A stretch of 64,000 nucleotides of DNA. Origin: Oceanicoccus sp. (GTDB taxonomy: Bacteria > Pseudomonadota > Gammaproteobacteria > Pseudomonadales > Dasaniaceae). Below are positions 1 through 64,000 of this stretch, in pieces; the first letter of the stretch is position 1, and every line of letters begins with the position of its first letter. The stretch covers positions 1-64,000 of the forward strand of contig NZ_JAQWFR010000022.1 of assembly GCF_029238675.1 (NCBI RefSeq), read 5' to 3'. A program made the position numbers and the translations under genes. The notes below the pieces were generated by a model. That model did no database searches, was not told where the DNA came from, and was given only the letters and a program-made list of their open reading frames with translations.

Positions 1-1
1 G

Positions 2-226
2 TTTCGCGTACTGGATTTCCCTCTGGCTCCACTGCTGCTCGGCTTTATCCTCGGCGGTATGTTGGAAGATAATTTGAGGAGGGCGTTATTAATTTGGGAT
101 GGTTCCTGGGCATTCCTGTGGGAGCGGCCAATTACAGCGACGATTATGGTGATTACTTTGCTAACGCTAATCCTGCCGCTAATCTCTTCGTTACGAGACC
201 GTCGCATAATAAAACCGACAATATAA
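2..226 (+). CDS. Tripartite tricarboxylate transporter TctA-type membrane subunit, C-terminal part
   Basis: The reading frame is open from base 2 to the TAA at 224-226 and has no start in the window, so this is the last 74 codons of a gene entering from the left. It reads a proline-containing hydrophobic stretch followed by GFILGGMLEDNLRRAL, which matches the conserved C-terminal region of TctA-family large permease subunits (LG.LLGp.lEe.lRral), then a loop with WERPIT and a last hydrophobic helix ending in a basic tail RDRRIIKPTI. TctA proteins are the roughly 500-residue multi-helix subunit of TctABC carriers, which take up carboxylates using a periplasmic binding protein. The substrate cannot be told from this fragment. 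Confidence 0.75.
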   Translation, partial: FRVLDFPLAPLLLGFILGGMLEDNLRRALLIWDGSWAFLWERPITATIMVITLLTLILPLISSLRDRRIIKPTI

Positions 227-255
227 TGCGCGCCGCAAGCGAACCCGGGGTTAAT

Positions 256-432
256 CTATAGGTTAGCACCATCGGTGAATGCTTCGGTCGAAGTTTTGTT
301 GTTATTGGAGAGTTCGTATTCGGCACGTTTGTCCCAATTTTCAGCCTGCCAGCTAAATGCCTGCAAACGTCGGCCGCCATAAACAGACGGATATCGGGTG
401 GTTGGTGCTATGTTGGCGCTATTTAGTGTTTA
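256..432 (-). pseudogene. Possible 3' remnant of an unidentified gene
   Basis: On the minus strand a frame is open from about 432 down to a TAG at 256-258, with a stop just upstream and no ATG or GTG start. The predicted tail contains YPSVYGGRRLQAFSWQAEN and then an acidic, Asn-rich end. It looks more protein-like than the overlapping longer frame on the same strand that begins with ATG at 380. I do not recognise the family. It may be the leftover end of a gene cut off when the downstream mqsRA block arrived, or chance. Confidence is low. Confidence 0.22.
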
Positions 433-456
433 CAAAACCGATGAAATAACCAATAA

Positions 457-495
457 TTACCCTTAAAGGGTGATTATGTACCCCTTTAAGGGTAA
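457..495. promoter_or_regulatory. Double palindromic operator of mqsRA
   Basis: Two near-identical palindromes lie just upstream of mqsR: CCCTTAAAGGG at 460-470 and its reverse complement CCCTTTAAGGG at 482-492, 22 bases from start to start (about two helical turns). In Escherichia coli MqsA binds two palindromes of the form AACCT..AGGTT in its own promoter, so these are the expected autoregulation sites. The second palindrome ends only a few bases before the mqsR Shine-Dalgarno sequence. The sites are seen directly; binding by MqsA is inferred. Confidence 0.75.
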
Positions 496-507
496 GTGAG
501 GACAAGG

Positions 508-810
508 ATGTCATCTACACCTAGCTATGATCTTAATGCCATCAAACGGGCCTTTAGTGATGTTTCTGCCCTGAGAATGACCGGCAGTGCCCGCCGGGGC
601 GCTTTTGAACTGGGGTTTAGTGATGAAAAGGTGGTTGCTGCCATACAGGCGTTAACCCGGGCTGATTTCTACAAGTCCATGTCACCAAAGACGGCGGGTT
701 TTACAGCCATGCAGGACGTGTACAAATCCCGTTTTAGGGGTGTGGATCTCTATATCAAGTTTCAGCTACTACCTGACGGTCAATTATTGTTGTCATTTAA
801 AGCCAGGTGA
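508..810 (+). CDS. mqsR: MqsR-type mRNA interferase toxin
   Basis: This 100-residue protein has the MqsR signature: DFYKSM in the middle, then QDVYK and the C-terminal pattern LYIKFQLL..LLLSFK, closely following the E. coli toxin. MqsR is a ribosome-independent endoribonuclease of the RelE-like fold that cuts mRNA, mainly at GCU in E. coli. A GTG at 496 would lengthen the protein by four codons, but ATG 508 is preceded by GAGG at 498-501 at good spacing, so 508 is chosen. The toxin gene comes first and its antitoxin follows 29 bases later, the usual mqsRA order. Transcription should be repressed through the two palindromes at 457-495. The pair is a typical accessory, horizontally mobile module. 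Confidence 0.9.
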   Translation: MSSTPSYDLNAIKRAFSDVSALRMTGSARRGAFELGFSDEKVVAAIQALTRADFYKSMSPKTAGFTAMQDVYKSRFRGVDLYIKFQLLPDGQLLLSFKAR

Positions 811-839
811 GCCAGGCAAGAGCAAGAGGAGTAATTATT

Positions 840-1247
840 ATGGCTAAAGAAGTATGCCCCCTTTGCGGTGCGGTGGCCATGAGTCGCAGGACTCAAGCCA
901 TGTCCTATCATTACAAAAACCACAGCATAGTTGTTCAGCAGCCAGGTGCGTATTGCGATGCATGCGATGAGTCAATATTGGACCCAAGCGACCTTAAGGC
1001 CACTCGCAAAGAGTTGGCGGCATTTAAAGCCACCATCGATAAGTTGTTAACCCCTGACGAAATCAAAGCGGCACGCAAAGCGCTTAGGTTAAATCAGGGC
1101 GAGGCCGCCAAAATTTGTGGCGGCGGAAAAAATGCTTTTTCCCGTTATGAGTCAGGGGAGATACTGATTCCCCGTGCCGCCAGTAATTTGCTGACCTTAT
1201 TAATGGCTGATAAGTCCTTACTGGACTTGGTTTCAACGGGCGCTTGA
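840..1247 (+). CDS. mqsA: MqsA-type antitoxin and transcriptional repressor
   Basis: The 135-residue product has the two-domain MqsA layout. The N-terminal zinc domain (residues 1-70) holds CPLC at 6-9 and CDAC at 39-42, four cysteine ligands. The C-terminal helix-turn-helix (about 71-135) contains TPDEIKAARKAL and the recognition segment GGKNAFSRYESG; Asn98 and Arg102 correspond to DNA-contacting residues in E. coli MqsA. In that family the zinc domain binds and neutralises MqsR and the HTH represses the operon. Start ATG 840 is chosen over the upstream GTG at 807 because AGAGGAG at 825-831 is at ideal spacing and the zinc domain begins right after it. It is co-transcribed with mqsR. Confidence 0.92.
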   Translation: MAKEVCPLCGAVAMSRRTQAMSYHYKNHSIVVQQPGAYCDACDESILDPSDLKATRKELAAFKATIDKLLTPDEIKAARKALRLNQGEAAKICGGGKNAFSRYESGEILIPRAASNLLTLLMADKSLLDLVSTGA

Positions 1248-1586
1248 GTTCTTGATCTGGCTACGGTGCCGAAATTTTACACCCCAATATCGAGAAAAAA
1301 TGACACTAATCAAAACTCCAGAAATAGAGGGCCGCTGTCGATAAACAGGGCGTTAAATCTGTTGCAGTCTGTATCCGTTTTCCTGAAAAATTTATCGACC
1401 ACGATGCAACTCGAAATCTGTGTTACAGGTTTCAATAAAAAAGTAATCAATTGATCCGGGAGTGTAGATGGGTTCAACGGCTGTTAAACTGGCGATGTCA
1501 TGCTGAATTAACAGTTATTTCTGTACCTCAAATAACATTATAATGGGCGTCAGCAAAAATATTTTAAAGAAAAACTGGAGCAATCA
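1248..1586. other. Intergenic stretch with a putative sigma-70 promoter
   Basis: No convincing gene is seen. A 62-codon frame at 1266-1454 lacks a ribosome binding site and any recognisable motif. A TATAAT at 1539-1544 is a perfect -10 hexamer, about 43 bases upstream of the lipoprotein gene at 1587; the -35 region is weak (TTATTT at 1515-1520). No clear terminator follows mqsA. Confidence 0.4.
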
Positions 1587-2522
1587 ATGAAGCCTTTTAT
1601 CTTACCTGTCCTTATGCTATGTGTGTTCATGACCGGCTGTGATCAAGCTAGAAACCTATACCTATTAGCGAATCATGAAATCATATTAGACGATGCATCT
1701 CCCTCGGATACAACACTCACTGATGTAACTGCAAATCGAGATAATAAAGGACGGCCTGCAAGGCTGCTTTCGGCTTTTTTCGGTCTTGATGATGCATTGC
1801 CCGGACTTTCAAATTTTGTTATTTGTGATGGAGCCGGTGGCAAAGACGGCATGCCGGTTATTTTTTCCCACGAAATCGACTTTAGTACGTTGCAGGCAGG
1901 GGATTTCAAGGTGACCACGCAGTCCGGTAGCATCGGCGAAATAACATGTATTACATTGGCACCGGCCGATGATGATGGCGAGCATAGAACGGTCTTGCTC
2001 ACAGGTCATTACGGGACTATTAATGATCAACCCGCCCTGGTGGAAGTTGTTGGTAACTTGCTTTCTAAAGATAATACTGTGAATTTCAAAGGTGTCAGTG
2101 TTGCTGTCACCGCACTTGAAAAAGGGCCCTCTCTTGTATTGGCAGAAGTTGTTCCAGAACAAGAGTGGGAGTTAGGGAAGCTTGCTTCGCCGTTTTTGTT
2201 TGGCGGTGGTAGTGGATGCCCGATAACAACTAAACAAGTGGTTCGCGCTACATGGGCCGGCGGAGTTACTAAGCCGGGTGGAGGCGAAATTAATAATTTA
2301 GAGTGGCAACATTATAAAGTGACTATTATTCAAGACCATGGTCGTGAACTGGAAGTGACGCCTTTTGCGCTTGGTGATTTAGGGGATGGTGATAATAATC
2401 ACGAACTTTGCCTGGACGTTGCCGGTGTTCCCAAATCAGTCTTTTTTCCTGCTGGGCATTTGACAGATCCTCGGGAAGACCTGAATCCTGAAACCAAAAT
2501 AGAACTCTCAGAGTCGTTGTAA
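1587..2522 (+). CDS. Unknown lipoprotein, probably kept in the inner membrane
   Basis: The 311-residue product starts with a short signal sequence and a lipobox, FMTGC with Cys18 as the lipidated residue. The residue after the cysteine is Asp, which in gammaproteobacteria favours retention in the inner membrane instead of Lol export. The mature part is rich in Asp, Gly and Val, without membrane helices, and has several cysteines (in ICDG, EITC, SGCP and ELCL) that could form disulfides. No known domain was recognised. ATG 1587 is supported by a GGAG nine bases upstream and a TATAAT at 1539. The next gene (2608) encodes a small membrane protein on the same strand 85 bases downstream and may be a partner. 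Its position next to a toxin-antitoxin pair suggests accessory DNA. Confidence 0.6.
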   Translation: MKPFILPVLMLCVFMTGCDQARNLYLLANHEIILDDASPSDTTLTDVTANRDNKGRPARLLSAFFGLDDALPGLSNFVICDGAGGKDGMPVIFSHEIDFSTLQAGDFKVTTQSGSIGEITCITLAPADDDGEHRTVLLTGHYGTINDQPALVEVVGNLLSKDNTVNFKGVSVAVTALEKGPSLVLAEVVPEQEWELGKLASPFLFGGGSGCPITTKQVVRATWAGGVTKPGGGEINNLEWQHYKVTIIQDHGRELEVTPFALGDLGDGDNNHELCLDVAGVPKSVFFPAGHLTDPREDLNPETKIELSESL

Positions 2523-2607
2523 TGAACCAAGTGCATATCAGCTTCATCAAATCTAAAGCTGTTGGTGGCTTTAACTGTCTCAACCAAAAATCACAAAGGG
2601 GTGAAAT

Positions 2608-3180
2608 ATGGAAAACCAATCAAAATCTTCAAAGTTAGAAACCTTCCTATTTGGATTTACAAGGATATTTGCAATAGGTGGATCTGTTATTGGCCTTATT
2701 GCTATTGCTCTGCTAGTTATTAATTTGCTTGGCTCGGGGGAGAGTACCTATGTCGCGCTTGAAGACATAAATACCAAAGAAAGCACCAAAAACAATACAG
2801 TGGAAGAAGCATCTGCAAAACCTAAAAAACAATTAAAAACACCGGATAATGTAAAAACATATCTCTCAGGTGATAACGAGAAAATATTGCAAGGTTGGCT
2901 AGATGGCATTAATGGCCATGAGAATAAACAAGACTTCCTAACAAACATGTCTGAAGTTATATCTGATGCTGAAAGTAAAAAAGTAGAAGTTATCAACGTA
3001 ATCAACAACTATAAAACATTAAAAATCTCCAAGCTTAACAAAGGCGAAATGGCCGAATATAAAGAACTAGGGCAAAAGGCTGCGCTATATTCAGTTGTTT
3101 TTGGTTTAGTTATTTTTATTGCCCTCATGAGTTTAATACTCGTCATGTTGGCAATCGAGCGTAATACGAGAAACAGTTAA
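2608..3180 (+). CDS. Unknown two-helix membrane protein with a periplasmic or cytoplasmic loop
   Basis: This 190-residue protein has a hydrophobic segment at about 16-42 (FTRIFAIGGSVIGLIAIALL), a central polar, Lys- and Glu-rich part of about 110 residues, and a second helix at about 158-184 followed by a short basic tail. The hairpin topology puts both ends on the same side. No family was recognised. AAGGGG seven bases before ATG 2608 is a good ribosome binding site. The coding DNA is clearly more A+T rich (long runs of AAA codons) than the core genes further right, which fits acquisition by transfer. A strong terminator lies at 3294-3320. Confidence 0.6.
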   Translation: MENQSKSSKLETFLFGFTRIFAIGGSVIGLIAIALLVINLLGSGESTYVALEDINTKESTKNNTVEEASAKPKKQLKTPDNVKTYLSGDNEKILQGWLDGINGHENKQDFLTNMSEVISDAESKKVEVINVINNYKTLKISKLNKGEMAEYKELGQKAALYSVVFGLVIFIALMSLILVMLAIERNTRNS

Positions 3181-3293
3181 CAAGCTAAGGCAACGGACGC
3201 CGCAAAGTGGCGCCCGCTGCTTAGGGCGTTAATGTCTGCTCCTGGCAAGAACAAGAAACCATCGGCGTCCGTTCCTGGCACACAACCGCCCCT

Positions 3294-3320
3294 AAGCCTC
3301 GACTAACCTCGGGGCTTTTT
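3294..3320 (+). terminator. Rho-independent terminator after the 1587-3180 gene pair
   Basis: AAGCCTCG (3294-3301) pairs with CGGGGCTT (3310-3317) over eight base pairs, one of them G-U, with an 8-base loop and a T tract to 3320. Confidence 0.8.
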
Positions 3321-3456
3321 CATGTCTGCAATGTGGGTAATAGTTGCCGTAGATGGCTCGGTGTATCTATCAACTATTTGAGCTTCTGATTTATCTCTTC
3401 GGAGTGGTGAAAACTATTCTGCTGATGGCTATTTGCTGGCTATTTAATCCGGGCAC

Positions 3457-3483
3457 AAAAAAGGCCGCTGATAAGCGGCCTTT
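3457..3483 (-). terminator. Terminator of tRNA-Met
   Basis: GGCCGCT (3463-3469) and AGCGGCC (3474-3480) form a perfect 7-bp stem with loop GATA. Read on the minus strand the stem is followed by six T residues (A-run at 3457-3462), so it ends the tRNA transcript. Confidence 0.85.
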
Positions 3484-3518
3484 ATGTTTCCATAAGTCTT
3501 TGATACTTATGGGGATAT

Positions 3519-3595
3519 TGGTAGCGAGAGGCAGATTTGAACTGCCGACCCCATCATTATGAGTGATGTGCTCTAACCAGCTGAGCTATCTCGCC
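3519..3595 (-). tRNA. tRNA-Met (CAT), elongator type
   Basis: The minus strand folds as a complete 77-base tRNA with encoded CCA. The acceptor stem is GGCGAGA with TCTCGCT, the D arm reads GCTCAGCTGGTTAGAGC, and the anticodon stem-loop CATCA-CTCATAA-TGATG carries anticodon CAT. The D arm and anticodon arm match E. coli elongator tRNA-Met almost base for base, so it is not the initiator. A lysidine-type tRNA-Ile is less likely on this similarity. Its 3' end faces the accessory block at 1-3500. Confidence 0.93.
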
Positions 3596-3653
3596 AAAAC
3601 TTGTCTGGTCGGGGTAGGCCTTGTGGGCTGTTGCCGACTTTTAAGAGGCGCGT

Positions 3654-3682
3654 ATTCTGGCGATTTGGGCCCTTGCTGTCAA
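3654..3682 (-). promoter_or_regulatory. Promoter of tRNA-Met
   Basis: On the minus strand a consensus -35 TTGACA (3677-3682) is followed after 17 bases by CAGAAT (3654-3659), then a GC-rich discriminator ACGCGCC, as is usual for stable-RNA promoters under stringent control. The tRNA begins about 58 bases downstream. Confidence 0.75.
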
Positions 3683-3708
3683 GTGAGAAAGGGCTCTGTT
3701 TGCCGGAT

Positions 3709-4800
3709 TTACACGTTAAATTTAAAGTGGATTACGTCGCCGTCCTGAACGATATAATCTTTGCCTTCCAGGCGTAATTTACCTGCCTCTTTGGCCCCTT
3801 GTTCGCCGTTAAATTCTACAAAGTGCTCATAGGACATAATTTCAGCCTTGATAAAACCGCGCTGGAAGTCGGTGTGGATTACACCGGCAGCTTCTGGGGC
3901 TGTGGCACCCAAAGGAATAGTCCAGGCGCGGACTTCCTGAACACCGGCGGTAAAGTAGGTGTGTAGGCCTAAAAGCTCATAGCCGGCGCGAATTACCCGG
4001 TTTAGGCCGGCTTCTTCCATACCCAGGTCTTCCAGGAATTCAGTTTTTTCTTCATCGTCCAGTTCGGCAATTTCGGCTTCGAGTTTATTGCAAATGGGGA
4101 CAAGGATAGCGCCCTCTGATTCGGCGATACCACGAACGATATCCAGCAAGGGATTATCCTCAAAGCCATCTTCATCGACATTGGCGATATACATGGTGGG
4201 CTTGGTGGTTAGCAGGTGCAGTCCGGGCAATACTTCTTGCTCGGCCTCGCTTAACTCCAGCGAGCGAACGGGCAAGCCTTCGGAAAGGTGAGGGATCATT
4301 TTCTCGATTAAGGCTTTCTGCGCGATAGATTCTTTATCGCCGCCTTTGGCGGTGCGGGTAACTTTTTGCAGTTGCTTCTCAACGCTTTCCAAATCCGCCA
4401 GTGCCAGTTCCATGTTGATGATTTCAATATCGTTGGCGGGGTTGATGGCGTTGGCAACGTGGATAACATTGTCGTTTTCAAAGCAACGGACTACATGGGC
4501 AATGGCATCGGTCTCGCGAATATTGGCGAGAAACTGGTTGCCAAGACCTTCACCTTTAGAGGCGCCTTCAACCAGGCCTGCAATATCCACAAACTCCATG
4601 GTGGTTGCTACCACTTTTTCAGGTTTTACAATCTCGGCGAGTTTATCCTGACGAGGGTCGGGGATGGGTACGATACCGGAGTTGGGCTCAATGGTACAAA
4701 ACGGAAAGTTTTCCGCATCGATTCCGGCTTTAGTCAGTGCATTAAATAACGTGGATTTACCGACATTAGGTAGGCCGACGATTCCGCAATTAAATCCCAT
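3709..4800 (-). CDS. ychF: YchF/OLA1-family P-loop ATPase
   Basis: At 363 residues the length equals the family norm. The G domain starts [17 protein letters not shown] (P-loop), with the switch region [17 protein letters not shown], and NKLEAEI in place of the GTPase NKxD motif, which is why YchF prefers ATP. A coiled-coil section follows, and the C-terminal TGS domain ends in [11 protein letters not shown]. The protein associates with ribosomes and acts in translation quality and oxidative-stress control. It lies downstream of pth, as in most gammaproteobacteria, separated from it by a pair of short palindromic repeats at 4818-4875. Confidence 0.96.
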
Positions 4801-4817
4801 AACAATGTCTCTTGTGG

Positions 4818-4875
4818 GGTGGATTACAATCCACCGGTTTTCCAGATGATAGGCTTTGGTGGATTATAATCCACC
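4818..4875. repeat. Two copies of an 18-bp palindromic repeat
   Basis: GGTGGATTACAATCCACC (4818-4835) and GGTGGATTATAATCCACC (4858-4875) lie 22 bases apart in the pth-ychF gap. Each is a near-perfect palindrome. A third copy with GC in the centre is at 45304-45321, so this is a dispersed family and not a local operator. Confidence 0.75.
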
Positions 4876-4882
4876 CTACATT

Positions 4883-5467
4883 TTAGCCTTTAAAGGTGTG
4901 TAAATAATTCATCGCTTTTGCCCAGTCGCCACTGATGGCATCGGGCAGGGCGCGTACTGATTCATCAATCGCATCCAGCATTTTTTGATGGTCAGACTGT
5001 GGTGCTTTGCTTAAAACATAGCCGCTAACTTTATCGGCGGAGCCTGGGTGGCCAATACCAATACGTAAGCGGTGAAAATTTTTGTTGTTGCCGCATTTGG
5101 CAATAATATCTCTAAGACCATTATGGCCGCCGTGACCGCCACCCTGTTTAAAGCGGGCAGTGCCAACATCAATATCCAGTTCATCGTGGGCGACTAACAC
5201 TTCTTCTATGGCAACTTTATAAAAGTTGCACATGGACGCGACGGCTTGACCGCTACGATTCATGAAGGTGGTTGGAATGACCAGGCGTATATCATGGCCA
5301 TCCAGGTTAATGCGGCTAGTCAGTCCAAAGAATTTGCTTTCTTCTTTCAGGGGCGCACTCTGCTGACGGGCAAGCTCTTCTACAAATAGAGCGCCGGCAT
5401 TGTGGCGGGTCTGTTCGTATTCACGGCCGGGGTTACCTAAACCTACGATAAGTTTAATCGTGCTCAC
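4883..5467 (-). CDS. pth: Peptidyl-tRNA hydrolase
   Basis: This 194-residue enzyme releases tRNA from peptidyl-tRNA that drops off the ribosome. Family motifs are all present: the N-terminal [17 protein letters not shown] with the catalytic histidine, FMNRSGQAV with the peptide-binding asparagine, the HDELDIDVG segment with the catalytic aspartate, and [12 protein letters not shown]. It follows rplY on the same strand with a terminator hairpin between them, a very common gammaproteobacterial neighbourhood (prs-rplY-pth-ychF). Confidence 0.97.
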
Positions 5468-5512
5468 TGTCAGTGTCCTTCAGCAATTCCGTACAAATAA
5501 ATGGCATATTGT

Positions 5513-5577
5513 AAAAAACAAAATGGGGACAAAGTCCCCATTTTTATATGCGAGCAGGGCATCGCAAGCAATGCCCT
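5513..5577 (-). terminator. Tandem hairpins downstream of rplY
   Basis: TGGGGAC-AAA-GTCCCCA (5524-5540) is a perfect hairpin whose minus-strand copy is followed by TTTTGTTTTTT (A-rich bases 5513-5523), a good terminator for rplY. A second stem, AGGGCAT with ATGCCCT (5556-5577), sits between it and the rplY stop codon. The first hairpin also has five T residues on its plus-strand side. Confidence 0.75.
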
Positions 5578-5590
5578 TTGCGGAACAAGA

Positions 5591-6253
5591 TTACTCTTCG
5601 CCGCTTTCTTCTTCGCCTTCAGCTTCAGCTTCACCTTCATCTGCTGCAGCTTCTTCTTCATCGCCGCCACCTTTAGTGACATTAACTGCTGATACCAGCA
5701 AGTCATGGTCAGCACCGTGAGACAAGGCAACACTTTCAACACCTTCGGGTAGAGCAAGGTCTGAAAGGTGGATGTTTTCACCGACTTTAAGCTCAGCCAT
5801 ATCAACTTCGATATACTCAGGTAAGTCTTTTGGTAAACAGCTAACTTCGATGTCATTAAGTGCGTGGGAAATAGTACCGCCTTCAATCTTAACACCGTGA
5901 CAAGTATCTTCATTAATAAAGTGAAGAGGAACCTGCATAGTCAGTTTGGTCTTAGCGCTAACGCGTAAGAAATCAACGTGCATGATGGTGTTTTTAGCAG
6001 GGTGGCGTTGCATATCTTTAACAACAACTTGCTGTGCTTTACCATCGATTGAAAGATCAACCAGGCTGGTGAAAAACGCTTCGTTTTCAGCAAGCTTAAT
6101 GATTTCATTCATTGCCACGGTGACGGGTGCGGGCTTGTTTTTACCGCCATAAACGATACCAAGCACACGGTTTTCCAGACGACGTAGGCGGCGGCTCGCA
6201 CCTTTCCCCAAGTCAGTTCTGGTCTCTGCATTTAAAGTAAATTCGCCAGACAT
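5591..6253 (-). CDS. rplY: 50S ribosomal protein L25, long (CTC) form
   Basis: The 220-residue product has the L25 domain (about 1-95, [10 protein letters not shown] and HVDFLRV near the end), which binds 5S rRNA, followed by the beta-barrel C-terminal domain of the TL5/CTC form and a very acidic tail of Glu, Asp, Gly and Ala. Start ATG 6253 is chosen over an in-frame ATG at 6286 because AGGAGA lies six bases before it and the family N-terminus begins here. The gene sits between prs and pth as in many relatives. Confidence 0.96.
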
Positions 6254-6378
6254 AATAAGTCTCCTATAGTTAGCGAAAACACCCATTACCTGCGACCAGT
6301 AATGGGTGGGATTATGGATTGATCATTGGCACATTAATAATGGCCGTTTGATCGCTCCGTTAGTACTAGCGACTTTCC

Positions 6379-7323
6379 TTAACGGAAAAGTGCGCTAATA
6401 GATTCTTCGTTGCTGACTCGACGTACTGATTCGGCTAACAGGTTTGCCATGGTGAGCGTGCGAATTTTACTGCAGGCTTTGGCTGCTTCCGTTAAAGGAA
6501 TCGTGTCAGTCACAACTAGCTCATCTAATTGCGAGCCATTGATATTATCCAGTGCCTTACCAGACAGTACCGGGTGGGTACAGTAGGCAACTACTTTGGT
6601 GGCACCATTTTCTTTTAGTGCGGCGGCGGCTTTACATAAGGTGCCAGCCGTGTCGACCATATCGTCGACGAGTACACAGGTGCGGCCTTCTACTTCACCA
6701 ATAATATGCATCACCTGAGCTTCGTTAGCCTGTGGGCGACGCTTATCGATAATTGCCAAGTCACAATCATCTAATTGTTTTGCTACAGCGCGAGCGCGAA
6801 CAACACCACCGATATCTGGGGATACCACCACCATATTGGGGTATTCCTGTGTGTTGATATCGTCTAACAGAACTGGTGAGCCGTAAACGTTATCAACCGG
6901 TACATCAAAAAAGCCCTGAATCTGTTCTGCGTGCAGATCAACGGTTAGTACTCTGTCTACACCAACGCCGGTCATCATATCGGCTACTACTTTGGCGCTA
7001 ATGGGCACCCGTGATGAGCGTACGCGACGATCCTGGCGGGCGTAACCGAAGTAGGGCACTACGGCGGTTATGCGGCCGGCTGAAGAGCGGCGCATGGCGT
7101 CGATCATTACGATCAATTCCATGAGGTTGTCATTGGTGGGCTGGCAGGTAGATTGGATGATAAATACATCCGCACCGCGCACGTTTTCTTGTATCTCAAC
7201 AGCTACTTCACCGTCGCTGAATTGGCCTACGTCGGCTTCACCTAAAGGAAGGTGGAGTTGGGCGGCTACCTGTTCTGCGAGTTCAGGGTTGGCGTTGCCG
7301 GTAAAAACCATCAATTTGGACAC
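6379..7323 (-). CDS. prs: Ribose-phosphate pyrophosphokinase
   Basis: This 314-residue enzyme makes PRPP from ribose 5-phosphate and ATP for purine, pyrimidine, histidine and NAD synthesis. Visible motifs are the N-terminal [14 protein letters not shown], the ATP-binding region [12 protein letters not shown], the PRPP-binding loop [13 protein letters not shown] and the flexible-loop KRRPQANE. The start is the GTG at 7323, giving the family length; AGGA precedes it by 8-9 bases. An upstream in-frame ATG at 7389 would add 22 residues not found in the family. tRNA-Gln and ispE lie upstream. Confidence 0.97.
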
Positions 7324-7679
7324 GGTTGTTTTCCTGTCTTGATTGCGAGTTGTGTTGAGGGTGACATGGCTTTGGAGAGCGTTTGTCACACTTTTTTACT
7401 GTGTATTGCTAAATTGCTGCATTCGGGAGGAGGATTGACAGCGGGCCTTTCGGCCCTTGGGGCTTCGCCCCGTCGCCTCTGGCTCCGTCCAAAATGCTAC
7501 GCATTTAGTGATAGTTAAAGCCTGAGGGCATTAACTACCCCTTCGGGGCGCCCTGATAAAGCGGGCGTCCAAAATGCTTTGCATTTTGTCGAACCTCTAA
7601 CGGTTCAAATCCTCTCGGGGGGACTTCGCACTCTATATTTAGAGTTTGCGTAGTAATTCCCGTACGAGAATTATAAAAA
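7324..7679. other. Hairpin-rich spacer between tRNA-Gln and prs
   Basis: No gene is supported. The stretch is packed with short stems: GGGCC/GGCCC (7443-7456), GGGGC/GCCCC (7459-7471), CCCC-TTC-GGGG (7548-7558), CTCTA/TAGAG and others. A unit beginning GTCCAAAATGCT occurs twice (7487-7506 and 7567-7587), each time as a small AAATGC/GCATTT hairpin. Around 7590-7620 there is a short tRNA T-arm-like sequence that does not fold into a tRNA. It looks like degenerate repeats and processing sites between the tRNA and prs. Confidence 0.45.
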
Positions 7680-7754
7680 TGGCTGGGGCGAGAGGATTCG
7701 AACCTCTGAATGCCAGGATCAAAACCTGGTGCCTTGCCGCTTGGCGACGCCCCA
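7680..7754 (-). tRNA. tRNA-Gln (TTG)
   Basis: A complete 75-base tRNA with CCA. The acceptor stem is TGGGGCG with CGCCCCA, the anticodon stem-loop CCAGG-TTTTGAT-CCTGG gives anticodon TTG, and the T arm is AGAGG-TTCGAAT-CCTCT. Sequence and length follow E. coli tRNA-Gln. It starts 13 bases after the ispE stop and is probably cut from the lolB-ispE-prs transcript. Confidence 0.95.
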
Positions 7755-7767
7755 ATAAAGCGTTAGG

Positions 7768-8628
7768 TTACAGGCTAAGTGCTTGATACGTAGGGGAAAT
7801 ATTCACCCCTTTGGCAATAAAGCCCTGTAATCCTTTAGGTAACTGATGAAGAATTTGCTCAGCTGACTCGCGGTCAGGGCATTGAGCAAAAACACAGGCA
7901 CCAGTACCTGTGAGTCGAGCTGGGTTCGTATCGGTAGTTTGGTCTAGTGAATCTAACCATGTCATGGCGTTGTCCACTGCTGGATAACATGCCCTGACTA
8001 CCGTTTCGCAGTCATTGTGACCACCCTGCTTCAAAACGGCGGCTATTGTGATGGGAGAGGTGTTACGAGTCAACCGTTTATGGGAAAAAATTTCCGCCGT
8101 TGAGACCTCGCAGTCAGGCTTTGCCACAAAGTACCAGGATTCAGGAATATCAATAGCTTGCAGTTGTTCGCCGACACCTTCAGCCCAGGCCGAGTGGCCC
8201 CTGATAAATACCGGCACATCGGCTCCTAATTGCAGGCCTAAATCAGCCAGTTGGTCAATGGATAAGTCCAATTTCCAGAGCTGATTTAAGGCTAGAAGAG
8301 TGGTTGCCGCATTAGAACTGCCACCGCCAATGCCACCTCCCATGGGGAGGATTTTTTCCAGTTTGATATCAGCACCCATGGTCTTGGTTGGGTCTTGCTG
8401 TTGCAGCAGGCGAGCTGCGCGAATAATCAGGTTATCTTGCTGGGCCACACCGTCTATGGCCGGGCTTAGCTGCAGTTTATTATCATTCCGGGTTTGGTAG
8501 TGCAGCGTATCGCCGTAGTCCAGCAGCTGAAATAGTGTCTGTAGTTGGTGGTAGCCATCATTTTGCTGCCCGGTAATATGCAGCATCAGGTTCAATTTGG
8601 CAGGGGATAGTAGGCTTAATGTATTCAT
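7768..8628 (-). CDS. ispE: 4-diphosphocytidyl-2-C-methyl-D-erythritol kinase
   Basis: The 286-residue GHMP kinase phosphorylates CDP-ME in the MEP route to isoprenoids. It shows the opening [23 protein letters not shown], with the catalytic-site lysine and histidine region, the glycine-rich ATP loop [18 protein letters not shown], and the C-terminal [10 protein letters not shown]. Its start overlaps the lolB stop by four bases (ATGA), so the two are translationally coupled; the lolB-ispE-tRNA-Gln-prs order is conserved in gammaproteobacteria. Confidence 0.97.
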
Positions 8629-9242
8629 GGTGCAGTGGTTTGCTTGGGGCAGTCAGGGTTTAGCTGCCACGCTTTGATCACCAGGGTGACTTTTAATGGC
8701 GCTTGTTCGGCGATAATTCTAGCGGGTAATTGGTATTTATCCTGTTGGGTTAGTCGGGGGTAGCTTAGTCGCCAGCCTTCTTGGCTAAACCCCAATACCT
8801 GGTTTGGCTGGTTGGCTCGATAAGCAAAATCCGGGTCCGGGATTGCCCGAAGCCAGTGGCGTAGTTGTTCCACCGGCAGCGACCAGCCTAGCTGTTGTTC
8901 TAATAGTTGGCCGGCACTGCTGGCACTGTAGTGTTGTTGATTGCTGGTGGCTAAATGTACCTGCTCGGCATTGCCCACCAAATGGGCTGCCCCCTGGCCC
9001 AGTGGTCCACTGAGGCGGATATCAAAGTCATCGCCGCATTGGTTCCAGTTCAGGTAGGCGCTATGGGCTTGTGTTTCATTGCGTAGCCCTATTTTGCCGC
9101 GCACTGACCACTGCTGAATGCTGTTGTTATTGGCCAATGTATCCAGAGTATTGGCGGGTTCAGTGGGTTGTTGTTGCCATTGGCTACAGGCGGTCAGTGA
9201 GAGTATGGCCAGAACCTGTAGCAACTTTATATAGAAGGACAT
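8625..9242 (-). CDS. lolB: Outer-membrane lipoprotein receptor LolB
   Basis: This 205-residue lipoprotein takes lipoproteins from LolA and inserts them in the outer membrane. It has a signal peptide with lipobox LTAC (Cys19) and Ser at the next position, which directs export to the outer membrane. The mature part shows [11 protein letters not shown] and the beta-barrel residues of the LolA/LolB fold ([25 protein letters not shown]). It overlaps the upstream TPR gene by one base (TAATG) and ispE by four, so the three genes form one translation-coupled operon. Confidence 0.95.
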
Positions 9243-11008
9243 TATTCTGTCGCTTGCTGTTCAGCGTTAAGGCGTTGCATGGTTTCTTTGATGTAGCTGC
9301 TATTGGGTTTGGTTTTCAGGCCATTTTGCCAAACCTGCATGGCACCTTCTTTATCACCGGACTGCCATAAGGCTTCGCCAAGATGGGCAGCTACTTCATG
9401 GTCCGGGAAGCCCTTATAGGCTTCGGTCAGATATTTTAATGCTTCATCAAGGTTGCCACGGCGGTACTGTACCCAGCCCAGACTATCCTGTATGGCGGGG
9501 TCTCCGGGTTTGGCGGCCAAAGCTCGGCTAATATAGCCATAGGCTTCCTCCAGCCGTTCGCTGCGATTAGCCAATACATAGCCCAATGCATTTAGCGCAG
9601 TGGCGTTGTTATTGTCCTGGGCAATAATCTTTAGTAAATCCTGCTCCATCAAGTCCAGCTTATCGAGGCGTTCACTCAGCATTGAGCGGGCGTATAGCAG
9701 GCGGGGCTGTTCGGGGCTGATTAACAAGGCCTCGGTTAATAGAGCATGGGCTTCTTCAACGCGGCTGTTATTGAGTAACAGCTCTGACTCCAGCAGGTAT
9801 AGGTGCACGGAGTGTTGCGGGTATTGCTGGTAGATACCTTGCAGGTGTTCCCGGGCGGTATCGACTCGCCCCTGCATAGCGTAGATGCTAACAATGCGAT
9901 TGATAGCCGCCAAAAAGTCAGTACCCGGGGGGATTTGCTGGTAGTAATCAATAGCGGTCTCCCAGTCTTGATCCAGCTCTGCCAGTTGCCCCAGGTAAAA
10001 GTTTGCCTCGGTGGTTCGGCTGCCCGTGTTTAATAGACGCTGAAAGTAGCTTTGGGCATCTTCAGTTTGTTGGGTTTCTTTGCTAATCAGGCCCAGTGAG
10101 AGCAGCAGGTCAGGGTCTTTGGGTGAGAAAGATAATAAGATCTCAAACTGCTGTTTGGCCTTTTCAATATTCTTAGCCATAAGCATGCGGGCATATTGCA
10201 GGCGCAAACGGCGATTATTGGGGTTTGAGGCCACCACTTTTTCCAGTCGAACATAGGCTTCTTCTACACGGTTTAATTGCTGTAGTAATCTGGCTTCTAC
10301 CACAACAGCGTGTATGTCTTGATCATCAATCTCGAGTACAGCGCGAATAATATCGAGAGCTTCTTCAGTTTCTCCACGCTGTTGGGTTATTAGAGCCTTG
10401 GACGTCAGTAGCTGGGTATTATTGGGATAAGTCACCAAAAGCTCGTCGACACGGATTTGCGCAGCATTGCGTGTGGCCTCCGGCAGCGATAGGGTGCTGG
10501 CGGCAATCGCGGCAAAATTAGTGTTGCCACCTTGCTTCAGTACGATGGCCATATGGTCCAGGGCTTCAAGTGGACGCTTATTTTTGGCCAGCATGGTGGC
10601 GACGGTGTACAGGGCTTCGGGGTTTTCTGGTTCCAGTTCTATCCATAGCTGGGCGGCATCCAAGGTTGCTTTATCGGCACCGAGAAATTGCGCTAGCCGG
10701 GTTGCCCTTGCAGTAACACCGGGGTCACGGGTTTGGTGAGCTTGTTGTAGATAGTTACCTAAAGCCAGGTCATAGCGATTACGCCTGACGGCAAATTCAG
10801 CGACTAGCAGGTCATGAAAGCTGTCGGCGGGGAAGGGTCTGGCGGGGATTTCTGCTGCTACCTCTTCCTCTTCGGGCTCTGCTACCGTGGTAGCCGCCTC
10901 AGCAGGAAGTGGGGTTGGTTGTTCGGAGGTGCTGCTACAAGCGCCAAGCAGGGCTGGCAAGAGTAATACCGCGAGTACTTTTACAGTGGTGGTACAAACC
11001 TGGGTCAT
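9242..11008 (-). CDS. TPR-repeat lipoprotein upstream of lolB
   Basis: This 588-residue protein begins with a signal peptide and lipobox LLGAC (Cys24), followed by SS, which suggests the outer membrane. A Pro/Glu-rich linker leads to a long array of tetratricopeptide helices from about residue 65 to the end, with typical units such as ATALNALGYVLANRSERLEEA and SLGWVQYRRGNLDEALKYL. Proteins of this kind always sit before lolB in pseudomonads and relatives and are assumed to be scaffolds in outer-membrane assembly, but their exact role is unknown. It is the first gene of the minus-strand operon that diverges from hemA. Confidence 0.88.
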   Translation of the reverse strand: MTQVCTTTVKVLAVLLLPALLGACSSTSEQPTPLPAEAATTVAEPEEEEVAAEIPARPFPADSFHDLLVAEFAVRRNRYDLALGNYLQQAHQTRDPGVTARATRLAQFLGADKATLDAAQLWIELEPENPEALYTVATMLAKNKRPLEALDHMAIVLKQGGNTNFAAIAASTLSLPEATRNAAQIRVDELLVTYPNNTQLLTSKALITQQRGETEEALDIIRAVLEIDDQDIHAVVVEARLLQQLNRVEEAYVRLEKVVASNPNNRRLRLQYARMLMAKNIEKAKQQFEILLSFSPKDPDLLLSLGLISKETQQTEDAQSYFQRLLNTGSRTTEANFYLGQLAELDQDWETAIDYYQQIPPGTDFLAAINRIVSIYAMQGRVDTAREHLQGIYQQYPQHSVHLYLLESELLLNNSRVEEAHALLTEALLISPEQPRLLYARSMLSERLDKLDLMEQDLLKIIAQDNNNATALNALGYVLANRSERLEEAYGYISRALAAKPGDPAIQDSLGWVQYRRGNLDEALKYLTEAYKGFPDHEVAAHLGEALWQSGDKEGAMQVWQNGLKTKPNSSYIKETMQRLNAEQQATE

Positions 11009-11028
11009 AGAACATGAGTCCTTTTATT

Positions 11029-11056
11029 AGGCCGCTATGATGACATAAAGCGGCCT
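11029..11056. other. Hairpin in the 5' leader of the TPR gene
   Basis: AGGCCGCT (11029-11036) and AGCGGCCT (11049-11056) form a perfect 8-bp stem with a 12-base loop, 21 bases upstream of the TPR start codon. No T tract follows on either strand, so it is not a standard terminator. It may affect mRNA stability or translation. Confidence 0.5.
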
Positions 11057-11230
11057 CTAATCCATATAACTATTATATAAGTAGCACTGTGAATCCACTT
11101 TTGATCGCTAACTTGTTAGAATTGTGCGCTTTTTTGTAGTGAGGGGTGCGATAATGCCCTCTTACCATCATTGATTATTTGGCTTGCCGCCACTTTTTAT
11201 ACTTTCTGACTGAGGATTCAACACCGCTGT

Positions 11231-12538
11231 ATGGGCTTGATCGCACTGGGCATTAATCACAAATCTGCCAATATCGCTCTGCGCGAGCGCGTGGCGTTTG
11301 CGCCTGAGCAAATGGCTGAGGCGCTGCAGGACGCCTTGGCTGATGCTCTATTGGCGGAAGTGGTGATCTTGTCGACCTGTAATCGTACCGAGCTATTTGC
11401 CATTGTGGCGGATGAGCACGTTGAGGGCGGGGAGCAGCGGGCACTGGCTTGGCTGGGCGCCTATCACCATATCCCTTTATCTGACCTGGAGAGCTGTTAT
11501 TACTCTTACAGTGATCAAAATGCGCTGCGGCATATTATTCAGGTCACCAGTGGCCTGGACTCGATGGTGCTGGGTGAACCACAAATTTTTGGGCAAATGA
11601 AATCGGCTTTTGCGGTAGCCCAGGAAGCGGGGTCAGTTGATAGCGAGTTGTCGCGTATTTTCCCCCATGTCTTTTCCGTGGCAAAAAAAGTGCGCACTGA
11701 TACCGCCATTGGTAAAAACCCGGTGTCGGTGGCTTATGCGGCGGTGAATTTATCCCATCATATATTTTCTGACCTGACTGAGACCCACGCTTTATTGATT
11801 GGTGCCGGTGAAACCATTGAACTGGTGGCCCGGCATCTGTCAGAAAATGGCGTTAAAAGTATTGTGGTCGCCAATCGTACCCTGGGACGGGCAAGGGAGT
11901 TGGCCCATCGTTTTGGCGCAGAGGCGGTGCTGTTATCTGAAATTCCTGAACAGTTGGTTAATGCGGATATTGTGATTTCTTCCACCGCCAGTCAGTTGCC
12001 TATTTTGGGTAAAGGGGCAGTGGAGCATGCTTTAAAACTGCGCAAGCATCGTCCTATTTTAATGGTCGATATCGCGGTGCCCAGAGATATAGAAGAACAG
12101 GTGGGTGAGTTAAGCGATATTTATTTATATACCGTTGATGACCTGACTGAAATTGTTGATGAGAATAAACGCAACCGCGAGTCAGAAGCCCGCAAAGCGG
12201 ATAAGCTGATTGATCAAGGTGTAGACAATTATTTGCAGCAGTTGCGATCCCTTGATGTGGTTTCAACCCTAAAGGCTTATCGTCAACTGTCGGAACAAAC
12301 CCGCGATATAGAGTTAGAAAGGGCGTTAAAACAATTGGCTAAAGGTGAAAGTGCAGAGCAGGTAGTCACACAGCTTGCCCGTAGCCTAACCAATAAGTTT
12401 ATGCATAGGCCAAGTATAGAAATGAAAAAAGCCAGTGCCGATGGTCGCGAAGATAAAGTAGGCTGGGCGCATCAATTATTTGGGCTGCATGTTGATGTTG
12501 ATGTTGATGTTGATAAAGAGCCTAAAGAATCAGACTAA
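11231..12538 (+). CDS. hemA: Glutamyl-tRNA reductase
   Basis: This 435-residue enzyme reduces glutamyl-tRNA to glutamate-1-semialdehyde, the first step of C5 haem synthesis. The N-terminal domain has GINHKSA and the catalytic cysteine Cys50 in STCNRTELF. The NADPH domain has [13 protein letters not shown], and [18 protein letters not shown] is the family signature. The spinal and dimerisation helices follow. The last residues are unusual: four in-frame copies of GTTGAT (12491-12514) give an (Val-Asp)4 stretch before KEPKESD. The gene diverges from the lolB operon and is 12 bases before prfA, the usual hemA-prfA-prmC order. Confidence 0.97.
12491..12514 (+). repeat. Four tandem GTTGAT hexamers inside hemA
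   Basis: The hexamer GTTGAT occurs four times without interruption and encodes Val-Asp pairs near the HemA C-terminus. Because the unit is six bases, copy changes would keep the frame. Confidence 0.9.
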
Positions 12539-12550
12539 AAAAGAGACACC

Positions 12551-13636
12551 ATGAAAGACTCGATAGTTAATAAATTAGATAACCTGATAGATCGCTATGA
12601 AGAACTGGGCGCGTTGCTGAGTGATAGTGAGATTATTAGCGATCAGGATAAATTCAGGCCCTTATCTCAAGAGTATGCCGAAGTTGAGCCTGTCGTTAAA
12701 AGCTACAACCACTATCGGCAAACTCTGGATGATATTGAAGAAGCCCAATTGTTATTAAAAGATGGCGATGCGGATATGCGTGAGATGGCGCAGGAAGAGC
12801 TTTCCGACGCTCAAAGTCGCCGCGATGAAATGGAAGCCGAACTACAAAAATTATTACTCCCCAGGGATCCCAACGATTCTAATAATGTCTTTTTAGAAGT
12901 ACGTGCGGGTACCGGGGGTGATGAGGCGGCTATTTTCTCAGGTGATTTATACCGAATGTATACCCGTTATGCGGAAAACCAGGGCTGGAAGATCGAGCCG
13001 ATCTCTGAGCGCGAAGGTGATCACGGTGGTTATAAAGAAGTTATTGCCCGCGTTACCGGTAAAGATGTTTATGCCCATTTAAAGTTTGAGTCCGGTGCTC
13101 ATCGCGTACAGCGCGTACCAGAAACAGAATCACAAGGGCGGGTACATACTTCAGCCTGCACCGTAGCGATCATGCCTGAAATTGATAGCGTAAATGAAAT
13201 AGAAATTAATAAAAACGATTTGCGAGTCGATACCTTTCGCGCTTCCGGTGCCGGTGGTCAGCATGTTAACAAAACTGATTCCGCTATTCGTCTAACCCAT
13301 ATACCCACCGGTATTGTGGTGGAGTGTCAGGACGAACGTTCACAGCATAAAAATAAAGCGCGAGCGATGTCGTTATTACAATCAAGAATTCTTACTGGAA
13401 TTCAAGATAAACAACAGCAAGAGCAGGCGGATGAGCGCCGCAACCTGGTGGGTAGTGGTGATCGCTCTGAGCGCATCCGAACCTATAACTACCCGCAGGG
13501 TCGAGTGACCGATCACCGTATTAACTTAACCTTATATAAACTGTCAGAAGTGATGGAAGGTTCTTTAGGTGAAGTGGTTGATCCATTGCGTAATGAATAT
13601 CAGGCCGACCAGCTAGCGGCCATGGCAGACGACTAA
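12551..13636 (+). CDS. prfA: Peptide chain release factor 1
   Basis: This 361-residue class I release factor ends translation at UAA and UAG. The codon-recognition motif is PET in [16 protein letters not shown], the RF1 (PxT) type and not the SPF of RF2. GGQ, which triggers hydrolysis, is at residues 235-237 in [14 protein letters not shown]; the glutamine is the target of PrmC, encoded next. The N-terminal coiled region and the C-terminal [12 protein letters not shown] are both normal. It is four bases ahead of prmC. Confidence 0.98.
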
Positions 13637-13640
13637 CACC

Positions 13641-14495
13641 ATGGCAACCGTGGCGGAGTTGCTATCACAGCGCCAGCAATTACTGGCTACTAGTGATAGC
13701 CCAGCGTTAGATATAGAAATACTACTCTGCCATTGTTTGCAAAAACAGAGCAGCTACCTACGGGCGTGGCCCGAAGCAGAAGTACCAGAACAAACCGAGC
13801 AACAATTTCAAGCCTTGGTACAACGACGTATAGCCGGAGAGCCAGTCGCTTATCTGATTGGCGAGCGCGGCTTTTGGTCGTTGGATTTACAGGTTAACCC
13901 CTCTACCTTAATACCCCGCCCGGAAACTGAATTGCTGGTTGAATTAGCACTGGCTAAAATATCGGACAAACCCTCGGCTAAAATTCTCGATCTAGGTACC
14001 GGCACCGGAGCTATAGCACTTTCGTTAGCGTCTGAACGTAGTGATTGTGAGGTGAAAGCCTGTGATGTAGAAGAGGGTGCTGTTGCGTTGGCGGAAAGTA
14101 ATCGCAAAAAATACGGCTTAAGTAATGTCGAGGTATTTCAGTCAGATTGGTTTGCTGCGGTTAACGGCCAACAGTTTGATTTGATAGTTAGTAATCCTCC
14201 CTATATTGATCCCGATGACCAACATTTACAGCAGGGCGATGTGCGTTTTGAGCCGCGCTCAGCGTTGGTGGCGGATAACAAAGGCCTGGCCGATATCGAA
14301 ACCATTATTCAACAGGCGTCAGCCTATCTTAACGATAAAGCCTGGCTGTTGTTTGAACATGGTTATGACCAGGCTGCCTCAGTACAGGCCTTATTGATTA
14401 AAGCAGGTTTTGACCAGGTCTTTACTGAACAAGACCTGGCTGGTGTCGACCGCGTCACCGGAGCTTGCTATACCGTCAAAAAGGGTGGAGCATAA
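13641..14495 (+). CDS. prmC: Release factor glutamine N5-methyltransferase
   Basis: This 284-residue protein methylates the GGQ glutamine of RF1 and RF2. It has an N-terminal helical domain, the SAM-binding motif ILDLGTGTGAIALSLA, and the catalytic NPPY at residues 185-188 (IVSNPPYIDP), which binds the target glutamine. The C-terminal YDQAASVQALL..AGF is typical. It lies right after prfA, its substrate gene, and five bases before moeB. Confidence 0.97.
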   Translation: MATVAELLSQRQQLLATSDSPALDIEILLCHCLQKQSSYLRAWPEAEVPEQTEQQFQALVQRRIAGEPVAYLIGERGFWSLDLQVNPSTLIPRPETELLVELALAKISDKPSAKILDLGTGTGAIALSLASERSDCEVKACDVEEGAVALAESNRKKYGLSNVEVFQSDWFAAVNGQQFDLIVSNPPYIDPDDQHLQQGDVRFEPRSALVADNKGLADIETIIQQASAYLNDKAWLLFEHGYDQAASVQALLIKAGFDQVFTEQDLAGVDRVTGACYTVKKGGA

Positions 14496-14499
14496 GCTC

Positions 14500-15252
14500 A
14501 TGAATGACGATCAGCTACTGCGCTATAGCCGCCAGATTATGCTGGAAGATTTTGATATCCAGGGCCAGCAGCGTTTACTCGACGCCAAAGTCCTGATTGT
14601 TGGTTTGGGTGGCCTTGGCTGCCCCGTTGCCTTATATCTGGCCGCGGCCGGAGTGGGTGAATTATGGTTGGCTGATTTTGATATTGTAGAAATCAGTAAT
14701 CTGCAACGACAAATAGCCCATACCATGGCCGATATTGATCGCCCCAAAGTCATATCCACCAGTGAGGCGATTGCAGCAATCAACCCTGAAGCCAGAACCT
14801 CCTGCATTAGTGAAAAACTGACAGGGCAATTTTTGCAAGATGCTGTAGCCAGTGTTGATCTGGTGGTTGATGCCAGTGATAACTTTACCACTCGGTTTGA
14901 AATCAACCGTGCTTGTGTCGCTAACAAAACACCGCTGGTTTCCGGCGCCGCCATTCGCAGTGAAGGACAGGTCATCGTGTTTGATAGCCGTCAGGAACAT
15001 AGCCCCTGCTACCGCTGTTTATACGACGATAGCAGCGGCGATGAAAATCTTAGCTGTTCAGAAAGTGGTGTGTTGGCTCCACTAGTGGGAGTGATTGGTT
15101 CCATGCAGGCACTGGAGGCGGTTAAATTGCTCAGTGGTTTTGGCGATTCACTAACCGGTCAATTGCAAGTGTTTGACGCCAAAGTTATGGAGTGGCGTAA
15201 GCTTAAAGTCCCCCAAAACCCTGAATGCCCCGTTTGTGGTGCCAGCAAATAA
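14500..15252 (+). CDS. moeB: HesA/MoeB/ThiF-family adenylyltransferase (MoeB-like)
   Basis: This 250-residue E1-like enzyme activates the C-terminal glycine of a sulfur-carrier protein such as MoaD or ThiS. It shows the nucleotide loop VLIVGLGGLGCPVALYLAAAG, the conserved Arg/Asn segment ISNLQRQI, and DASDNFTTRFEINRACV. Zinc ligands are paired cysteines in CYRCL and CPVCG. Start ATG 14500 is chosen because GGAG precedes it and the N-terminus LRYSRQIML matches the family; the reading frame itself is open further upstream inside prmC. Position after prmC is the common MoeB arrangement, but a ThiF role cannot be ruled out. Confidence 0.9.
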   Translation: MNDDQLLRYSRQIMLEDFDIQGQQRLLDAKVLIVGLGGLGCPVALYLAAAGVGELWLADFDIVEISNLQRQIAHTMADIDRPKVISTSEAIAAINPEARTSCISEKLTGQFLQDAVASVDLVVDASDNFTTRFEINRACVANKTPLVSGAAIRSEGQVIVFDSRQEHSPCYRCLYDDSSGDENLSCSESGVLAPLVGVIGSMQALEAVKLLSGFGDSLTGQLQVFDAKVMEWRKLKVPQNPECPVCGASK

Positions 15253-15320
15253 GCACCTGCTGTTTGCAACTTTGAACCATAGTATTTGTCCTAGTCCGCA
15301 ATCAGCCTTATGTATAAATC

Positions 15321-15342
15321 TTAGCTAATAATCATTAGCTAA
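15321..15342. promoter_or_regulatory. Perfect inverted repeat upstream of the DoxX-like gene
   Basis: TTAGCTAAT (15321-15329) and ATTAGCTAA (15334-15342) are perfect 9-base arms around AATC. The repeat lies just downstream of a TATAAA at 15313-15318 and 19 bases before the ribosome binding site of the DoxX-like gene, as an operator would. A CACTTTTT follows, so a weak terminator of moeB is an alternative. Confidence 0.5.
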
Positions 15343-15371
15343 CACTTTTTGGAATGGATCGGAGTGTCATT

Positions 15372-16022
15372 ATGATGTCATTAATTACCACCTATAACGG
15401 GTTGCACCAACAGGTGTTTGGTCGGCTTAACCTGCTTGAGGGCTTTGCCCCTTTATTACTACGCTTATACCTTATTCCAGTTTTGTGGATGGCAGGAACC
15501 CACAAGATTGATTTAACCACGCTAATGCCTTTTGAAAATACCGTGGCCTGGTTTGGTAATCCCGAGTGGGGTCTGGGGCTGCCGCTGCCAACTTTAATGG
15601 CGTTTATGGCGGGCTGGACTGAAATACTGGGCGCTATTTTTCTGGCCGGTGGTTTTGCTGTTCGCTGGATATCTATACCGCTAATGGTCACCATGCTGGT
15701 GGCTGCCTTTACTGCCCACTGGGAATTTGGCTGGCAGGCTATTGCTGATGCTGGCGCACCGTTTGCCAATGAGAGAGTGATGGAGTCCGCGGATAAGTTG
15801 GCCGCCGCCAAATCCATTTTGCGTGAACATGGTAATTACGATTGGCTAACCAGTAGTGGCTCGGTGGTGATTTTAAATAGTGGTATCGAGTTTGCCGCCA
15901 CTTATTTTGTTATGTTGTTTGCTTTGCTATTTACCGGTGGTGGTCGATATACCAGTATCGACTATTGGCTGAGCCGCCGCTTTAAACCCTCCGTCATTCC
16001 CGCGCAGGCGGGAACCCAGTAA
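15372..16022 (+). CDS. DoxX-family membrane protein
   Basis: The 216-residue protein has about four membrane helices in the DoxX layout: LLLRLYLIPVLWMAGTHK, a second around MAFMAGWTEILGAIFLAGG, a third ISIPLMVTMLVAAFTAHW and a fourth near FAATYFVMLFALLF. The Arg in the first helix and the GWTEILG motif are typical. DoxX proteins are quinone-linked or redox-related membrane proteins with no single known role. ATG 15372 is chosen because GGAG at 15361-15364 is well placed; an ATG at 15354 lacks one. The last ten codons (about SVIPAQAGTQ) lie inside a REP-type repeat, so the natural C-terminus was probably replaced by repeat insertion. Confidence 0.8.
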   Translation: MMSLITTYNGLHQQVFGRLNLLEGFAPLLLRLYLIPVLWMAGTHKIDLTTLMPFENTVAWFGNPEWGLGLPLPTLMAFMAGWTEILGAIFLAGGFAVRWISIPLMVTMLVAAFTAHWEFGWQAIADAGAPFANERVMESADKLAAAKSILREHGNYDWLTSSGSVVILNSGIEFAATYFVMLFALLFTGGGRYTSIDYWLSRRFKPSVIPAQAGTQ

Positions 16023-16053
16023 ACGTGGATTCCCGCCTGCGCGAGAATGACGG
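15991..16053. repeat. REP-type inverted repeat, divergent copy
   Basis: CCGTCATTCCCGCGCAGGCGGG and its inverted partner ending GAATGACGG flank a short centre. It lies between the convergent DoxX-like and GGDEF-EAL genes; the DoxX-like stop codon (16020-16022) is inside it and the other stop codon (16054) is adjacent. It differs from the other copies by GCAGGC in place of GAAGGC. Confidence 0.85.
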
Positions 16054-19000
16054 TTAATGGTGACCATACAATCGCTTCTGTTCCAGGAACAGACTATTAA
16101 AGTCAGCCCCGCTTAGGGGCTTACTGAAAATATAACCCTGCAACTCGTCACAACCTAATGCTTTTATCATAGTAAGCTGTTCTTCCGTTTCAACACCTTC
16201 TGCCACTACATTCAGCGATAAATCGTGGGCCAGTTTTACAATATTACCGGCAATTTTTAAATCGGTCTTATCAGACACAATTTCAGCGACAAAAGATTGG
16301 TCTATTTTCAGACTATCTACCGGGAAGCGTTTTAAATAACTCAAGGAAGAATAACCCGTGCCAAAATCATCCAGCGATAATTTAACCCCCAGCGACTTTA
16401 ATCGCTGCATGGTATTAATCGCCTCTTCGGCATTATCAATAATGGCCCCTTCAGTGATTTCCAGCTCAAGGTTTTGTGGTGGTATTTTGCCGCTATCCAG
16501 TACTGCAGAAATGGTATCTACCAAATCGCTATGGTTAAACTGAATGCCAGAAATATTAACCGCAATACTTTCAAAGGAAGGATATGCAGCTATCCACTTA
16601 CCTGCTTGCTTACAGGCCTGCTCTAAAACAAACTCGCCAATCTGCCAGATAATACCGGTTTCTTCCGCAATAGGAACAAACTCGGCGGGGGATACCATAC
16701 CGTATTTTTCAGAATTCCAGCGTAGCAAAGCTTCCGCGCCTACAATTTTACCAGTTTGTAAATTGACCTTGGGTTGGTAATTAAGAAATAGCTCGTTTCT
16801 TTCAATTGCTGCCCGTAGTTCAGATTCCAGGTCCATACGGCGAACAATCTTTTCATTCAATTGTTCAGTATAAAACTGATAGTTATTGCGCCCTTTGCTT
16901 TTTGCGTGGTACATGGCGGTATCGGCTTTACGCAGTAATTCACCGCTGCTGTCGCCGTCACTGGGATAAAGAGCAATGCCAATGCTGGGGGTAACCAGCA
17001 GCTTATAGTCATCAACAGTAATATGTTCCGACATCACCTTTAACAACTCGTCGGCCACTTTAGCTGCAGAGTAGGGGGCTGGAATATCTTCTACTAAAAT
17101 TGCAAATTCATCACCACCCAGCCGGGCAACAGTATCCATTTTTCTGGTTCGCAGTTTTAATCGCTTACCCACCTCAATCAGTAACTGGTCACCGATATCA
17201 TGCCCCAGTGAATCATTAATATTCTTAAACTGGTCAAGGTCAATAAACAGCAATGCATGTTTTTCATTGGTGCGTTTGGATTTGCCAATAGCATGTTGCA
17301 AACGCTGCTGGAATAGCGTGCGGTTTGCCAGTCCGGTCAGGCTGTCGTAGTAACCCAGTTGGCGCAGTTTATGTTCATATTCTTTTCTTTCTGATATGTC
17401 CCTGATTGCAACAATCTGTGCGGCTTGCTGGCTGAATGAACCATTTTTGCTGCGAATTTCTACCGTTATGGCAGTGCCATCCTTTCTGGGTATAGAAAAT
17501 TCAATCGCGTTATTATCAGCATTAGAGATATGCTTTAACAAATCAGGCAGGTCATTCTTTGCCATAAAAGACTCGCCGCTACTACCAATCAGGTCTGCCG
17601 GCGCGACACCTAATAATTGGGTGCAGACCTGGTTGGCATCAATGATAATACAATCCTGGAAAATTAAAATGGCTTCAAAGGTCGAGTCTGCCAAATCGCG
17701 CCAACGTCGTTCATTTTCCTGATAGGCGAAGTCAGCCATTCTTTTATCAGTAATATCATGCAGTGTACCGATTATCATAGGCGTTTTTTCGCCCTGTCGA
17801 TTTCTATGGAAATCGGCTTCGGCTAAGTAGTAGCGGATGCTACCGTCGGGGTGCTGCAATTTAAATTCAGATTGAAACGCTTCAGCATGAGCTTTGCCCG
17901 AGCCAAACGATAGCTTAAGCTGCTCTTGTTCTTCCGGTGAGGCCAGTTGCAATAACTGGTCAAAACTATTGCCAGAATTCTTAGGTAACTCCGGAAGAAT
18001 TTTTTGTGCACTTTCTGAAAAAAGAAATTCGTTAGTTTCTGTATTCCATGACCAATCACCATAATGAGCAATGCTTTGTGCCTGGGTTAATTGTTGCTCG
18101 CGCCGTTTTCTATTATCAACTTCCATGCTGAGCTGCTTGTTAATATTATCAATGCTCGATGTCATGCCACTGCCCCAGGCAATCATTTTAAACACGACAC
18201 ATAAGTTCAATAGATTACTGGCTGTCAATGTCGGCATAGAGCTTTCAGGTAGAACGGCAGCCGCCATCACAGGCAAAAGAATAAACAAGCTGCCTGCCAA
18301 TGGGAATACAGCAGGGGTATAGCCGCTATGCAGGCGAATGGCGGAGGCCAGGATAATGATAATAGTTGCAATATATCCAGCCAATATTGTTGCGTGTTCG
18401 GCTGCTGCTTGTGACCATGAATACATAGGGATTACGGCTAAAGCGAGAACGGCAGTAGCGAGTAAGATTTTATCCAGCGAAGGATTGTGCTGCTTTAACA
18501 TCAGGAAATTATGAATAAAAAAGGCACTGGCAATAATATTTAAAGAGGAGCCAAAGATTGTTAAAAAGTCGACCAGTTCACTAGTGCCCGGGAGTAACAC
18601 TTTAATAGTGCCCTGATTGCAGGCGATCTGTAGGGTTACCGCCACCAGCACCCCAAGAAAATATAGAAAGGTGCGATCTTTTAGCGTGAAATAAATATTC
18701 AGGGTATAAATAAACAGAGCCAGTAAAATACCGTAAATAATGCCCAGCTGCCTATTAAGGTCACCCAAATAAATGGTTTGGCTATGGTCGCTGTACAGCC
18801 TGGCAGAAAAGTGCACGCTTGAATTATTATCAACTTTGAGTAAGAAGTTTTGTGTTGCATTTGCTGCAACATTAAACTGAAGTAAATTGATTCTTTGCTG
18901 CCTATCCCGGCTGCTGTTGATATATTGGTCTCCGCTGCGGTCTATCAGGGTGTATTCAAGATTGCTGGAAATATTGTTGTTGTCAGTGTACAGCTCGATA

Positions 19001-19371
19001 TTATTAAGCCGGGCATTATCACACTCTAACCATAAGTTAAGCCTTTCATCTGAGGTGTTTGTTAATGAAAAGCTAAACCAGTAACTGCCGGATGTGCGGT
19101 TGAACCGTTTTCCGTCCTCCGCCAATGCTTCAAAGTCATCACTGGAAATCCGCGAAACAACTTCATTCAAGGAGAGTTGTCGATCAATATCCGTTAACAC
19201 TTTGGTGTGCGGCAGTAACAGAAGATAGGTGTTAGGGTCGTTGTTGATTTCAACCGTAGCCTGGCTTGAAGCGAACAGGCTGTGCAATATCAGGCCAAGG
19301 GCTACCAGCCACATGCGTAACTTATTGGTTTTGAAAATGCGGTGTACGCAGTGGCTTAGCCAATTACCCAT
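16054..19371 (-). CDS. 7TMR-DISM sensor protein with PAS, GGDEF and EAL domains
   Basis: This 1105-residue membrane protein should control cyclic di-GMP. A signal-anchor is at about 20-37, then a periplasmic beta-rich 7TMR-DISM extracellular domain (about 45-185), seven membrane helices (about 200-405), two PAS domains (about 430-540 and 555-670), a GGDEF domain and a C-terminal EAL domain. The cyclase motif is intact (RLGGDEFAIL) and an inhibitory RxxD site, RKMD, lies five residues before it. The EAL domain keeps GAEALLRW, ITEGAI, DDFGTGYSSL and AEGVE, so phosphodiesterase residues are also complete. Both activities are thus possible; which dominates cannot be told. No strong ribosome binding site is seen, so the exact start is uncertain. 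It diverges from the rhlB-like gene. Confidence 0.92.
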   Translation of the reverse strand: MGNWLSHCVHRIFKTNKLRMWLVALGLILHSLFASSQATVEINNDPNTYLLLLPHTKVLTDIDRQLSLNEVVSRISSDDFEALAEDGKRFNRTSGSYWFSFSLTNTSDERLNLWLECDNARLNNIELYTDNNNISSNLEYTLIDRSGDQYINSSRDRQQRINLLQFNVAANATQNFLLKVDNNSSVHFSARLYSDHSQTIYLGDLNRQLGIIYGILLALFIYTLNIYFTLKDRTFLYFLGVLVAVTLQIACNQGTIKVLLPGTSELVDFLTIFGSSLNIIASAFFIHNFLMLKQHNPSLDKILLATAVLALAVIPMYSWSQAAAEHATILAGYIATIIIILASAIRLHSGYTPAVFPLAGSLFILLPVMAAAVLPESSMPTLTASNLLNLCVVFKMIAWGSGMTSSIDNINKQLSMEVDNRKRREQQLTQAQSIAHYGDWSWNTETNEFLFSESAQKILPELPKNSGNSFDQLLQLASPEEQEQLKLSFGSGKAHAEAFQSEFKLQHPDGSIRYYLAEADFHRNRQGEKTPMIIGTLHDITDKRMADFAYQENERRWRDLADSTFEAILIFQDCIIIDANQVCTQLLGVAPADLIGSSGESFMAKNDLPDLLKHISNADNNAIEFSIPRKDGTAITVEIRSKNGSFSQQAAQIVAIRDISERKEYEHKLRQLGYYDSLTGLANRTLFQQRLQHAIGKSKRTNEKHALLFIDLDQFKNINDSLGHDIGDQLLIEVGKRLKLRTRKMDTVARLGGDEFAILVEDIPAPYSAAKVADELLKVMSEHITVDDYKLLVTPSIGIALYPSDGDSSGELLRKADTAMYHAKSKGRNNYQFYTEQLNEKIVRRMDLESELRAAIERNELFLNYQPKVNLQTGKIVGAEALLRWNSEKYGMVSPAEFVPIAEETGIIWQIGEFVLEQACKQAGKWIAAYPSFESIAVNISGIQFNHSDLVDTISAVLDSGKIPPQNLELEITEGAIIDNAEEAINTMQRLKSLGVKLSLDDFGTGYSSLSYLKRFPVDSLKIDQSFVAEIVSDKTDLKIAGNIVKLAHDLSLNVVAEGVETEEQLTMIKALGCDELQGYIFSKPLSGADFNSLFLEQKRLYGHH

Positions 19372-19544
19372 TCATTAAAGATAGCAGATAGTTGCGTTTT
19401 ATCCTGTAATGGTGGGGCCTGAGTTCCTGGGCGGCAGGCAATTCAGATAAATAGTGCGCCTGGGGGGCATTTTGGCCTGATTGCATCTTCTTATGGAGAA
19501 TGGTGTTAGAATGCGGCCCACATTGAATATGAGAGATTAAAGCA

Positions 19545-20942
19545 TTGATAGGCAAGCTTTTTGGCAAGAAGAAAACCCCCGCCACCCATGGTGATTCAGC
19601 CTCGACAGAACGTAAGTCCGGGGGCAAATCACCGGCGTCCAACAAGTCGGGAAAATCTGCAAAACCAGGGCATCAAAAATCCGGGAATCAGCAAAAAACC
19701 GCCCGTAGCAACCACCGTAAGAGAAAGGCCAAACCAGCGGCTCCCCAGTGGACGATTGATCAGTTTCCCGTTCCTGAGATGGAGGGCAAAACCCGTTTTC
19801 ATGATTTGGACCTTGATGATCGCCTGATGCATGGTATTGCCGACTTGGGTTTTGAATACTGCTCACCCATTCAGGCGGGCGTACTGCCGCAAACCTTACA
19901 AGGTCAGGATGCAATAGGTAAGGCGCAAACCGGTACCGGTAAAACTGCTGCGTTTTTGGTGACCATTATCCAGGATCTGCTCTCCAATCCAATTACTGAC
20001 GAACGCTATGCCGGTGAACCTCGAGCGCTGGTTATCGCACCCACCAGGGAATTAGTGGTGCAAATTGGCGACGACGCAAAAAACTTAACCAAGCACGCTG
20101 GCCTTAACGTAGCCACATTAATTGGCGGCATGGATTACAACAAACAGCTCAATCAGTTAAAAGGTGAGCTGGTTGATATTGTGGTAGCTACCCCGGGGCG
20201 TTTACTGGATTTTCAAAGTCGCCGCGATTTATTTTTAGACCAGGTAGAAATTTTGGTTATCGATGAAGCCGACCGGATGTTGGATATGGGCTTTATTCCA
20301 CAAGTGCGCCGCATCGTGCGTAGCACGCCCAACAAAGATCATCGTCAAACCCTGTTGTTTAGTGCCACCTTTACTCCGGAAGTATTAAGCTTAACTGAGC
20401 AGTGGACCTATCAGCCTTTCTCATTAGAAATAGAACCTGAAAGTGTCGCCACCGATACCGTTGACCAAAAAGTCTATATCGTCGCCGCCGATGAAAAACT
20501 GGCGTTGCTGAAAAATATTATTAAATTACCGGAAGCGAAAAGCGTCATTGTATTTGCCAATCGCCGTGATCAAACTCGCAAGCTCTATGAAGGCTTGCGC
20601 AAAGACGGCGTAAAATGCGGTATTTTATCGGGAGAAATCCCACAAAATAAACGCTCCCAAACGCTGGCGCGTTTTAAAGAAGGTGGTATTCAGGTACTGG
20701 TGGCAACTGATGTAGCGGGGCGTGGTATACATGTCGATGGTATCAGCCATGTCGTCAATTACACCTTACCAGAAGACCCGGAAGATTATGTTCACCGCAT
20801 TGGTCGCACCGGCCGCGCAGGCGCTACGGGTACTTCAATCAGCTTCGCCTGTGAAGACGATGCCTTTTTACTGGCACCCTTAGAAGAAATGTTAGGTAAT
20901 AAACTACCTTGTGAACAACCGCCAGTAGAATTACTCAGCTAA
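19545..20942 (+). CDS. rhlB: DEAD-box RNA helicase, RhlB-like
   Basis: This 465-residue protein has a Lys/Ser-rich basic N-terminal extension (about 1-65) and then the two RecA domains of DEAD-box helicases. Motifs in order: the Q motif (YCSPIQ), motif [32 protein letters not shown] in [16 protein letters not shown] in [26 protein letters not shown] and [39 protein letters not shown] is close to RhlB of pseudomonads, which unwinds RNA with the degradosome. The start is a TTG at 19545; ATG 19529 upstream runs straight into a stop. The gene ends against a REPIN-like repeat. Confidence 0.9.
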
Positions 20943-20954
20943 CTACCCCCCCCT

Positions 20955-21087
20955 CCGTCATTCCCGCGAAGGCGGGAATCCAGTGCTGTCAATTTCCGCC
21001 TTAGCGGAAATAACAGCATAACCATGCAGTCTGGATCCCCGCCTTCGCGGGAATGACAGCGGATCCCCGCCTTCGCGGGAATGACGG
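20955..21087. repeat. REPIN-like composite repeat with an extra arm
   Basis: An outer arm CGTCATTCCCGCGAAGGCGG, an inner hairpin TTTCCGCCTTAGCGGAAA, and an inverted outer arm ending GAATGAC form a roughly 100-bp element (20957-21057), followed by one more inverted arm to 21087. It lies between the convergent rhlB-like and cysZ genes and has the opposite orientation to the copies at 29176 and 43221. Confidence 0.92.
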
Positions 21088-21840
21088 CTATAGGGCCGCG
21101 GGAGCTGTGTCCTTTTTCATTTCCCTCGCCCAGTAAGCAGTCGCACCGCAAACCGCCGCCGGCATAATAATTAAATTCACCAACGGAATCATCGTCCCCA
21201 CCATCACACTGGCACCAAAGCCGGCTGATGTCAGTCGCATCAACTTAATCCGCTGTTTCATATCCCTAAAACTCACCTGATGATTATCCATCGGGTAATC
21301 ACAATACTGAATCACCATCATCCAAGAGCCTAATAAAAACCAAAGCATCGGCGCCAGTGCATTAATCAAGGGAATAAAACTAATAATCAACACTAGCAAT
21401 GCCAGGGGAATATAATAAATAAGCTTGGCCAATTCACGGCCAATACTTTTAGGGAACGATAACAGCGCCTGCCCGATTGTTTCAAAGCCGGGCACCTCTT
21501 TACCGGTTAAAAACTCCTCGGTTTTCTCCGCCAGCAAAGCATTAAAAGGTGAGGCAAGAATATTAGCGATCACACTAAAGGTATACATCACCACCGTTAA
21601 AATCAGAATCAACACCAAGGGCCAAAGCACCCAGCGAATAAACGACAACCAATCCGGCACCCATTCCATAGCCGCTTCAATCCAGCCACTAAATTGCGCA
21701 ATTGTCAGAGTAATTAGCACCGAAAAAATCACACTATTAATCGCCAGCGGTATTAACACAAATAGCCTTAATCCCGGTTGGGTAATTAACTTAAAGCCCT
21801 CGATTAAATAATTAAAGCCAGTAACTGGGTTACCTTTCAT
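21088..21840 (-). CDS. cysZ: Sulfate transporter CysZ
   Basis: This 250-residue inner-membrane protein carries sulfate for cysteine synthesis. Family marks are the start GFNYLIEGFKLITQPGLRLFVLIPLAIN, the central NILASPFNALLAEKTE and the segment YCDYPMDNHQ..F in the second half. Four long hydrophobic regions are seen. The C-terminal end abuts a REPIN-like repeat. A small CWC protein gene lies 11 bases upstream and is probably co-transcribed. Confidence 0.93.
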   Translation of the reverse strand: MKGNPVTGFNYLIEGFKLITQPGLRLFVLIPLAINSVIFSVLITLTIAQFSGWIEAAMEWVPDWLSFIRWVLWPLVLILILTVVMYTFSVIANILASPFNALLAEKTEEFLTGKEVPGFETIGQALLSFPKSIGRELAKLIYYIPLALLVLIISFIPLINALAPMLWFLLGSWMMVIQYCDYPMDNHQVSFRDMKQRIKLMRLTSAGFGASVMVGTMIPLVNLIIMPAAVCGATAYWAREMKKDTAPAAL

Positions 21841-21851
21841 GGCTATTCCTT

Positions 21852-22061
21852 TTAAAGTTCTTTAGCAAGTGAATTGACGCTTTCGGCGCAGGCTTGGCAA
21901 ATACAGCGCTTCATATCGCCACGCTGGTTGGCTTGTTCTATCAGCTCTTCAGGTATGTTGACTTCCATACACCAGCAGTTGCTGGCTTCGGCATTATTGG
22001 CGATAGCGCAGCCATTGGCTTCGCCACAGATCGGGCAGCTTTGTTGTGCAGATAGGGTCAT
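21852..22061 (-). CDS. Small cysteine-rich CWC-family protein
   Basis: This 69-residue protein has four cysteine pairs or motifs: CPICG near the N-terminus, a C-A-I-A section, NCWCMEV in the middle and CICQAC near the end. The pattern C..C...C.....C.C....C.C..C is the Cys-rich CWC family, a small putative zinc-binding protein of unknown role in gammaproteobacteria. It is just upstream of cysZ on the same strand. Confidence 0.8.
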   Translation of the reverse strand: MTLSAQQSCPICGEANGCAIANNAEASNCWCMEVNIPEELIEQANQRGDMKRCICQACAESVNSLAKEL

Positions 22062-22117
22062 AGCTCGCTATTGTAGGGGTTTTACCGTGCCTGTCGATAC
22101 CCCGCTACTATTACGGG

Positions 22118-22146
22118 TTATGGCCCGCCATCCCTTCAGGTATAAT
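22118..22146 (+). promoter_or_regulatory. Putative promoter of proA
   Basis: A perfect TATAAT at 22141-22146 is preceded after 17 bases by TTATGG at 22118-22123, a weak -35. The proA start is 35 bases downstream of the -10 hexamer. Confidence 0.55.
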
Positions 22147-22180
22147 GCCTGCCATTAATCAATAATCAGGTTTGGTAGTG

Positions 22181-23437
22181 ATGGACGTAAAGCAATATAT
22201 GGCAGATGTCGGGCGTAAAGCCAGGCAGGCTTCCAGGGCAATGGCGGCAGCTGATACTGGGGTTAAAAACCAGGCGCTGCTGGCAACGGCTGCTGCGATT
22301 GAGTCTTCCCGGGCGGCATTAATAGCGGCCAATAAGCAAGATATGGACAATGGCGTAGCCAATGGCCTTGATGCTGCATTGTTGGATCGTCTTGAGCTTA
22401 CCGATGCCCGTATCGATACCATGATTGAAGGTCTGCACCAGGTTGCCTCCCTAACCGACCCCGTCGGTGAAATCACTGATTTAAGCTATCGTCCTAGCGG
22501 TATTCAGGTGGGCTCTATGCGCGTACCTTTGGGCGTTATCGGTATTATTTATGAGTCCCGCCCTAACGTTACTGTCGAGGCGGCCAGCCTGTGCCTGAAA
22601 TCGGGTAATGCGACTATTTTGCGTGGTGGCTCTGAAGCTATCCATTCCAACCAGGCCATTGCCGCCTGTATTGAGCAGGGGTTAAAAGCTGTCTCACTAC
22701 CTGCCGAAGCCGTGCAGGTGATTGAAACCACAGACCGTGCAGCGGTGGGTGAGTTAATTACCATGCCTGAATTTGTCGACGTGGTCGTACCTCGCGGCGG
22801 CAAGGGCTTGATTGAACGTATTTCCAAAGATGCCACGGTAACCGTGATTAAGCATCTGGACGGTATTTGTCATGTCTATATAGACGATCAAGCTGACCTT
22901 GATAAAGCCTATGCCATTGCCATGAATTCCAAGACTCACCGTTATGGCACCTGCAACACCATGGAAACTCTGTTAGTTGCCGAAGCGGTGGCTGCTTCTA
23001 TATTGCCGCGTCTGGCGGAAGGCTATCAGCAAGCCGGTGTTGAGTTACGCGGCTGCGAGCAAACCCGTGCCATTATTACCGATGCGGTTGCTGCTACCGA
23101 AGAAGACTGGAATACCGAATATTTGGCGCCTGTACTGTCTATTAAAGTGGTGCCGGGTCTGGATCAGGCGATTGAGCATATCAACCAATACAGCTCCCAG
23201 CATACCGATACCATCGTCTCAGAGAACTACACCCGCGGTCGTCGTTTTATTCGCGAAGTGGATTCCAGCTCGGTAATGATTAATGCCTCCACCCGTTTTG
23301 CCGATGGCTTTGAATATGGCCTGGGTGCGGAGATTGGTATCTCCACCGATAAAATCCATGCCCGTGGGCCTGTCGGGCTAGAGGGCCTGACCTCACAGAA
23401 ATATGTGGTACTGGGCGATGGCCATGTGCGTACTTAA
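22181..23437 (+). CDS. proA: Gamma-glutamyl phosphate reductase
   Basis: This 418-residue enzyme makes glutamate-5-semialdehyde in proline synthesis. It is an aldehyde-dehydrogenase-fold protein with [17 protein letters not shown], the NADP-binding [24 protein letters not shown], and the catalytic cysteine region [14 protein letters not shown]. The C-terminal [25 protein letters not shown] is diagnostic. ATG 22181 gives the family length; a TTG at 22172 would add three residues. proB is not next to it here. nadD follows after six bases and is likely in the same transcript. Confidence 0.97.
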
Positions 23438-23443
23438 GGCTCT

Positions 23444-24097
23444 ATGAAGAGCATTGCACTATTTGGCGGTACCTTTGACCCTATTCACCAGGGGCATGTG
23501 CAATCGGCGATTGAATTAAAGCAGCGTTTAGCGCTGGATGAGTTGAGGTTAGTGCCTTGTCATCTGCCACCGCACCGGGCGACCCCAGGTTGTTCTTCCC
23601 GGCAGCGTCTGGCGATGGTGGAATTGGCCATAGCCAATACTGGCTTGCAAGTGGATGACCGCGAGCTACACCGGGATAGCCTCTCATACAGTATTGATAC
23701 TTTAGAGTCCCTGCGCAGCGAGTTAGGTGACAAAGTCTCACTAAGCTGGGTTATGGGCACCGACGCCTTCGCCGCCTTCGACCGCTGGCATCGCTGGCAG
23801 GATTTTTTAACCGTGGCGCATCTAATCGTGATGAAGCGCCCCAACGAAGTGTTACCAGAAACCGGCCCCGTAGCAGAGTTGATAGCACAACACCGCACTG
23901 ATTCCGCAGAGGTACTGCACCAGCAGCCCGCGGGTACTATCCGGTTTGAAAGCCTGACACCTTACCCGGTGTCGGCCACAGAAATCAGAGCTGCACTAAG
24001 CCGCCAGCAAGCAGCAAGTGTTAAGCTTGAAAATACAATGGCCGAGGCCGTACTACACTATATCCAAACGCATCAGCTTTACGGCTATCAACCCTAG
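23444..24097 (+). CDS. nadD: Nicotinate-nucleotide adenylyltransferase
   Basis: This 217-residue enzyme joins ATP and nicotinate mononucleotide in NAD synthesis. Motifs are the nucleotidyltransferase start [43 protein letters not shown] and the C-terminal [10 protein letters not shown]. It heads the nadD-rsfS-rlmH-mrdA-rodA run, the usual order in gammaproteobacteria. Confidence 0.97.
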
Positions 24098-24137
24098 CCT
24101 GGCCGATGTCACTCAACTGAGGAAACCAACACAGTTT

Positions 24138-24485
24138 ATGAATGCTGATGAAATTAAAGAGATCGCCCTGGAAGCGTTAGATGATTTAAAAGGCCGAGAT
24201 GCCGTCACCCTGGATGTAAAACCCATGACTGATATCACCGACTATATGGTGATTTGTACCGGTACCTCCAGCCGCCACGTAAAATCACTGGCTGACAATG
24301 TAGCCATTGAACTGAAAAAACGTGGCCTGTTAGCCCTGAGTATTGAAGGTGTAGACCATTCAGCAGAGTGGGCACTGGTCGACTTTGGTGATGTGGTTGT
24401 GCATATCATGCTGCCAGAAACACGGGACTTTTATGACCTTGAACGCCTCTGGTCAACACCGCCCGAAGAAGCCGAAGCCGAATAA
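24138..24485 (+). CDS. rsfS: Ribosomal silencing factor RsfS
   Basis: At 115 residues the protein matches the Iojap/RsfS family. It binds L14 on the 50S subunit and blocks subunit joining when nutrients are scarce. Visible marks are [36 protein letters not shown] and [22 protein letters not shown] 24138 begins the family N-terminus; GAGGA lies 14 bases before it, further away than usual. The same frame is open upstream within nadD but has no homology there. Confidence 0.96.
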
Positions 24486-24509
24486 TGCGCATCAATAGAT
24501 AATAATAAG

Positions 24510-24977
24510 ATGCGTATACGAGTCATCGCAGTGGGCACTAAGATGCCCAAATGGGTAGAGCAGGGTGTAGATGAATACACCAGGCGCCTGCCCCCTGAAC
24601 TCAAACTGGAATTTAAAGAAATAGCTCTGGGCAAACGCGGCAAAGGGGCGGATATCCAACGCGCCATTCATAGCGAAGGCCAGCAAATGCTGGCGGCTAT
24701 TGGCCAGTACGACCGGGTGATTGCGCTGGATGTACTGGGCAAACCCTGGCCCACAGAAAAGCTGGCGGGCGAGTTGCAAAACTGGCAACTGGAAGGCGAC
24801 AATATCAGTCTGTTAGTCGGTGGGCCCGATGGCCTGGCAGCGGAGTGCTTGCAGCGTGCCAGCCAGCGTTGGTCACTGTCGGCCTTAACCTTACCGCATC
24901 CGTTAGTAAGAATTGTGCTGGCTGAGCAACTTTATCGCGCCTGGACGATCAATAGTCGTCATCCTTATCATCGCTAG
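24510..24977 (+). CDS. rlmH: 23S rRNA pseudouridine-1915 N3-methyltransferase
   Basis: This 155-residue SPOUT methyltransferase modifies helix 69 of 23S rRNA. It starts [19 protein letters not shown] and has the knotted SAM site [12 protein letters not shown] with the C-terminal [24 protein letters not shown] and HPYHR. Length is the family norm. It follows rsfS and precedes mrdA by 21 bases. Confidence 0.97.
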
Positions 24978-24998
24978 ACATAGAACGGTCAACTATTA

Positions 24999-26900
24999 AT
25001 GGCAGAGCAGGTCGCCTTAAAAGATCCCTATACCGAGAAACGTATTTACGGTGCGCGCACGGTATTTGCCGCGCTAGTGGTGTTTGCCTTGCTTTTCCTA
25101 TTAATGATCCGCTATTTCTCCCTGCAAATTACCGAGCACGAAACCTACCGCACCCAATCTGACCGCAACCGCGTTCAACTACAACCGGTGCCCCCCAAGC
25201 GTGGCCTGATCTATGACCGCAACGGTGTGCTGTTAGCAGAAAACCGCGCCAGCTATAGGCTCACCATTATCAAAGAAAGGGTTGAAGATTTAGGCGAAAC
25301 CATCGAGCTATTGCAGCAACTGATTGATATTGATGATGACCGGATTAAAAAATATCGCCGTCTGGTTAAGCGCAGTAGACCTTATGCTGCAGTGCCGTTA
25401 AAACTTAAACTGACCCCTGAAGAAATTGCGATTATTTCTGTAAACCGCTATCGCTTGCCGGGAGTGGATGTTGATGCACAACTAGCTCGCCATTATCCAC
25501 AAGGTGAATTATTTGCTCATGTGCTGGGCTATGTAGGTCGCATCAGCGAAACCGAGCAGCTGGAAATCGATGAGGTGAATTACAGTGGTACTAATGAAAT
25601 TGGCAAAATCGGTTTAGAAAAATATTACGAAGATGTACTGCATGGCAAAGTAGGTTATCAAAATGTAGAGACCAACGCCCGTGGCCGGGTATTGAGGATT
25701 TTAGAGCGCACCAACCCCGAGCCCGGTGCCGACTTAACTTTGCATCTTGATGCCCATGTACAAAAAGTTGCTCATCAAGCCCTGGGTGATGAGCGCGGCG
25801 CAGTCGTTGCCATCGACCCCAGAACCGGCGGTATTATCGCCATGGCCAGCACCCCAAGTTTCGATGCCAATTTATTTGTGGGGGGTATTAGCACCAAAGA
25901 CTATAGCCGCCTGCGTGACTCGATTGACCTGCCGTTATTTAACCGCGCCTTGCAGGGCCAATATCCTCCTGCCTCAACCGTAAAACCTCTCTATGGTTTG
26001 GCCGGCCTGCACTACGGCGTTATCACCCCGCAAAGCAAAGTCCGCGATCCCGGCTGGTATAAATTGCCCAATGATGAGCGTATGTACCGCGACTGGACCT
26101 GGCAAAAGAAAAAATCTGGCCATGGCGCCTTTGTTGATTTGGAGCAGTCTATCGTCGAGTCCTGCGATACTTACTTTTATGATCTGGCCTATAACATGGG
26201 TATTGATCGCATCCACGATTTTATGCAGCCTTTTGGTTTTGGCAGAAAAACCGGTGTTGATAATACGAATGAGCGCAGCGGCTTATTACCTTCAAAAGAC
26301 TGGAAGCGTATTTATAAACGCAGTGCCTGGTTTCACGGTGAAACCTTAAGTGTAGGTATTGGCCAGGGTTATTTACTGGCAACCCCTATGCAGTTGGCCA
26401 GCGCCATGGTTACCATGGCTAATCGCGGCAAGCATTTTTCACCCCGTTTTCTTAAACGCATGGGCGATGAAGAATTACCGGTGCCAAAGTTACCAACGGT
26501 AAAAGTCGAGGCAGAACATTGGAATGCCGTCAGCCATGCGATGGAAGAAGTAGTACACGGCAGAAAGGGAACCGCCAACCGAATTAACCGTGACTTAAAG
26601 TACCGTATAGCCGGTAAAACCGGCAGCGCCCAAATTATCGGTATTGGCCAGGATGAAATCTATGATGAAAAACAGGTCGCCAAACGCAAAAAAGACCACG
26701 GTTTATTTGTAGCTTATGCCCCCGCCGACAACCCCAAAATAGTGGTGGCTATTATTGTTGAAAATGGCGCTCACGGTTCCTGGGTGTCACCTATTGCTCG
26801 CAAAGTATTTGATGCCTACTTATTGGATCAGGGCGAGTTGGCTAACGAGAGCTCTTCTGGCCTGATCGCCGAAACCACACTGGAGGGCGCAGGCCTATGA
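24999..26900 (+). CDS. mrdA: Penicillin-binding protein 2 (elongasome transpeptidase)
   Basis: This 633-residue class B PBP crosslinks peptidoglycan along the side wall with RodA. One membrane anchor is at about 20-45, then the pedestal domain (RGLIYDRNG, NEIGKIGLEKYYE) and the transpeptidase. The active serine is Ser326 in STVK (326-329); the second motif is SCD in VESCDTYFYD and the third is KTG at 540-542. Its stop overlaps the rodA start by four bases, so the pair is coupled. Confidence 0.97.
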   Translation: MAEQVALKDPYTEKRIYGARTVFAALVVFALLFLLMIRYFSLQITEHETYRTQSDRNRVQLQPVPPKRGLIYDRNGVLLAENRASYRLTIIKERVEDLGETIELLQQLIDIDDDRIKKYRRLVKRSRPYAAVPLKLKLTPEEIAIISVNRYRLPGVDVDAQLARHYPQGELFAHVLGYVGRISETEQLEIDEVNYSGTNEIGKIGLEKYYEDVLHGKVGYQNVETNARGRVLRILERTNPEPGADLTLHLDAHVQKVAHQALGDERGAVVAIDPRTGGIIAMASTPSFDANLFVGGISTKDYSRLRDSIDLPLFNRALQGQYPPASTVKPLYGLAGLHYGVITPQSKVRDPGWYKLPNDERMYRDWTWQKKKSGHGAFVDLEQSIVESCDTYFYDLAYNMGIDRIHDFMQPFGFGRKTGVDNTNERSGLLPSKDWKRIYKRSAWFHGETLSVGIGQGYLLATPMQLASAMVTMANRGKHFSPRFLKRMGDEELPVPKLPTVKVEAEHWNAVSHAMEEVVHGRKGTANRINRDLKYRIAGKTGSAQIIGIGQDEIYDEKQVAKRKKDHGLFVAYAPADNPKIVVAIIVENGAHGSWVSPIARKVFDAYLLDQGELANESSSGLIAETTLEGAGL

Positions 26901-28039
26901 GCCAGGATTTTGTTCGGCAAATGCCAGACCGCTCATCGGACCTTGCCCGCCCAATGGGCTTTTGGCAGCGGGTGCATATTGATCCTTTGATGTTGATATT
27001 ATTGCTAATGCTTACGGCTTTTGGCCTCGCGGTTTTATACAGTGCCGCTGGCCAAAGTGCTGGCACAATGATGCGCCAGGGGCGCTTTTTGATTATCGCC
27101 TATATTGGTATGTTAGTGGTGGCGCAGTTAGATGTGGAGCGCATTAAACGCCTTGCGCCGCTGGCTTATTTAGTGGGTATCGCCTTGCTGATTGCGGTTC
27201 CCTTAGTCGGGGTAGGTGCAAAAGGTGCCCAGCGCTGGTTGAGTTTAGGTGGTTTCCGCTTCCAGCCCTCGGAGGTAATGAAACTGGTAGTACCTATGGC
27301 AGTGGCCTGGTATTTTGCGGGTAGAGCCTTGCCGCCCAGGGTTGAACATATTATTGCCAGCTTGATAATGATTGCTGTGCCGACTTTGTTAATTGCCCGG
27401 CAACCTGATTTGGGTACCTCCATTCTTATTGCGGCTTCCGGTTTGTTTGCTTTGTTTTTGGCGGGTATTGGTTGGCGTTTTATTTTTGGTGCCGCAGGTT
27501 TGTTAGTCATATCGGCCTACCCGATGTGGCAATTAGTATTACATGATTATCAAAAAACCCGCATTCTGACACTGCTTAACCCTGAAAGTGATAAGTTGGG
27601 GGCAGGCTGGAATATTATCCAGTCGAAGACGGCTATCGGTTCCGGTGGTTGGGACGGCAAAGGCTGGCTTAATGGCACGCAATCACAATTAGATTTTTTA
27701 CCGGAAAGCCATACTGATTTTATTATTGCGGTACTGGCTGAAGAGTGGGGTTTGCAAGGAGTGATTGCCCTGTTGCTAATTTATCTCGCCATTATTATTC
27801 GCGGTTTATGGATTGGTATGAATGCCCAGCACAGTTTTGGACGTTTGTTGGCCGGTAGTATTACCTTAACCTTTTTTGTGTATGTGTTTGTGAATATGGG
27901 AATGGTGTCCGGACTGTTGCCGGTGGTGGGGGTGCCTCTGCCGTTAGTGAGCCAGGGGGGTACATCGCTGGTGACCCTGTTAGCGGGCTTTGGTTTGTTA
28001 ATGGCCATTAGCACTGAGAAGCGAATGATGGAGCAGTAG
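26897..28039 (+). CDS. rodA: SEDS glycosyltransferase RodA
   Basis: This 380-residue multi-helix protein polymerises lipid II in rod-shape elongation. SEDS marks include GAKGAQRWLSLGGFRFQPSE, the catalytic-region IARQPDLGTS with its aspartate, and LPESHTDFIIAVLAEEWG, then the C-terminal PLPLVSQGGTSLV. It overlaps mrdA by four bases and shares its operon. The second SEDS protein, FtsW, is at 57513. Confidence 0.97.
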   Translation: MSQDFVRQMPDRSSDLARPMGFWQRVHIDPLMLILLLMLTAFGLAVLYSAAGQSAGTMMRQGRFLIIAYIGMLVVAQLDVERIKRLAPLAYLVGIALLIAVPLVGVGAKGAQRWLSLGGFRFQPSEVMKLVVPMAVAWYFAGRALPPRVEHIIASLIMIAVPTLLIARQPDLGTSILIAASGLFALFLAGIGWRFIFGAAGLLVISAYPMWQLVLHDYQKTRILTLLNPESDKLGAGWNIIQSKTAIGSGGWDGKGWLNGTQSQLDFLPESHTDFIIAVLAEEWGLQGVIALLLIYLAIIIRGLWIGMNAQHSFGRLLAGSITLTFFVYVFVNMGMVSGLLPVVGVPLPLVSQGGTSLVTLLAGFGLLMAISTEKRMMEQ

Positions 28040-28139
28040 CTATATTTTTTGCGGGTAGGGCCCGCGGGAGTGGCATTTAGTGGGCAGTTAGTTACACTGG
28101 GGCTGATGACGTAGCTTGTAAACAATCACTGAATAAAAA

Positions 28140-29138
28140 ATGGATGCTGTTGTGAAAATATTTTCAAGTAAAACCCTGGTGACCTTGTTAGCCTTACTGG
28201 TTGTTTGTTTTTCTGCGCCTTTCGTCCTGGCGTCTGATTATAGCAACCATCCCCAAGCCAAAGCTTTTGTTGATAAGATGGTGACAGAGCACGGTTTTAA
28301 ACGCGCTTACGTGCAACAGTTAATTAATGGCGCTGTACGCAAACAATCTATTCTTGATGCGATTTCTCGCCCCGCAGAAAAAACCAAAACCTGGGGTCAG
28401 TATCGGAAAATTTTTGTCACCAAAACCCGTACCCGTCAGGGTAAAGAATTTATGCAAAAGCACGCCAAAACACTGGCCCGTGCCGAGCGTGACTTTGGTG
28501 TGCCAGCGGAGGTAATTAGCTCAATTATTGGTGTAGAAACCCGTTACGGTCGCAATACCGGTAGCTACAGGGTACTGGATTCATTGGCAACCCTGGGTTT
28601 TGATTATCCGAAAAGGGGTAAGTTTTTCACCAGAGAGTTAGAAGAGTATTTACTGCTGGTCAGGGAGCAAAAATTTGACCCAACGCAGATAAAAGGCTCT
28701 TATGCCGGCGCTATGGGTTACGGTCAGTTTATTTCCAGCAGCTATCGTCACTATGCGATTGATTTCGATGGTGACGGCGTTGCCGATATTATTAATAACC
28801 CGGTCGATGCCATCGGTAGTGTGGCCAATTATTTTAAAGCCCACGGCTGGCAGCCCGGTGAGCCAGTAACTTATACCGCGATGGTAACCGCCGATCACAA
28901 TGCGGATATTGCTAATCAAAAGTTAAAGCCCAAGTTTACTGTTGCCGAACTTGAAGCCGAGGGCTATCAGTCAACGGTGGTTATAGAGGGCGAGCAGATG
29001 GCAACAGCTATGCGCCTTGAGGGTGATGACGGTATTGAGCACTGGCTGGGCCTGAAGAATTTTTACGTAATCACGCGATACAACCACAGCAAGCTTTACG
29101 CTATGGCTGTTTATCAGTTGAGTGAAGAATTAAAGTAA
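28140..29138 (+). CDS. mltB: Membrane-bound or periplasmic lytic murein transglycosylase B family
   Basis: This 332-residue exported protein cleaves glycan strands to 1,6-anhydro products. It has a signal peptide ending near Ala31 and no lipobox, unlike E. coli MltB, so it may be soluble in the periplasm. The SLT_2 domain has VISSIIGVETRYGRNTGSYRV with the catalytic glutamate, FDYPKRGKFF and SYAGAMGYGQFISSSYRHYA. A second start, GTG 28152, is possible. It follows rodA by 100 bases and is followed by a REPIN-like element. Confidence 0.93.
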   Translation: MDAVVKIFSSKTLVTLLALLVVCFSAPFVLASDYSNHPQAKAFVDKMVTEHGFKRAYVQQLINGAVRKQSILDAISRPAEKTKTWGQYRKIFVTKTRTRQGKEFMQKHAKTLARAERDFGVPAEVISSIIGVETRYGRNTGSYRVLDSLATLGFDYPKRGKFFTRELEEYLLLVREQKFDPTQIKGSYAGAMGYGQFISSSYRHYAIDFDGDGVADIINNPVDAIGSVANYFKAHGWQPGEPVTYTAMVTADHNADIANQKLKPKFTVAELEAEGYQSTVVIEGEQMATAMRLEGDDGIEHWLGLKNFYVITRYNHSKLYAMAVYQLSEELK

Positions 29139-29160
29139 CAGCGTTATCCCCTTAAAGGAA

Positions 29161-29279
29161 CGTCATTCCCAGGAACGTCATTCCCGCGAAGGCGGGAATC
29201 CAGCCTGCATGCTTATGCTGTTATTTCCGCTAAAGCGGAAATCTACAGCGCTGGATTCCCGCCTTCGCGGGAATGACGG
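29161..29279. repeat. REPIN-like composite repeat
   Basis: A full element spans 29176-29279: outer arm CGTCATTCCCGCGAAGGCGG, a spacer with inner hairpin TTTCCGCTAAAGCGGAAA, and the inverted outer arm ending GGGAATGACG. A partial extra arm CGTCATTCCC starts at 29161. It is identical over nearly its whole length to the copy at 43221-43321. It lies between mltB and rlpA. Confidence 0.93.
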
Positions 29280-29338
29280 GGTAGGTCGGAATGATGGGCC
29301 TGGTGGTGGGGACGACGGAAAAATGCAGAGCTACCCTA

Positions 29339-30121
29339 TTGAATTACCGTCTATTACATTGCCTATTAGTACCCCTGATACTAGTAAGCTGCAACGCAAC
29401 CAAAGGGCTGTTTGAAGAACAAGACAGCGCCCCCCGACGCACCGTTGACCCGTCAACCATCAAAGATGCCGTGCCCCGTGAAGATTTAATTACCCGTGCC
29501 GGCAATAAAAACCCCTATACCGTTTTGGGTAAAACCTATCACCTTTTGCCAACCAGCAAAGGCTACAAAGAAGAGGGTATCGCCTCTTGGTATGGCACCA
29601 AGTTTCACGGTAGGCCTACGGCCAATGGTGAGCCTTATAGCCTCTATGGTATGACCGCAGCCCATAAAACCCTGCCCATCCCCGCCTATGTCAAAGTCAC
29701 TAATTTGGCCAATAATCGTACCGCAGTTGTGCGGGTGAATGACCGTGGCCCCTTTCATGCGGACCGGGTTATTGATTTATCCTACGCGGCGGCGGTCAAG
29801 CTGGGTTATGAGGAGCAGGGTACCGCCAGGGTATTGATTGAGACCATAGAACCCAATAGCTATGACACAGAGCTGGCTGATGCTGAGAATCCCCGGCAAT
29901 ATATCCTGCAAGTGGGTGCCTTTAAGAGCCTGCAATCGGCGGCCAAGCTAAGGGCTGAGCTGATTTTGGGCACCAGTCAGGAGGTCAATATTCGCCCCAC
30001 AGAACCCGCCGGTTACTACCGTGTACAGCTGGGACCTTTGAATTCCATGAATGAGGTCAAACAGCTTAGCGAGCAGTTATTGGAGTTTAATATCAGCCAG
30101 CCGCGAATTATCGCTGAATAA
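29339..30121 (+). CDS. rlpA: Septal-ring lytic transglycosylase RlpA-type lipoprotein
   Basis: The 260-residue protein has a signal peptide and lipobox LVSC followed by Asn, so an outer-membrane lipoprotein. The double-psi beta-barrel domain (about 85-185) shows GIASWYGTKFHGRPTANGE and the catalytic aspartate in VRVNDRGPF. The C-terminal SPOR domain (about 190-258) shows RQYILQVGAFKS and YYRVQLGPL and would bind denuded glycans at the septum. The start is uncertain. TTG 29339 gives a normal signal peptide; the frame is open upstream to ATG 29291, next to the repeat, which would add 16 odd residues. Confidence 0.92.
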   Translation: MNYRLLHCLLVPLILVSCNATKGLFEEQDSAPRRTVDPSTIKDAVPREDLITRAGNKNPYTVLGKTYHLLPTSKGYKEEGIASWYGTKFHGRPTANGEPYSLYGMTAAHKTLPIPAYVKVTNLANNRTAVVRVNDRGPFHADRVIDLSYAAAVKLGYEEQGTARVLIETIEPNSYDTELADAENPRQYILQVGAFKSLQSAAKLRAELILGTSQEVNIRPTEPAGYYRVQLGPLNSMNEVKQLSEQLLEFNISQPRIIAE

Positions 30122-30231
30122 GCTCGTTAGCCATTGAGATTAATGGCTTGGGAGCTACCAAGTACTTGTTTTCAGCGCTACATCCGTTACCATTTGCGAC
30201 ACTTTTCTTACCTTTAACAAGTTTGCTACTT

Positions 30232-31392
30232 ATGCGTACATATTTGGTTGTTCTGTTTTCCCTGTTGGTTTCCTCCTTAGCTACTGCGGCCCCCGCAATT
30301 ATCCCATCTCCACCCGCTATTGCAGCTAGTGGTTATATATTGATCGATGCTGATAGCGGTGAAGTAATAACCTCCAAAAATGCCGATGAGCGCCTGCCAC
30401 CAGCAAGCTTAACCAAGTTGATGACCAGCTATGTGCTGTCGGTTGAGTTGGAAGAGGGCAATGTCTCCAATGATGATATGGTCACCATCAGTAAAAATGC
30501 CTGGGCGCAAAACCCGGTTTTTGCCGGTTCCTCTTTAATGTGGATTGAGGTGGGCAAACAAGTCAATTTGCACGACCTGCACTTGGGTGTTGTTATTTCA
30601 TCAGGCAATGACGCCACTGTAGCAGTAGCAGAGCATTTGGCCGGCAGCGAAAGCGCCTTTGCCGATGTGATGAACCAGCATGCGCAAGTGTTAGGGATGA
30701 ATGATTCACACTTTGTTAATTCACATGGCCTTCCGGATACTGATCACTATATGACAGCCCGCGACCTTGCGACCTTATCCAAAGCCATTTTGAAATATCC
30801 CGATGAGTATGCGCTTTATAGTGAGCCGGATTTTACCTACAACAATATCCGCCAAACCAACCGCAACCGTCTGCTATGGAAAGATGACAGTATCGACGGT
30901 TTAAAAACCGGCTATACCAAAGAGGCCGGCTACTGTTTGGTAGCCTCTGCCAAGAAAAATGGTATGCGTTTAATCTCTGTGGTGATGGGCGCCAAGAGTC
31001 AGTTAGGCCGTGAAATAGAAACGCAAAAATTATTAGCTTACGGTTTCCGTTATTATGAAACCCATCAGCTTTATTCTATGGGTGATGAATTAACCGATGC
31101 CAAAGTGTGGGCCGGCACCGCTGACCAGGTCAGGTTGGGTGTTGAGCGGGACATTCATTTAACGATTCCCCGGGGCAAGCATAAAGATATTAAAGCGGTG
31201 ATGAACCTGAATGAAGTGATTAAGGCGCCGGTTACCAAGGGCAAAGAGTATGGTGAGTTAGTGGTTACTCTTGATGGCGAAGAGTTATTACGTGAGCCTC
31301 TATTAGCCTTACAGTCTGTAGAGCAGGGAGGTTTATTTAAACGCCTGTGGGATGCGATCGTGTTATTTTTTACCTCGTTGATTAATATTTAA
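30232..31392 (+). CDS. dacA: D-alanyl-D-alanine carboxypeptidase (PBP5/6 type)
   Basis: This 386-residue enzyme trims the terminal D-Ala from pentapeptides in the periplasm. The signal peptide is about 1-20 (cut after ATAA). Active-site motifs are SLTK with Ser59 and Lys62, SGN in VVISSGNDATVAV, and KTG in DGLKTGYTK. A beta-rich PBP5 C-terminal domain and an amphipathic end helix (LFKRLWDAIVLFFTSLINI) that would anchor to the inner membrane follow. ATG 30232 begins the signal peptide; an upstream TTG in frame is less likely. A perfect REP hairpin follows the stop. Confidence 0.96.
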   Translation: MRTYLVVLFSLLVSSLATAAPAIIPSPPAIAASGYILIDADSGEVITSKNADERLPPASLTKLMTSYVLSVELEEGNVSNDDMVTISKNAWAQNPVFAGSSLMWIEVGKQVNLHDLHLGVVISSGNDATVAVAEHLAGSESAFADVMNQHAQVLGMNDSHFVNSHGLPDTDHYMTARDLATLSKAILKYPDEYALYSEPDFTYNNIRQTNRNRLLWKDDSIDGLKTGYTKEAGYCLVASAKKNGMRLISVVMGAKSQLGREIETQKLLAYGFRYYETHQLYSMGDELTDAKVWAGTADQVRLGVERDIHLTIPRGKHKDIKAVMNLNEVIKAPVTKGKEYGELVVTLDGEELLREPLLALQSVEQGGLFKRLWDAIVLFFTSLINI

Positions 31393-31406
31393 ATAATTAT
31401 CGTAAA

Positions 31407-31442
31407 CCCCCGTCATTCCCGCGAAGGCGGGAATGACGGGGG
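31407..31442. repeat. Single REP hairpin after dacA
   Basis: A 16-bp perfect stem, CCCCCGTCATTCCCGC with its complement, has a GAAG loop. It is one outer-arm pair of the REPIN-like family without the central part. It lies 14 bases after the dacA stop and may protect the 3' end of the transcript. Confidence 0.9.
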
Positions 31443-31503
31443 TTATTGCTGCCGAAGCCTGTTGCCGGTGCTAACGGCTCACGATAGGAAATTGAAGCGC
31501 ACT

Positions 31504-31773
31504 ATGAGCGAACAAGAACCCCCTAAAATAGAATTCCCCTGCGAATACCCGATTAAAATTATGGGGCGGCAATCTCCTACTTTTAAAGAAGTTGTACTGG
31601 AGGTTATGCGTAAACACGCAGGCGATATTAGTGACGCGCAAATTAAAGACCGCGCCAGCGGCAAAGGTACTTTTGTGTCTATTACCGTCACCATTACTGC
31701 CACGGGCAAACCTCAACTCGATGCCATCTTTGAAGACTTAAAAGCCACCGGCGTCGTACAGATGGTGTTATAA
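31504..31773 (+). CDS. ybeD: YbeD (DUF493) family protein
   Basis: This 89-residue protein matches the YbeD family, with [26 protein letters not shown] and the end TGVVQMVL. It has an ACT-like ferredoxin fold and no settled function; its place between dacA and lipB is conserved in gammaproteobacteria. ATG 31504 starts the family N-terminus; the frame is open upstream but without homology. lipB starts one base after its stop codon. Confidence 0.93.
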
Positions 31774-31774
31774 G

Positions 31775-32443
31775 TTGCTTATTATTCGCGACCTGGGTTT
31801 GGCTGCTTACGAGCCGGTATGGCAAGCCATGCAACACTTTACCGATAACCGCGATGAAACCACCGCCGATGAAATTTGGCTGCTGGAACATCCCGCTGTA
31901 TTTACCCAGGGGCAGGCTGGCAAAGCCGAGCATATACTAGCCCCCGGTAGCATCCCGGTTATCCAGGTTGACCGCGGTGGCCAGGTCACTTATCACGGCC
32001 CCGGCCAGCTGGTCGCTTATTTGATGATCGACTTGCGTCGCAGTGGCATGGGAGTTAGAAATCTGGTTACTGCCATTGAAGAGGCCATTGCCAGCGTATT
32101 GGCTGGGTACCAGATTGAAGCCGCCCCAAGGGCCGATGCCCCTGGTGTCTATGTGCAGGCCGGGCAGGGCGCCAAAATTGCACAATTGGGTTTACGGGTG
32201 CGCAAAGGCTGTAGTTTTCATGGCCTTAGCCTTAATCGCGATATGGACATGGAGCCCTTCCAGCGTATCAACCCCTGTGGTTATGCCGGTATGGAGGTCA
32301 CCAGTATGCATCTTGAATTGGCTGAGCCCCCCAGCTACGAGCAATTATCCGGGCAATTGATCGAGCAGTTAGCCAGTGATCTCGGGTATACTGAGTGCCG
32401 GACTATAAGCGATGGCCAGCCAGGGCTAACGCAACATCTATGA
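31775..32443 (+). CDS. lipB: Octanoyl-ACP:protein octanoyltransferase LipB
   Basis: This 222-residue enzyme moves octanoyl groups from ACP to lipoyl domains. It shows the family motifs [11 protein letters not shown], the [16 protein letters not shown] signature, the catalytic lysine in [10 protein letters not shown] and the catalytic cysteine in INPCGYAGM. The start is a TTG at 31775, directly after the ybeD stop; the next start codon would remove conserved residues. It sits before lipA, which inserts sulfur into the octanoyl chain. Confidence 0.96.
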
Positions 32444-32456
32444 AGCAGAGATAGTA

Positions 32457-33455
32457 ATGAGTGATACCCCTACCCTTACCTCTACCCCAGCACCGGAAAA
32501 ACGCCGCCCCAAAAAAGTGGTGCAAGGCGAAAAGCTCCGTGGCGCGGATAAAGTAGCCCGTATTCCGGTAAAAGTAATCCCCACGGTTGAGCTACCTAAA
32601 AAGCCGGACTGGATTCGGGTAAAAATGCCCATTAGTCCTGAAGTTACCCGTATTAAAAAAACCTTGCGTAAGCATAAGCTGGCCTCAGTCTGTGAAGAAG
32701 CCCAGTGCCCTAACTTAGGCGAGTGCTTTAGCGGTGGTACTGCCACCTTTATGATTATGGGTGAAATCTGTACCCGCCGTTGCCCGTTCTGTGATGTGGC
32801 CCACGGTCGCCCCAATGCGCTGGATGAAAACGAGCCCCGGGAACTGGCTATAGCTATTGCCGATATGGGTTTGAAATATGTGGTGGTCACTTCTGTTGAC
32901 CGCGATGATTTAAAAGACGGTGGTGCCCAGCACTTCGCCGACTGTATCCGTGAAACTCGACTCTTAAGCCCTGAAATTAAAGTGGAAGTCTTAGTCCCTG
33001 ACTTCCGTGGCCGTATGGATATTGCGCTGGATATTTTGATGGATGAAGCACCGGATGTGTTTAACCACAACCTTGAATCTGTGCCCAGTCTCTACAAAAA
33101 AATTCGTCCCGGTTCTGATTACCAGTGGTCACTGGACCTGTTAAAAAAATACAAAGAGCGTCGTCCGGATGTACTGACCAAATCCGGCTTGATGCTGGGC
33201 CTGGGTGAAACCCGTGAAGAACTGATTCAAGTGATGAAGGATATGCGCCAGCATAATATCGATATGATTACCCTGGGCCAGTACCTGCAACCCAGCCGTG
33301 ACCATTTAGCGGTAGAGCGTTTTGTCACTCCGGAAGAATTTGATGAGTATGGCCGTATAGCGCAAGAGCTGGGTTTTAAATCCGTGGCCAGTGGCCCATT
33401 GGTACGCTCTTCCTATCATGCGGATAAGCAAGTTGACTTAAGTCTGTTGAAATAG
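32457..33455 (+). CDS. lipA: Lipoyl synthase
   Basis: This 332-residue radical SAM enzyme inserts two sulfurs in octanoyl groups. The auxiliary cluster cysteines are in [12 protein letters not shown] and the radical SAM cluster is [31 protein letters not shown] and FNHNLES are also present, and the C-terminal [12 protein letters not shown] has the conserved RSSY. A Lys/Pro-rich N-terminal extension of about 60 residues precedes the core. It follows lipB by 13 bases. Confidence 0.97.
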
Positions 33456-33493
33456 TGTTATTACCTGATAATAATCCCCAAGGGTTGTAAACC

Positions 33494-34537
33494 ATGTGGT
33501 TACTGATTAGCTATGTTTTTATAGCACTGGGCTTTTCCTTTCTTTGTTCTATAGCGGAAGCGGTATTACTCAGTGTGAGTAATGCCCATATCGCCTTGAT
33601 GGAGCAGCAGCAAAAAAAGGCTGGCGAGCTGCTCAGGAAGATGAAAGAGGATGTCAATAAACCACTGGCCGCCATTCTTACCTTAAATACTATTGCCCAT
33701 ACCATTGGTGCGGCGGGTGCCGGTGCCCAGGCGGCGGTGGTGTTTGGTAGTGCCTATGTCGGTGTTGCCTCTGCGGTACTCACTTTATTGATTTTAGTCT
33801 TCTCTGAAATTATTCCTAAAACATTGGGCGCTCATTACTGGCGTCAGCTAGCACCGGTCACAGCTTATATGCTGAAGTACCTGGTGATTGTGTTATACCC
33901 CTTTGTTAAATTGTCAGAGTCCCTAATGGGTGGATTGACCCATGGACCAACACTGGCTGGTTTTAGTCGGCAGGAATTTGCGGCCATGGCAGATTTAAGC
34001 AGCCAGGAAGGACAGATTGCCGAACAGGAATCGCGCATACTGAAAAATATATTTTTACTACGGGCTACGGCAGTCACGGCGGCAATGACGCCTCGTACCG
34101 TGGTGTTTTCCTTGTCTGATGCGGTAACCGTAGAAGAGTTTTTCCATAAATATGACCACATCCCTTTTTCCCGTATCCCGGTGTACCAGGGTGAGCAGGA
34201 AAATATTACCGGCTTTGTTTTCCGCAGTGATCTGTTGCTAGCCAAAGCTCGCGGTAATGATAGCAAGCCCTTATCAAAGTACCGCCGTGAGCTTACCGCT
34301 ATACCAGAGACTACCACGCTCTCCACTGCCTTTAATAATTTCCTTGAGCTGCGGATGCATATGTTGCTGGTGGTGGATGAGTATGGTGGCATTGAAGGTA
34401 TTGTGACGCTGGAAGATATTCTGGAAACTTTATTGGGCCTGGAGATTGTCGACGAAAAAGATGATGCTGTCGATATGCAGGAAGAGGCTCGTAAGCTCTG
34501 GAAGCAGCGTGCCCAGCGTATGGGGATTGATAGTTAG
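33494..34537 (+). CDS. CNNM (DUF21) membrane protein with a CBS pair
   Basis: This 347-residue protein has an N-terminal CNNM/DUF21 domain with about four helices (SIAEAVLLSVSNAHIALMEQ, PLAAILTLNTIAHTIGAAGAGA, FSEIIPKTLG) and a CBS-domain pair (about 195-320; MTPRTVVF, DEYGGIEGIVTLEDILETLLG). It stops soon after the CBS pair and lacks the CorC_HlyC transporter-associated domain of full-length relatives. Such proteins are linked to Mg2+ or Co2+ export. Its stop overlaps the end of convergent holA by three to four bases. Confidence 0.9.
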   Translation: MWLLISYVFIALGFSFLCSIAEAVLLSVSNAHIALMEQQQKKAGELLRKMKEDVNKPLAAILTLNTIAHTIGAAGAGAQAAVVFGSAYVGVASAVLTLLILVFSEIIPKTLGAHYWRQLAPVTAYMLKYLVIVLYPFVKLSESLMGGLTHGPTLAGFSRQEFAAMADLSSQEGQIAEQESRILKNIFLLRATAVTAAMTPRTVVFSLSDAVTVEEFFHKYDHIPFSRIPVYQGEQENITGFVFRSDLLLAKARGNDSKPLSKYRRELTAIPETTTLSTAFNNFLELRMHMLLVVDEYGGIEGIVTLEDILETLLGLEIVDEKDDAVDMQEEARKLWKQRAQRMGIDS

Positions 34538-35580
34538 TCTGAAGCGCTTGTGGTCTTGCCCTGGGTGAGGGTGGCGAGCTTTGCACCCGCCATAGTCGCA
34601 ACCAGCTGCTCCAGTAAATCCCAGCTATTATCTTTGCGCATGCCTTTGACTGACTGATCAATATGGTTGGCGATTTTAATCAACTGCTGTAGCTGCTTGC
34701 TTCTTAGTCGTTGCAGGGCATTCCTCGTCACTGCCTTACGCTTATCCCATACCCGCTGGTTTTGTAAAACCCTGTCTATACCATTGCCTTGTTCAATTTG
34801 TTCAGCGCACTGGCATAGGGTGCGTAATTCACGGCTGAGTGCCCACAGTAAAACCGGCGGCTCAGTGCCTTCGGCTTTTAGGCCCTGCAGCATTCTCAGG
34901 CTGCCTTTGATATCGCCCTCAAGAGCGCGGTCTACCAGACCAAAGACATCGTAACGGGCGTTGTCAGCAACCGCAGCAGTAATTGTGTCAGCATCAATCA
35001 CATCGGCGTTGGTATAAAGGCGAAGTTTTTCTATTTCCTGCACAGCGGCTAACAGATTACCTTCAACGCGTTCGGCCAACATTTGAATGGCTTCATTGTC
35101 GGCTTTTAAACCTACACTATTAAGTCGGTTGCTAATCCAGCGGGGGAGTTGTTTGGCATCAATCGGCCAGCACTGTATGGATGCGCCGGCGGCTTCTACA
35201 TTTTTATACCATTTGGTGCGAGTTGAAGAGCCTTCGAGTTTGTTGCAAATAATTAGCAGTACATTATCGGGGGAAGCATTGGCGGCATATTCGGTTAAGG
35301 CTTTACCACCCGCGTCGCCGGGTTTGCCGGTTGGCATCCGTAGCTCAATCAGTTTGCGTTCAGAAAACAATGACATAGCAGCGGCGGAGGCTAATAATTC
35401 GCTCCAGTCAAAACCGGTTTCAACATGTAGCACTTCGCGACTAAAACCCTGCTTGCGACAATTGAGCCGAATAGCATCACAGCATTCCTGAACCAGTAAA
35501 CTTTCATCGCCACTAACTATATAAAGCGGTAGCAGGCCTTGGCTTAAATTCTGCTGTAACTGGTCGGGGCGAAGGCGCAT
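34534..35580 (-). CDS. holA: DNA polymerase III delta subunit
   Basis: This 348-residue clamp-loader subunit opens the beta clamp. It shows MRLRPDQLQQNL..GLLPLYIVSGDESLLVQE, VLLIICNKLEGSS in the AAA+ fold, and the C-terminal collar helices (LWALSRELRTL). It is downstream of lptE, nine bases away, the leuS-lptE-holA order known from E. coli. It ends convergent with the CNNM gene. Confidence 0.94.
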   Translation of the reverse strand: MRLRPDQLQQNLSQGLLPLYIVSGDESLLVQECCDAIRLNCRKQGFSREVLHVETGFDWSELLASAAAMSLFSERKLIELRMPTGKPGDAGGKALTEYAANASPDNVLLIICNKLEGSSTRTKWYKNVEAAGASIQCWPIDAKQLPRWISNRLNSVGLKADNEAIQMLAERVEGNLLAAVQEIEKLRLYTNADVIDADTITAAVADNARYDVFGLVDRALEGDIKGSLRMLQGLKAEGTEPPVLLWALSRELRTLCQCAEQIEQGNGIDRVLQNQRVWDKRKAVTRNALQRLRSKQLQQLIKIANHIDQSVKGMRKDNSWDLLEQLVATMAGAKLATLTQGKTTSASD

Positions 35581-35589
35581 AAGAGTGGT

Positions 35590-36111
35590 TTATTGCTCGG
35601 TAACGGGCTGTGATGCGTAATCAAAGTTACGCAATTGTCGGGCAATTTTTGCAGCGAGGTTTTGCAACATTTCACGGCGCAAAAGATTTTCTTCGTCGCG
35701 AGTGCTGACGACTTTGTTCGGGTCGTTTGGCATAATTTTGCGTTCGGTCAGTCTGTTGGGGCCTAGTACTCGCTGACCTTTGGCGTTACGCAGTTCAAAG
35801 CTGATTTCTTCTGTGAGTTGGTATTCCGCTACTTTGGCTTTCTGCCCAAGGGTGGCACTGCGCTTATCTTTTTTCTGTTGCAGTATATGAATTTGGAAGT
35901 TGGCTGCGCTGGCGTTTTCAGTTAGCTCAACACCATAGGCACCCAATAAGTTACGCAACTCTATCGCCAATTGATCGCTGGATTGAATGCCGCCAATTAA
36001 TAATGGTTCTACACCTTCGGGTAGTTCTACTTTGCCCCGTAATTGAAAACCGCAGCCTGCGCTAATCATCATGATTAGTAGTAAAGGCAGAAAAAACGTT
36101 TTTTTAAGCAT
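35590..36111 (-). CDS. lptE: LPS-assembly lipoprotein LptE
   Basis: This 173-residue outer-membrane lipoprotein plugs LptD, the LPS insertion barrel. The signal peptide and lipobox SAGC (Cys20) are followed by GFQLRGKVELP, the family mark, and a small alpha/beta domain with LTEEISFELRNAKGQ. Gly at the position after the cysteine suits outer-membrane export. It is 12 bases after leuS. Confidence 0.95.
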   Translation of the reverse strand: MLKKTFFLPLLLIMMISAGCGFQLRGKVELPEGVEPLLIGGIQSSDQLAIELRNLLGAYGVELTENASAANFQIHILQQKKDKRSATLGQKAKVAEYQLTEEISFELRNAKGQRVLGPNRLTERKIMPNDPNKVVSTRDEENLLRREMLQNLAAKIARQLRNFDYASQPVTEQ

Positions 36112-36123
36112 GTAAAATCCTGA

Positions 36124-38622
<2,499 letters not shown>

Positions 38623-38722
38623 TTATCGGTTTGAATTTATAGAGGAAAATCAGGCGCGCATTTTAGCAGAAATTGGCGGCAGACTGATACCGGTAGCGGG
38701 GTATTGTTTAAGCGATAGCGGG

Positions 38723-39088
38723 CTAGGTCCCGGCAATTATCGCGGGAATAATCCTAATTTCATCCCATTTCACCAGGGGCTGCTTTTTGCCGTTGGCTTT
38801 CACCAACTCAACCAGATGAAAGTCAGCCATTCGTGACAGGGTACGGGATACATTGCTCTGCTCGCGACCCACCAGCTTTGCCAGTTCAGAAACCGTCTGT
38901 GGATGATGCCGGCGGATGGCCTCTATCATGGCGCAGTTATCTTTGTTGAGTAGCCGCCCGATGGACTCCATGGAGCTTACCCATATTTTTGGATCTGTTT
39001 TTTTAGGGATTAAGCGGCCTGCTGCAATATCTACTGTACGCTGCCTGATATATTCGCTGGATGCTATGCCTATGACGAGTTTGGTCAT
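38723..39088 (-). CDS. HVO_A0114-type winged-helix antitoxin-like regulator
   Basis: The 121-residue protein has a C-terminal winged helix: AIRRHHPQTVSELAKLVGRE is the helix-turn-helix and QSNVSRTLSRMADFHLVELVKA the recognition helix and wing, ending in LVKWDEIRIIPAI. This is the pattern of the HVO_A0114 family, often the antitoxin-side partner of DUF6516-type toxins. No toxin gene is found here: only 128 bases separate it from lnt, holding a 12-codon ORF (39111-39149) and a palindrome (39167-39183). AAGGAG is seven bases before ATG 39088. It interrupts the usual leuS-lnt region and is probably acquired. Confidence 0.72.
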   Translation of the reverse strand: MTKLVIGIASSEYIRQRTVDIAAGRLIPKKTDPKIWVSSMESIGRLLNKDNCAMIEAIRRHHPQTVSELAKLVGREQSNVSRTLSRMADFHLVELVKANGKKQPLVKWDEIRIIPAIIAGT

Positions 39089-39110
39089 GTTTGATCTCCT
39101 TATTGATGCC

Positions 39111-39149
39111 CTATGGATTGGGTTGATCTACATTGATTGCTTTATCCAT
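39111..39149 (-). other. 12-codon ORF between palindrome and regulator
   Basis: ATG 39149 has AAGGA seven bases before it and the frame runs 12 codons to TAG at 39111, 22 bases before the regulator's start. It may be a leader peptide or what is left of a deleted toxin gene. Confidence 0.4.
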
Positions 39150-39166
39150 AGTTGCGTCCTTGTGAT

Positions 39167-39183
39167 ATATCATCTAGTGATAT
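39167..39183. promoter_or_regulatory. Palindrome, likely operator of the HVO_A0114-type regulator
   Basis: ATATCA-TCTAG-TGATAT is a perfect palindrome of 6-base arms with a 5-base centre, located where a promoter spacer for the 39149/39088 genes would be. Autoregulation is inferred. Confidence 0.5.
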
Positions 39184-39216
39184 GTTGGCCAGTGGCTTAT
39201 TAAAAAATAATAGGGC

Positions 39217-40713
39217 CTATTGCGGTCGTGGTGACCGAGCCAAAACAATAATTGCCATACAAAGAATTAATACTGGCCAGCTCCCTGTGATAGCAAAAGG
39301 TGTTGCCCCACCAAATACCAGTGCCTCTCCGGAGATAACCTCTCGGGTAAACTGGTCACCGCGTGCGAGGATCTTACCACGTTGGTTAATAATGGCACTA
39401 ACACCGCTGCCGGTGGCGCGTAATAAATAGCGCCCACTTTCCAGGGCTCTCATTTGTGCCATTTCCAAATGTTGCAGAGGCCCAATAGAGCGACCAAACC
39501 AGGCATCGTTACTGATGGTGATAAGCATATCGGCTTTAGGTAGCCATTGCGTTACCAGCCCCGGGTAAACAATTTCATAACAGATAAAAGGTGCCAGGGT
39601 AAGGTCGCCAGCTTTAATGCCTGCCTGCCACTGCGCGCCAGCAGAAAAATTAGACATAGGCATATCAAAAAACTGAATCAAGCCACGCAGACTATTTTCC
39701 AGCGGTACGTATTCACCAAAAGGTACCAGGCGCTGTTTGTGATAAAGGCCGTCGCCGGCACCAAAGGCCATAATGCTGTTATAGCGATGGGTATTGCCTG
39801 CAGGGTCTTTTTCGCGGAAAGGGATACCGGTAATCAGGGTGGTGTTATGTTGTTTGGCTTTGTTACTCATTAAACCAAGAAACGGTTTGGCGGATTGGTA
39901 ATAGGCAGGGATGGCAGCTTCTGGCCAGATAACAATATCGTTTTCTGCCCATAGTGCGGCGCTGGTTTCCCGGTAAAGTTTTAAGGTGGCCTGGTATTGA
40001 TCCTGGCGCCATTTAACTTCCTGCGGAATATTGGCCTGTACCATGGCGACTTTAATGGCGGGTTGGTCGGTGGGTGTAGTCCAGTTAATGGTGTTCAGTA
40101 AAAAACCGCCCAGCCATAATGCAGCCACCATTAAAAGATGACTTAGGATGATTTTTTGGCGTTGCAGCCCATAACTAATCACTGCACCAGTAAGGGCAAC
40201 AACAAAGCCCAGCGCATAAATACCACCAACCGGTGCCCAGCCTGCCAGTGGGGTATCGATATGGCCATAACCCATATACAGCCAGGGGAAGCCGGTTAAA
40301 AACCAGCTGCGCCACCATTCACCCAATACAAATACAGCGGCAAAGCCTAACAGTTGACCACTGTCGCAATCACGCACCCAGCGGGCATAGCAATAAAAGG
40401 TGACGCTGGTAAAAATACCCAGGCCGGCACTAAAAATTAAAGTCAGAAAAGCGGCGAGGGGGATGGGGGCATAACCGTAAACATGAATGCTGACATACAC
40501 CCAGGAGGTGCCCACACCAAATAAGCCAAAACCGTAAAACCAGCCGCGGCTGGCCGCTTGTTTGGGGGTGAGATCGGATAATAGCCAAACCAGTAAAGCA
40601 GTACTGGCAATGCCCAAAGGCCAAAGATTAAAGGGCGCCAGCGAAGGCGTAACCAAAGCACCGGCGATAACTGCCAGCAGATGTCCAGTCCAACCTTGAG
40701 TAATGGATTTCAC
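39217..40713 (-). CDS. lnt: Apolipoprotein N-acyltransferase
   Basis: This 498-residue inner-membrane enzyme adds the third acyl chain to lipoproteins. It has several N-terminal helices and a nitrilase-like domain from about residue 220. The catalytic triad is present: Glu in IVIWPEAAIPA, Lys near YHKQRLVPFGEYVP and Cys in PFICYEIVYPG. Length is normal. It follows corC by 20 bases on the same strand (corC-lnt, as in E. coli). Confidence 0.97.
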   Translation of the reverse strand: MKSITQGWTGHLLAVIAGALVTPSLAPFNLWPLGIASTALLVWLLSDLTPKQAASRGWFYGFGLFGVGTSWVYVSIHVYGYAPIPLAAFLTLIFSAGLGIFTSVTFYCYARWVRDCDSGQLLGFAAVFVLGEWWRSWFLTGFPWLYMGYGHIDTPLAGWAPVGGIYALGFVVALTGAVISYGLQRQKIILSHLLMVAALWLGGFLLNTINWTTPTDQPAIKVAMVQANIPQEVKWRQDQYQATLKLYRETSAALWAENDIVIWPEAAIPAYYQSAKPFLGLMSNKAKQHNTTLITGIPFREKDPAGNTHRYNSIMAFGAGDGLYHKQRLVPFGEYVPLENSLRGLIQFFDMPMSNFSAGAQWQAGIKAGDLTLAPFICYEIVYPGLVTQWLPKADMLITISNDAWFGRSIGPLQHLEMAQMRALESGRYLLRATGSGVSAIINQRGKILARGDQFTREVISGEALVFGGATPFAITGSWPVLILCMAIIVLARSPRPQ

Positions 40714-40733
40714 CGGGGCTTTTGTCCTTGTAC

Positions 40734-41579
40734 TTAGCTGGCGGTAATTTCTGACATGCGCAGCAAATGTACTTGACGGCTGTCGGCATTTATTACTTTA
40801 AATTCATAACCGTCCACGGTGGCTACTTCATTGCGGCGTGGCAGGTGGCCAAATTGCTTTAAGATAATACCGCCTATGGTGTCGAATTCTTCGTCGCTAA
40901 ATTCTGCTTCAAAGGTTTGGTTAAAATCGTCGATGGGAGTGAGGGCTTTAACGATGTAATCATTTTCGGCAAGCTTTTTAATATAGCTGTCGGGTTCTAC
41001 ATCGTGTTCATCTTCAATTTCACCGACGATTTCCTCTAACACATCTTCAATGGTTACCAGACCGGCAACACCGCCGTATTCGTCGATAACAATAGCCATA
41101 TGGTTTCTGTTTTCACGGAATTCACGTAGCAATACATTCAGGCGCTTGCTTTCCGGTACAACGGTAGCGGGGCGAAGCATACTGGTAATATCGATAGTGC
41201 CGGCTTCATTTTCGAGTACTAGCGGTAATAAGTCTTTGGCCAATAAAATACCGAGGACTTCATCAGTGTTTTCACCGATTACTGGATAGCGCGAGTGAGC
41301 GGTTTGAATAATTTGTGGCAGTAGTTCGCTCAAAGGGTCTTCGGCTTTAATTACCGTCATTTGTGTGCGCGGCACCATAATTTCTCGCACCTGCATTTCG
41401 GTGACTTGCATAGCGCCATCGATGATTTTTAGGGCGTCGCTATCAATCACTTCGTTCTGTTGCGCCACTTTTAAAACATCCAGCAAATCATCCCGGGATT
41501 TTGGTTCGGATGAAAAGGCGTGGGCAATTTTTTCGAGCCAGGATTTTTCTTCTGGCTCGGAGATTCGGTCTTCGTTCAT
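40734..41579 (-). CDS. corC: CorC/HlyC-family CBS protein
   Basis: This 281-residue cytosolic protein has two CBS domains (about 65-190; VREIMVPRTQM and DEYGGVAGLVTIEDVLEEIVGE) and a C-terminal CorC_HlyC domain (about 205-278; DTIGGIILKQFGHLPRRNE). The family acts in Mg2+/Co2+ resistance and export, perhaps regulating CorA-type transport. It sits between ybeY and lnt, the E. coli order (ybeZ-ybeY-ybeX-lnt). Confidence 0.95.
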   Translation of the reverse strand: MNEDRISEPEEKSWLEKIAHAFSSEPKSRDDLLDVLKVAQQNEVIDSDALKIIDGAMQVTEMQVREIMVPRTQMTVIKAEDPLSELLPQIIQTAHSRYPVIGENTDEVLGILLAKDLLPLVLENEAGTIDITSMLRPATVVPESKRLNVLLREFRENRNHMAIVIDEYGGVAGLVTIEDVLEEIVGEIEDEHDVEPDSYIKKLAENDYIVKALTPIDDFNQTFEAEFSDEEFDTIGGIILKQFGHLPRRNEVATVDGYEFKVINADSRQVHLLRMSEITAS

Positions 41580-41598
41580 AGTTTTGGGTGCAACCCTC

Positions 41599-42090
41599 CT
41601 AGAGGTTTACTGCATTATTAATTTCCAGAATGTAAGGATTGGCAATTTGCAATGTTGCCAGTGCATCAATTTCCAAGCCTTCCATTATTTCGGCTTCTTC
41701 GTCTTCTATATGGTCGTAACCTAATAGATGTAAGGTGCCGTGGATCACCATATGGGCCCAGTGATCATTGAGGTTTTTATGTTGTTGTTCGGCTTCACGT
41801 TTAACCACGGCAGCACAAACCACCAAGTCACCCAGTAGGGGTAAGTCGATAGGGTCGGGCAAGTCTGCGGGGAAGGATAAAACGTTGGTAGCTTGGTCTT
41901 TGTTGCGGTAATCGCGGTTTAAAGCAGTGATTTCTGCTTCATCGACTATGCGAATAGTAAGCTCGGGTGCTGTCAGTGAGTCGGCCTGTTGAGCTTGTGT
42001 TAGTGCTGCAGCCACCCACTGTTGTATGTGTTCCGGGGGAGGTTGGTCTTCGTCTTCTACGGCGATTTGCAAGTCTACGCTGATATTCAT
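41599..42090 (-). CDS. ybeY: Endoribonuclease YbeY
   Basis: This 163-residue metal-dependent RNase matures the 3' end of 16S rRNA and acts in ribosome quality control. The zinc site is [11 protein letters not shown], three histidines in the H-x3-H-x5-H pattern, followed by [27 protein letters not shown] is the other conserved segment. It overlaps phoH by four bases (coupled). Confidence 0.97.
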
Positions 42091-43109
42091 TGCGTTTTTT
42101 TCTCACCGGCCGGTGTGGTTTTGGCTTCTATAGGCTTGGTGCTATTTTCCAGGCGGTCATAGGCATCTACAATTTTTTGTACCAGTGGATGGCGCACCAC
42201 ATCTTTGGACTGGAAGTAGGTGAAGCTGATGCCGTCGACGCCGTCCAGGATATTAATCACATGAGTCAGGCCGGATTGGGTGCCGCGGGGTAAATCAATT
42301 TGGGTAGCATCGCCAGTAATGACAGCGGTAGAACCAAAGCCAATACGGGTCAGGAACATTTTCATTTGCTCCTTGGTGGTATTTTGGCTTTCGTCGAGAA
42401 TGATAAATGAATCATTCAAGGTGCGGCCACGCATATAAGCCAATGGCGCGATCTCAATAATGTTGCGCTCAATCATTTTGGTAACGGTTTCAACGCCAAT
42501 CATTTCATACAGGGCATCGTAGAGTGGGCGCAAATAAGGGTCGATTTTTTGCGCCAGGTCACCGGGTAAAAAGCCGAGTTTTTCTCCCGCTTCTACCGCA
42601 GGGCGTACTAATAAAATACGCTGAACTTCTTCATTCATTAGCGCTTGTACGGCACAGGCTACGGCTAAATAGGTTTTGCCGGTACCGGCGGGGCCAATAC
42701 CAAAATTTATATCGTTATTTAGTACTGAACGCACATAGCCCTGTTGGTTTGATCCGCGGGGCTTGATGGTCGCCTTTTTGGTGTGGATCAGGGTAATGGG
42801 TTCTACGCTGTGGTCGCCGGCTTCGTGTAAGGTTTCAATACCGGCTTGCTGCAAGCTTAAGTGAATAGTTTCGGCGCTTAGGGTTACGCCTTCGCAGGCA
42901 TCTTTGTAGAGGTCTTTTAACACGGCACTGGCGGCAATGGCATGACTGCCGCTGACTTCAAAGCGGTTGCCGCGATTGCGAATCTCAACAGACAGACGCT
43001 GTTCTATCTGACGCAGGTGCTCGTCAAATTGGCCGCAGAGGCTGGCTAGGGCTTGGGAGTCATTGGGCTCTAGTGTTAGAGCCTGTTTGGATGTGGCTGG
43101 TTTATTCAA
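42087..43109 (-). CDS. ybeZ: PhoH-family ATPase (YbeZ)
   Basis: This 340-residue P-loop protein has an N-terminal KH-like part and then the PhoH domain with Walker [14 protein letters not shown], the segment [16 protein letters not shown], and the Walker B-type IILDESQN. The [10 protein letters not shown] motif is also present. It works with YbeY in RNA processing; the two genes overlap by four bases. miaB lies upstream, separated by a REPIN-like repeat. Confidence 0.95.
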
Positions 43110-43220
43110 TGTGTTTTATATAAGCCGCTGGGCGGCACCTAAGATGGTGTAAGCATAGGGATGAATGGGGGTATGAGTCAATAGATATTCTTGTAGCATA
43201 ATTGGGGTTCGGGGTATCAC

Positions 43221-43321
43221 CGTCATTCCCGCGAAGGCGGGAATCCAGCCTGCATGCTTATGCTGTTATTTCCGCTAAAGCGGAAATCTACAGCGCTGGA
43301 TTCCCGCCTTCGCGGGAATGG
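43221..43321. repeat. REPIN-like composite repeat
   Basis: The same element as at 29176-29279, in the same orientation and identical in its inner sequence (arms, GCCTGCATGC spacer and hairpin TTTCCGCTAAAGCGGAAA). It differs at the last bases of the second arm (GAATGGC). It lies at the 3' end of miaB, upstream of ybeZ. Confidence 0.93.
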
Positions 43322-43329
43322 CATGGGTG

Positions 43330-44712
43330 CTAAAGGAGTTTGCCTCGTAGTGAGTTGGGCAGGGCTTCGGTGACTTCTACGTCAACGAAATTTCCGATAA
43401 GTGATTGATTATCTGAGGAAAAATTCACCACGCGGTTGTTTTCGGTGCGGCCCTGTAGTTGGCCGGGGTCTTTTTTGGAGACACCGGTTACCAGAATTTT
43501 TTCCTGATTGCCCACCATTTGGCGGCTAATTTGCTGGGCCTGGGAGTTAATGCGCTGTTGCAGCTTTTGCAGACGCTCTTTTTTCACTGCGTCCGGGGTG
43601 TCATCGCTAAGTTCTGCTGCTGGTGTGCCGGGGCGGGCGCTGTAGATAAAGCTAAAGGATAAATCGAAGCCAATCTGTTCGATTAAGTCCATGGTGTCAT
43701 TAAAGTCTTCATCGGTTTCGCCGGGGAAGCCGATAATAAAGTCTGATGAGAAGCTGATATTTGGGCGAATAGCCTGCAGGCGCTGCATTTTGGCGATATA
43801 TTCGTCGCGGTTATGGCCCCGTTTCATGGCGGTCAAAATGCGGTCAGAGCCACTTTGAACCGGCAGGTGCAGGTGGCTAACCAGTTCCGGGATATCTTTA
43901 TAGGCTTCTATTAAGGCGTCGCTAAATTCAACCGGATGGGAGGTGGTATAACGGATACGCTCAATGCCGGGTACCGCGGCGACAAAGGATAATAGTTCGG
44001 CAAAGTCGACAATCTCTCCTTCGTGGTTTTCTCCGCGGTAGGCATTGACGTTCTGGCCCAGCAAGTTGACTTCTTTTACACCTTCGGTGGCCAGGTGGGC
44101 GATTTCAGCAATTACATCATCAAACGGACGACTGACTTCTTCACCGCGGGTATAGGGCACCACGCAGAAGGTACAGTATTTAGAGCAGCCTTCCATAATA
44201 GAGACAAAGGCGCTGGGGCCATCTACTGTAGGTTCAGGCAGGGCATCAAATTTTTCAATTTCAGGGAAGGTGACATCAACCATCACCGGGCCATTGGGTT
44301 TGGCAGCATCAATCATTTCTGGCACGCGGTGCAGGGTTTGAGGCCCAAAGATGACATCCACAAAGGGAGCGCGCTTGGCTATGGCATCCCCTTCCTGGCT
44401 GGCAACACAGCCGCCCACACCGATTACCAGATCGGGGTTTTGGTCTTTGAGGTTTTTCCAGCGGCCTAGTTGGTGGAACACCTTTTCCTGCGCTTTCTCG
44501 CGGATGGAGCAGGTATTTAGCATAATAACGTCAGCTTCTTCGGGGTTTTCAGTGGGTTCCAGATGATGGCTGACCCCCAGCAGGTCTTGCAGGCGATCTG
44601 AATCGTACTCATTCATTTGGCAGCCATGGGTTTTGATATAGAGCTTTTTCACCGGCAGGTCGCTGCTGGAAGAAGGGCTGGCTGGCTTATCGCTGGCGAT
44701 AACGTCGTTCAT
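43330..44712 (-). CDS. miaB: tRNA-2-methylthio-N6-isopentenyladenosine synthase MiaB
   Basis: This 460-residue radical SAM enzyme adds a methylthio group at tRNA position 37. The N-terminal UPF0004 cysteines are in [22 protein letters not shown] and GGCVASQEG. The radical SAM cluster is [15 protein letters not shown], and the C-terminal TRAM domain runs from about 395. ATG 44712 begins about 30 residues before the first cluster motif; an open frame further upstream to 44868 has a strange sequence and is not used. It heads the miaB-ybeZ-ybeY-corC-lnt run. Confidence 0.96.
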
Positions 44713-44896
44713 TGCTTTTGACCTGAAAAAAGTAAACCTGAAACACACTGCAACAGGGCGGGTGATTATATAGGATACGGGTATTTCATGACCACACCAT
44801 GCTGCCACTATGTTAGTATTCTCTGGCTTAATATTCCGAGATTTGGCCTTGGAGGCCGTTTTTATCAAAATCCGTTCAAAGGTGATATAAACATCT

Positions 44897-45244
44897 ATGT
44901 CAGAAAGTACTCCTATTTATAAAGTTATTTTCCTTAACCAGAACAAGGTTTATGAAGTGTATGCCAAGGCGATTTACCAAAGCGAGCTGTATGGTTTTGT
45001 TGAGGTGGAGGAGTTTGTCTTTGGTGAGCGCAGCCAGATGATTGTCGACCCGGGTGAAGAGAAGCTAAAAACTGAGTTTGCCGGGGTTAATCGCTCTTAT
45101 GTGCCGATGCACTCTATTGTGCGTATCGATGAGGTGGAGAAAGAGGGAGTGGGCAAGGTGTTGGACGCCTCTGCTAATGGTAATAATGTGGCGTCGTTTC
45201 CATTGCCGGGTAGTGCCAGGCCTTTGTCGGGTGATGTGGATTGA
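44897..45244 (+). CDS. DUF1820 family protein
   Basis: This 115-residue protein matches the DUF1820 family of gammaproteobacteria, with [33 protein letters not shown] and [12 protein letters not shown]. Function is unknown. AAAGGTG lies upstream of ATG 44897. It diverges from miaB, as is often seen in relatives, and is followed by a strong terminator. Confidence 0.85.
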
Positions 45245-45260
45245 TCCTTGTTACTGTTAT

Positions 45261-45293
45261 AAAAAACGCCAGCTAAAAGCTGGCGTTTTTTTT
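45261..45293. terminator. Bidirectional rho-independent terminator after the DUF1820 gene
   Basis: ACGCCAGCT-AAA-AGCTGGCGT (45266-45286) is a perfect 9-bp stem with T7 on the plus side and A-run on the minus side, serving the convergent DUF1820 and aminotransferase genes. Confidence 0.92.
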
Positions 45294-45303
45294 GCGTGCG
45301 GTT

Positions 45304-45321
45304 GGTGGATTGCAATCCACC
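45304..45321. repeat. Third copy of the 18-bp palindromic repeat
   Basis: GGTGGATTGCAATCCACC, a perfect palindrome, matches the two copies at 4818-4875 apart from the two central bases. CCTAC follows as at 4876. Confidence 0.75.
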
Positions 45322-45332
45322 CTACGGGCTGG

Positions 45333-45435
45333 CGTCATTCCCGCGAAGGCGGGAATCCAGTACTGTAGATTTCCGCTTTAGCGGAAATAACAGCATAAGC
45401 CTGCAGGCTGGGTCCCCGCCTTCGCGGGAATGACG
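45333..45435. repeat. REPIN-like composite repeat, inverted orientation
   Basis: The element reads as the reverse complement of the copies at 29176 and 43221 (inner hairpin TTTCCGCTTTAGCGGAAA, then AACAGCATAAGCCTGCAGGC). It ends two bases before the aminotransferase stop codon and lies between convergent genes. Confidence 0.93.
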
Positions 45436-45436
45436 G

Positions 45437-46732
45437 TTATTGGGCCAATGCCTGCTTAACCGAAGCCAGCTTAACGCAAGTGATAAATACTTCCATGGCC
45501 TTTTCGATCTCACTGATGGTGGGAAAGCTTGGGGCCAGGCGAATGTTTTTATCTTCTGGATCATTGCCATAAGGGAAGGTGGCACCTGCAGGTGTCAGTT
45601 TTACACCGGCACCAGCAGCTAAGGCAATAATCTCCCTGGCAAGCCCGGGGCGAGAATCGAAGGAAATAAAGTAACCCCCTTCAGGCTCAGTCCAGCTTCC
45701 CATATCGGTATCACCCAGTTCTGAGCGCAGTGAAGACAGCACGGCATCAAAACGCGGCTGCATAATCGCAGCATGACGACTCATATGTTCACTGAGGGTG
45801 GCGCTATCTTTAAGGAAGGCGACATGGCGCAGTTGGTTAACTTTATCCGGGCCTATAGAGGTAAAGCCCATATGTTTTTTAAGTACCGCTAAATTAGCCG
45901 GGGAGCTGGCCATAAACGCAACACCGGCACCGGCAAAGGTTATCTTGGAGGTAGAGCCAAAAATATAGACGCTATCTTCAGTACCTTCCTGGCGGCAGTA
46001 ATCCATTAGGTTGGGTAGCTCTTGGGCATTGTCTTTTAATACATGCACCGCGTAAGCGTTATCCCAAAATACACGGAAGTTAGGGCCAGCAATTTTGCCA
46101 AGCCGGGCAATACGCTGTACCACTTCATCGGAATAAACCACACCGGTTGGATTAGAAAAGCGAGGTACACACCAGATACCTTTAATACTGGAGTCGGCCT
46201 GAACTAATTGCTCAACCTGATCCATGTCCGGGCCATTTTCATCCATGGCCACCGGGATCAGTTCTACGCCAAGGTGCTCGCACACCGAAAAGTGGCGATC
46301 GTATCCGGGGACAGGCGCCAGAAATTTAACCGGCTGGCCTTCGTTTGCCTGTACCTCGTTGGACCAGGCGCTGTCAGCATCACTAACACCCTGGTGCAGT
46401 GCTGTTTGCACACTGAAATACATCAAAGAAAGACTGCCGTTACCACCAATCATCACTTCTTCAGGTTTAACACCGACCATATTTGCAAATAGGGTTTTGG
46501 CTTCGGGAATACCATCCAGGCCGCCGTAGTTACGCAGGTCGGTACCGGCGCTGTCGGTATATTTACCATTTAAAATACCGTCCAACTCATTGGATAGATC
46601 CAGTTGGTCGCTGCTGGGTTTGCCGCGGGTCAGGTCCAGGCTTAGGCCTGCTTGCTGGATGGCTTGGTACTGCTCACTCAGGGTAGTTTCCCACTCGCGC
46701 AGTTGTTCCGGAGTTGCTTGATTGAGACGCAA
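45437..46732 (-). CDS. Aspartate aminotransferase, subgroup Ic type
   Basis: This 431-residue PLP enzyme resembles the Ic group of aspartate aminotransferases (as in Corynebacterium AspT, family Asp_aminotransf) more than AspC. Marks are LTRGKPSSDQLDLS, RNYGGLDGIPEAKTLFA, GGNGSLSLMYFSVQTAL, CVPRFSNPTGVVYSDE, WDNAYAVH and the PLP lysine in FGSTSKITFAGAG; the substrate arginine region is NIRLAPSFP. It should make aspartate or glutamate by transamination with 2-oxo acids. Single gene with no operon partner. Confidence 0.88.
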   Translation of the reverse strand: MRLNQATPEQLREWETTLSEQYQAIQQAGLSLDLTRGKPSSDQLDLSNELDGILNGKYTDSAGTDLRNYGGLDGIPEAKTLFANMVGVKPEEVMIGGNGSLSLMYFSVQTALHQGVSDADSAWSNEVQANEGQPVKFLAPVPGYDRHFSVCEHLGVELIPVAMDENGPDMDQVEQLVQADSSIKGIWCVPRFSNPTGVVYSDEVVQRIARLGKIAGPNFRVFWDNAYAVHVLKDNAQELPNLMDYCRQEGTEDSVYIFGSTSKITFAGAGVAFMASSPANLAVLKKHMGFTSIGPDKVNQLRHVAFLKDSATLSEHMSRHAAIMQPRFDAVLSSLRSELGDTDMGSWTEPEGGYFISFDSRPGLAREIIALAAGAGVKLTPAGATFPYGNDPEDKNIRLAPSFPTISEIEKAMEVFITCVKLASVKQALAQ

Positions 46733-46880
46733 CGTAATGCCCTCTTTAAGTTAGTAGCTGATTAGTCAACATGTTAGCAATGGCGATTCACAGGTTAGTG
46801 ATGCCGTTTATGCAGGGTCTGGCCTTGCGCGAAGATTATACCTGAAACCGGCGCAAGGTGGGTACTGGGATCGGTACTAT

Positions 46881-47225
46881 TTACTTGCTGTAGTGTTTAA
46901 TCAGTTCTTCAAGCTGGGCTATGGCGGTATCAGAGGCATCAATAATATGAAAGCCAGACCAGTAGCGGTGAAAGTTTTCGACTTTGCGGCACCAGAGGCA
47001 ATCGGCGCCCAGTTCCACGGTATTGCTGCCAGCTATTTCAATCGGCAATTGCAGGGCCAGCTGGTATATAGATTGGGTAGGGATTTCTTTATCCGTGATA
47101 ACCATAATACCTTCAACGGTGACATTAACCAGTTCGCCAAATTCGCCGCCGTTGATCATATCGACGATGGGGATAGACTGGTTGAGTTCTTTGCGCTCGT
47201 GCTTTCTTTCGATCATATCTTTCAT
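46881..47225 (-). CDS. PilZ-domain protein
   Basis: This 114-residue protein has the PilZ cyclic-di-GMP binding pattern: an RxxxR-type start ERKHERKEL and, after a short strand, NVTVEGIMV in place of the DxSxxG box. The beta-barrel length fits a stand-alone PilZ. Cyclic-di-GMP binding is uncertain because the second motif has Asn and Glu at positions where Asp and Ser/Gly are usual. It could be a receptor for the c-di-GMP made or broken by the sensor at 16054. Confidence 0.72.
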   Translation of the reverse strand: MKDMIERKHERKELNQSIPIVDMINGGEFGELVNVTVEGIMVITDKEIPTQSIYQLALQLPIEIAGSNTVELGADCLWCRKVENFHRYWSGFHIIDASDTAIAQLEELIKHYSK

Positions 47226-47266
47226 AGCTTGCCTGTTACTGCCTGTTGTTGTTCTTCTATATGATG

Positions 47267-47446
47267 TTAGTGTAGACCATTAGTCTGGTTTATTTTGTTC
47301 TCACCTTGTGCGGCCTGCATGGCGCGTTTTTCTGCCAGGTGAATGCGGCGGGCATCCGGGTGGTCAAAAAAGTTCTGGTCAATCACGGCAATTTTGAGGA
47401 AGGGGGTGTGCAGGTAGCGAGCCAGACAGTTGTTGAATGCTGTCGA
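47267..47446 (-). other. Open frame directly after the DUF3581 stop codon
   Basis: In the same frame as the DUF3581 gene, right after its TGA, 59 more codons are open to a TAA at 47267. No start codon with a ribosome binding site is present. The translation contains ARYLHTPFLKIAVIDQNFF and DHPDARRIHLAEKRAMQAAQ, which looks like real protein. It may be a remnant of another gene or a tail cut off by the TGA. Confidence 0.35.
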
Positions 47447-48193
47447 TCACTTGCGCTGATGGTTGGCTTCCTGGTGTGACGATATGCTGTGATACTCTTT
47501 TTTCCATTGGTTATATTCGGTAATAACCCCATCTATCGCGGCTTTTTCAAACGGCTTAAGGCCACCGACCACCATATGTTTTTCTCCACGGCCTATGTTT
47601 TCACCACTGGCGATTAAATTAAATGCCAGGCAAACATTGCCGCGCTTGCCATTGCAGTCGAAGGTGGTTTTTTCTTTATCCAATTCCAGCTCTACATCTT
47701 CCAGGTCTAAACGCTCAAGATCGATCAGCATACTTTGGTACATTACCATTGGGCGGGCGGGATTGATCATTACGCCTTTTTCTTCCATGAGCGGGATAAG
47801 AATGTGGGGGAAGGTGTGACCTGAAAAAGTGACATAGCTTTGTGTCAGGTTATCGATCAGGGTGGCGTTGGTGGAGTTGTCACCGCTATGTTCGATACTT
47901 AAATACTCTTTATCATTGTTGCCCTTTAGTGTTAGTGAAGCGGAATCTTCTGGCAGCACTAAAGTCACCTCATCCGTTACCATGCCGGAGAAGGTAAAGT
48001 GCATATGCCTGGAGGCGCCATATTGAGCCAGCACCAGGGCAAACAATAAATCACCGGGCACGCAGAAACGTTTTGAAACGATATCGTGCAGGGGGTTGAA
48101 GTCGTTGGCGATTTGTTTGGCAAAATCGCTGGCCTGTTGACGGGTAAAGCTCACTTGGTTATCGGCTTTGTTGTAGTACTGGTCAATAAGCAT
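47447..48193 (-). CDS. DUF3581 family protein
   Basis: This 248-residue protein matches DUF3581, a family of unknown role in marine gammaproteobacteria, with FTRQQASDFAKQIANDFNPLHD, KRFCVPGDLLFALVLAQYG and HFTFSGMV. ATG 48193 is chosen because the family N-terminus starts there; a TTG upstream at 48256 would add 21 residues. GAGG lies about 12 bases before it. The reading frame stays open for 59 codons past the TGA stop. Confidence 0.8.
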   Translation of the reverse strand: MLIDQYYNKADNQVSFTRQQASDFAKQIANDFNPLHDIVSKRFCVPGDLLFALVLAQYGASRHMHFTFSGMVTDEVTLVLPEDSASLTLKGNNDKEYLSIEHSGDNSTNATLIDNLTQSYVTFSGHTFPHILIPLMEEKGVMINPARPMVMYQSMLIDLERLDLEDVELELDKEKTTFDCNGKRGNVCLAFNLIASGENIGRGEKHMVVGGLKPFEKAAIDGVITEYNQWKKEYHSISSHQEANHQRK

Positions 48194-48256
48194 GTTTGTT
48201 AGTGCCTCGAAAGCGGTGTCTGTGGTCAATGATGCGCGGCATTCTAACAGTGCCAA

Positions 48257-48486
48257 GGGGGTTTGGCATCATCTGATCAAAAAACGATCAATTATAACCT
48301 TTCTGCCCTTTTTTAAAGCTCCCTATATGAACAAACGGCCTTTAACTTAAAGTAGCACTTTAAGTTTATACGCTAGTGTCTTGTATTTATTGTTTTTAGT
48401 GTTTTGTGCCTCTGCAACTTCTTAGTAGATGCCTGCAAGTTCCTGTTTTTTTTACCGAAATTACCCACCATTTCTCGTTTTTAGCC
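48257..48486. other. A+T-rich gene-free spacer before the mra promoter
   Basis: About 230 bases between the divergent DUF3581 and mraZ genes, rich in T runs, with no gene seen. An imperfect AAAGTAGCACTTTAAG stem is near 48350. The mra promoter and MraZ boxes follow. Confidence 0.45.
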
Positions 48487-48515
48487 TTGATCAATATAGG
48501 GGGAGTCTCTATAGT
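48487..48515 (+). promoter_or_regulatory. Promoter of the mra/dcw operon
   Basis: TTGATC (48487-48492), a 17-base spacer and TATAGT (48510-48515) form a good sigma-70 promoter. Transcription should start near 48522, at the first MraZ box, about 80 bases before mraZ. Confidence 0.75.
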
Positions 48516-48522
48516 TGCCAAA

Positions 48523-48557
48523 GTGGAAAAAAGTGTGAAAAAGTGCCTTTTTGTGGA
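48523..48557 (+). promoter_or_regulatory. Four MraZ-binding boxes
   Basis: GTG begins boxes at 48523, 48533, 48543 and 48553, exactly every 10 bases (GTGGA, GTGTG, GTGCC, GTGGA), with A or T pentamers between. MraZ binds direct GTGG/A repeats spaced by five bases in front of its own gene. Here the boxes start at the inferred transcription start, so binding would block it. Confidence 0.72.
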
Positions 48558-48603
48558 TATTTTTTCCTTTAATTGAAAACTAATACTAAAAAGTGGCAAA
48601 AAC

Positions 48604-49050
48604 ATGTATCTCGGTAGTAATGCAATCAGTATGGATGCCAAGGGGCGTCTGGCGATTCCGGCGAAAGTCCGGGATGCGCTATTGTCTGATTGCGGTGGTC
48701 GGATTGTTGTTACCGCCCATACCGAAGAGCGCTGTCTGTTGGTCTATCCCGAGCAGCAGTGGCAACAACTACTCCCTCAAATTGAAAGCCTCCCCAATAT
48801 TAATCGCAAAGCCGCCAAGATGCAGCGTGTGCTATTGGGCTATGCCACCAATTTAGAGGTTGATGAAGCCAATGGCCGGATTTTATTGCCGCCTACTCTG
48901 CGCGAGTACGCTGGGTTAGAGAAAAAATTAATGCTGGTCGGCCAGGGCAAAAAGCTGGAGCTCTGGGGCGAAGAAGAGTGGGCCAAATACCTTGATGCTG
49001 CGGGGGACGAAGATGAGATACCCCCTGAAGTACTGTCGTTGTCTTTATAA
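48604..49050 (+). CDS. mraZ: Transcriptional regulator MraZ
   Basis: This 148-residue protein has two AbrB-like MraZ domains. The first starts [19 protein letters not shown], the second has [22 protein letters not shown]; both carry the conserved D..GR...P pattern. MraZ forms a ring and represses its operon through the boxes at 48523. ATG 48604 lacks a strong ribosome binding site. It starts the dcw cluster and rsmH follows by three bases. Confidence 0.97.
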
Positions 49051-49053
49051 CGG

Positions 49054-49977
49054 ATGAGTGCACACGAAACAGTACTGTTGCACGAAGCCGTTGATAGCTT
49101 GATCACACGCACCGACGGAGTCTATGTGGATGGCACTTTTGGGCGTGGCGGTCATAGTGAAGAAATTTTAAAGCGCCTTGATAAAAAAGGTCGTTTGCTA
49201 GGGGTGGATAAAGACCCCCAGGCCATTGCCACAGGTGAAGCGTTAGCCGAGCGGGATTCGCGCTTCCAGATTGTTCAGGGCAGTTTTGCCGATACCAAGG
49301 CCGCCCTGGCGGACAGAGGTATAGAAAGGGTTGATGGTCTGCTGCTGGATTTGGGGGTGTCATCCCCGCAGTTAGATCAGTCTGAGCGCGGTTTTAGTTT
49401 TATGCGCGACGGCCCGCTGGATATGCGAATGAATCCGCAGGCGGGACAAAGTGCCGCCGAATGGCTGGCAGTAGCGCAGGCTGGCGAAATTGCTCAAGTG
49501 TTAAAAGAGTTTGGTGAAGAACGTTATGCTAAGCGCCTGGCCAATGCGGTGGTGGAGGAGCGTGCTGAAAAGCCAATAACCACAACCCTGCATTTGGCAA
49601 AAGTGATTAAAGATGCACATCCCGCATGGGAGAAAGGTAAAAATCCGGCGACAAAAACGTTTCAGGCTATACGGATTTTTATCAATAACGAGTTAGGTGA
49701 TTTAGAGCAGTTTTTGGCTCAGTCGCTGGATATGCTGGAAGTAAGTGGCAGATTGGCGATCATCAGCTTCCACTCGCTGGAAGACAGGATGGTAAAGCGT
49801 TTTATCAAGCGCCATGTAAAGGGTGATGATTTACCGCCCGGTGTGCCAGTAACGGTTGATCAGTTAAATCGACGGTTAAAAAATATTGGCAAAGCGGTTA
49901 AAGCGGATGCCACAGAAGTAGAAAGTAATGTGCGTTCAAGAAGCGCCATTATGCGGGTTGCTGAAAAAATTGCTTGA
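49054..49977 (+). CDS. rsmH: 16S rRNA m4C1402 methyltransferase
   Basis: This 307-residue enzyme methylates C1402 of 16S rRNA. Marks are [27 protein letters not shown] (SAM site), [26 protein letters not shown], and the C-terminal [17 protein letters not shown]. Length is normal. It follows mraZ; ftsL begins 141 bases downstream, a longer gap than usual. Confidence 0.97.
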
Positions 49978-50074
49978 GTGAGCAGGTGATAGAAAAATAA
50001 CAGAACTTATTTGGGATGGTGCACAAACACCGTTTAAATCGTAAGACTGATAATAACAATGAAACTGAGTCGCG

Positions 50075-50122
50075 ATGAGTAACACTAAAACATTAATACA
50101 AGTAAAGGCGAAGCGGCTGTGA
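50075..50122 (+). other. 15-codon ORF overlapping the ftsL start
   Basis: ATG 50075 opens a 15-codon frame whose TGA stop (50120-50122) overlaps the GTG start of ftsL (50119-50121). The arrangement is typical of translational coupling. No strong ribosome binding site precedes it, and another tiny ORF (ATG 50059, seven codons) overlaps it. It may be a leader or chance. Confidence 0.35.
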
Positions 50123-50412
50123 GTGCTTCCATAAAGACAGGGCAAGCCAGAATGTTAGCGGTGAGCCTATTGGTTTTGTTGTTGGTAGTCGTGTCGGCAC
50201 TGGGAGTGATTTATAGCTCCTATAAAAGTCGCCAGCTATTTAGTGAGGTGCAACAGCAGAACAGAGAAGCAATGCGGTTAGAAGAAGATTGGGGACGGTT
50301 GTTGTTGGAGCAGAGTACTTGGGCCTCCCATGCGCGTATAGAGCGTCTGGCGAAATCCGAGTTAAAAATGGTAGTACCTGCACCAGAAACAATCATTGTA
50401 GTAAAGCGATGA
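50119..50412 (+). CDS. ftsL: Cell division protein FtsL
   Basis: This 97-residue bitopic protein has one membrane helix (about 12-33, MLAVSLLVLLLVVVSALGVI) and a periplasmic coiled coil (about 38-75, RQLFSEVQQQNREAMRLEEDW) that pairs with FtsB. The end MVVPAPETIIVVKR is typical of FtsL. The start is GTG 50119 with AAAGGCG at 50104-50110 eight bases before it. It lies between rsmH and ftsI. Confidence 0.94.
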   Translation: MSASIKTGQARMLAVSLLVLLLVVVSALGVIYSSYKSRQLFSEVQQQNREAMRLEEDWGRLLLEQSTWASHARIERLAKSELKMVVPAPETIIVVKR

Positions 50413-50427
50413 CTGTGATGAGTAACA

Positions 50428-52170
50428 ATGGCTAAGGTCACACGACAAGTAGTACCTGCATGGCGCTTTATTCTGGTGATTTTATTACTGGCATGTTTGG
50501 CGTCGCTATTAATTTGGCGAGTGCTGTCACTGCAGGTGCTGGATACCGAGCGCGGCCATGAGTTTCTTCGTGGTCAGGGTGATGCGCGTACCGTTCGTAC
50601 CGAACATATTCCAGCCTACCGTGGTGTTATTTCTGATCGCAATGGCGAGCCTCTGGCTATTAGTACTCCGGTAGCTTCAATCTGGATCAATCCAAAGCAT
50701 ATTATTTCTGAATCTGACCGCTGGGCCGAGTTGGCTGGCGTGCTTGGCATGAGTCGCCAAAAGCTTAAAGAAAAAATCATCCAAAATAGCCGGCGTGGTT
50801 TTGTTTACCTGCGGCGCCATCTTTCTCCGCAGTTAGCGGATGAGATTTTAGCGCTTCGTATCAAAGGCGTTAACGTACAGCGCGAATACAAGCGTTATTA
50901 CCCTGCCGGTGAAGTGGCCTCCCATATCGTTGGCTTTACCAATATTGATGATCAGGGCCAGGAAGGTATGGAGCTGGCTTTTGAAAGCTGGCTTAAGGGT
51001 GAGTCAGGCAGCAAGCGAGTGCTCAAAGATTTACATGGCAATGTATTTCGCGATATCGGTCAGGGTGTTTCCGCTAGCTCTGGCAAAGACCTGATGTTAA
51101 GCATTGATATGCGTTTGCAGTATTTGGCCTACCGCGAATTAAAGGCAGCCATGAAGCGCGTTGAGGCCAAGTCCGGCTCAGTGGTTATGTTAGATAGCCA
51201 GACCGGTGAAGTGTTGGCGATGGTGAACCAGCCATCCTTTAACCCCAATAACCGTCGTGCCTTAAAGCCTGCCCATATGCGCAACCGCGCCATGACCGAT
51301 ATGTTTGAGCCCGGCTCTACGGTCAAACCACTCACCGTAGTAGCAGCGTTAGAGTCAGGCCGTTACCAGCCAAATACCGTGATCAATACCAGTCCGGGTT
51401 ATATCCGTGTCGGTAAAAAAACCTTAGTGGACCCGGTTAATTACGGTTCTATTGATGTCACCAGTATTTTAACCAAGTCCAGCCAGGTAGGTACCAGCAA
51501 AATAGCCCTGGACCTGGATGAGCAATCTGTCTGGGAAGTGTTTAGCCGTTTTGGCTTAGGTGTTAGCACTGGCAGCAGTTTTCCGGGTGAAAGTGCCGGT
51601 CTATTACCGGGGCGCCCCAATTGGCGCCCCATCGAGCGGGTTAATTTTGCCTTTGGTTATGGTCTGACGGTAACCCCATTGCAGTTGGCGCAAGCTTACT
51701 CAGTATTTGCCAGTGGCGGTGTACTTCGCCCCGCGACTTTATTGCGTCAGGAACAGGTGGAAAAGGGTGAGCAAATCATTAGCGAAAAAGTGGCTGGCCA
51801 GTTAGTAGACATGCTGAAAACGGTTACCGGTGAAGATGGAACCGCCAAACGTGCCCGGGTTGCCTCCTACTCAGTTGCCGGTAAAACCGGCACCGTGCAT
51901 AAAGTCAGTGACAAGGGTGGCTATGCTGATAACCGTTATATGGCAGTGTTTGCCGGCCTTGCCCCTGCCTCCGAGCCTCGTATTGTCACTGTGGTGATGA
52001 TTGATGAACCTAATTTGGACAAGTATCACGGCGGCGAATCAGCGGCGCCGGTATTCTCAAGGGTGGTTACCGATGCCCTAAGAATTTTAGATGTAACACC
52101 GGATAAAGCGCTCCCCGTTAATCGCTTGGTTAATGGCAAGCCTGTAAAAGGGAGGCGTAAATCGGCTTAA
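50428..52170 (+). CDS. ftsI: Penicillin-binding protein 3 (septal transpeptidase)
   Basis: This 580-residue class B PBP builds the septum with FtsW. A membrane anchor is at about 13-35, the pedestal domain has AYRGVISDRNGEPLAIST, and the transpeptidase has STVK with Ser297 and Lys300, then KSSQVGTSK and KTGT at 486-489. The second motif is SSQ (351-353) where most FtsI proteins have SSN; see findings. Its stop overlaps the murE start by one base. Confidence 0.96.
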   Translation: MAKVTRQVVPAWRFILVILLLACLASLLIWRVLSLQVLDTERGHEFLRGQGDARTVRTEHIPAYRGVISDRNGEPLAISTPVASIWINPKHIISESDRWAELAGVLGMSRQKLKEKIIQNSRRGFVYLRRHLSPQLADEILALRIKGVNVQREYKRYYPAGEVASHIVGFTNIDDQGQEGMELAFESWLKGESGSKRVLKDLHGNVFRDIGQGVSASSGKDLMLSIDMRLQYLAYRELKAAMKRVEAKSGSVVMLDSQTGEVLAMVNQPSFNPNNRRALKPAHMRNRAMTDMFEPGSTVKPLTVVAALESGRYQPNTVINTSPGYIRVGKKTLVDPVNYGSIDVTSILTKSSQVGTSKIALDLDEQSVWEVFSRFGLGVSTGSSFPGESAGLLPGRPNWRPIERVNFAFGYGLTVTPLQLAQAYSVFASGGVLRPATLLRQEQVEKGEQIISEKVAGQLVDMLKTVTGEDGTAKRARVASYSVAGKTGTVHKVSDKGGYADNRYMAVFAGLAPASEPRIVTVVMIDEPNLDKYHGGESAAPVFSRVVTDALRILDVTPDKALPVNRLVNGKPVKGRRKSA

Positions 52171-53684
52171 TGATGGCAGCCACTGAATCAAATAACCAAA
52201 AGCCGTTAGGTGAATTGATCGAAGTTAGCGATCAAACCCTTGCGGCTATTCAGGTTTCAGGTGTAGAGCTGGATAGTCGTCAGGTAAGCGCTGGTGATAT
52301 GTTTTTAGCCTGTGCCGGTTTTGCTGTTGATGGCCGTGATTATATTGACCAGGCTATTGCCGCTGGTGCTGTAGCCGTATTAGCAGAGCAGAACGACCAG
52401 TGGGCCAATTATTCAGAGCGCAACGGTGTTCCCGTATTGGTCGTTGAAAATCTATCACAAAAAATCAGCGGCATTGCCGGTCAGTTCTTTGATCACCCAT
52501 CAAAGCAATTGCCAGTGCTGGCGGTTACCGGCACCAATGGCAAAACCAGTTGCACCCAGTTATTAATGCAATTACTTAATGCCATGAATAAAAGTTGTGC
52601 CGTTATTGGCACGCTGGGTACTGGCGCTGATGGTGCAATGGAAGCCGGTATCAATACCACACCCAGTGCGGTTGCTATTCAAAAATTATTAGCCACTTGG
52701 TTGGCGCAAGGTATCTCCACAGTAGCGATGGAAGTATCGTCCCACGGCTTAGAGCAGGGCAGGGTGCAGGCACTGCAATTTGAGTTGGCCTTATTTACCA
52801 ATTTAAGTCGCGACCATCTCGACTATCACGGCTCCATGCAGGCCTATGCCGAAGCTAAGGCACGTTTGTTTAAACAGCCCGGCCTAAAGCGCGCTGTGAT
52901 TAATATCGATGATAGCTTCTCTGAAACATTGCTCAATATTATCGCAGATGATGTAGAAGTCATTCGCTACAGTGTTGATGCTGCCAAAGATGCCGCCAAG
53001 CGTATTGATGTTTGGGTAGAGAATATTTCCTATCACCCTGATGGAGTTAGTGCTCAATTCCATTCGCCCTGGGGCGAGTTCGAATTGCACAGTCCCTTAT
53101 TAGGTGATTTTAATTTAAGCAATGTTGTAGCAGCTGTAAGTGGCTTAGGGGCGCAGGGTTATCCCGTTGCTACGGTTATTGAAAGCCTTAAAGCCCTGGG
53201 CACCATTGCAGGCCGTATGGAAAAAATCTCTGCCACAGCGGATATTAATGTTGTTGTAGATTATGCCCACACTCCCGACGCTTTGGAAAAAGCCCTGGTA
53301 GCAATACGCCAGCACAGTGATGGTGATGTCTGGTGTGTATTTGGTTGCGGCGGTGATCGCGACCAGGGCAAACGTCCGCAGATGGGTGAAATGGTTCAGC
53401 GTTATGCGGATCATATTGTAGTCACCAGTGACAACCCGCGCCATGAACAAGCCAGCGATATTATTAATGAAATTCTAGGTGGTATAGATTGTCCTTCGCT
53501 GGTGGAAGAAGATCGTGCTATCGCGATTGAGTTTGCTATTAGCAATGCCAAGGCCGGTGACTGTGTGCTTATCGCAGGTAAAGGTCACGAAGATTATCAG
53601 CAGGTTGGCGACTTGCGCATTCCCTTTAGCGATATAAAACAAGCCCGTTTGGCGTTGGCAGAACGTGCGGGGGTGGCTGAATGA
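52170..53684 (+). CDS. murE: UDP-MurNAc-tripeptide synthetase (meso-diaminopimelate type)
   Basis: This 504-residue Mur ligase adds the third residue of the peptide stem. It has the P-loop VTGTNGKTSC, and SDNPRHE, the DNPR motif that binds meso-diaminopimelate, so the wall has m-DAP. EVSSHGLEQGR and the carbamylated-lysine region AYAEAKARLF are present. It overlaps ftsI by one base and murF by four. Confidence 0.97.
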   Translation: MMAATESNNQKPLGELIEVSDQTLAAIQVSGVELDSRQVSAGDMFLACAGFAVDGRDYIDQAIAAGAVAVLAEQNDQWANYSERNGVPVLVVENLSQKISGIAGQFFDHPSKQLPVLAVTGTNGKTSCTQLLMQLLNAMNKSCAVIGTLGTGADGAMEAGINTTPSAVAIQKLLATWLAQGISTVAMEVSSHGLEQGRVQALQFELALFTNLSRDHLDYHGSMQAYAEAKARLFKQPGLKRAVINIDDSFSETLLNIIADDVEVIRYSVDAAKDAAKRIDVWVENISYHPDGVSAQFHSPWGEFELHSPLLGDFNLSNVVAAVSGLGAQGYPVATVIESLKALGTIAGRMEKISATADINVVVDYAHTPDALEKALVAIRQHSDGDVWCVFGCGGDRDQGKRPQMGEMVQRYADHIVVTSDNPRHEQASDIINEILGGIDCPSLVEEDRAIAIEFAISNAKAGDCVLIAGKGHEDYQQVGDLRIPFSDIKQARLALAERAGVAE

Positions 53685-55048
53685 TGTCGGCATTATCCCT
53701 GGCAACGATTGCAGCACAAACCGGTGGCAAGGTTAAACAAAATGTTACACAAGATGTAACGTTTTCCAGGGTTTGTACAGATACCCGCAGTATCAAAAAA
53801 GGCGATTTGTTTGTCGCATTAAGTGGCGAAAATTTTAACGGCAATTTATTTGTCAACGAGGCTGCTAATAGTGGCGCAGTAGCTGCTGTAGTCAGTGATG
53901 CGACAGAGGCTTCTATCCCTTGTTTACAGGTCGAAGATTCACGTCTGGCTTTGGGTTTAATTGCCAAAGCCAATCGCGAACAATTTACCGGGCCATTAGT
54001 TGGATTAACTGGCAGCGCCGGTAAAACTTCTACCAAAGAAATGGTAGCGAGCATTTTGTCTGAAATGGGCAACGTATTGGCAACGCGCGGCAACTTAAAT
54101 AACGAAATTGGTGTGCCGCAGACTTTATTGCAGCTTGAGCCGGGCCATGATTATGCCGTGGTAGAAATGGGCGCGAGTAATAAAGGGGATATTGCTTACT
54201 TGATGCAATTTGTTGAGCCCACTATCTCAGTGTTAACCAATGCTATGCCGGTGCATATAGAGTTCTTTGGCAGCCTGGAAACTATTGGTCAAACCAAGGG
54301 CGAAATCTTCGAAGGTTTGGCGGACACTGGTACAGCGATTATCAATTTAGATGATCAGTTCTATCAGCAATGGTGTGCTCAAGCAGGATCATCTTCGATA
54401 ACAACCTTTAGTAAAAATAATACCGAAGCCGATTTTTATGCCAGTGATATTACTTTGCAGCCTGCCGGTTTGACCTCTTTTGTGTTGCATACATCATCAG
54501 CAGCTATCTCTATTAGCTTGTCAGTACTGGGCGAACACAATGTTATGAATGCATTGGCCGCCGCGGCCGCCGCTGTAGCCGCAGGCGCAAGTTTGGAAAA
54601 CGTTAAAAATGGCTTGGAAAAAGTTCAGCCAGTAACAGGTCGTTTAAAAGCCTATTCACAGGGTGGCCAAACGGTCATCGACGATACCTATAACGCAAGC
54701 CCTGGTTCAATGAAAGCGGCTATAGACGTGCTTGTCGGTTTTGCCGGTATGCGCTGCTTAATTATGGGCACTATGGGTGAGATGGGTGATATGACGGTCA
54801 GCTCACATAAGGAAGTGGCGGAGTATGCAAAAGAAAAAGGTGTTGAGCAGGTATTAGCTGTCGGAGAGTACGCCGAAATAGTCGCGCAAACTTTTGGCCA
54901 CGGCTGTGTAGCACATAACGATATGAGTGAGTTGTTGCCAGTGTTAGAAACTATTAAAGCAACAACAATATTAATAAAAGGTTCGCGCAGTGCGCGGATG
55001 GAGCGAGTAGTGGAAGCACTGCTGGCAACCAATGGGAGACAACAGTAA
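53681..55048 (+). CDS. murF: UDP-MurNAc-tripeptide D-alanyl-D-alanine ligase
   Basis: This 455-residue ligase adds D-Ala-D-Ala to finish the pentapeptide. It has [17 protein letters not shown], the P-loop [41 protein letters not shown] and [16 protein letters not shown], all family marks. It overlaps murE by four bases and mraY by one. Confidence 0.97.
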
Positions 55049-56130
55049 TGCTACTGTTATTGGCAGATTTTCTGTCTCAGTATATAAGTGCGTTTCAGGT
55101 ATTTCAGTACCTTACTTTTCGCGGCATTCTGGGCATTATGACGGCATTAGGTATTTGCTTGGTGTTTGGTCCCTATATGATCAATCGCTTGAACTACCAC
55201 CAGATTGGCCAGGCTATTCGTGATGATGGCCCTGAGTCTCACTTAAGTAAATCAGGCACCCCCACCATGGGCGGCACTTTGATTTTAGTCTCCATTATCC
55301 TGAGTACCTTACTGTGGGGTGACCTGCAGAATTCCTATGTTTGGACGGTTTTAATCGTGACCATTATTTTTGGTGCGGTCGGTTGGGTAGATGACTACCG
55401 CAAAGTGATTGAAAAAAACTCACGGGGGCTGCCGGCACGTTGGAAATACTTTTGGCAATCAGTTGGTGGCTTGGGTGCCGCTATATTTCTTTATTCGCAG
55501 GCAAGTATTCCGGCAGAGACGCAGTTGTTTTTGCCCTTCCTAAAAGACTTTGCACTGGATCTGGGCGTGTTTTATATCGTATTGACCTACTTCGTTATTG
55601 TGGGTTCAAGTAATGCCGTCAATCTTACTGATGGTCTTGATGGCCTGGCGATTATGCCTTCCGTCATGGTGGGTTCAGCGCTGGGTATTATTGCCTACCT
55701 TGCAGGTAATGTTTCCTTTGCCAATTACTTATTTATTCCCTATATCGCAGGCAGTGGTGAGTTAGCGGTGTTCTGTGGCGCGCTAGCTGGGGCCGGCTTG
55801 GGTTTTCTGTGGTTTAACACCTACCCCGCACAAATTTTTATGGGTGATGTTGGCGCGTTGGCGCTGGGTGCAGCCTTGGGTACGGTGGCGGTTATTACTC
55901 GCCATGAAATCGTTTTTTTCATTATGGGCGGGATTTTCGTCCTCGAAACTGTTTCGGTTATTTTACAGGTAGCTTCATTCAAATTAACCGGACGAAGAAT
56001 TTTTAGAATGGCGCCTATTCATCATCATTTTGAATTAAAAGGTTGGCCAGAGCCGCGTGTGATTGTGCGGTTTTGGATTATTACCGTGATGTTGGTGTTG
56101 TTCGGTTTGGCAACATTAAAGCTACGTTAA
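55048..56130 (+). CDS. mraY: Phospho-MurNAc-pentapeptide transferase
   Basis: This 360-residue protein of ten helices makes lipid I on undecaprenyl phosphate at the inner membrane. Marks are [14 protein letters not shown], the aspartates in [24 protein letters not shown] and [15 protein letters not shown], and the end [15 protein letters not shown]. Length matches E. coli MraY exactly. It starts at 55048 overlapping murF by one base. Confidence 0.98.
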
Positions 56131-56151
56131 GGAAAGGGTTAAAGGTAAGTC

Positions 56152-57513
56152 GTGCAATTAATAGCAACAGATAATAAGCAGGTAGTTATAGGGCTCGGTG
56201 TTACCGGGCTTTCCTGTGTGCGTTATCTGGCGGCTAACAATAAGCCTTTTTCAGTGGTTGATAGCCGTGAAAACCCTCCGGGCCTTGAGGCATTTAGAGC
56301 TGAATTTCCTGATATTAATTTAACGCTGGGTGATATAACCGAAGCTTCATTGGCCGGTGCCGATGAATTAGTGGTAAGCCCCGGTGTTGCCATTGATGAA
56401 CCGGCGATAGTTAAAGCGGTGGCAAAGGGCGCCCACGTTTGCGGTGATATTGATTTGTTTTGCCGGGCTGTTGATGTGCCGGTTATTGCTATTACTGGTT
56501 CCAACGGCAAATCAACTGTTACCACCCTGGTGGGTGAAATGATTAAACGCTCCGGTAAAAGGGTAGCGGTGGGTGGCAATATCGGTACGCCAGCATTGGA
56601 TTTACTGGCAGAAGAAACCCCCGATATTTATGTGCTGGAACTATCAAGCTTTCAATTGGAGCGGTCAGAAAAACTGGCAGTGGATGTGGCAACTGTGCTG
56701 AATGTTAGCGCCGACCATATGGATCGCTATAAAAATCTACTGAGTTATCATCAAGCCAAACACCGAATTTTCCGAGGCTGTAAAAAAGTCGTGATTAATC
56801 GGGCAGACCCTTTATCAAGACCGCTACTGGCGGAAGAAGTGGATGTGTTTACTTTTGGTTTAAATGATTCAGATATTAATGGCTTCGGTTTAATCAATGA
56901 TGAAGGTATTGAAAGTCTGGCCTATCAGTTTAAGCCGCTAATGCCCGTGTCAGCATTAAAAATGGTTGGTCGGCACAATATAGAAAATGCCTTGGCGGCG
57001 ATGGCCTTATGCAGAGCGGTAGGTATTGAAGTTGGCCCCATGCTGGATGTGCTGCGTGAATTTAACGGTTTGGAGCATCGCTGCCAGTACGCTGGCGAGC
57101 ATCGCGGTGTTCGCTTTTATAACGATTCAAAAGGTACCAATGTTGGCGCAGCTATCGCTTCTATTAACGGTTTGAAAGACAGCGCCAACAATATCGTTTT
57201 AATTGCCGGCGGTGATGCCAAGGGCGCAGATTTCGCGCCGCTATTACCCGTCTTAAAAGGCGTAGTCAGCGTCATGGTTGTTATTGGCAATGCGGCGCAG
57301 GTCTTAACAGATTTATGCAAAGAAGTTCTGCAGGTTGTAAAAGCAGACTCCATGGAATCTGCCGTCAACAAAGCAGCTTCACTGGCTACGGAGGGTGATG
57401 TGGTTCTGCTATCTCCGGCCTGCGCCAGTTTCGATATGTTTAATAACTACCAGCATCGCGGTGATGTATTTGTGGCCGCAGTACAACAATTATCAACAGA
57501 GAGTGCTAGCTAA
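56152..57513 (+). CDS. murD: UDP-MurNAc-L-alanine:D-glutamate ligase
   Basis: This 453-residue ligase adds D-Glu to UDP-MurNAc-L-Ala. It opens with a Rossmann-type VIGLGVTGLSCVRYL, has the P-loop ITGSNGKSTVTTL, ELSSFQLE, and FYNDSKGTNVGAA in the C-terminal domain. The start is GTG 56152 with AAAGG upstream. The stop overlaps the ftsW start by one base. Confidence 0.97.
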   Translation: MQLIATDNKQVVIGLGVTGLSCVRYLAANNKPFSVVDSRENPPGLEAFRAEFPDINLTLGDITEASLAGADELVVSPGVAIDEPAIVKAVAKGAHVCGDIDLFCRAVDVPVIAITGSNGKSTVTTLVGEMIKRSGKRVAVGGNIGTPALDLLAEETPDIYVLELSSFQLERSEKLAVDVATVLNVSADHMDRYKNLLSYHQAKHRIFRGCKKVVINRADPLSRPLLAEEVDVFTFGLNDSDINGFGLINDEGIESLAYQFKPLMPVSALKMVGRHNIENALAAMALCRAVGIEVGPMLDVLREFNGLEHRCQYAGEHRGVRFYNDSKGTNVGAAIASINGLKDSANNIVLIAGGDAKGADFAPLLPVLKGVVSVMVVIGNAAQVLTDLCKEVLQVVKADSMESAVNKAASLATEGDVVLLSPACASFDMFNNYQHRGDVFVAAVQQLSTESAS

Positions 57514-58784
57514 TGGGCGCGGTAGCGATCGATACCAAGCTAAATAGCTCTTTGCTACAAAGGGCAACAAAGCCTTTATCGGCAGTTAATTTTGCGACGG
57601 AGAAAACCAATAGCCTGGATATGGCACTGGCGATCTTGTCGATGGCCTTAATCGTTATTGGTTTTGTGGCGATGAGTTCTGCCTCTATCGAGTTTGCGGC
57701 AGAGCGTTATGGCAATCCCTTTTTCCATAGCTACCGCTATTTGTTTCATTTAAGTATCGGTGTGGTTGCCGGCTTAGTGGTTTATCGCATCCCCATGTCT
57801 TTTTGGCAAAGTACCGGTTGGTTTTGGCTGTTGGCAGGTTTTGCTTTGTTAATCGTGGTATTGATCCCGGGAATAGGCAGAGAAGTGAACGGTAGCCGCC
57901 GCTGGTTGGCTCTGGGCCCATTAACTTTACAGTGTTCAGAAATTGCTAAAGTTTGCGTCATTCTTTATTTGGCAGGTTATTTAGTTCGCCGACAGGATGA
58001 AGTTCGGGAAGAGTGGAAAGGTTTTATTAAACCGATGGGTGTTTTATTTTTAGTCACCATATTGTTGATGTTAGAGCCTGACTTTGGTGCCACGGTTGTT
58101 ACCCTGGGTACGGCCTTTGGTATGATTTTTCTTGCCGGCGTGCGTCTATGGCAATTTAGTCTGGTGATTTTGGCCGCCTTAGCCGCTTTGGTGATATTGG
58201 TGATCTCTGAGCCCTACCGGATGAAGCGTTTAACCGCGTATACCGATCCCTGGGCTGATCAGTTTAATACCGGCTATCAGCTAACCCAGTCATTAATTGC
58301 TTTTGGCCGCGGTGAATGGTGGGGCGTTGGCTTGGGTAACAGCATTCAAAAACTGTTTTATTTACCGGAGTCTCATACCGATTTTGTGTTTGCCATCTAT
58401 GCCGAAGAATTTGGTTTTGTCGGTGCCATCCTGTTAATCGCTTTGTTCTGTGGCCTGGTGACAAGAATTCTTCAAATTGGACGTAAGGCAGAAAAACAGC
58501 AACAAACCTTTAGCGCTTTTGTCGCTTACGGTATTGCCCTAATGATGAGTGGCCAGGTATTTATCAATATTGGCGTAAATACCGGTTTATTGCCCACCAA
58601 GGGTTTGACCTTGCCCTTTTTAAGTTATGGCGGCAGTAGCCTGATTGTATGCTGCGCACTGTTAGCGATGGTTTTTCGCATCAATAATGAAGCAGCGCTT
58701 TCGCTGGCTGGCGGTGCAAAGAAATTAACATCTAAAAAACGCAGAACTAAAAAGAAAAACCGGCAGGGAGGCAGTGATGACTGA
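57513..58784 (+). CDS. ftsW: SEDS glycosyltransferase FtsW
   Basis: This 423-residue protein polymerises lipid II at the septum with FtsI. It has ten helices with SASIEFA, GREVNGSRRWLALG, LEPDFGATVV with the key aspartate, and LPESHTDFVFAIYAEEFG, then LPFLSYGGSSLI. A basic Lys/Arg tail (KKRRTKKKNRQGG) is on the cytoplasmic side. It overlaps murD by one base and murG by eight. Confidence 0.97.
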   Translation: MGAVAIDTKLNSSLLQRATKPLSAVNFATEKTNSLDMALAILSMALIVIGFVAMSSASIEFAAERYGNPFFHSYRYLFHLSIGVVAGLVVYRIPMSFWQSTGWFWLLAGFALLIVVLIPGIGREVNGSRRWLALGPLTLQCSEIAKVCVILYLAGYLVRRQDEVREEWKGFIKPMGVLFLVTILLMLEPDFGATVVTLGTAFGMIFLAGVRLWQFSLVILAALAALVILVISEPYRMKRLTAYTDPWADQFNTGYQLTQSLIAFGRGEWWGVGLGNSIQKLFYLPESHTDFVFAIYAEEFGFVGAILLIALFCGLVTRILQIGRKAEKQQQTFSAFVAYGIALMMSGQVFINIGVNTGLLPTKGLTLPFLSYGGSSLIVCCALLAMVFRINNEAALSLAGGAKKLTSKKRRTKKKNRQGGSDD

Positions 58785-59865
58785 ATCATTACCTCGCTCT
58801 GTATTGATTATGGCTGGTGGCACCGGCGGCCATGTATTCCCGGCTTTGGCTGCGGCGCAATGTCTGCGTGAAAAAGGTATTAATGTGGAGTGGCTGGGTA
58901 CTAGCAAAGGGATAGAAGCTCGGCTGGTGCCTAATGCGGATATTCCCATTCACTTTATCAATGTGTCAGGCCTGCGCGGCAAAAATATTATCAGCATTAT
59001 TAAATCCTTATCGCAGTTAGTTGGCGCTGTAGCGGCGGCGATTAAAGTGCTTATTAAGCTTAAGCCTATCTGTGTATTAGGTATGGGTGGTTTTGCGTCA
59101 GGCCCCGGTGGTTTAGCGGCTTGGTTAACGGGGCGTCCACTAGTGATCCACGAACAAAATGCTGTAGCGGGTACCACTAATAAAACACTGGCAAAAATCG
59201 CCACCAAAGTATTGCTGGGCTACCCCATTAATTTGGGTGGTGCTAAAGCACAACATATTGGCAACCCGGTTAGGAGTGAGATCGCTCGACTACCGGCTCC
59301 AGAACAACGTGGAGTTGGTAACTCAGGTGCCTTGCGTTTATTAGTGCTGGGCGGAAGTTTAGGAGCCAAGCCCATTAATGAATTGTTGTTGGCAGCTTTG
59401 CAGGGTATGACCGCAGAACAGCGTCCACAGGTTTGGCATCAAACCGGTCAGGCACATTGCAACGGTGTTATAGCCGCTTATCAAGATAAGAATATTGAAG
59501 TTAAAGCTGAAGCCTTTATTGAAGATATGGCCGCCGCTTACCAGTGGGCAGATGTTGTGTTATGCCGGGCTGGTGCTCTAACCGTGGCCGAGTTGGCCGC
59601 CGCCGGTGTTGCCTCAATTTTGGTGCCACTGCCGCACGCTATTGATGATCACCAAACCGCAAATGCTCGTTGGTTGGCTGATAATAATGCAGGAATTTTA
59701 ATGAAACAGTCGACTTTAACCGCTGGTGATTTGGCGAGTTTATTGATGTCTTTAAATGGTGATAGCGAAAGATTGTTAGCTATGTCTAATGCCGCCAGAG
59801 AATTAGCCAAAGTGGATGCAGCTGAGCAAGTTGCCAATATCTGTTTGGAGGTGGCCAATGGTTGA
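58777..59865 (+). CDS. murG: UDP-GlcNAc:lipid I N-acetylglucosaminyltransferase
   Basis: This 362-residue peripheral enzyme makes lipid II. Marks are the G loop [44 protein letters not shown], and the second-domain [16 protein letters not shown] and [18 protein letters not shown] 58777 has GGGAGG six bases before it; a GTG three bases upstream is too close. It overlaps ftsW by eight bases and murC by eight. Confidence 0.97.
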
Positions 59866-61297
59866 TAACGTGCCAGCCAACAGTTTCGTAATTCCGGAAA
59901 TGCGCCGTATTAAGAAAATACATTTTGTAGGCATTGGTGGTGCTGGTATGTGTGGTATTGCAGAAGTATTGCTAAATACCGGCTACCAAATTTCGGGCTC
60001 AGATATTCAAGCTTCAAAAAATACTGAGCGCCTCAAGAGTATGGGTGTCACTATTTTTATTGGCCATGCTGAGCAGAATATTGCCGGTGTTGATGTTGTG
60101 GTGACTTCTACGGCTGTACAGGGTGATAACCCTGAAGTCACCGAGGCGATGGCATGTCGTATACCGATTGTTCCCCGTGCAGAAATGCTGGCTGAGTTAA
60201 TGCGTTATCGCCACGGTATTGCAGTAGCTGGTACCCACGGTAAAACGACTACAACCAGTTTGATTGCATCGGTATTCGCCGAAGCGAAACTTGATCCTAC
60301 TTTTGTTATCGGAGGCTTGCTCAATAGCGCAGGCTCCAACGCTCGTTTAGGTGAAAGCCGAATTTTAGTCGCTGAAGCTGATGAAAGTGATGCCTCCTTT
60401 TTGCATTTGCAGCCAATGGTGTCAGTGGTGACGAATATCGAAGCAGACCATATGGCTACCTATGGCGGCGACTTTAACCAGCTGAAGAAAACCTTTATCG
60501 AATTTTTACATAACCTGCCGTTTTATGGCATAGCGATTATGTGCATCGATGACGATGTGGTCAGAGATTTGTTGCCCATGGTAGGCCGTTCAATTTTAAC
60601 CTATGGCTTTAGCGATGATGCAGATTTCTCAATTAGCAATGTGCAGAAACAGAGTCTATCGACGTCCTTTACGGTATCTCGCCCCGGTGATTTAAATGCC
60701 ATTGATGTGACCATTAATATGCCCGGTGATCATAATGTCCTAAATGCTACCGCAGCTATTGCGGTAGCCACCGATGAGGGTGTTGACGATGCGGCTATTC
60801 AAAAAGGTCTGGAAAAATTCCAGGGCGTTGGTCGTCGTTTCCAGGTTCATGGCGAGTATGAGATAGAAGGCGGTAGTGCTTTATTGGTAGACGACTATGG
60901 TCATCACCCCACTGAAGTTGAGGCCACCATTTCCGCCGCACGTCAGGCCTGGCCCGACCGCCGTTTATTAATGGTCTATCAACCACATCGTTATACCCGT
61001 ACTAAAGATTTATACGAAGATTTTGTGCGGGTTCTATCAACGGTAGATAGCCTGATGTTATTGGAAGTGTACTCCGCCGGTGAAGACGTGATTGCCGGTG
61101 CTGATGGTCGCAGTTTAAGCGGCAGTATCCGTAGTCGCGGCCAAGTTGATCCCGTCTTTGTAGAAGATCGGGCTAGTGTGGCTGAGGTATTAAAAAATAT
61201 TATGCAGCCGGGTGATGTGGTTCTTACTCAGGGTGCAGGTAATGTAGGTGCAATTGCGGCGGAGTTAGCCGCCGGTAAATTAGGTAAAGATCAATGA
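59858..61297 (+). CDS. murC: UDP-MurNAc:L-alanine ligase
   Basis: This 479-residue ligase adds the first residue of the stem peptide. It has [18 protein letters not shown], the P-loop [31 protein letters not shown] and [17 protein letters not shown], with [12 protein letters not shown] near the C-terminus. ATG 59858 has GGAGGTG six bases before it; the frame is open upstream within murG but the family start is here. It overlaps ddlB by four bases. Confidence 0.97.
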
Positions 61298-62226
61298 GTA
61301 ATGTGATCGACTTAAATAGTCAATTACAAACACCAGTAGCGGTTTTGTTTGGCGGGCGCTCTGCTGAGCGTGACGTTTCTCTGCAAAGTGGTGAAGCTGT
61401 TTTAGCGGCATTGCGTGGGCAAAATATTCCGGTTGAGCCTATTGATAGCAAAGATAACGATTGGTTAGAACGTGTGGCCAATAATCACCGTCACGCTTTT
61501 ATCGCGTTACATGGTGGTGATGGTGAAGATGGCACGATACAGGGCGCGCTGGAAAATCTTGATATTAGTTATACCGGCAGTGGTGTGACTGCCTCTGCTC
61601 TGGCGATGGATAAAGTGCGTTGCAAATATCTTTGGCAGGGTATGGATTTACCCACCCCCCAGTTTGCTGAGCTTAATGATGACAGCGACCTGGCTGAGAT
61701 TATTCAACAGTTTGGCAAAGTGATTGTTAAGCCTTCCTGTGAAGGCTCAAGTATTGGTATGACCATAGCAACGACTGCAGAAGAATTATCGGCCGCTTAT
61801 ATTGCCGCGAAGGCATATGACGATTCGGTAATGGTCGAGCAGTGGGTACAGGGCGCTGAGTTTACCGTAGCAATTTTAGGTGGTCGGGCATTGCCTGCCA
61901 TTCGTTTGGAAACGGACCATGGTTTCTATGACTACGATGCCAAATATATTGCTGATGATACCCGTTATATCTGCCCCTGCGGTTTGGATAAAAAACTTGA
62001 GCAGCAGTTACAGGAATTGGCGCTTGCCGCTTTTACCAGTGTTGGTTGTGAAGGCTGGGGACGTGTTGATGTGATGCAGGATGAGCAGGGCAACTTCTAT
62101 CTATTAGAGGTGAATACAGTGCCCGGAATGACCGGCCATAGTTTAGTACCGATGGCGGCCAAGGCAGCGGGTATCAGTTTTGAGCAGTTAGTGACCGAAA
62201 TTTTAACTTTGAGTTTAAACAAGTAA
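61294..62226 (+). CDS. ddlB: D-alanine-D-alanine ligase B
   Basis: This 310-residue ATP-grasp enzyme joins two D-alanines for MurF. Marks are [35 protein letters not shown], the region [17 protein letters not shown]-grasp EFTVAILG, and [17 protein letters not shown] with the metal-binding asparagine. It overlaps murC by four bases and ends six bases before ftsQ. Confidence 0.97.
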
Positions 62227-62232
62227 AACACG

Positions 62233-63066
62233 ATGGCGTTTTTTAAAGCAAAACAGAACAGCAAGAGAAAGACTAAGGCAAGGGGCGCCAGCAGCCACCA
62301 GCCCAAGCCTTCTCGTACGGTTGACTGGAGAAAGTTTAATCAACTGGTTTTTGCTTTGGTGGCCGTTGCGGTACTGGTCGGTATTTATCAGGGTATTGTG
62401 ATGTTGCTATCACAGCCTGTTACTCGCGTGGCGGTGAATGGTGAATTTATTTATGTGGATAAGCGAGCTATTGAAGCAGAGGTAAAACCTTTTTTAGGCG
62501 GCGGTTTTATTGCGTTAGATTTGGCAGGGCTTAGCGAAAAGCTGGAACTGCAGCCCTGGGTGCTGGATGTCTCTGTTTCGCGACGCTGGCCCGATGAGAT
62601 TGTGATTACCGTGGTGGAGCAAACACCGATTGCCTACTGGGGAGATAATGGTTTTTTGAATTCCCGTGGTGAGTTATTTCAACCACTGGAAAAAGTGGCA
62701 GCGATAGAAGGTTTGCCAAAGCTAAATGGTCCGGGCAATAGCTTGGACAATAGCTCGAACAATAGCTCGAACAACAGCTCAGACAAGGTGATGAATCATT
62801 TTAGTGAGCTGAATGAAGCTTTAATTAATCGCGGTTTGAGTTTGGTGGCCCTGGAGCTGGACGACCGGGGCAATTGGTCAGCCCGATTAGCCGGCGATAT
62901 CAATATCACCCTTGGTAGGGGTGAAGTGATGGAAAAAATGCGGCGTTTACTGGTGGCTTATGAACAGGGCTTATCAGAAAACTTCAGTAATATCGCCAAT
63001 ATAGATATGCGCTATAACAATGGCTTTGCCGTCGAGTGGCGCACCAAAAATGCAGAGCGTGTTTGA
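62233..63066 (+). CDS. ftsQ: Cell division protein FtsQ
   Basis: This 277-residue bitopic protein has a basic cytoplasmic tail (about 1-33), one helix (about 38-60), a POTRA domain (about 65-135; VTRVAVNGEFIYVDK, DLAGLSEKLELQPWVLDVSVSRRWPD) and a beta domain to the end. It links the FtsB-FtsL pair to FtsW-FtsI. Within the beta domain, between GLPKLNGPG and KVMNHFSEL, is a 16-residue Asn/Ser insert from four 12-base repeats (62736-62783). Confidence 0.95.
   Translation: MAFFKAKQNSKRKTKARGASSHQPKPSRTVDWRKFNQLVFALVAVAVLVGIYQGIVMLLSQPVTRVAVNGEFIYVDKRAIEAEVKPFLGGGFIALDLAGLSEKLELQPWVLDVSVSRRWPDEIVITVVEQTPIAYWGDNGFLNSRGELFQPLEKVAAIEGLPKLNGPGNSLDNSSNNSSNNSSDKVMNHFSELNEALINRGLSLVALELDDRGNWSARLAGDINITLGRGEVMEKMRRLLVAYEQGLSENFSNIANIDMRYNNGFAVEWRTKNAERV
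62736..62783 (+). repeat. Four tandem 12-base repeats in ftsQ
   Basis: CAATAGCTTGGA, CAATAGCTCGAA twice and CAACAGCTCAGA follow each other in frame and give Asn-Ser-Ser-Asn/Asp units. The middle two are identical, suggesting recent copying. Confidence 0.9.
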
Positions 63067-63103
63067 TGTTAATAATGAAAAAGCAAAAGGGGAGTGTTAG
63101 CTA

Positions 63104-64000
63104 ATGGGCGGCACAATAGACAATAAAATGATTGTCGGTCTTGATATTGGTACTTCAAAGGTCGTGGCCATCGTTGGTGCGATTACTGAAGAGGGTATCT
63201 TGGAAATTGTGGGTATAGGTTCCCACCCATCTCGAGGCTTAAAGAAAGGCGTGGTGGTAAATATCGAATCCACGGTTCAGTCCATCCAGCGCGCTATAGA
63301 AGAAGCGGAATTAATGGCCGGCTGCCAAATTCACTCTGTCTATGCCGGTATCGCGGGTAATCATATTCGCAGTTTAAATTCCCACGGTATTGTCGCTATC
63401 CGGGATCGCGAAGTGTATCAGTTGGATTTGGAGCGAGTGATTGATGCCGCACAAGCGGTGGCGATTCCCGCTGATCAAAAGGTGCTGCATATTTTGCCGC
63501 AGGAATATGTGATCGACACCCAGGAAGGTATTAAGGAGCCGCTGGGTATGTCGGGCGTACGTTTAGAGGCCAAAGTACATTTGGTCACTTGTGCGGTTAA
63601 TGCTTCCCAGAATATTGAAAAATGTATTCGCCGTTGTGGTCTTGAAGTTGAAGATATTATTTTAGAGCAGCTGGCTTCAAGCTATGCCGTGCTGACTGAT
63701 GATGAGCGTGAGTTGGGTGTATGCCTGGTGGATATTGGTGGTGGTACTACCGATATTGCCATCTTTACTGAGGGTGCTATTCGCCATACCGGCGTTATCC
63801 CAATCGCCGGTGACCAGGTCACTAACGATATTGCTATGGCTCTAAGAACGCCAACGCAAAACGCTGAAGAAATCAAAATAAAATATGCCTGTGCACTGAC
63901 TCAGTTAGCTGGCGCAGAAGAAACTATCAAAGTGCCCAGTGTGGGTGAGCGTCCCCCCAGAGATTTGTCACGGCAGGCATTGGCTGAAGTGGTTGAGCCC
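63104..64000 (+). CDS. ftsA: Cell division protein FtsA, N-terminal part
   Basis: The frame opens at ATG 63104, with GGGGAG nine bases before it, and is still open at the window end, giving 299 codons of a protein usually near 410-420. It is the actin-like anchor that tethers FtsZ to the membrane. Visible are the phosphate-1 loop GLDIGTSKVVAIVG, KKGVVVNIESTVQSIQRAI, the 1C domain, and the phosphate-2 segment LVDIGGGTTDIAIF. The C-terminal membrane helix lies outside the window. ftsZ is expected downstream. Confidence 0.97.
   Translation, partial: MGGTIDNKMIVGLDIGTSKVVAIVGAITEEGILEIVGIGSHPSRGLKKGVVVNIESTVQSIQRAIEEAELMAGCQIHSVYAGIAGNHIRSLNSHGIVAIRDREVYQLDLERVIDAAQAVAIPADQKVLHILPQEYVIDTQEGIKEPLGMSGVRLEAKVHLVTCAVNASQNIEKCIRRCGLEVEDIILEQLASSYAVLTDDERELGVCLVDIGGGTTDIAIFTEGAIRHTGVIPIAGDQVTNDIAMALRTPTQNAEEIKIKYACALTQLAGAEETIKVPSVGERPPRDLSRQALAEVVEP

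Follow-up and report, generated by a model that had tools for sequence, protein, structure and literature searches.

A CGTC-type REP element as the very probable source of the last nine codons of a DoxX/HvfX-like gene in Oceanicoccus

In a window of 64,000 nucleotides from Oceanicoccus sp. (the whole stretch of DNA analysed here; NCBI RefSeq assembly GCF_029238675.1, contig NZ_JAQWFR010000022.1, positions 1 to 64,000), the nine C-terminal codons of a gene coding for a DoxX/HvfX-like membrane protein very probably originate from a short repeat. In the scenario that we propose, a REP of the CGTC-1 type, most likely a single inverted dimer, would have inserted at the 3' end of this gene, at the native stop codon or within about one codon of it, once the species had split from its closest sequenced congener, within a multiplication of the repeat at the level of the species. 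Since the entry arm of this copy carries no stop in the frame of the gene, the ribosome would read into the element, through VIPAQAGTQ, up to a TAA located in the spacer. The native tail would have counted about three to four residues (KPS or KPSG).

The 3' end of the DoxX/HvfX-like gene

The product of the gene matches the Pfam DoxX profile (PF07681, 1.4e-17) and, between residues 31 and 206, the NCBIfam HvfX model NF050144, with 220.5 bits against a curated cut-off of 80; the repeat-coded tail lies outside the latter match, which stops at residue 206. In the translation of the open reading frame, the 222-aa protein ends in ...DYWLSRRFKPSVIPAQAGTQ and, after RRF, reads KPSVIPAQAGTQ before the stop. 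The features of the site are the following:

15354..16022, plus strand: DoxX/HvfX-like membrane protein gene (ORF, 222 aa, profile matches)
15990..16022, plus strand: C-terminal codons S-VIPAQAGTQ and stop (translation), the Ser codon straddling the repeat border
15992..16018, plus strand: left REP monomer, with CGTC tag, 8-bp stem, 4-nt loop and CCA tail
15993..16051: 59-bp unit GTCAT...ATGAC, whose flanks without the unit read RRF-KPSG-TAA
16019..16025: spacer GTAAACG, 7 nt, with in-frame stop TAA
16026..16052, minus strand: right REP monomer, inverted (TGG...GACG)
16054..16057: TTAA adjoining the repeat, the stop of the convergent gene (minus strand) being 16054-16056
16054..19371, minus strand: convergent 7TMR-DISM/PAS/GGDEF/EAL protein, 1105 aa (ORF and profile match)

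The initial annotation had placed the last ten codons and the stop of the gene inside a REP copy. This holds for nine codons (VIPAQAGTQ) and for the stop TAA (16020-16022), which lies in the spacer between the repeat arms, whereas the tenth codon from the end, the Ser codon TCC at 15990-15992, straddles the repeat edge. That the convergent stop codon abuts the other end of the repeat proved correct, 16054-16056 following immediately on 16053, the final base of the repeat, and the repeat does not enter the reading frame of the convergent GGDEF/EAL gene.

The direct neighbours of this HvfX-scoring gene code for a ThiF and a GGDEF/EAL protein; HvfX is a family of copper-binding RiPP maturation, whose expected neighbours are the hvfABC genes. 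Elsewhere in the window, an Rfam match to AaHKsRNA22 (7496-7599, minus strand, 41.8 bits for a gathering threshold of 39.8) is found near a tRNA gene (7683-7754).

Anatomy and multiplication of the repeat

The inverted repeat arms (15991-16018 and 16026-16053) are 28 nt long, 93% complementary and 7 nt apart. The CGTC tag occupies 15992-15995 and recurs at the inverted end, and the CCA tail lies at 16016-16018, with the inverse TGG at 16026-16028. In between, the stem-loop has the form ATTCCCGC-GCAG-GCGGGAA(T/C), namely an 8-bp stem beginning with an A-T pair and a 4-nt loop; in this copy, judging from the sequence, the first pair of the left monomer is mismatched and the stem of the right monomer carries one base change. 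In the frame of the gene, the left monomer covers the codons for VIPAQAGT plus the two initial bases of the Gln codon, and the C of its CGTC tag completes the Ser codon. At gathering thresholds, no Rfam family was matched at the repeat site.

With up to three mismatches allowed, the arm pattern occurs 9 times in the window and never in 100 shuffles, and a similar pattern has 392 matches in the window's genome (G000, 2.3 Mb), against 0 for the reversed control pattern, so that the repeat cannot be put down to chance. A further genome of this species (G056) holds 363 arm matches, and five other congeners 23, 8, 0, 0 and 0, one of the genomes with zero being 64% complete.

The elements were surveyed over 846,016 bases, namely the window and 40 further stretches, or 36% of the assembly; as these stretches were partly picked from contigs with known arms, the element density of the survey is biased. 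It holds 171 arms in 101 elements, 68 of which are pairs. Among the 134 flanks of these pairs, the base before GTC is C in 72% and T in 26%. Half of the pairs or thereabouts (35/68) are 101 bp long and 19/68 measure 50-70 bp. Examples of dimers in the window are those at 20957-21057, 29177-29277, 43222-43322 and 45334-45434.

As regards a candidate mover, direct repeats are absent from the ends of 65 of the 68 pairs, the other three showing 1, 2 and 4 matching nt where about 1/68 would be expected to show any; a classical MITE with target-site duplication was rejected on these counts. Besides, no match to Y1_Tnp (PF01797) was found in the two genomes of the species (G000, 92.7% complete, and G056, 96%), and mobilisation by a RAYT was likewise rejected on the basis of this search, which covered the Y1_Tnp family alone. 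As a control, 5 of 14 control genomes were positive, and four of the five other congeners carry one or more matches.

Comparison with homologues

The initial annotation had proposed an alignment with homologues. The search retrieved 110 rows, or 106 after removal of 4 duplicates, and 104 once the two rows from the species itself (the window and L062) were set apart; the related-locus set was built from the best 80 of 104 relatives. Among the 104 homologues, all distinct and from outside the species, none has a SVIPAQAGTQ-like ending, the VIP of one of them (L060) lying within an unrelated tail. The tails that follow DYWL count 5-23 residues among the homologues, with a median of 8.5, and the 16 residues of the window protein are equalled or exceeded in 3/104.

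At the level of genomes, the gene was searched in 56, of which 30 gave a match; two congeners, G003 and G004, have no match and are hence uninformative on this gene. The nearest congener with a match, G005 (identity 88% in one comparison and 90% in another), keeps the order ThiF - DoxX - GGDEF/EAL, and no repeat was found in 3.6 kb around its DoxX gene. Its protein ends four residues past RRF (RRF-MAER, stop TAA). The only other carrier among the homologues is L062 (Oceanicoccus sp. Bpl_5, of the same species), which has both the repeat and the repeat-coded tail. Its alignment to the window, over 6019 bases, contains 11 differences, including K/E at residue 211, just upstream of the repeat, and one right-arm base. 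Taken together, the lack of such an ending in the 104 homologues, the repeat-free syntenic locus of G005 and the restriction of the only other carrier to the same species indicate that the repeat supplies the C-terminus and that the insertion is derived.

An assembly error, or a native tail that would merely resemble the repeat, has a negligible probability in our view. It is true that L062 is a MAG and that the window's genome is in 30 contigs, but this second assembly, with its 11 differences in 6019 bases, shows the same junction, and a native look-alike is at odds with the homologues, none of which (0/104) has a similar tail. The statement of the initial annotation that a mobile repeat has become coding sequence is in agreement with both the genetic code and the homologue comparison; the element appears to have moved, and the tail would be translated.

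One inverted dimer or two monomers

The element has likely moved as one unit. Removal of the 59-bp unit 15993-16051 leaves RRF-KPSG followed by TAA, that is a four-residue tail as in G005, and the corresponding empty-site allele would read AAACCCTCCGGTTAATGG. The TTAA at 16054-16057 would then once have held the stops of both genes, the plus-strand triplet 16055-16057 being the displaced native stop of the DoxX-like gene. By itself, this recovery of a stop is only suggestive, since joining the flanks of the 68 paired elements, host-gene cases included, yields one within two codons in 31 of 408 joins.

Alternatively, two REP monomers could have inserted separately, the TAA at 16020-16022 being the native stop (KPS and stop) and the nine codons still being repeat-derived. 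We regard this as possible but rather doubtful. Removal of the two monomers with the spacer kept leaves TTT AAA CCC TCG TAA, that is RRF-KPS and the stop, for an expected empty-site allele AAACCCTCGTAAACGGTTAATGG. Moreover, the TAA-bearing spacer GTAAACG with its flanks occurs a single time in the genome, unlike the similar spacer that is shared by the 58-bp elements seen; this uniqueness implies that the stop is not a feature of the family, and that it may be native and trapped between the monomers. Against such a double event, short dimers are frequently met as units (the 19 of 68 pairs of 50-70 bp mentioned above include this one), and the alignment to G005, whose junction is too diverged to be aligned base by base, scores the two possibilities equally (50.0 and 50.0, with a mean of 50.2 for random spacers).

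Recurrence at other conserved genes

Five conserved genes, namely HvfX and the four following ones, each take their C-terminus from one of the surveyed elements (5/101):

DapC, C1:40968-42218 (= L143:968-2218), ends in ...RHSREGGNPAL and stop
TruD, C13:25837-26901 (= L169:5837-6901), ends in ...RRPREGGDPVLTA and stop
GluQRS, C4:17858-18796 (= L148:17858-18796), ends in ...SVIPAKAGIQCCQFPL and stop
MATE transporter, C6:54376-55785 (= L163:14376-15785), ends in ...RHSREGGNPAL and stop

The G005 orthologues of these four proteins all end without such a tail (4/4), and those of the second genome of the species, G056, all have the endings of the window's genome (4/4). The five tails use two frames of the repeat, with VIPA found twice and RHSREGG-type residues three times. 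Once the element is removed, a stop is regained within two codons in two of the five host genes, DoxX and DapC, after six residues in TruD and after 28 in GluQRS; in the MATE element, of which one arm is recognised, the flank join is uninformative.

The survey comprised 11 overlaps with ORFs, six of which were left out of this count: two ORFs touching an element edge (981 and 171 aa), three elements inside ORFs of 112-150 aa that are possibly spurious, and one 269-aa ORF starting inside an element. A GluQRS relative with several stops, in G002, was also left out. The idea that the elements would be built to end translation was rejected: among the 408 frame and orientation entries into the 68 paired elements, a stop is met in 271 (66%), against 64% for base-shuffled copies.

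Some further observations concern these host genes. Two of the five act on tRNA, a class that is also represented among the REP hosts described by Di Nocera et al. (2013, PMC3733652). The right end of the MATE-gene element is altered in the window's genome and continues into a right arm in G056 (L208, L209), a difference from which it follows that elements change between close genomes. Just upstream of the DapC and MATE elements, the beginning of the repeat is found once more in incomplete form, as GTCATTCCC or GCCATTCCCGC (in L143 just before 2184 and in L163 just before 15751), and these two elements were perhaps inserted next to older remnants.

Possible effects on the protein and on the RNA

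In the structure model (mean pLDDT 73.8, 19 sequences), the last helix spans residues 202-210 and is followed by no helix or strand, the mean pLDDT falling to 50 over residues 211-220 and to 39 over 221-222. Low values also occur in blocks between 121 and 180, so that the model is only moderate. The predicted tail is thus probably a loose appendage. The insertion is probably harmless. It would be tolerated because the C-terminus of the family is short, variable and probably unstructured. That selection would have kept the repeat-coded peptide for a function appears highly improbable. The tail is indeed kept in L062, the one other sequence of the species, with the K/E change at residue 211 just upstream, but two genomes so similar could not reveal selection. 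Furthermore, four unrelated genes carry differing element-coded tails, in two frames in all, the homologue tails after DYWL vary from 5 to 23 residues, and this tail is predicted to lack regular structure.

An effect on the RNA has also to be considered. The 78 nt from 15985 to 16062 fold with -53.4 kcal/mol on the plus strand and -60.2 on the minus strand (z -9.8 and -11.9), and the hairpin may affect both convergent mRNAs at their 3' ends. Among the 96 elements with an assignable context (5/101 being unassignable), 61 lie in unidirectional, 26 in convergent and 9 in divergent gaps; per gap, and treating every element as alone in its gap, this amounts to 0.27 in convergent ones (26/98) versus 0.09 in divergent ones (9/97), or 2.8 times more (Fisher p 0.0025). 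It could then be that the main effect of the insertion is on RNA, the stop-enclosing hairpin slowing late translation or blocking 3' exonucleases and thereby altering the output of both genes. The very stable fold on both strands and the preference for convergent gaps speak for it, as do the ribosome stalling and tmRNA tagging reported for E. coli REPs near stop codons. Nevertheless, a prediction of terminator-like sites gave none at the repeat, which led to the rejection of a classical terminator, and the scarcity in divergent gaps may simply reflect the removal of insertions that damage promoters. We consider this possibility unlikely. More speculative still, and very unlikely, is that a recent burst of REP dimers, in a species lacking a Y1_Tnp match, would have spread a portable 3' cassette (tail, stop and hairpin) tagging many proteins, whose last translation step would be commonly controlled. 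If true, such control could operate for instance through stalling and tmRNA rescue, and related C-terminal peptides would be found across many housekeeping proteins.

Significance

Thanks to the syntenic outgroup, the DoxX/HvfX-like gene is a clean example of how a mobile repeat has apparently turned into protein sequence. It is not a one-off, as about one element in 20 (5/101, in the surveyed part of the genome) ends a conserved gene. Since unrelated proteins come in this way to share VIPA(Q/K)AG or RHSREGGNP C-terminal peptides, errors in annotation and in the clustering of proteins could result. Finally, multiplication in genomes in which no Y1_Tnp gene was matched bears on the question of what moves CGTC REPs.

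Relation to known repeat systems

The CGTC-1 REPs are described by Di Nocera et al. (2013, PMC3733652) as having a CGTC tag with TGTC variants, an 8-bp stem, a 4-nt loop and a CCA tail, in a family that includes Neisseria dRS3 and Rickettsia RPE-6. Compared with this description in the text, rather than with a consensus, the Oceanicoccus elements agree in tag, stem, loop, tail and inverted dimers. They also share the preference for convergent and unidirectional gaps and the lack, according to the same text, of a known dedicated transposase. They depart from it in that about half of their pairs (35/68) are 101-bp dimers with a structured spacer. The main text of that paper, which already reports REP-coded C-termini, makes no mention of Oceanicoccus. 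The REPs with a GTAG tag that are linked to RAYT (TnpA-REP) are likewise short, palindromic, mostly intergenic and present in high copy number, but the tag here is CGTC and the two genomes of the species give no Y1_Tnp match.

In Coxiella burnetii, as set out in PMC5896051, QMITE1 and QMITE2 extend over the 3' ends of several named genes, to which they add C-terminal residues, the last 33 residues of the Dugway EnhC coming from a QMITE. The QMITEs are longer and have terminal direct repeats (2-3 or 7-11 nt), of which the Oceanicoccus elements show little sign. As for the Rickettsia palindromic elements (Ogata et al. 2000, 2002), they are summarised in PMC10969869 as mobile palindromes translated within host proteins, close to half of the R. 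conorii elements reported first sitting in ORFs as translational fusions; these are fusions inside ORFs, whereas the Oceanicoccus element ends the ORF.

A literature search did not find the tail-peptide strings; it matched pieces of the repeat DNA, including in work that by title deals with Neisseria, and, judged by title, returned nothing on such elements for Oceanicoccus combined with repeat. With REP- and QMITE-coded C-termini in print and the Rickettsia elements reviewed, the kind of event is therefore already known, and what is added to it is the DoxX/HvfX instance and the multiplication in Oceanicoccus.
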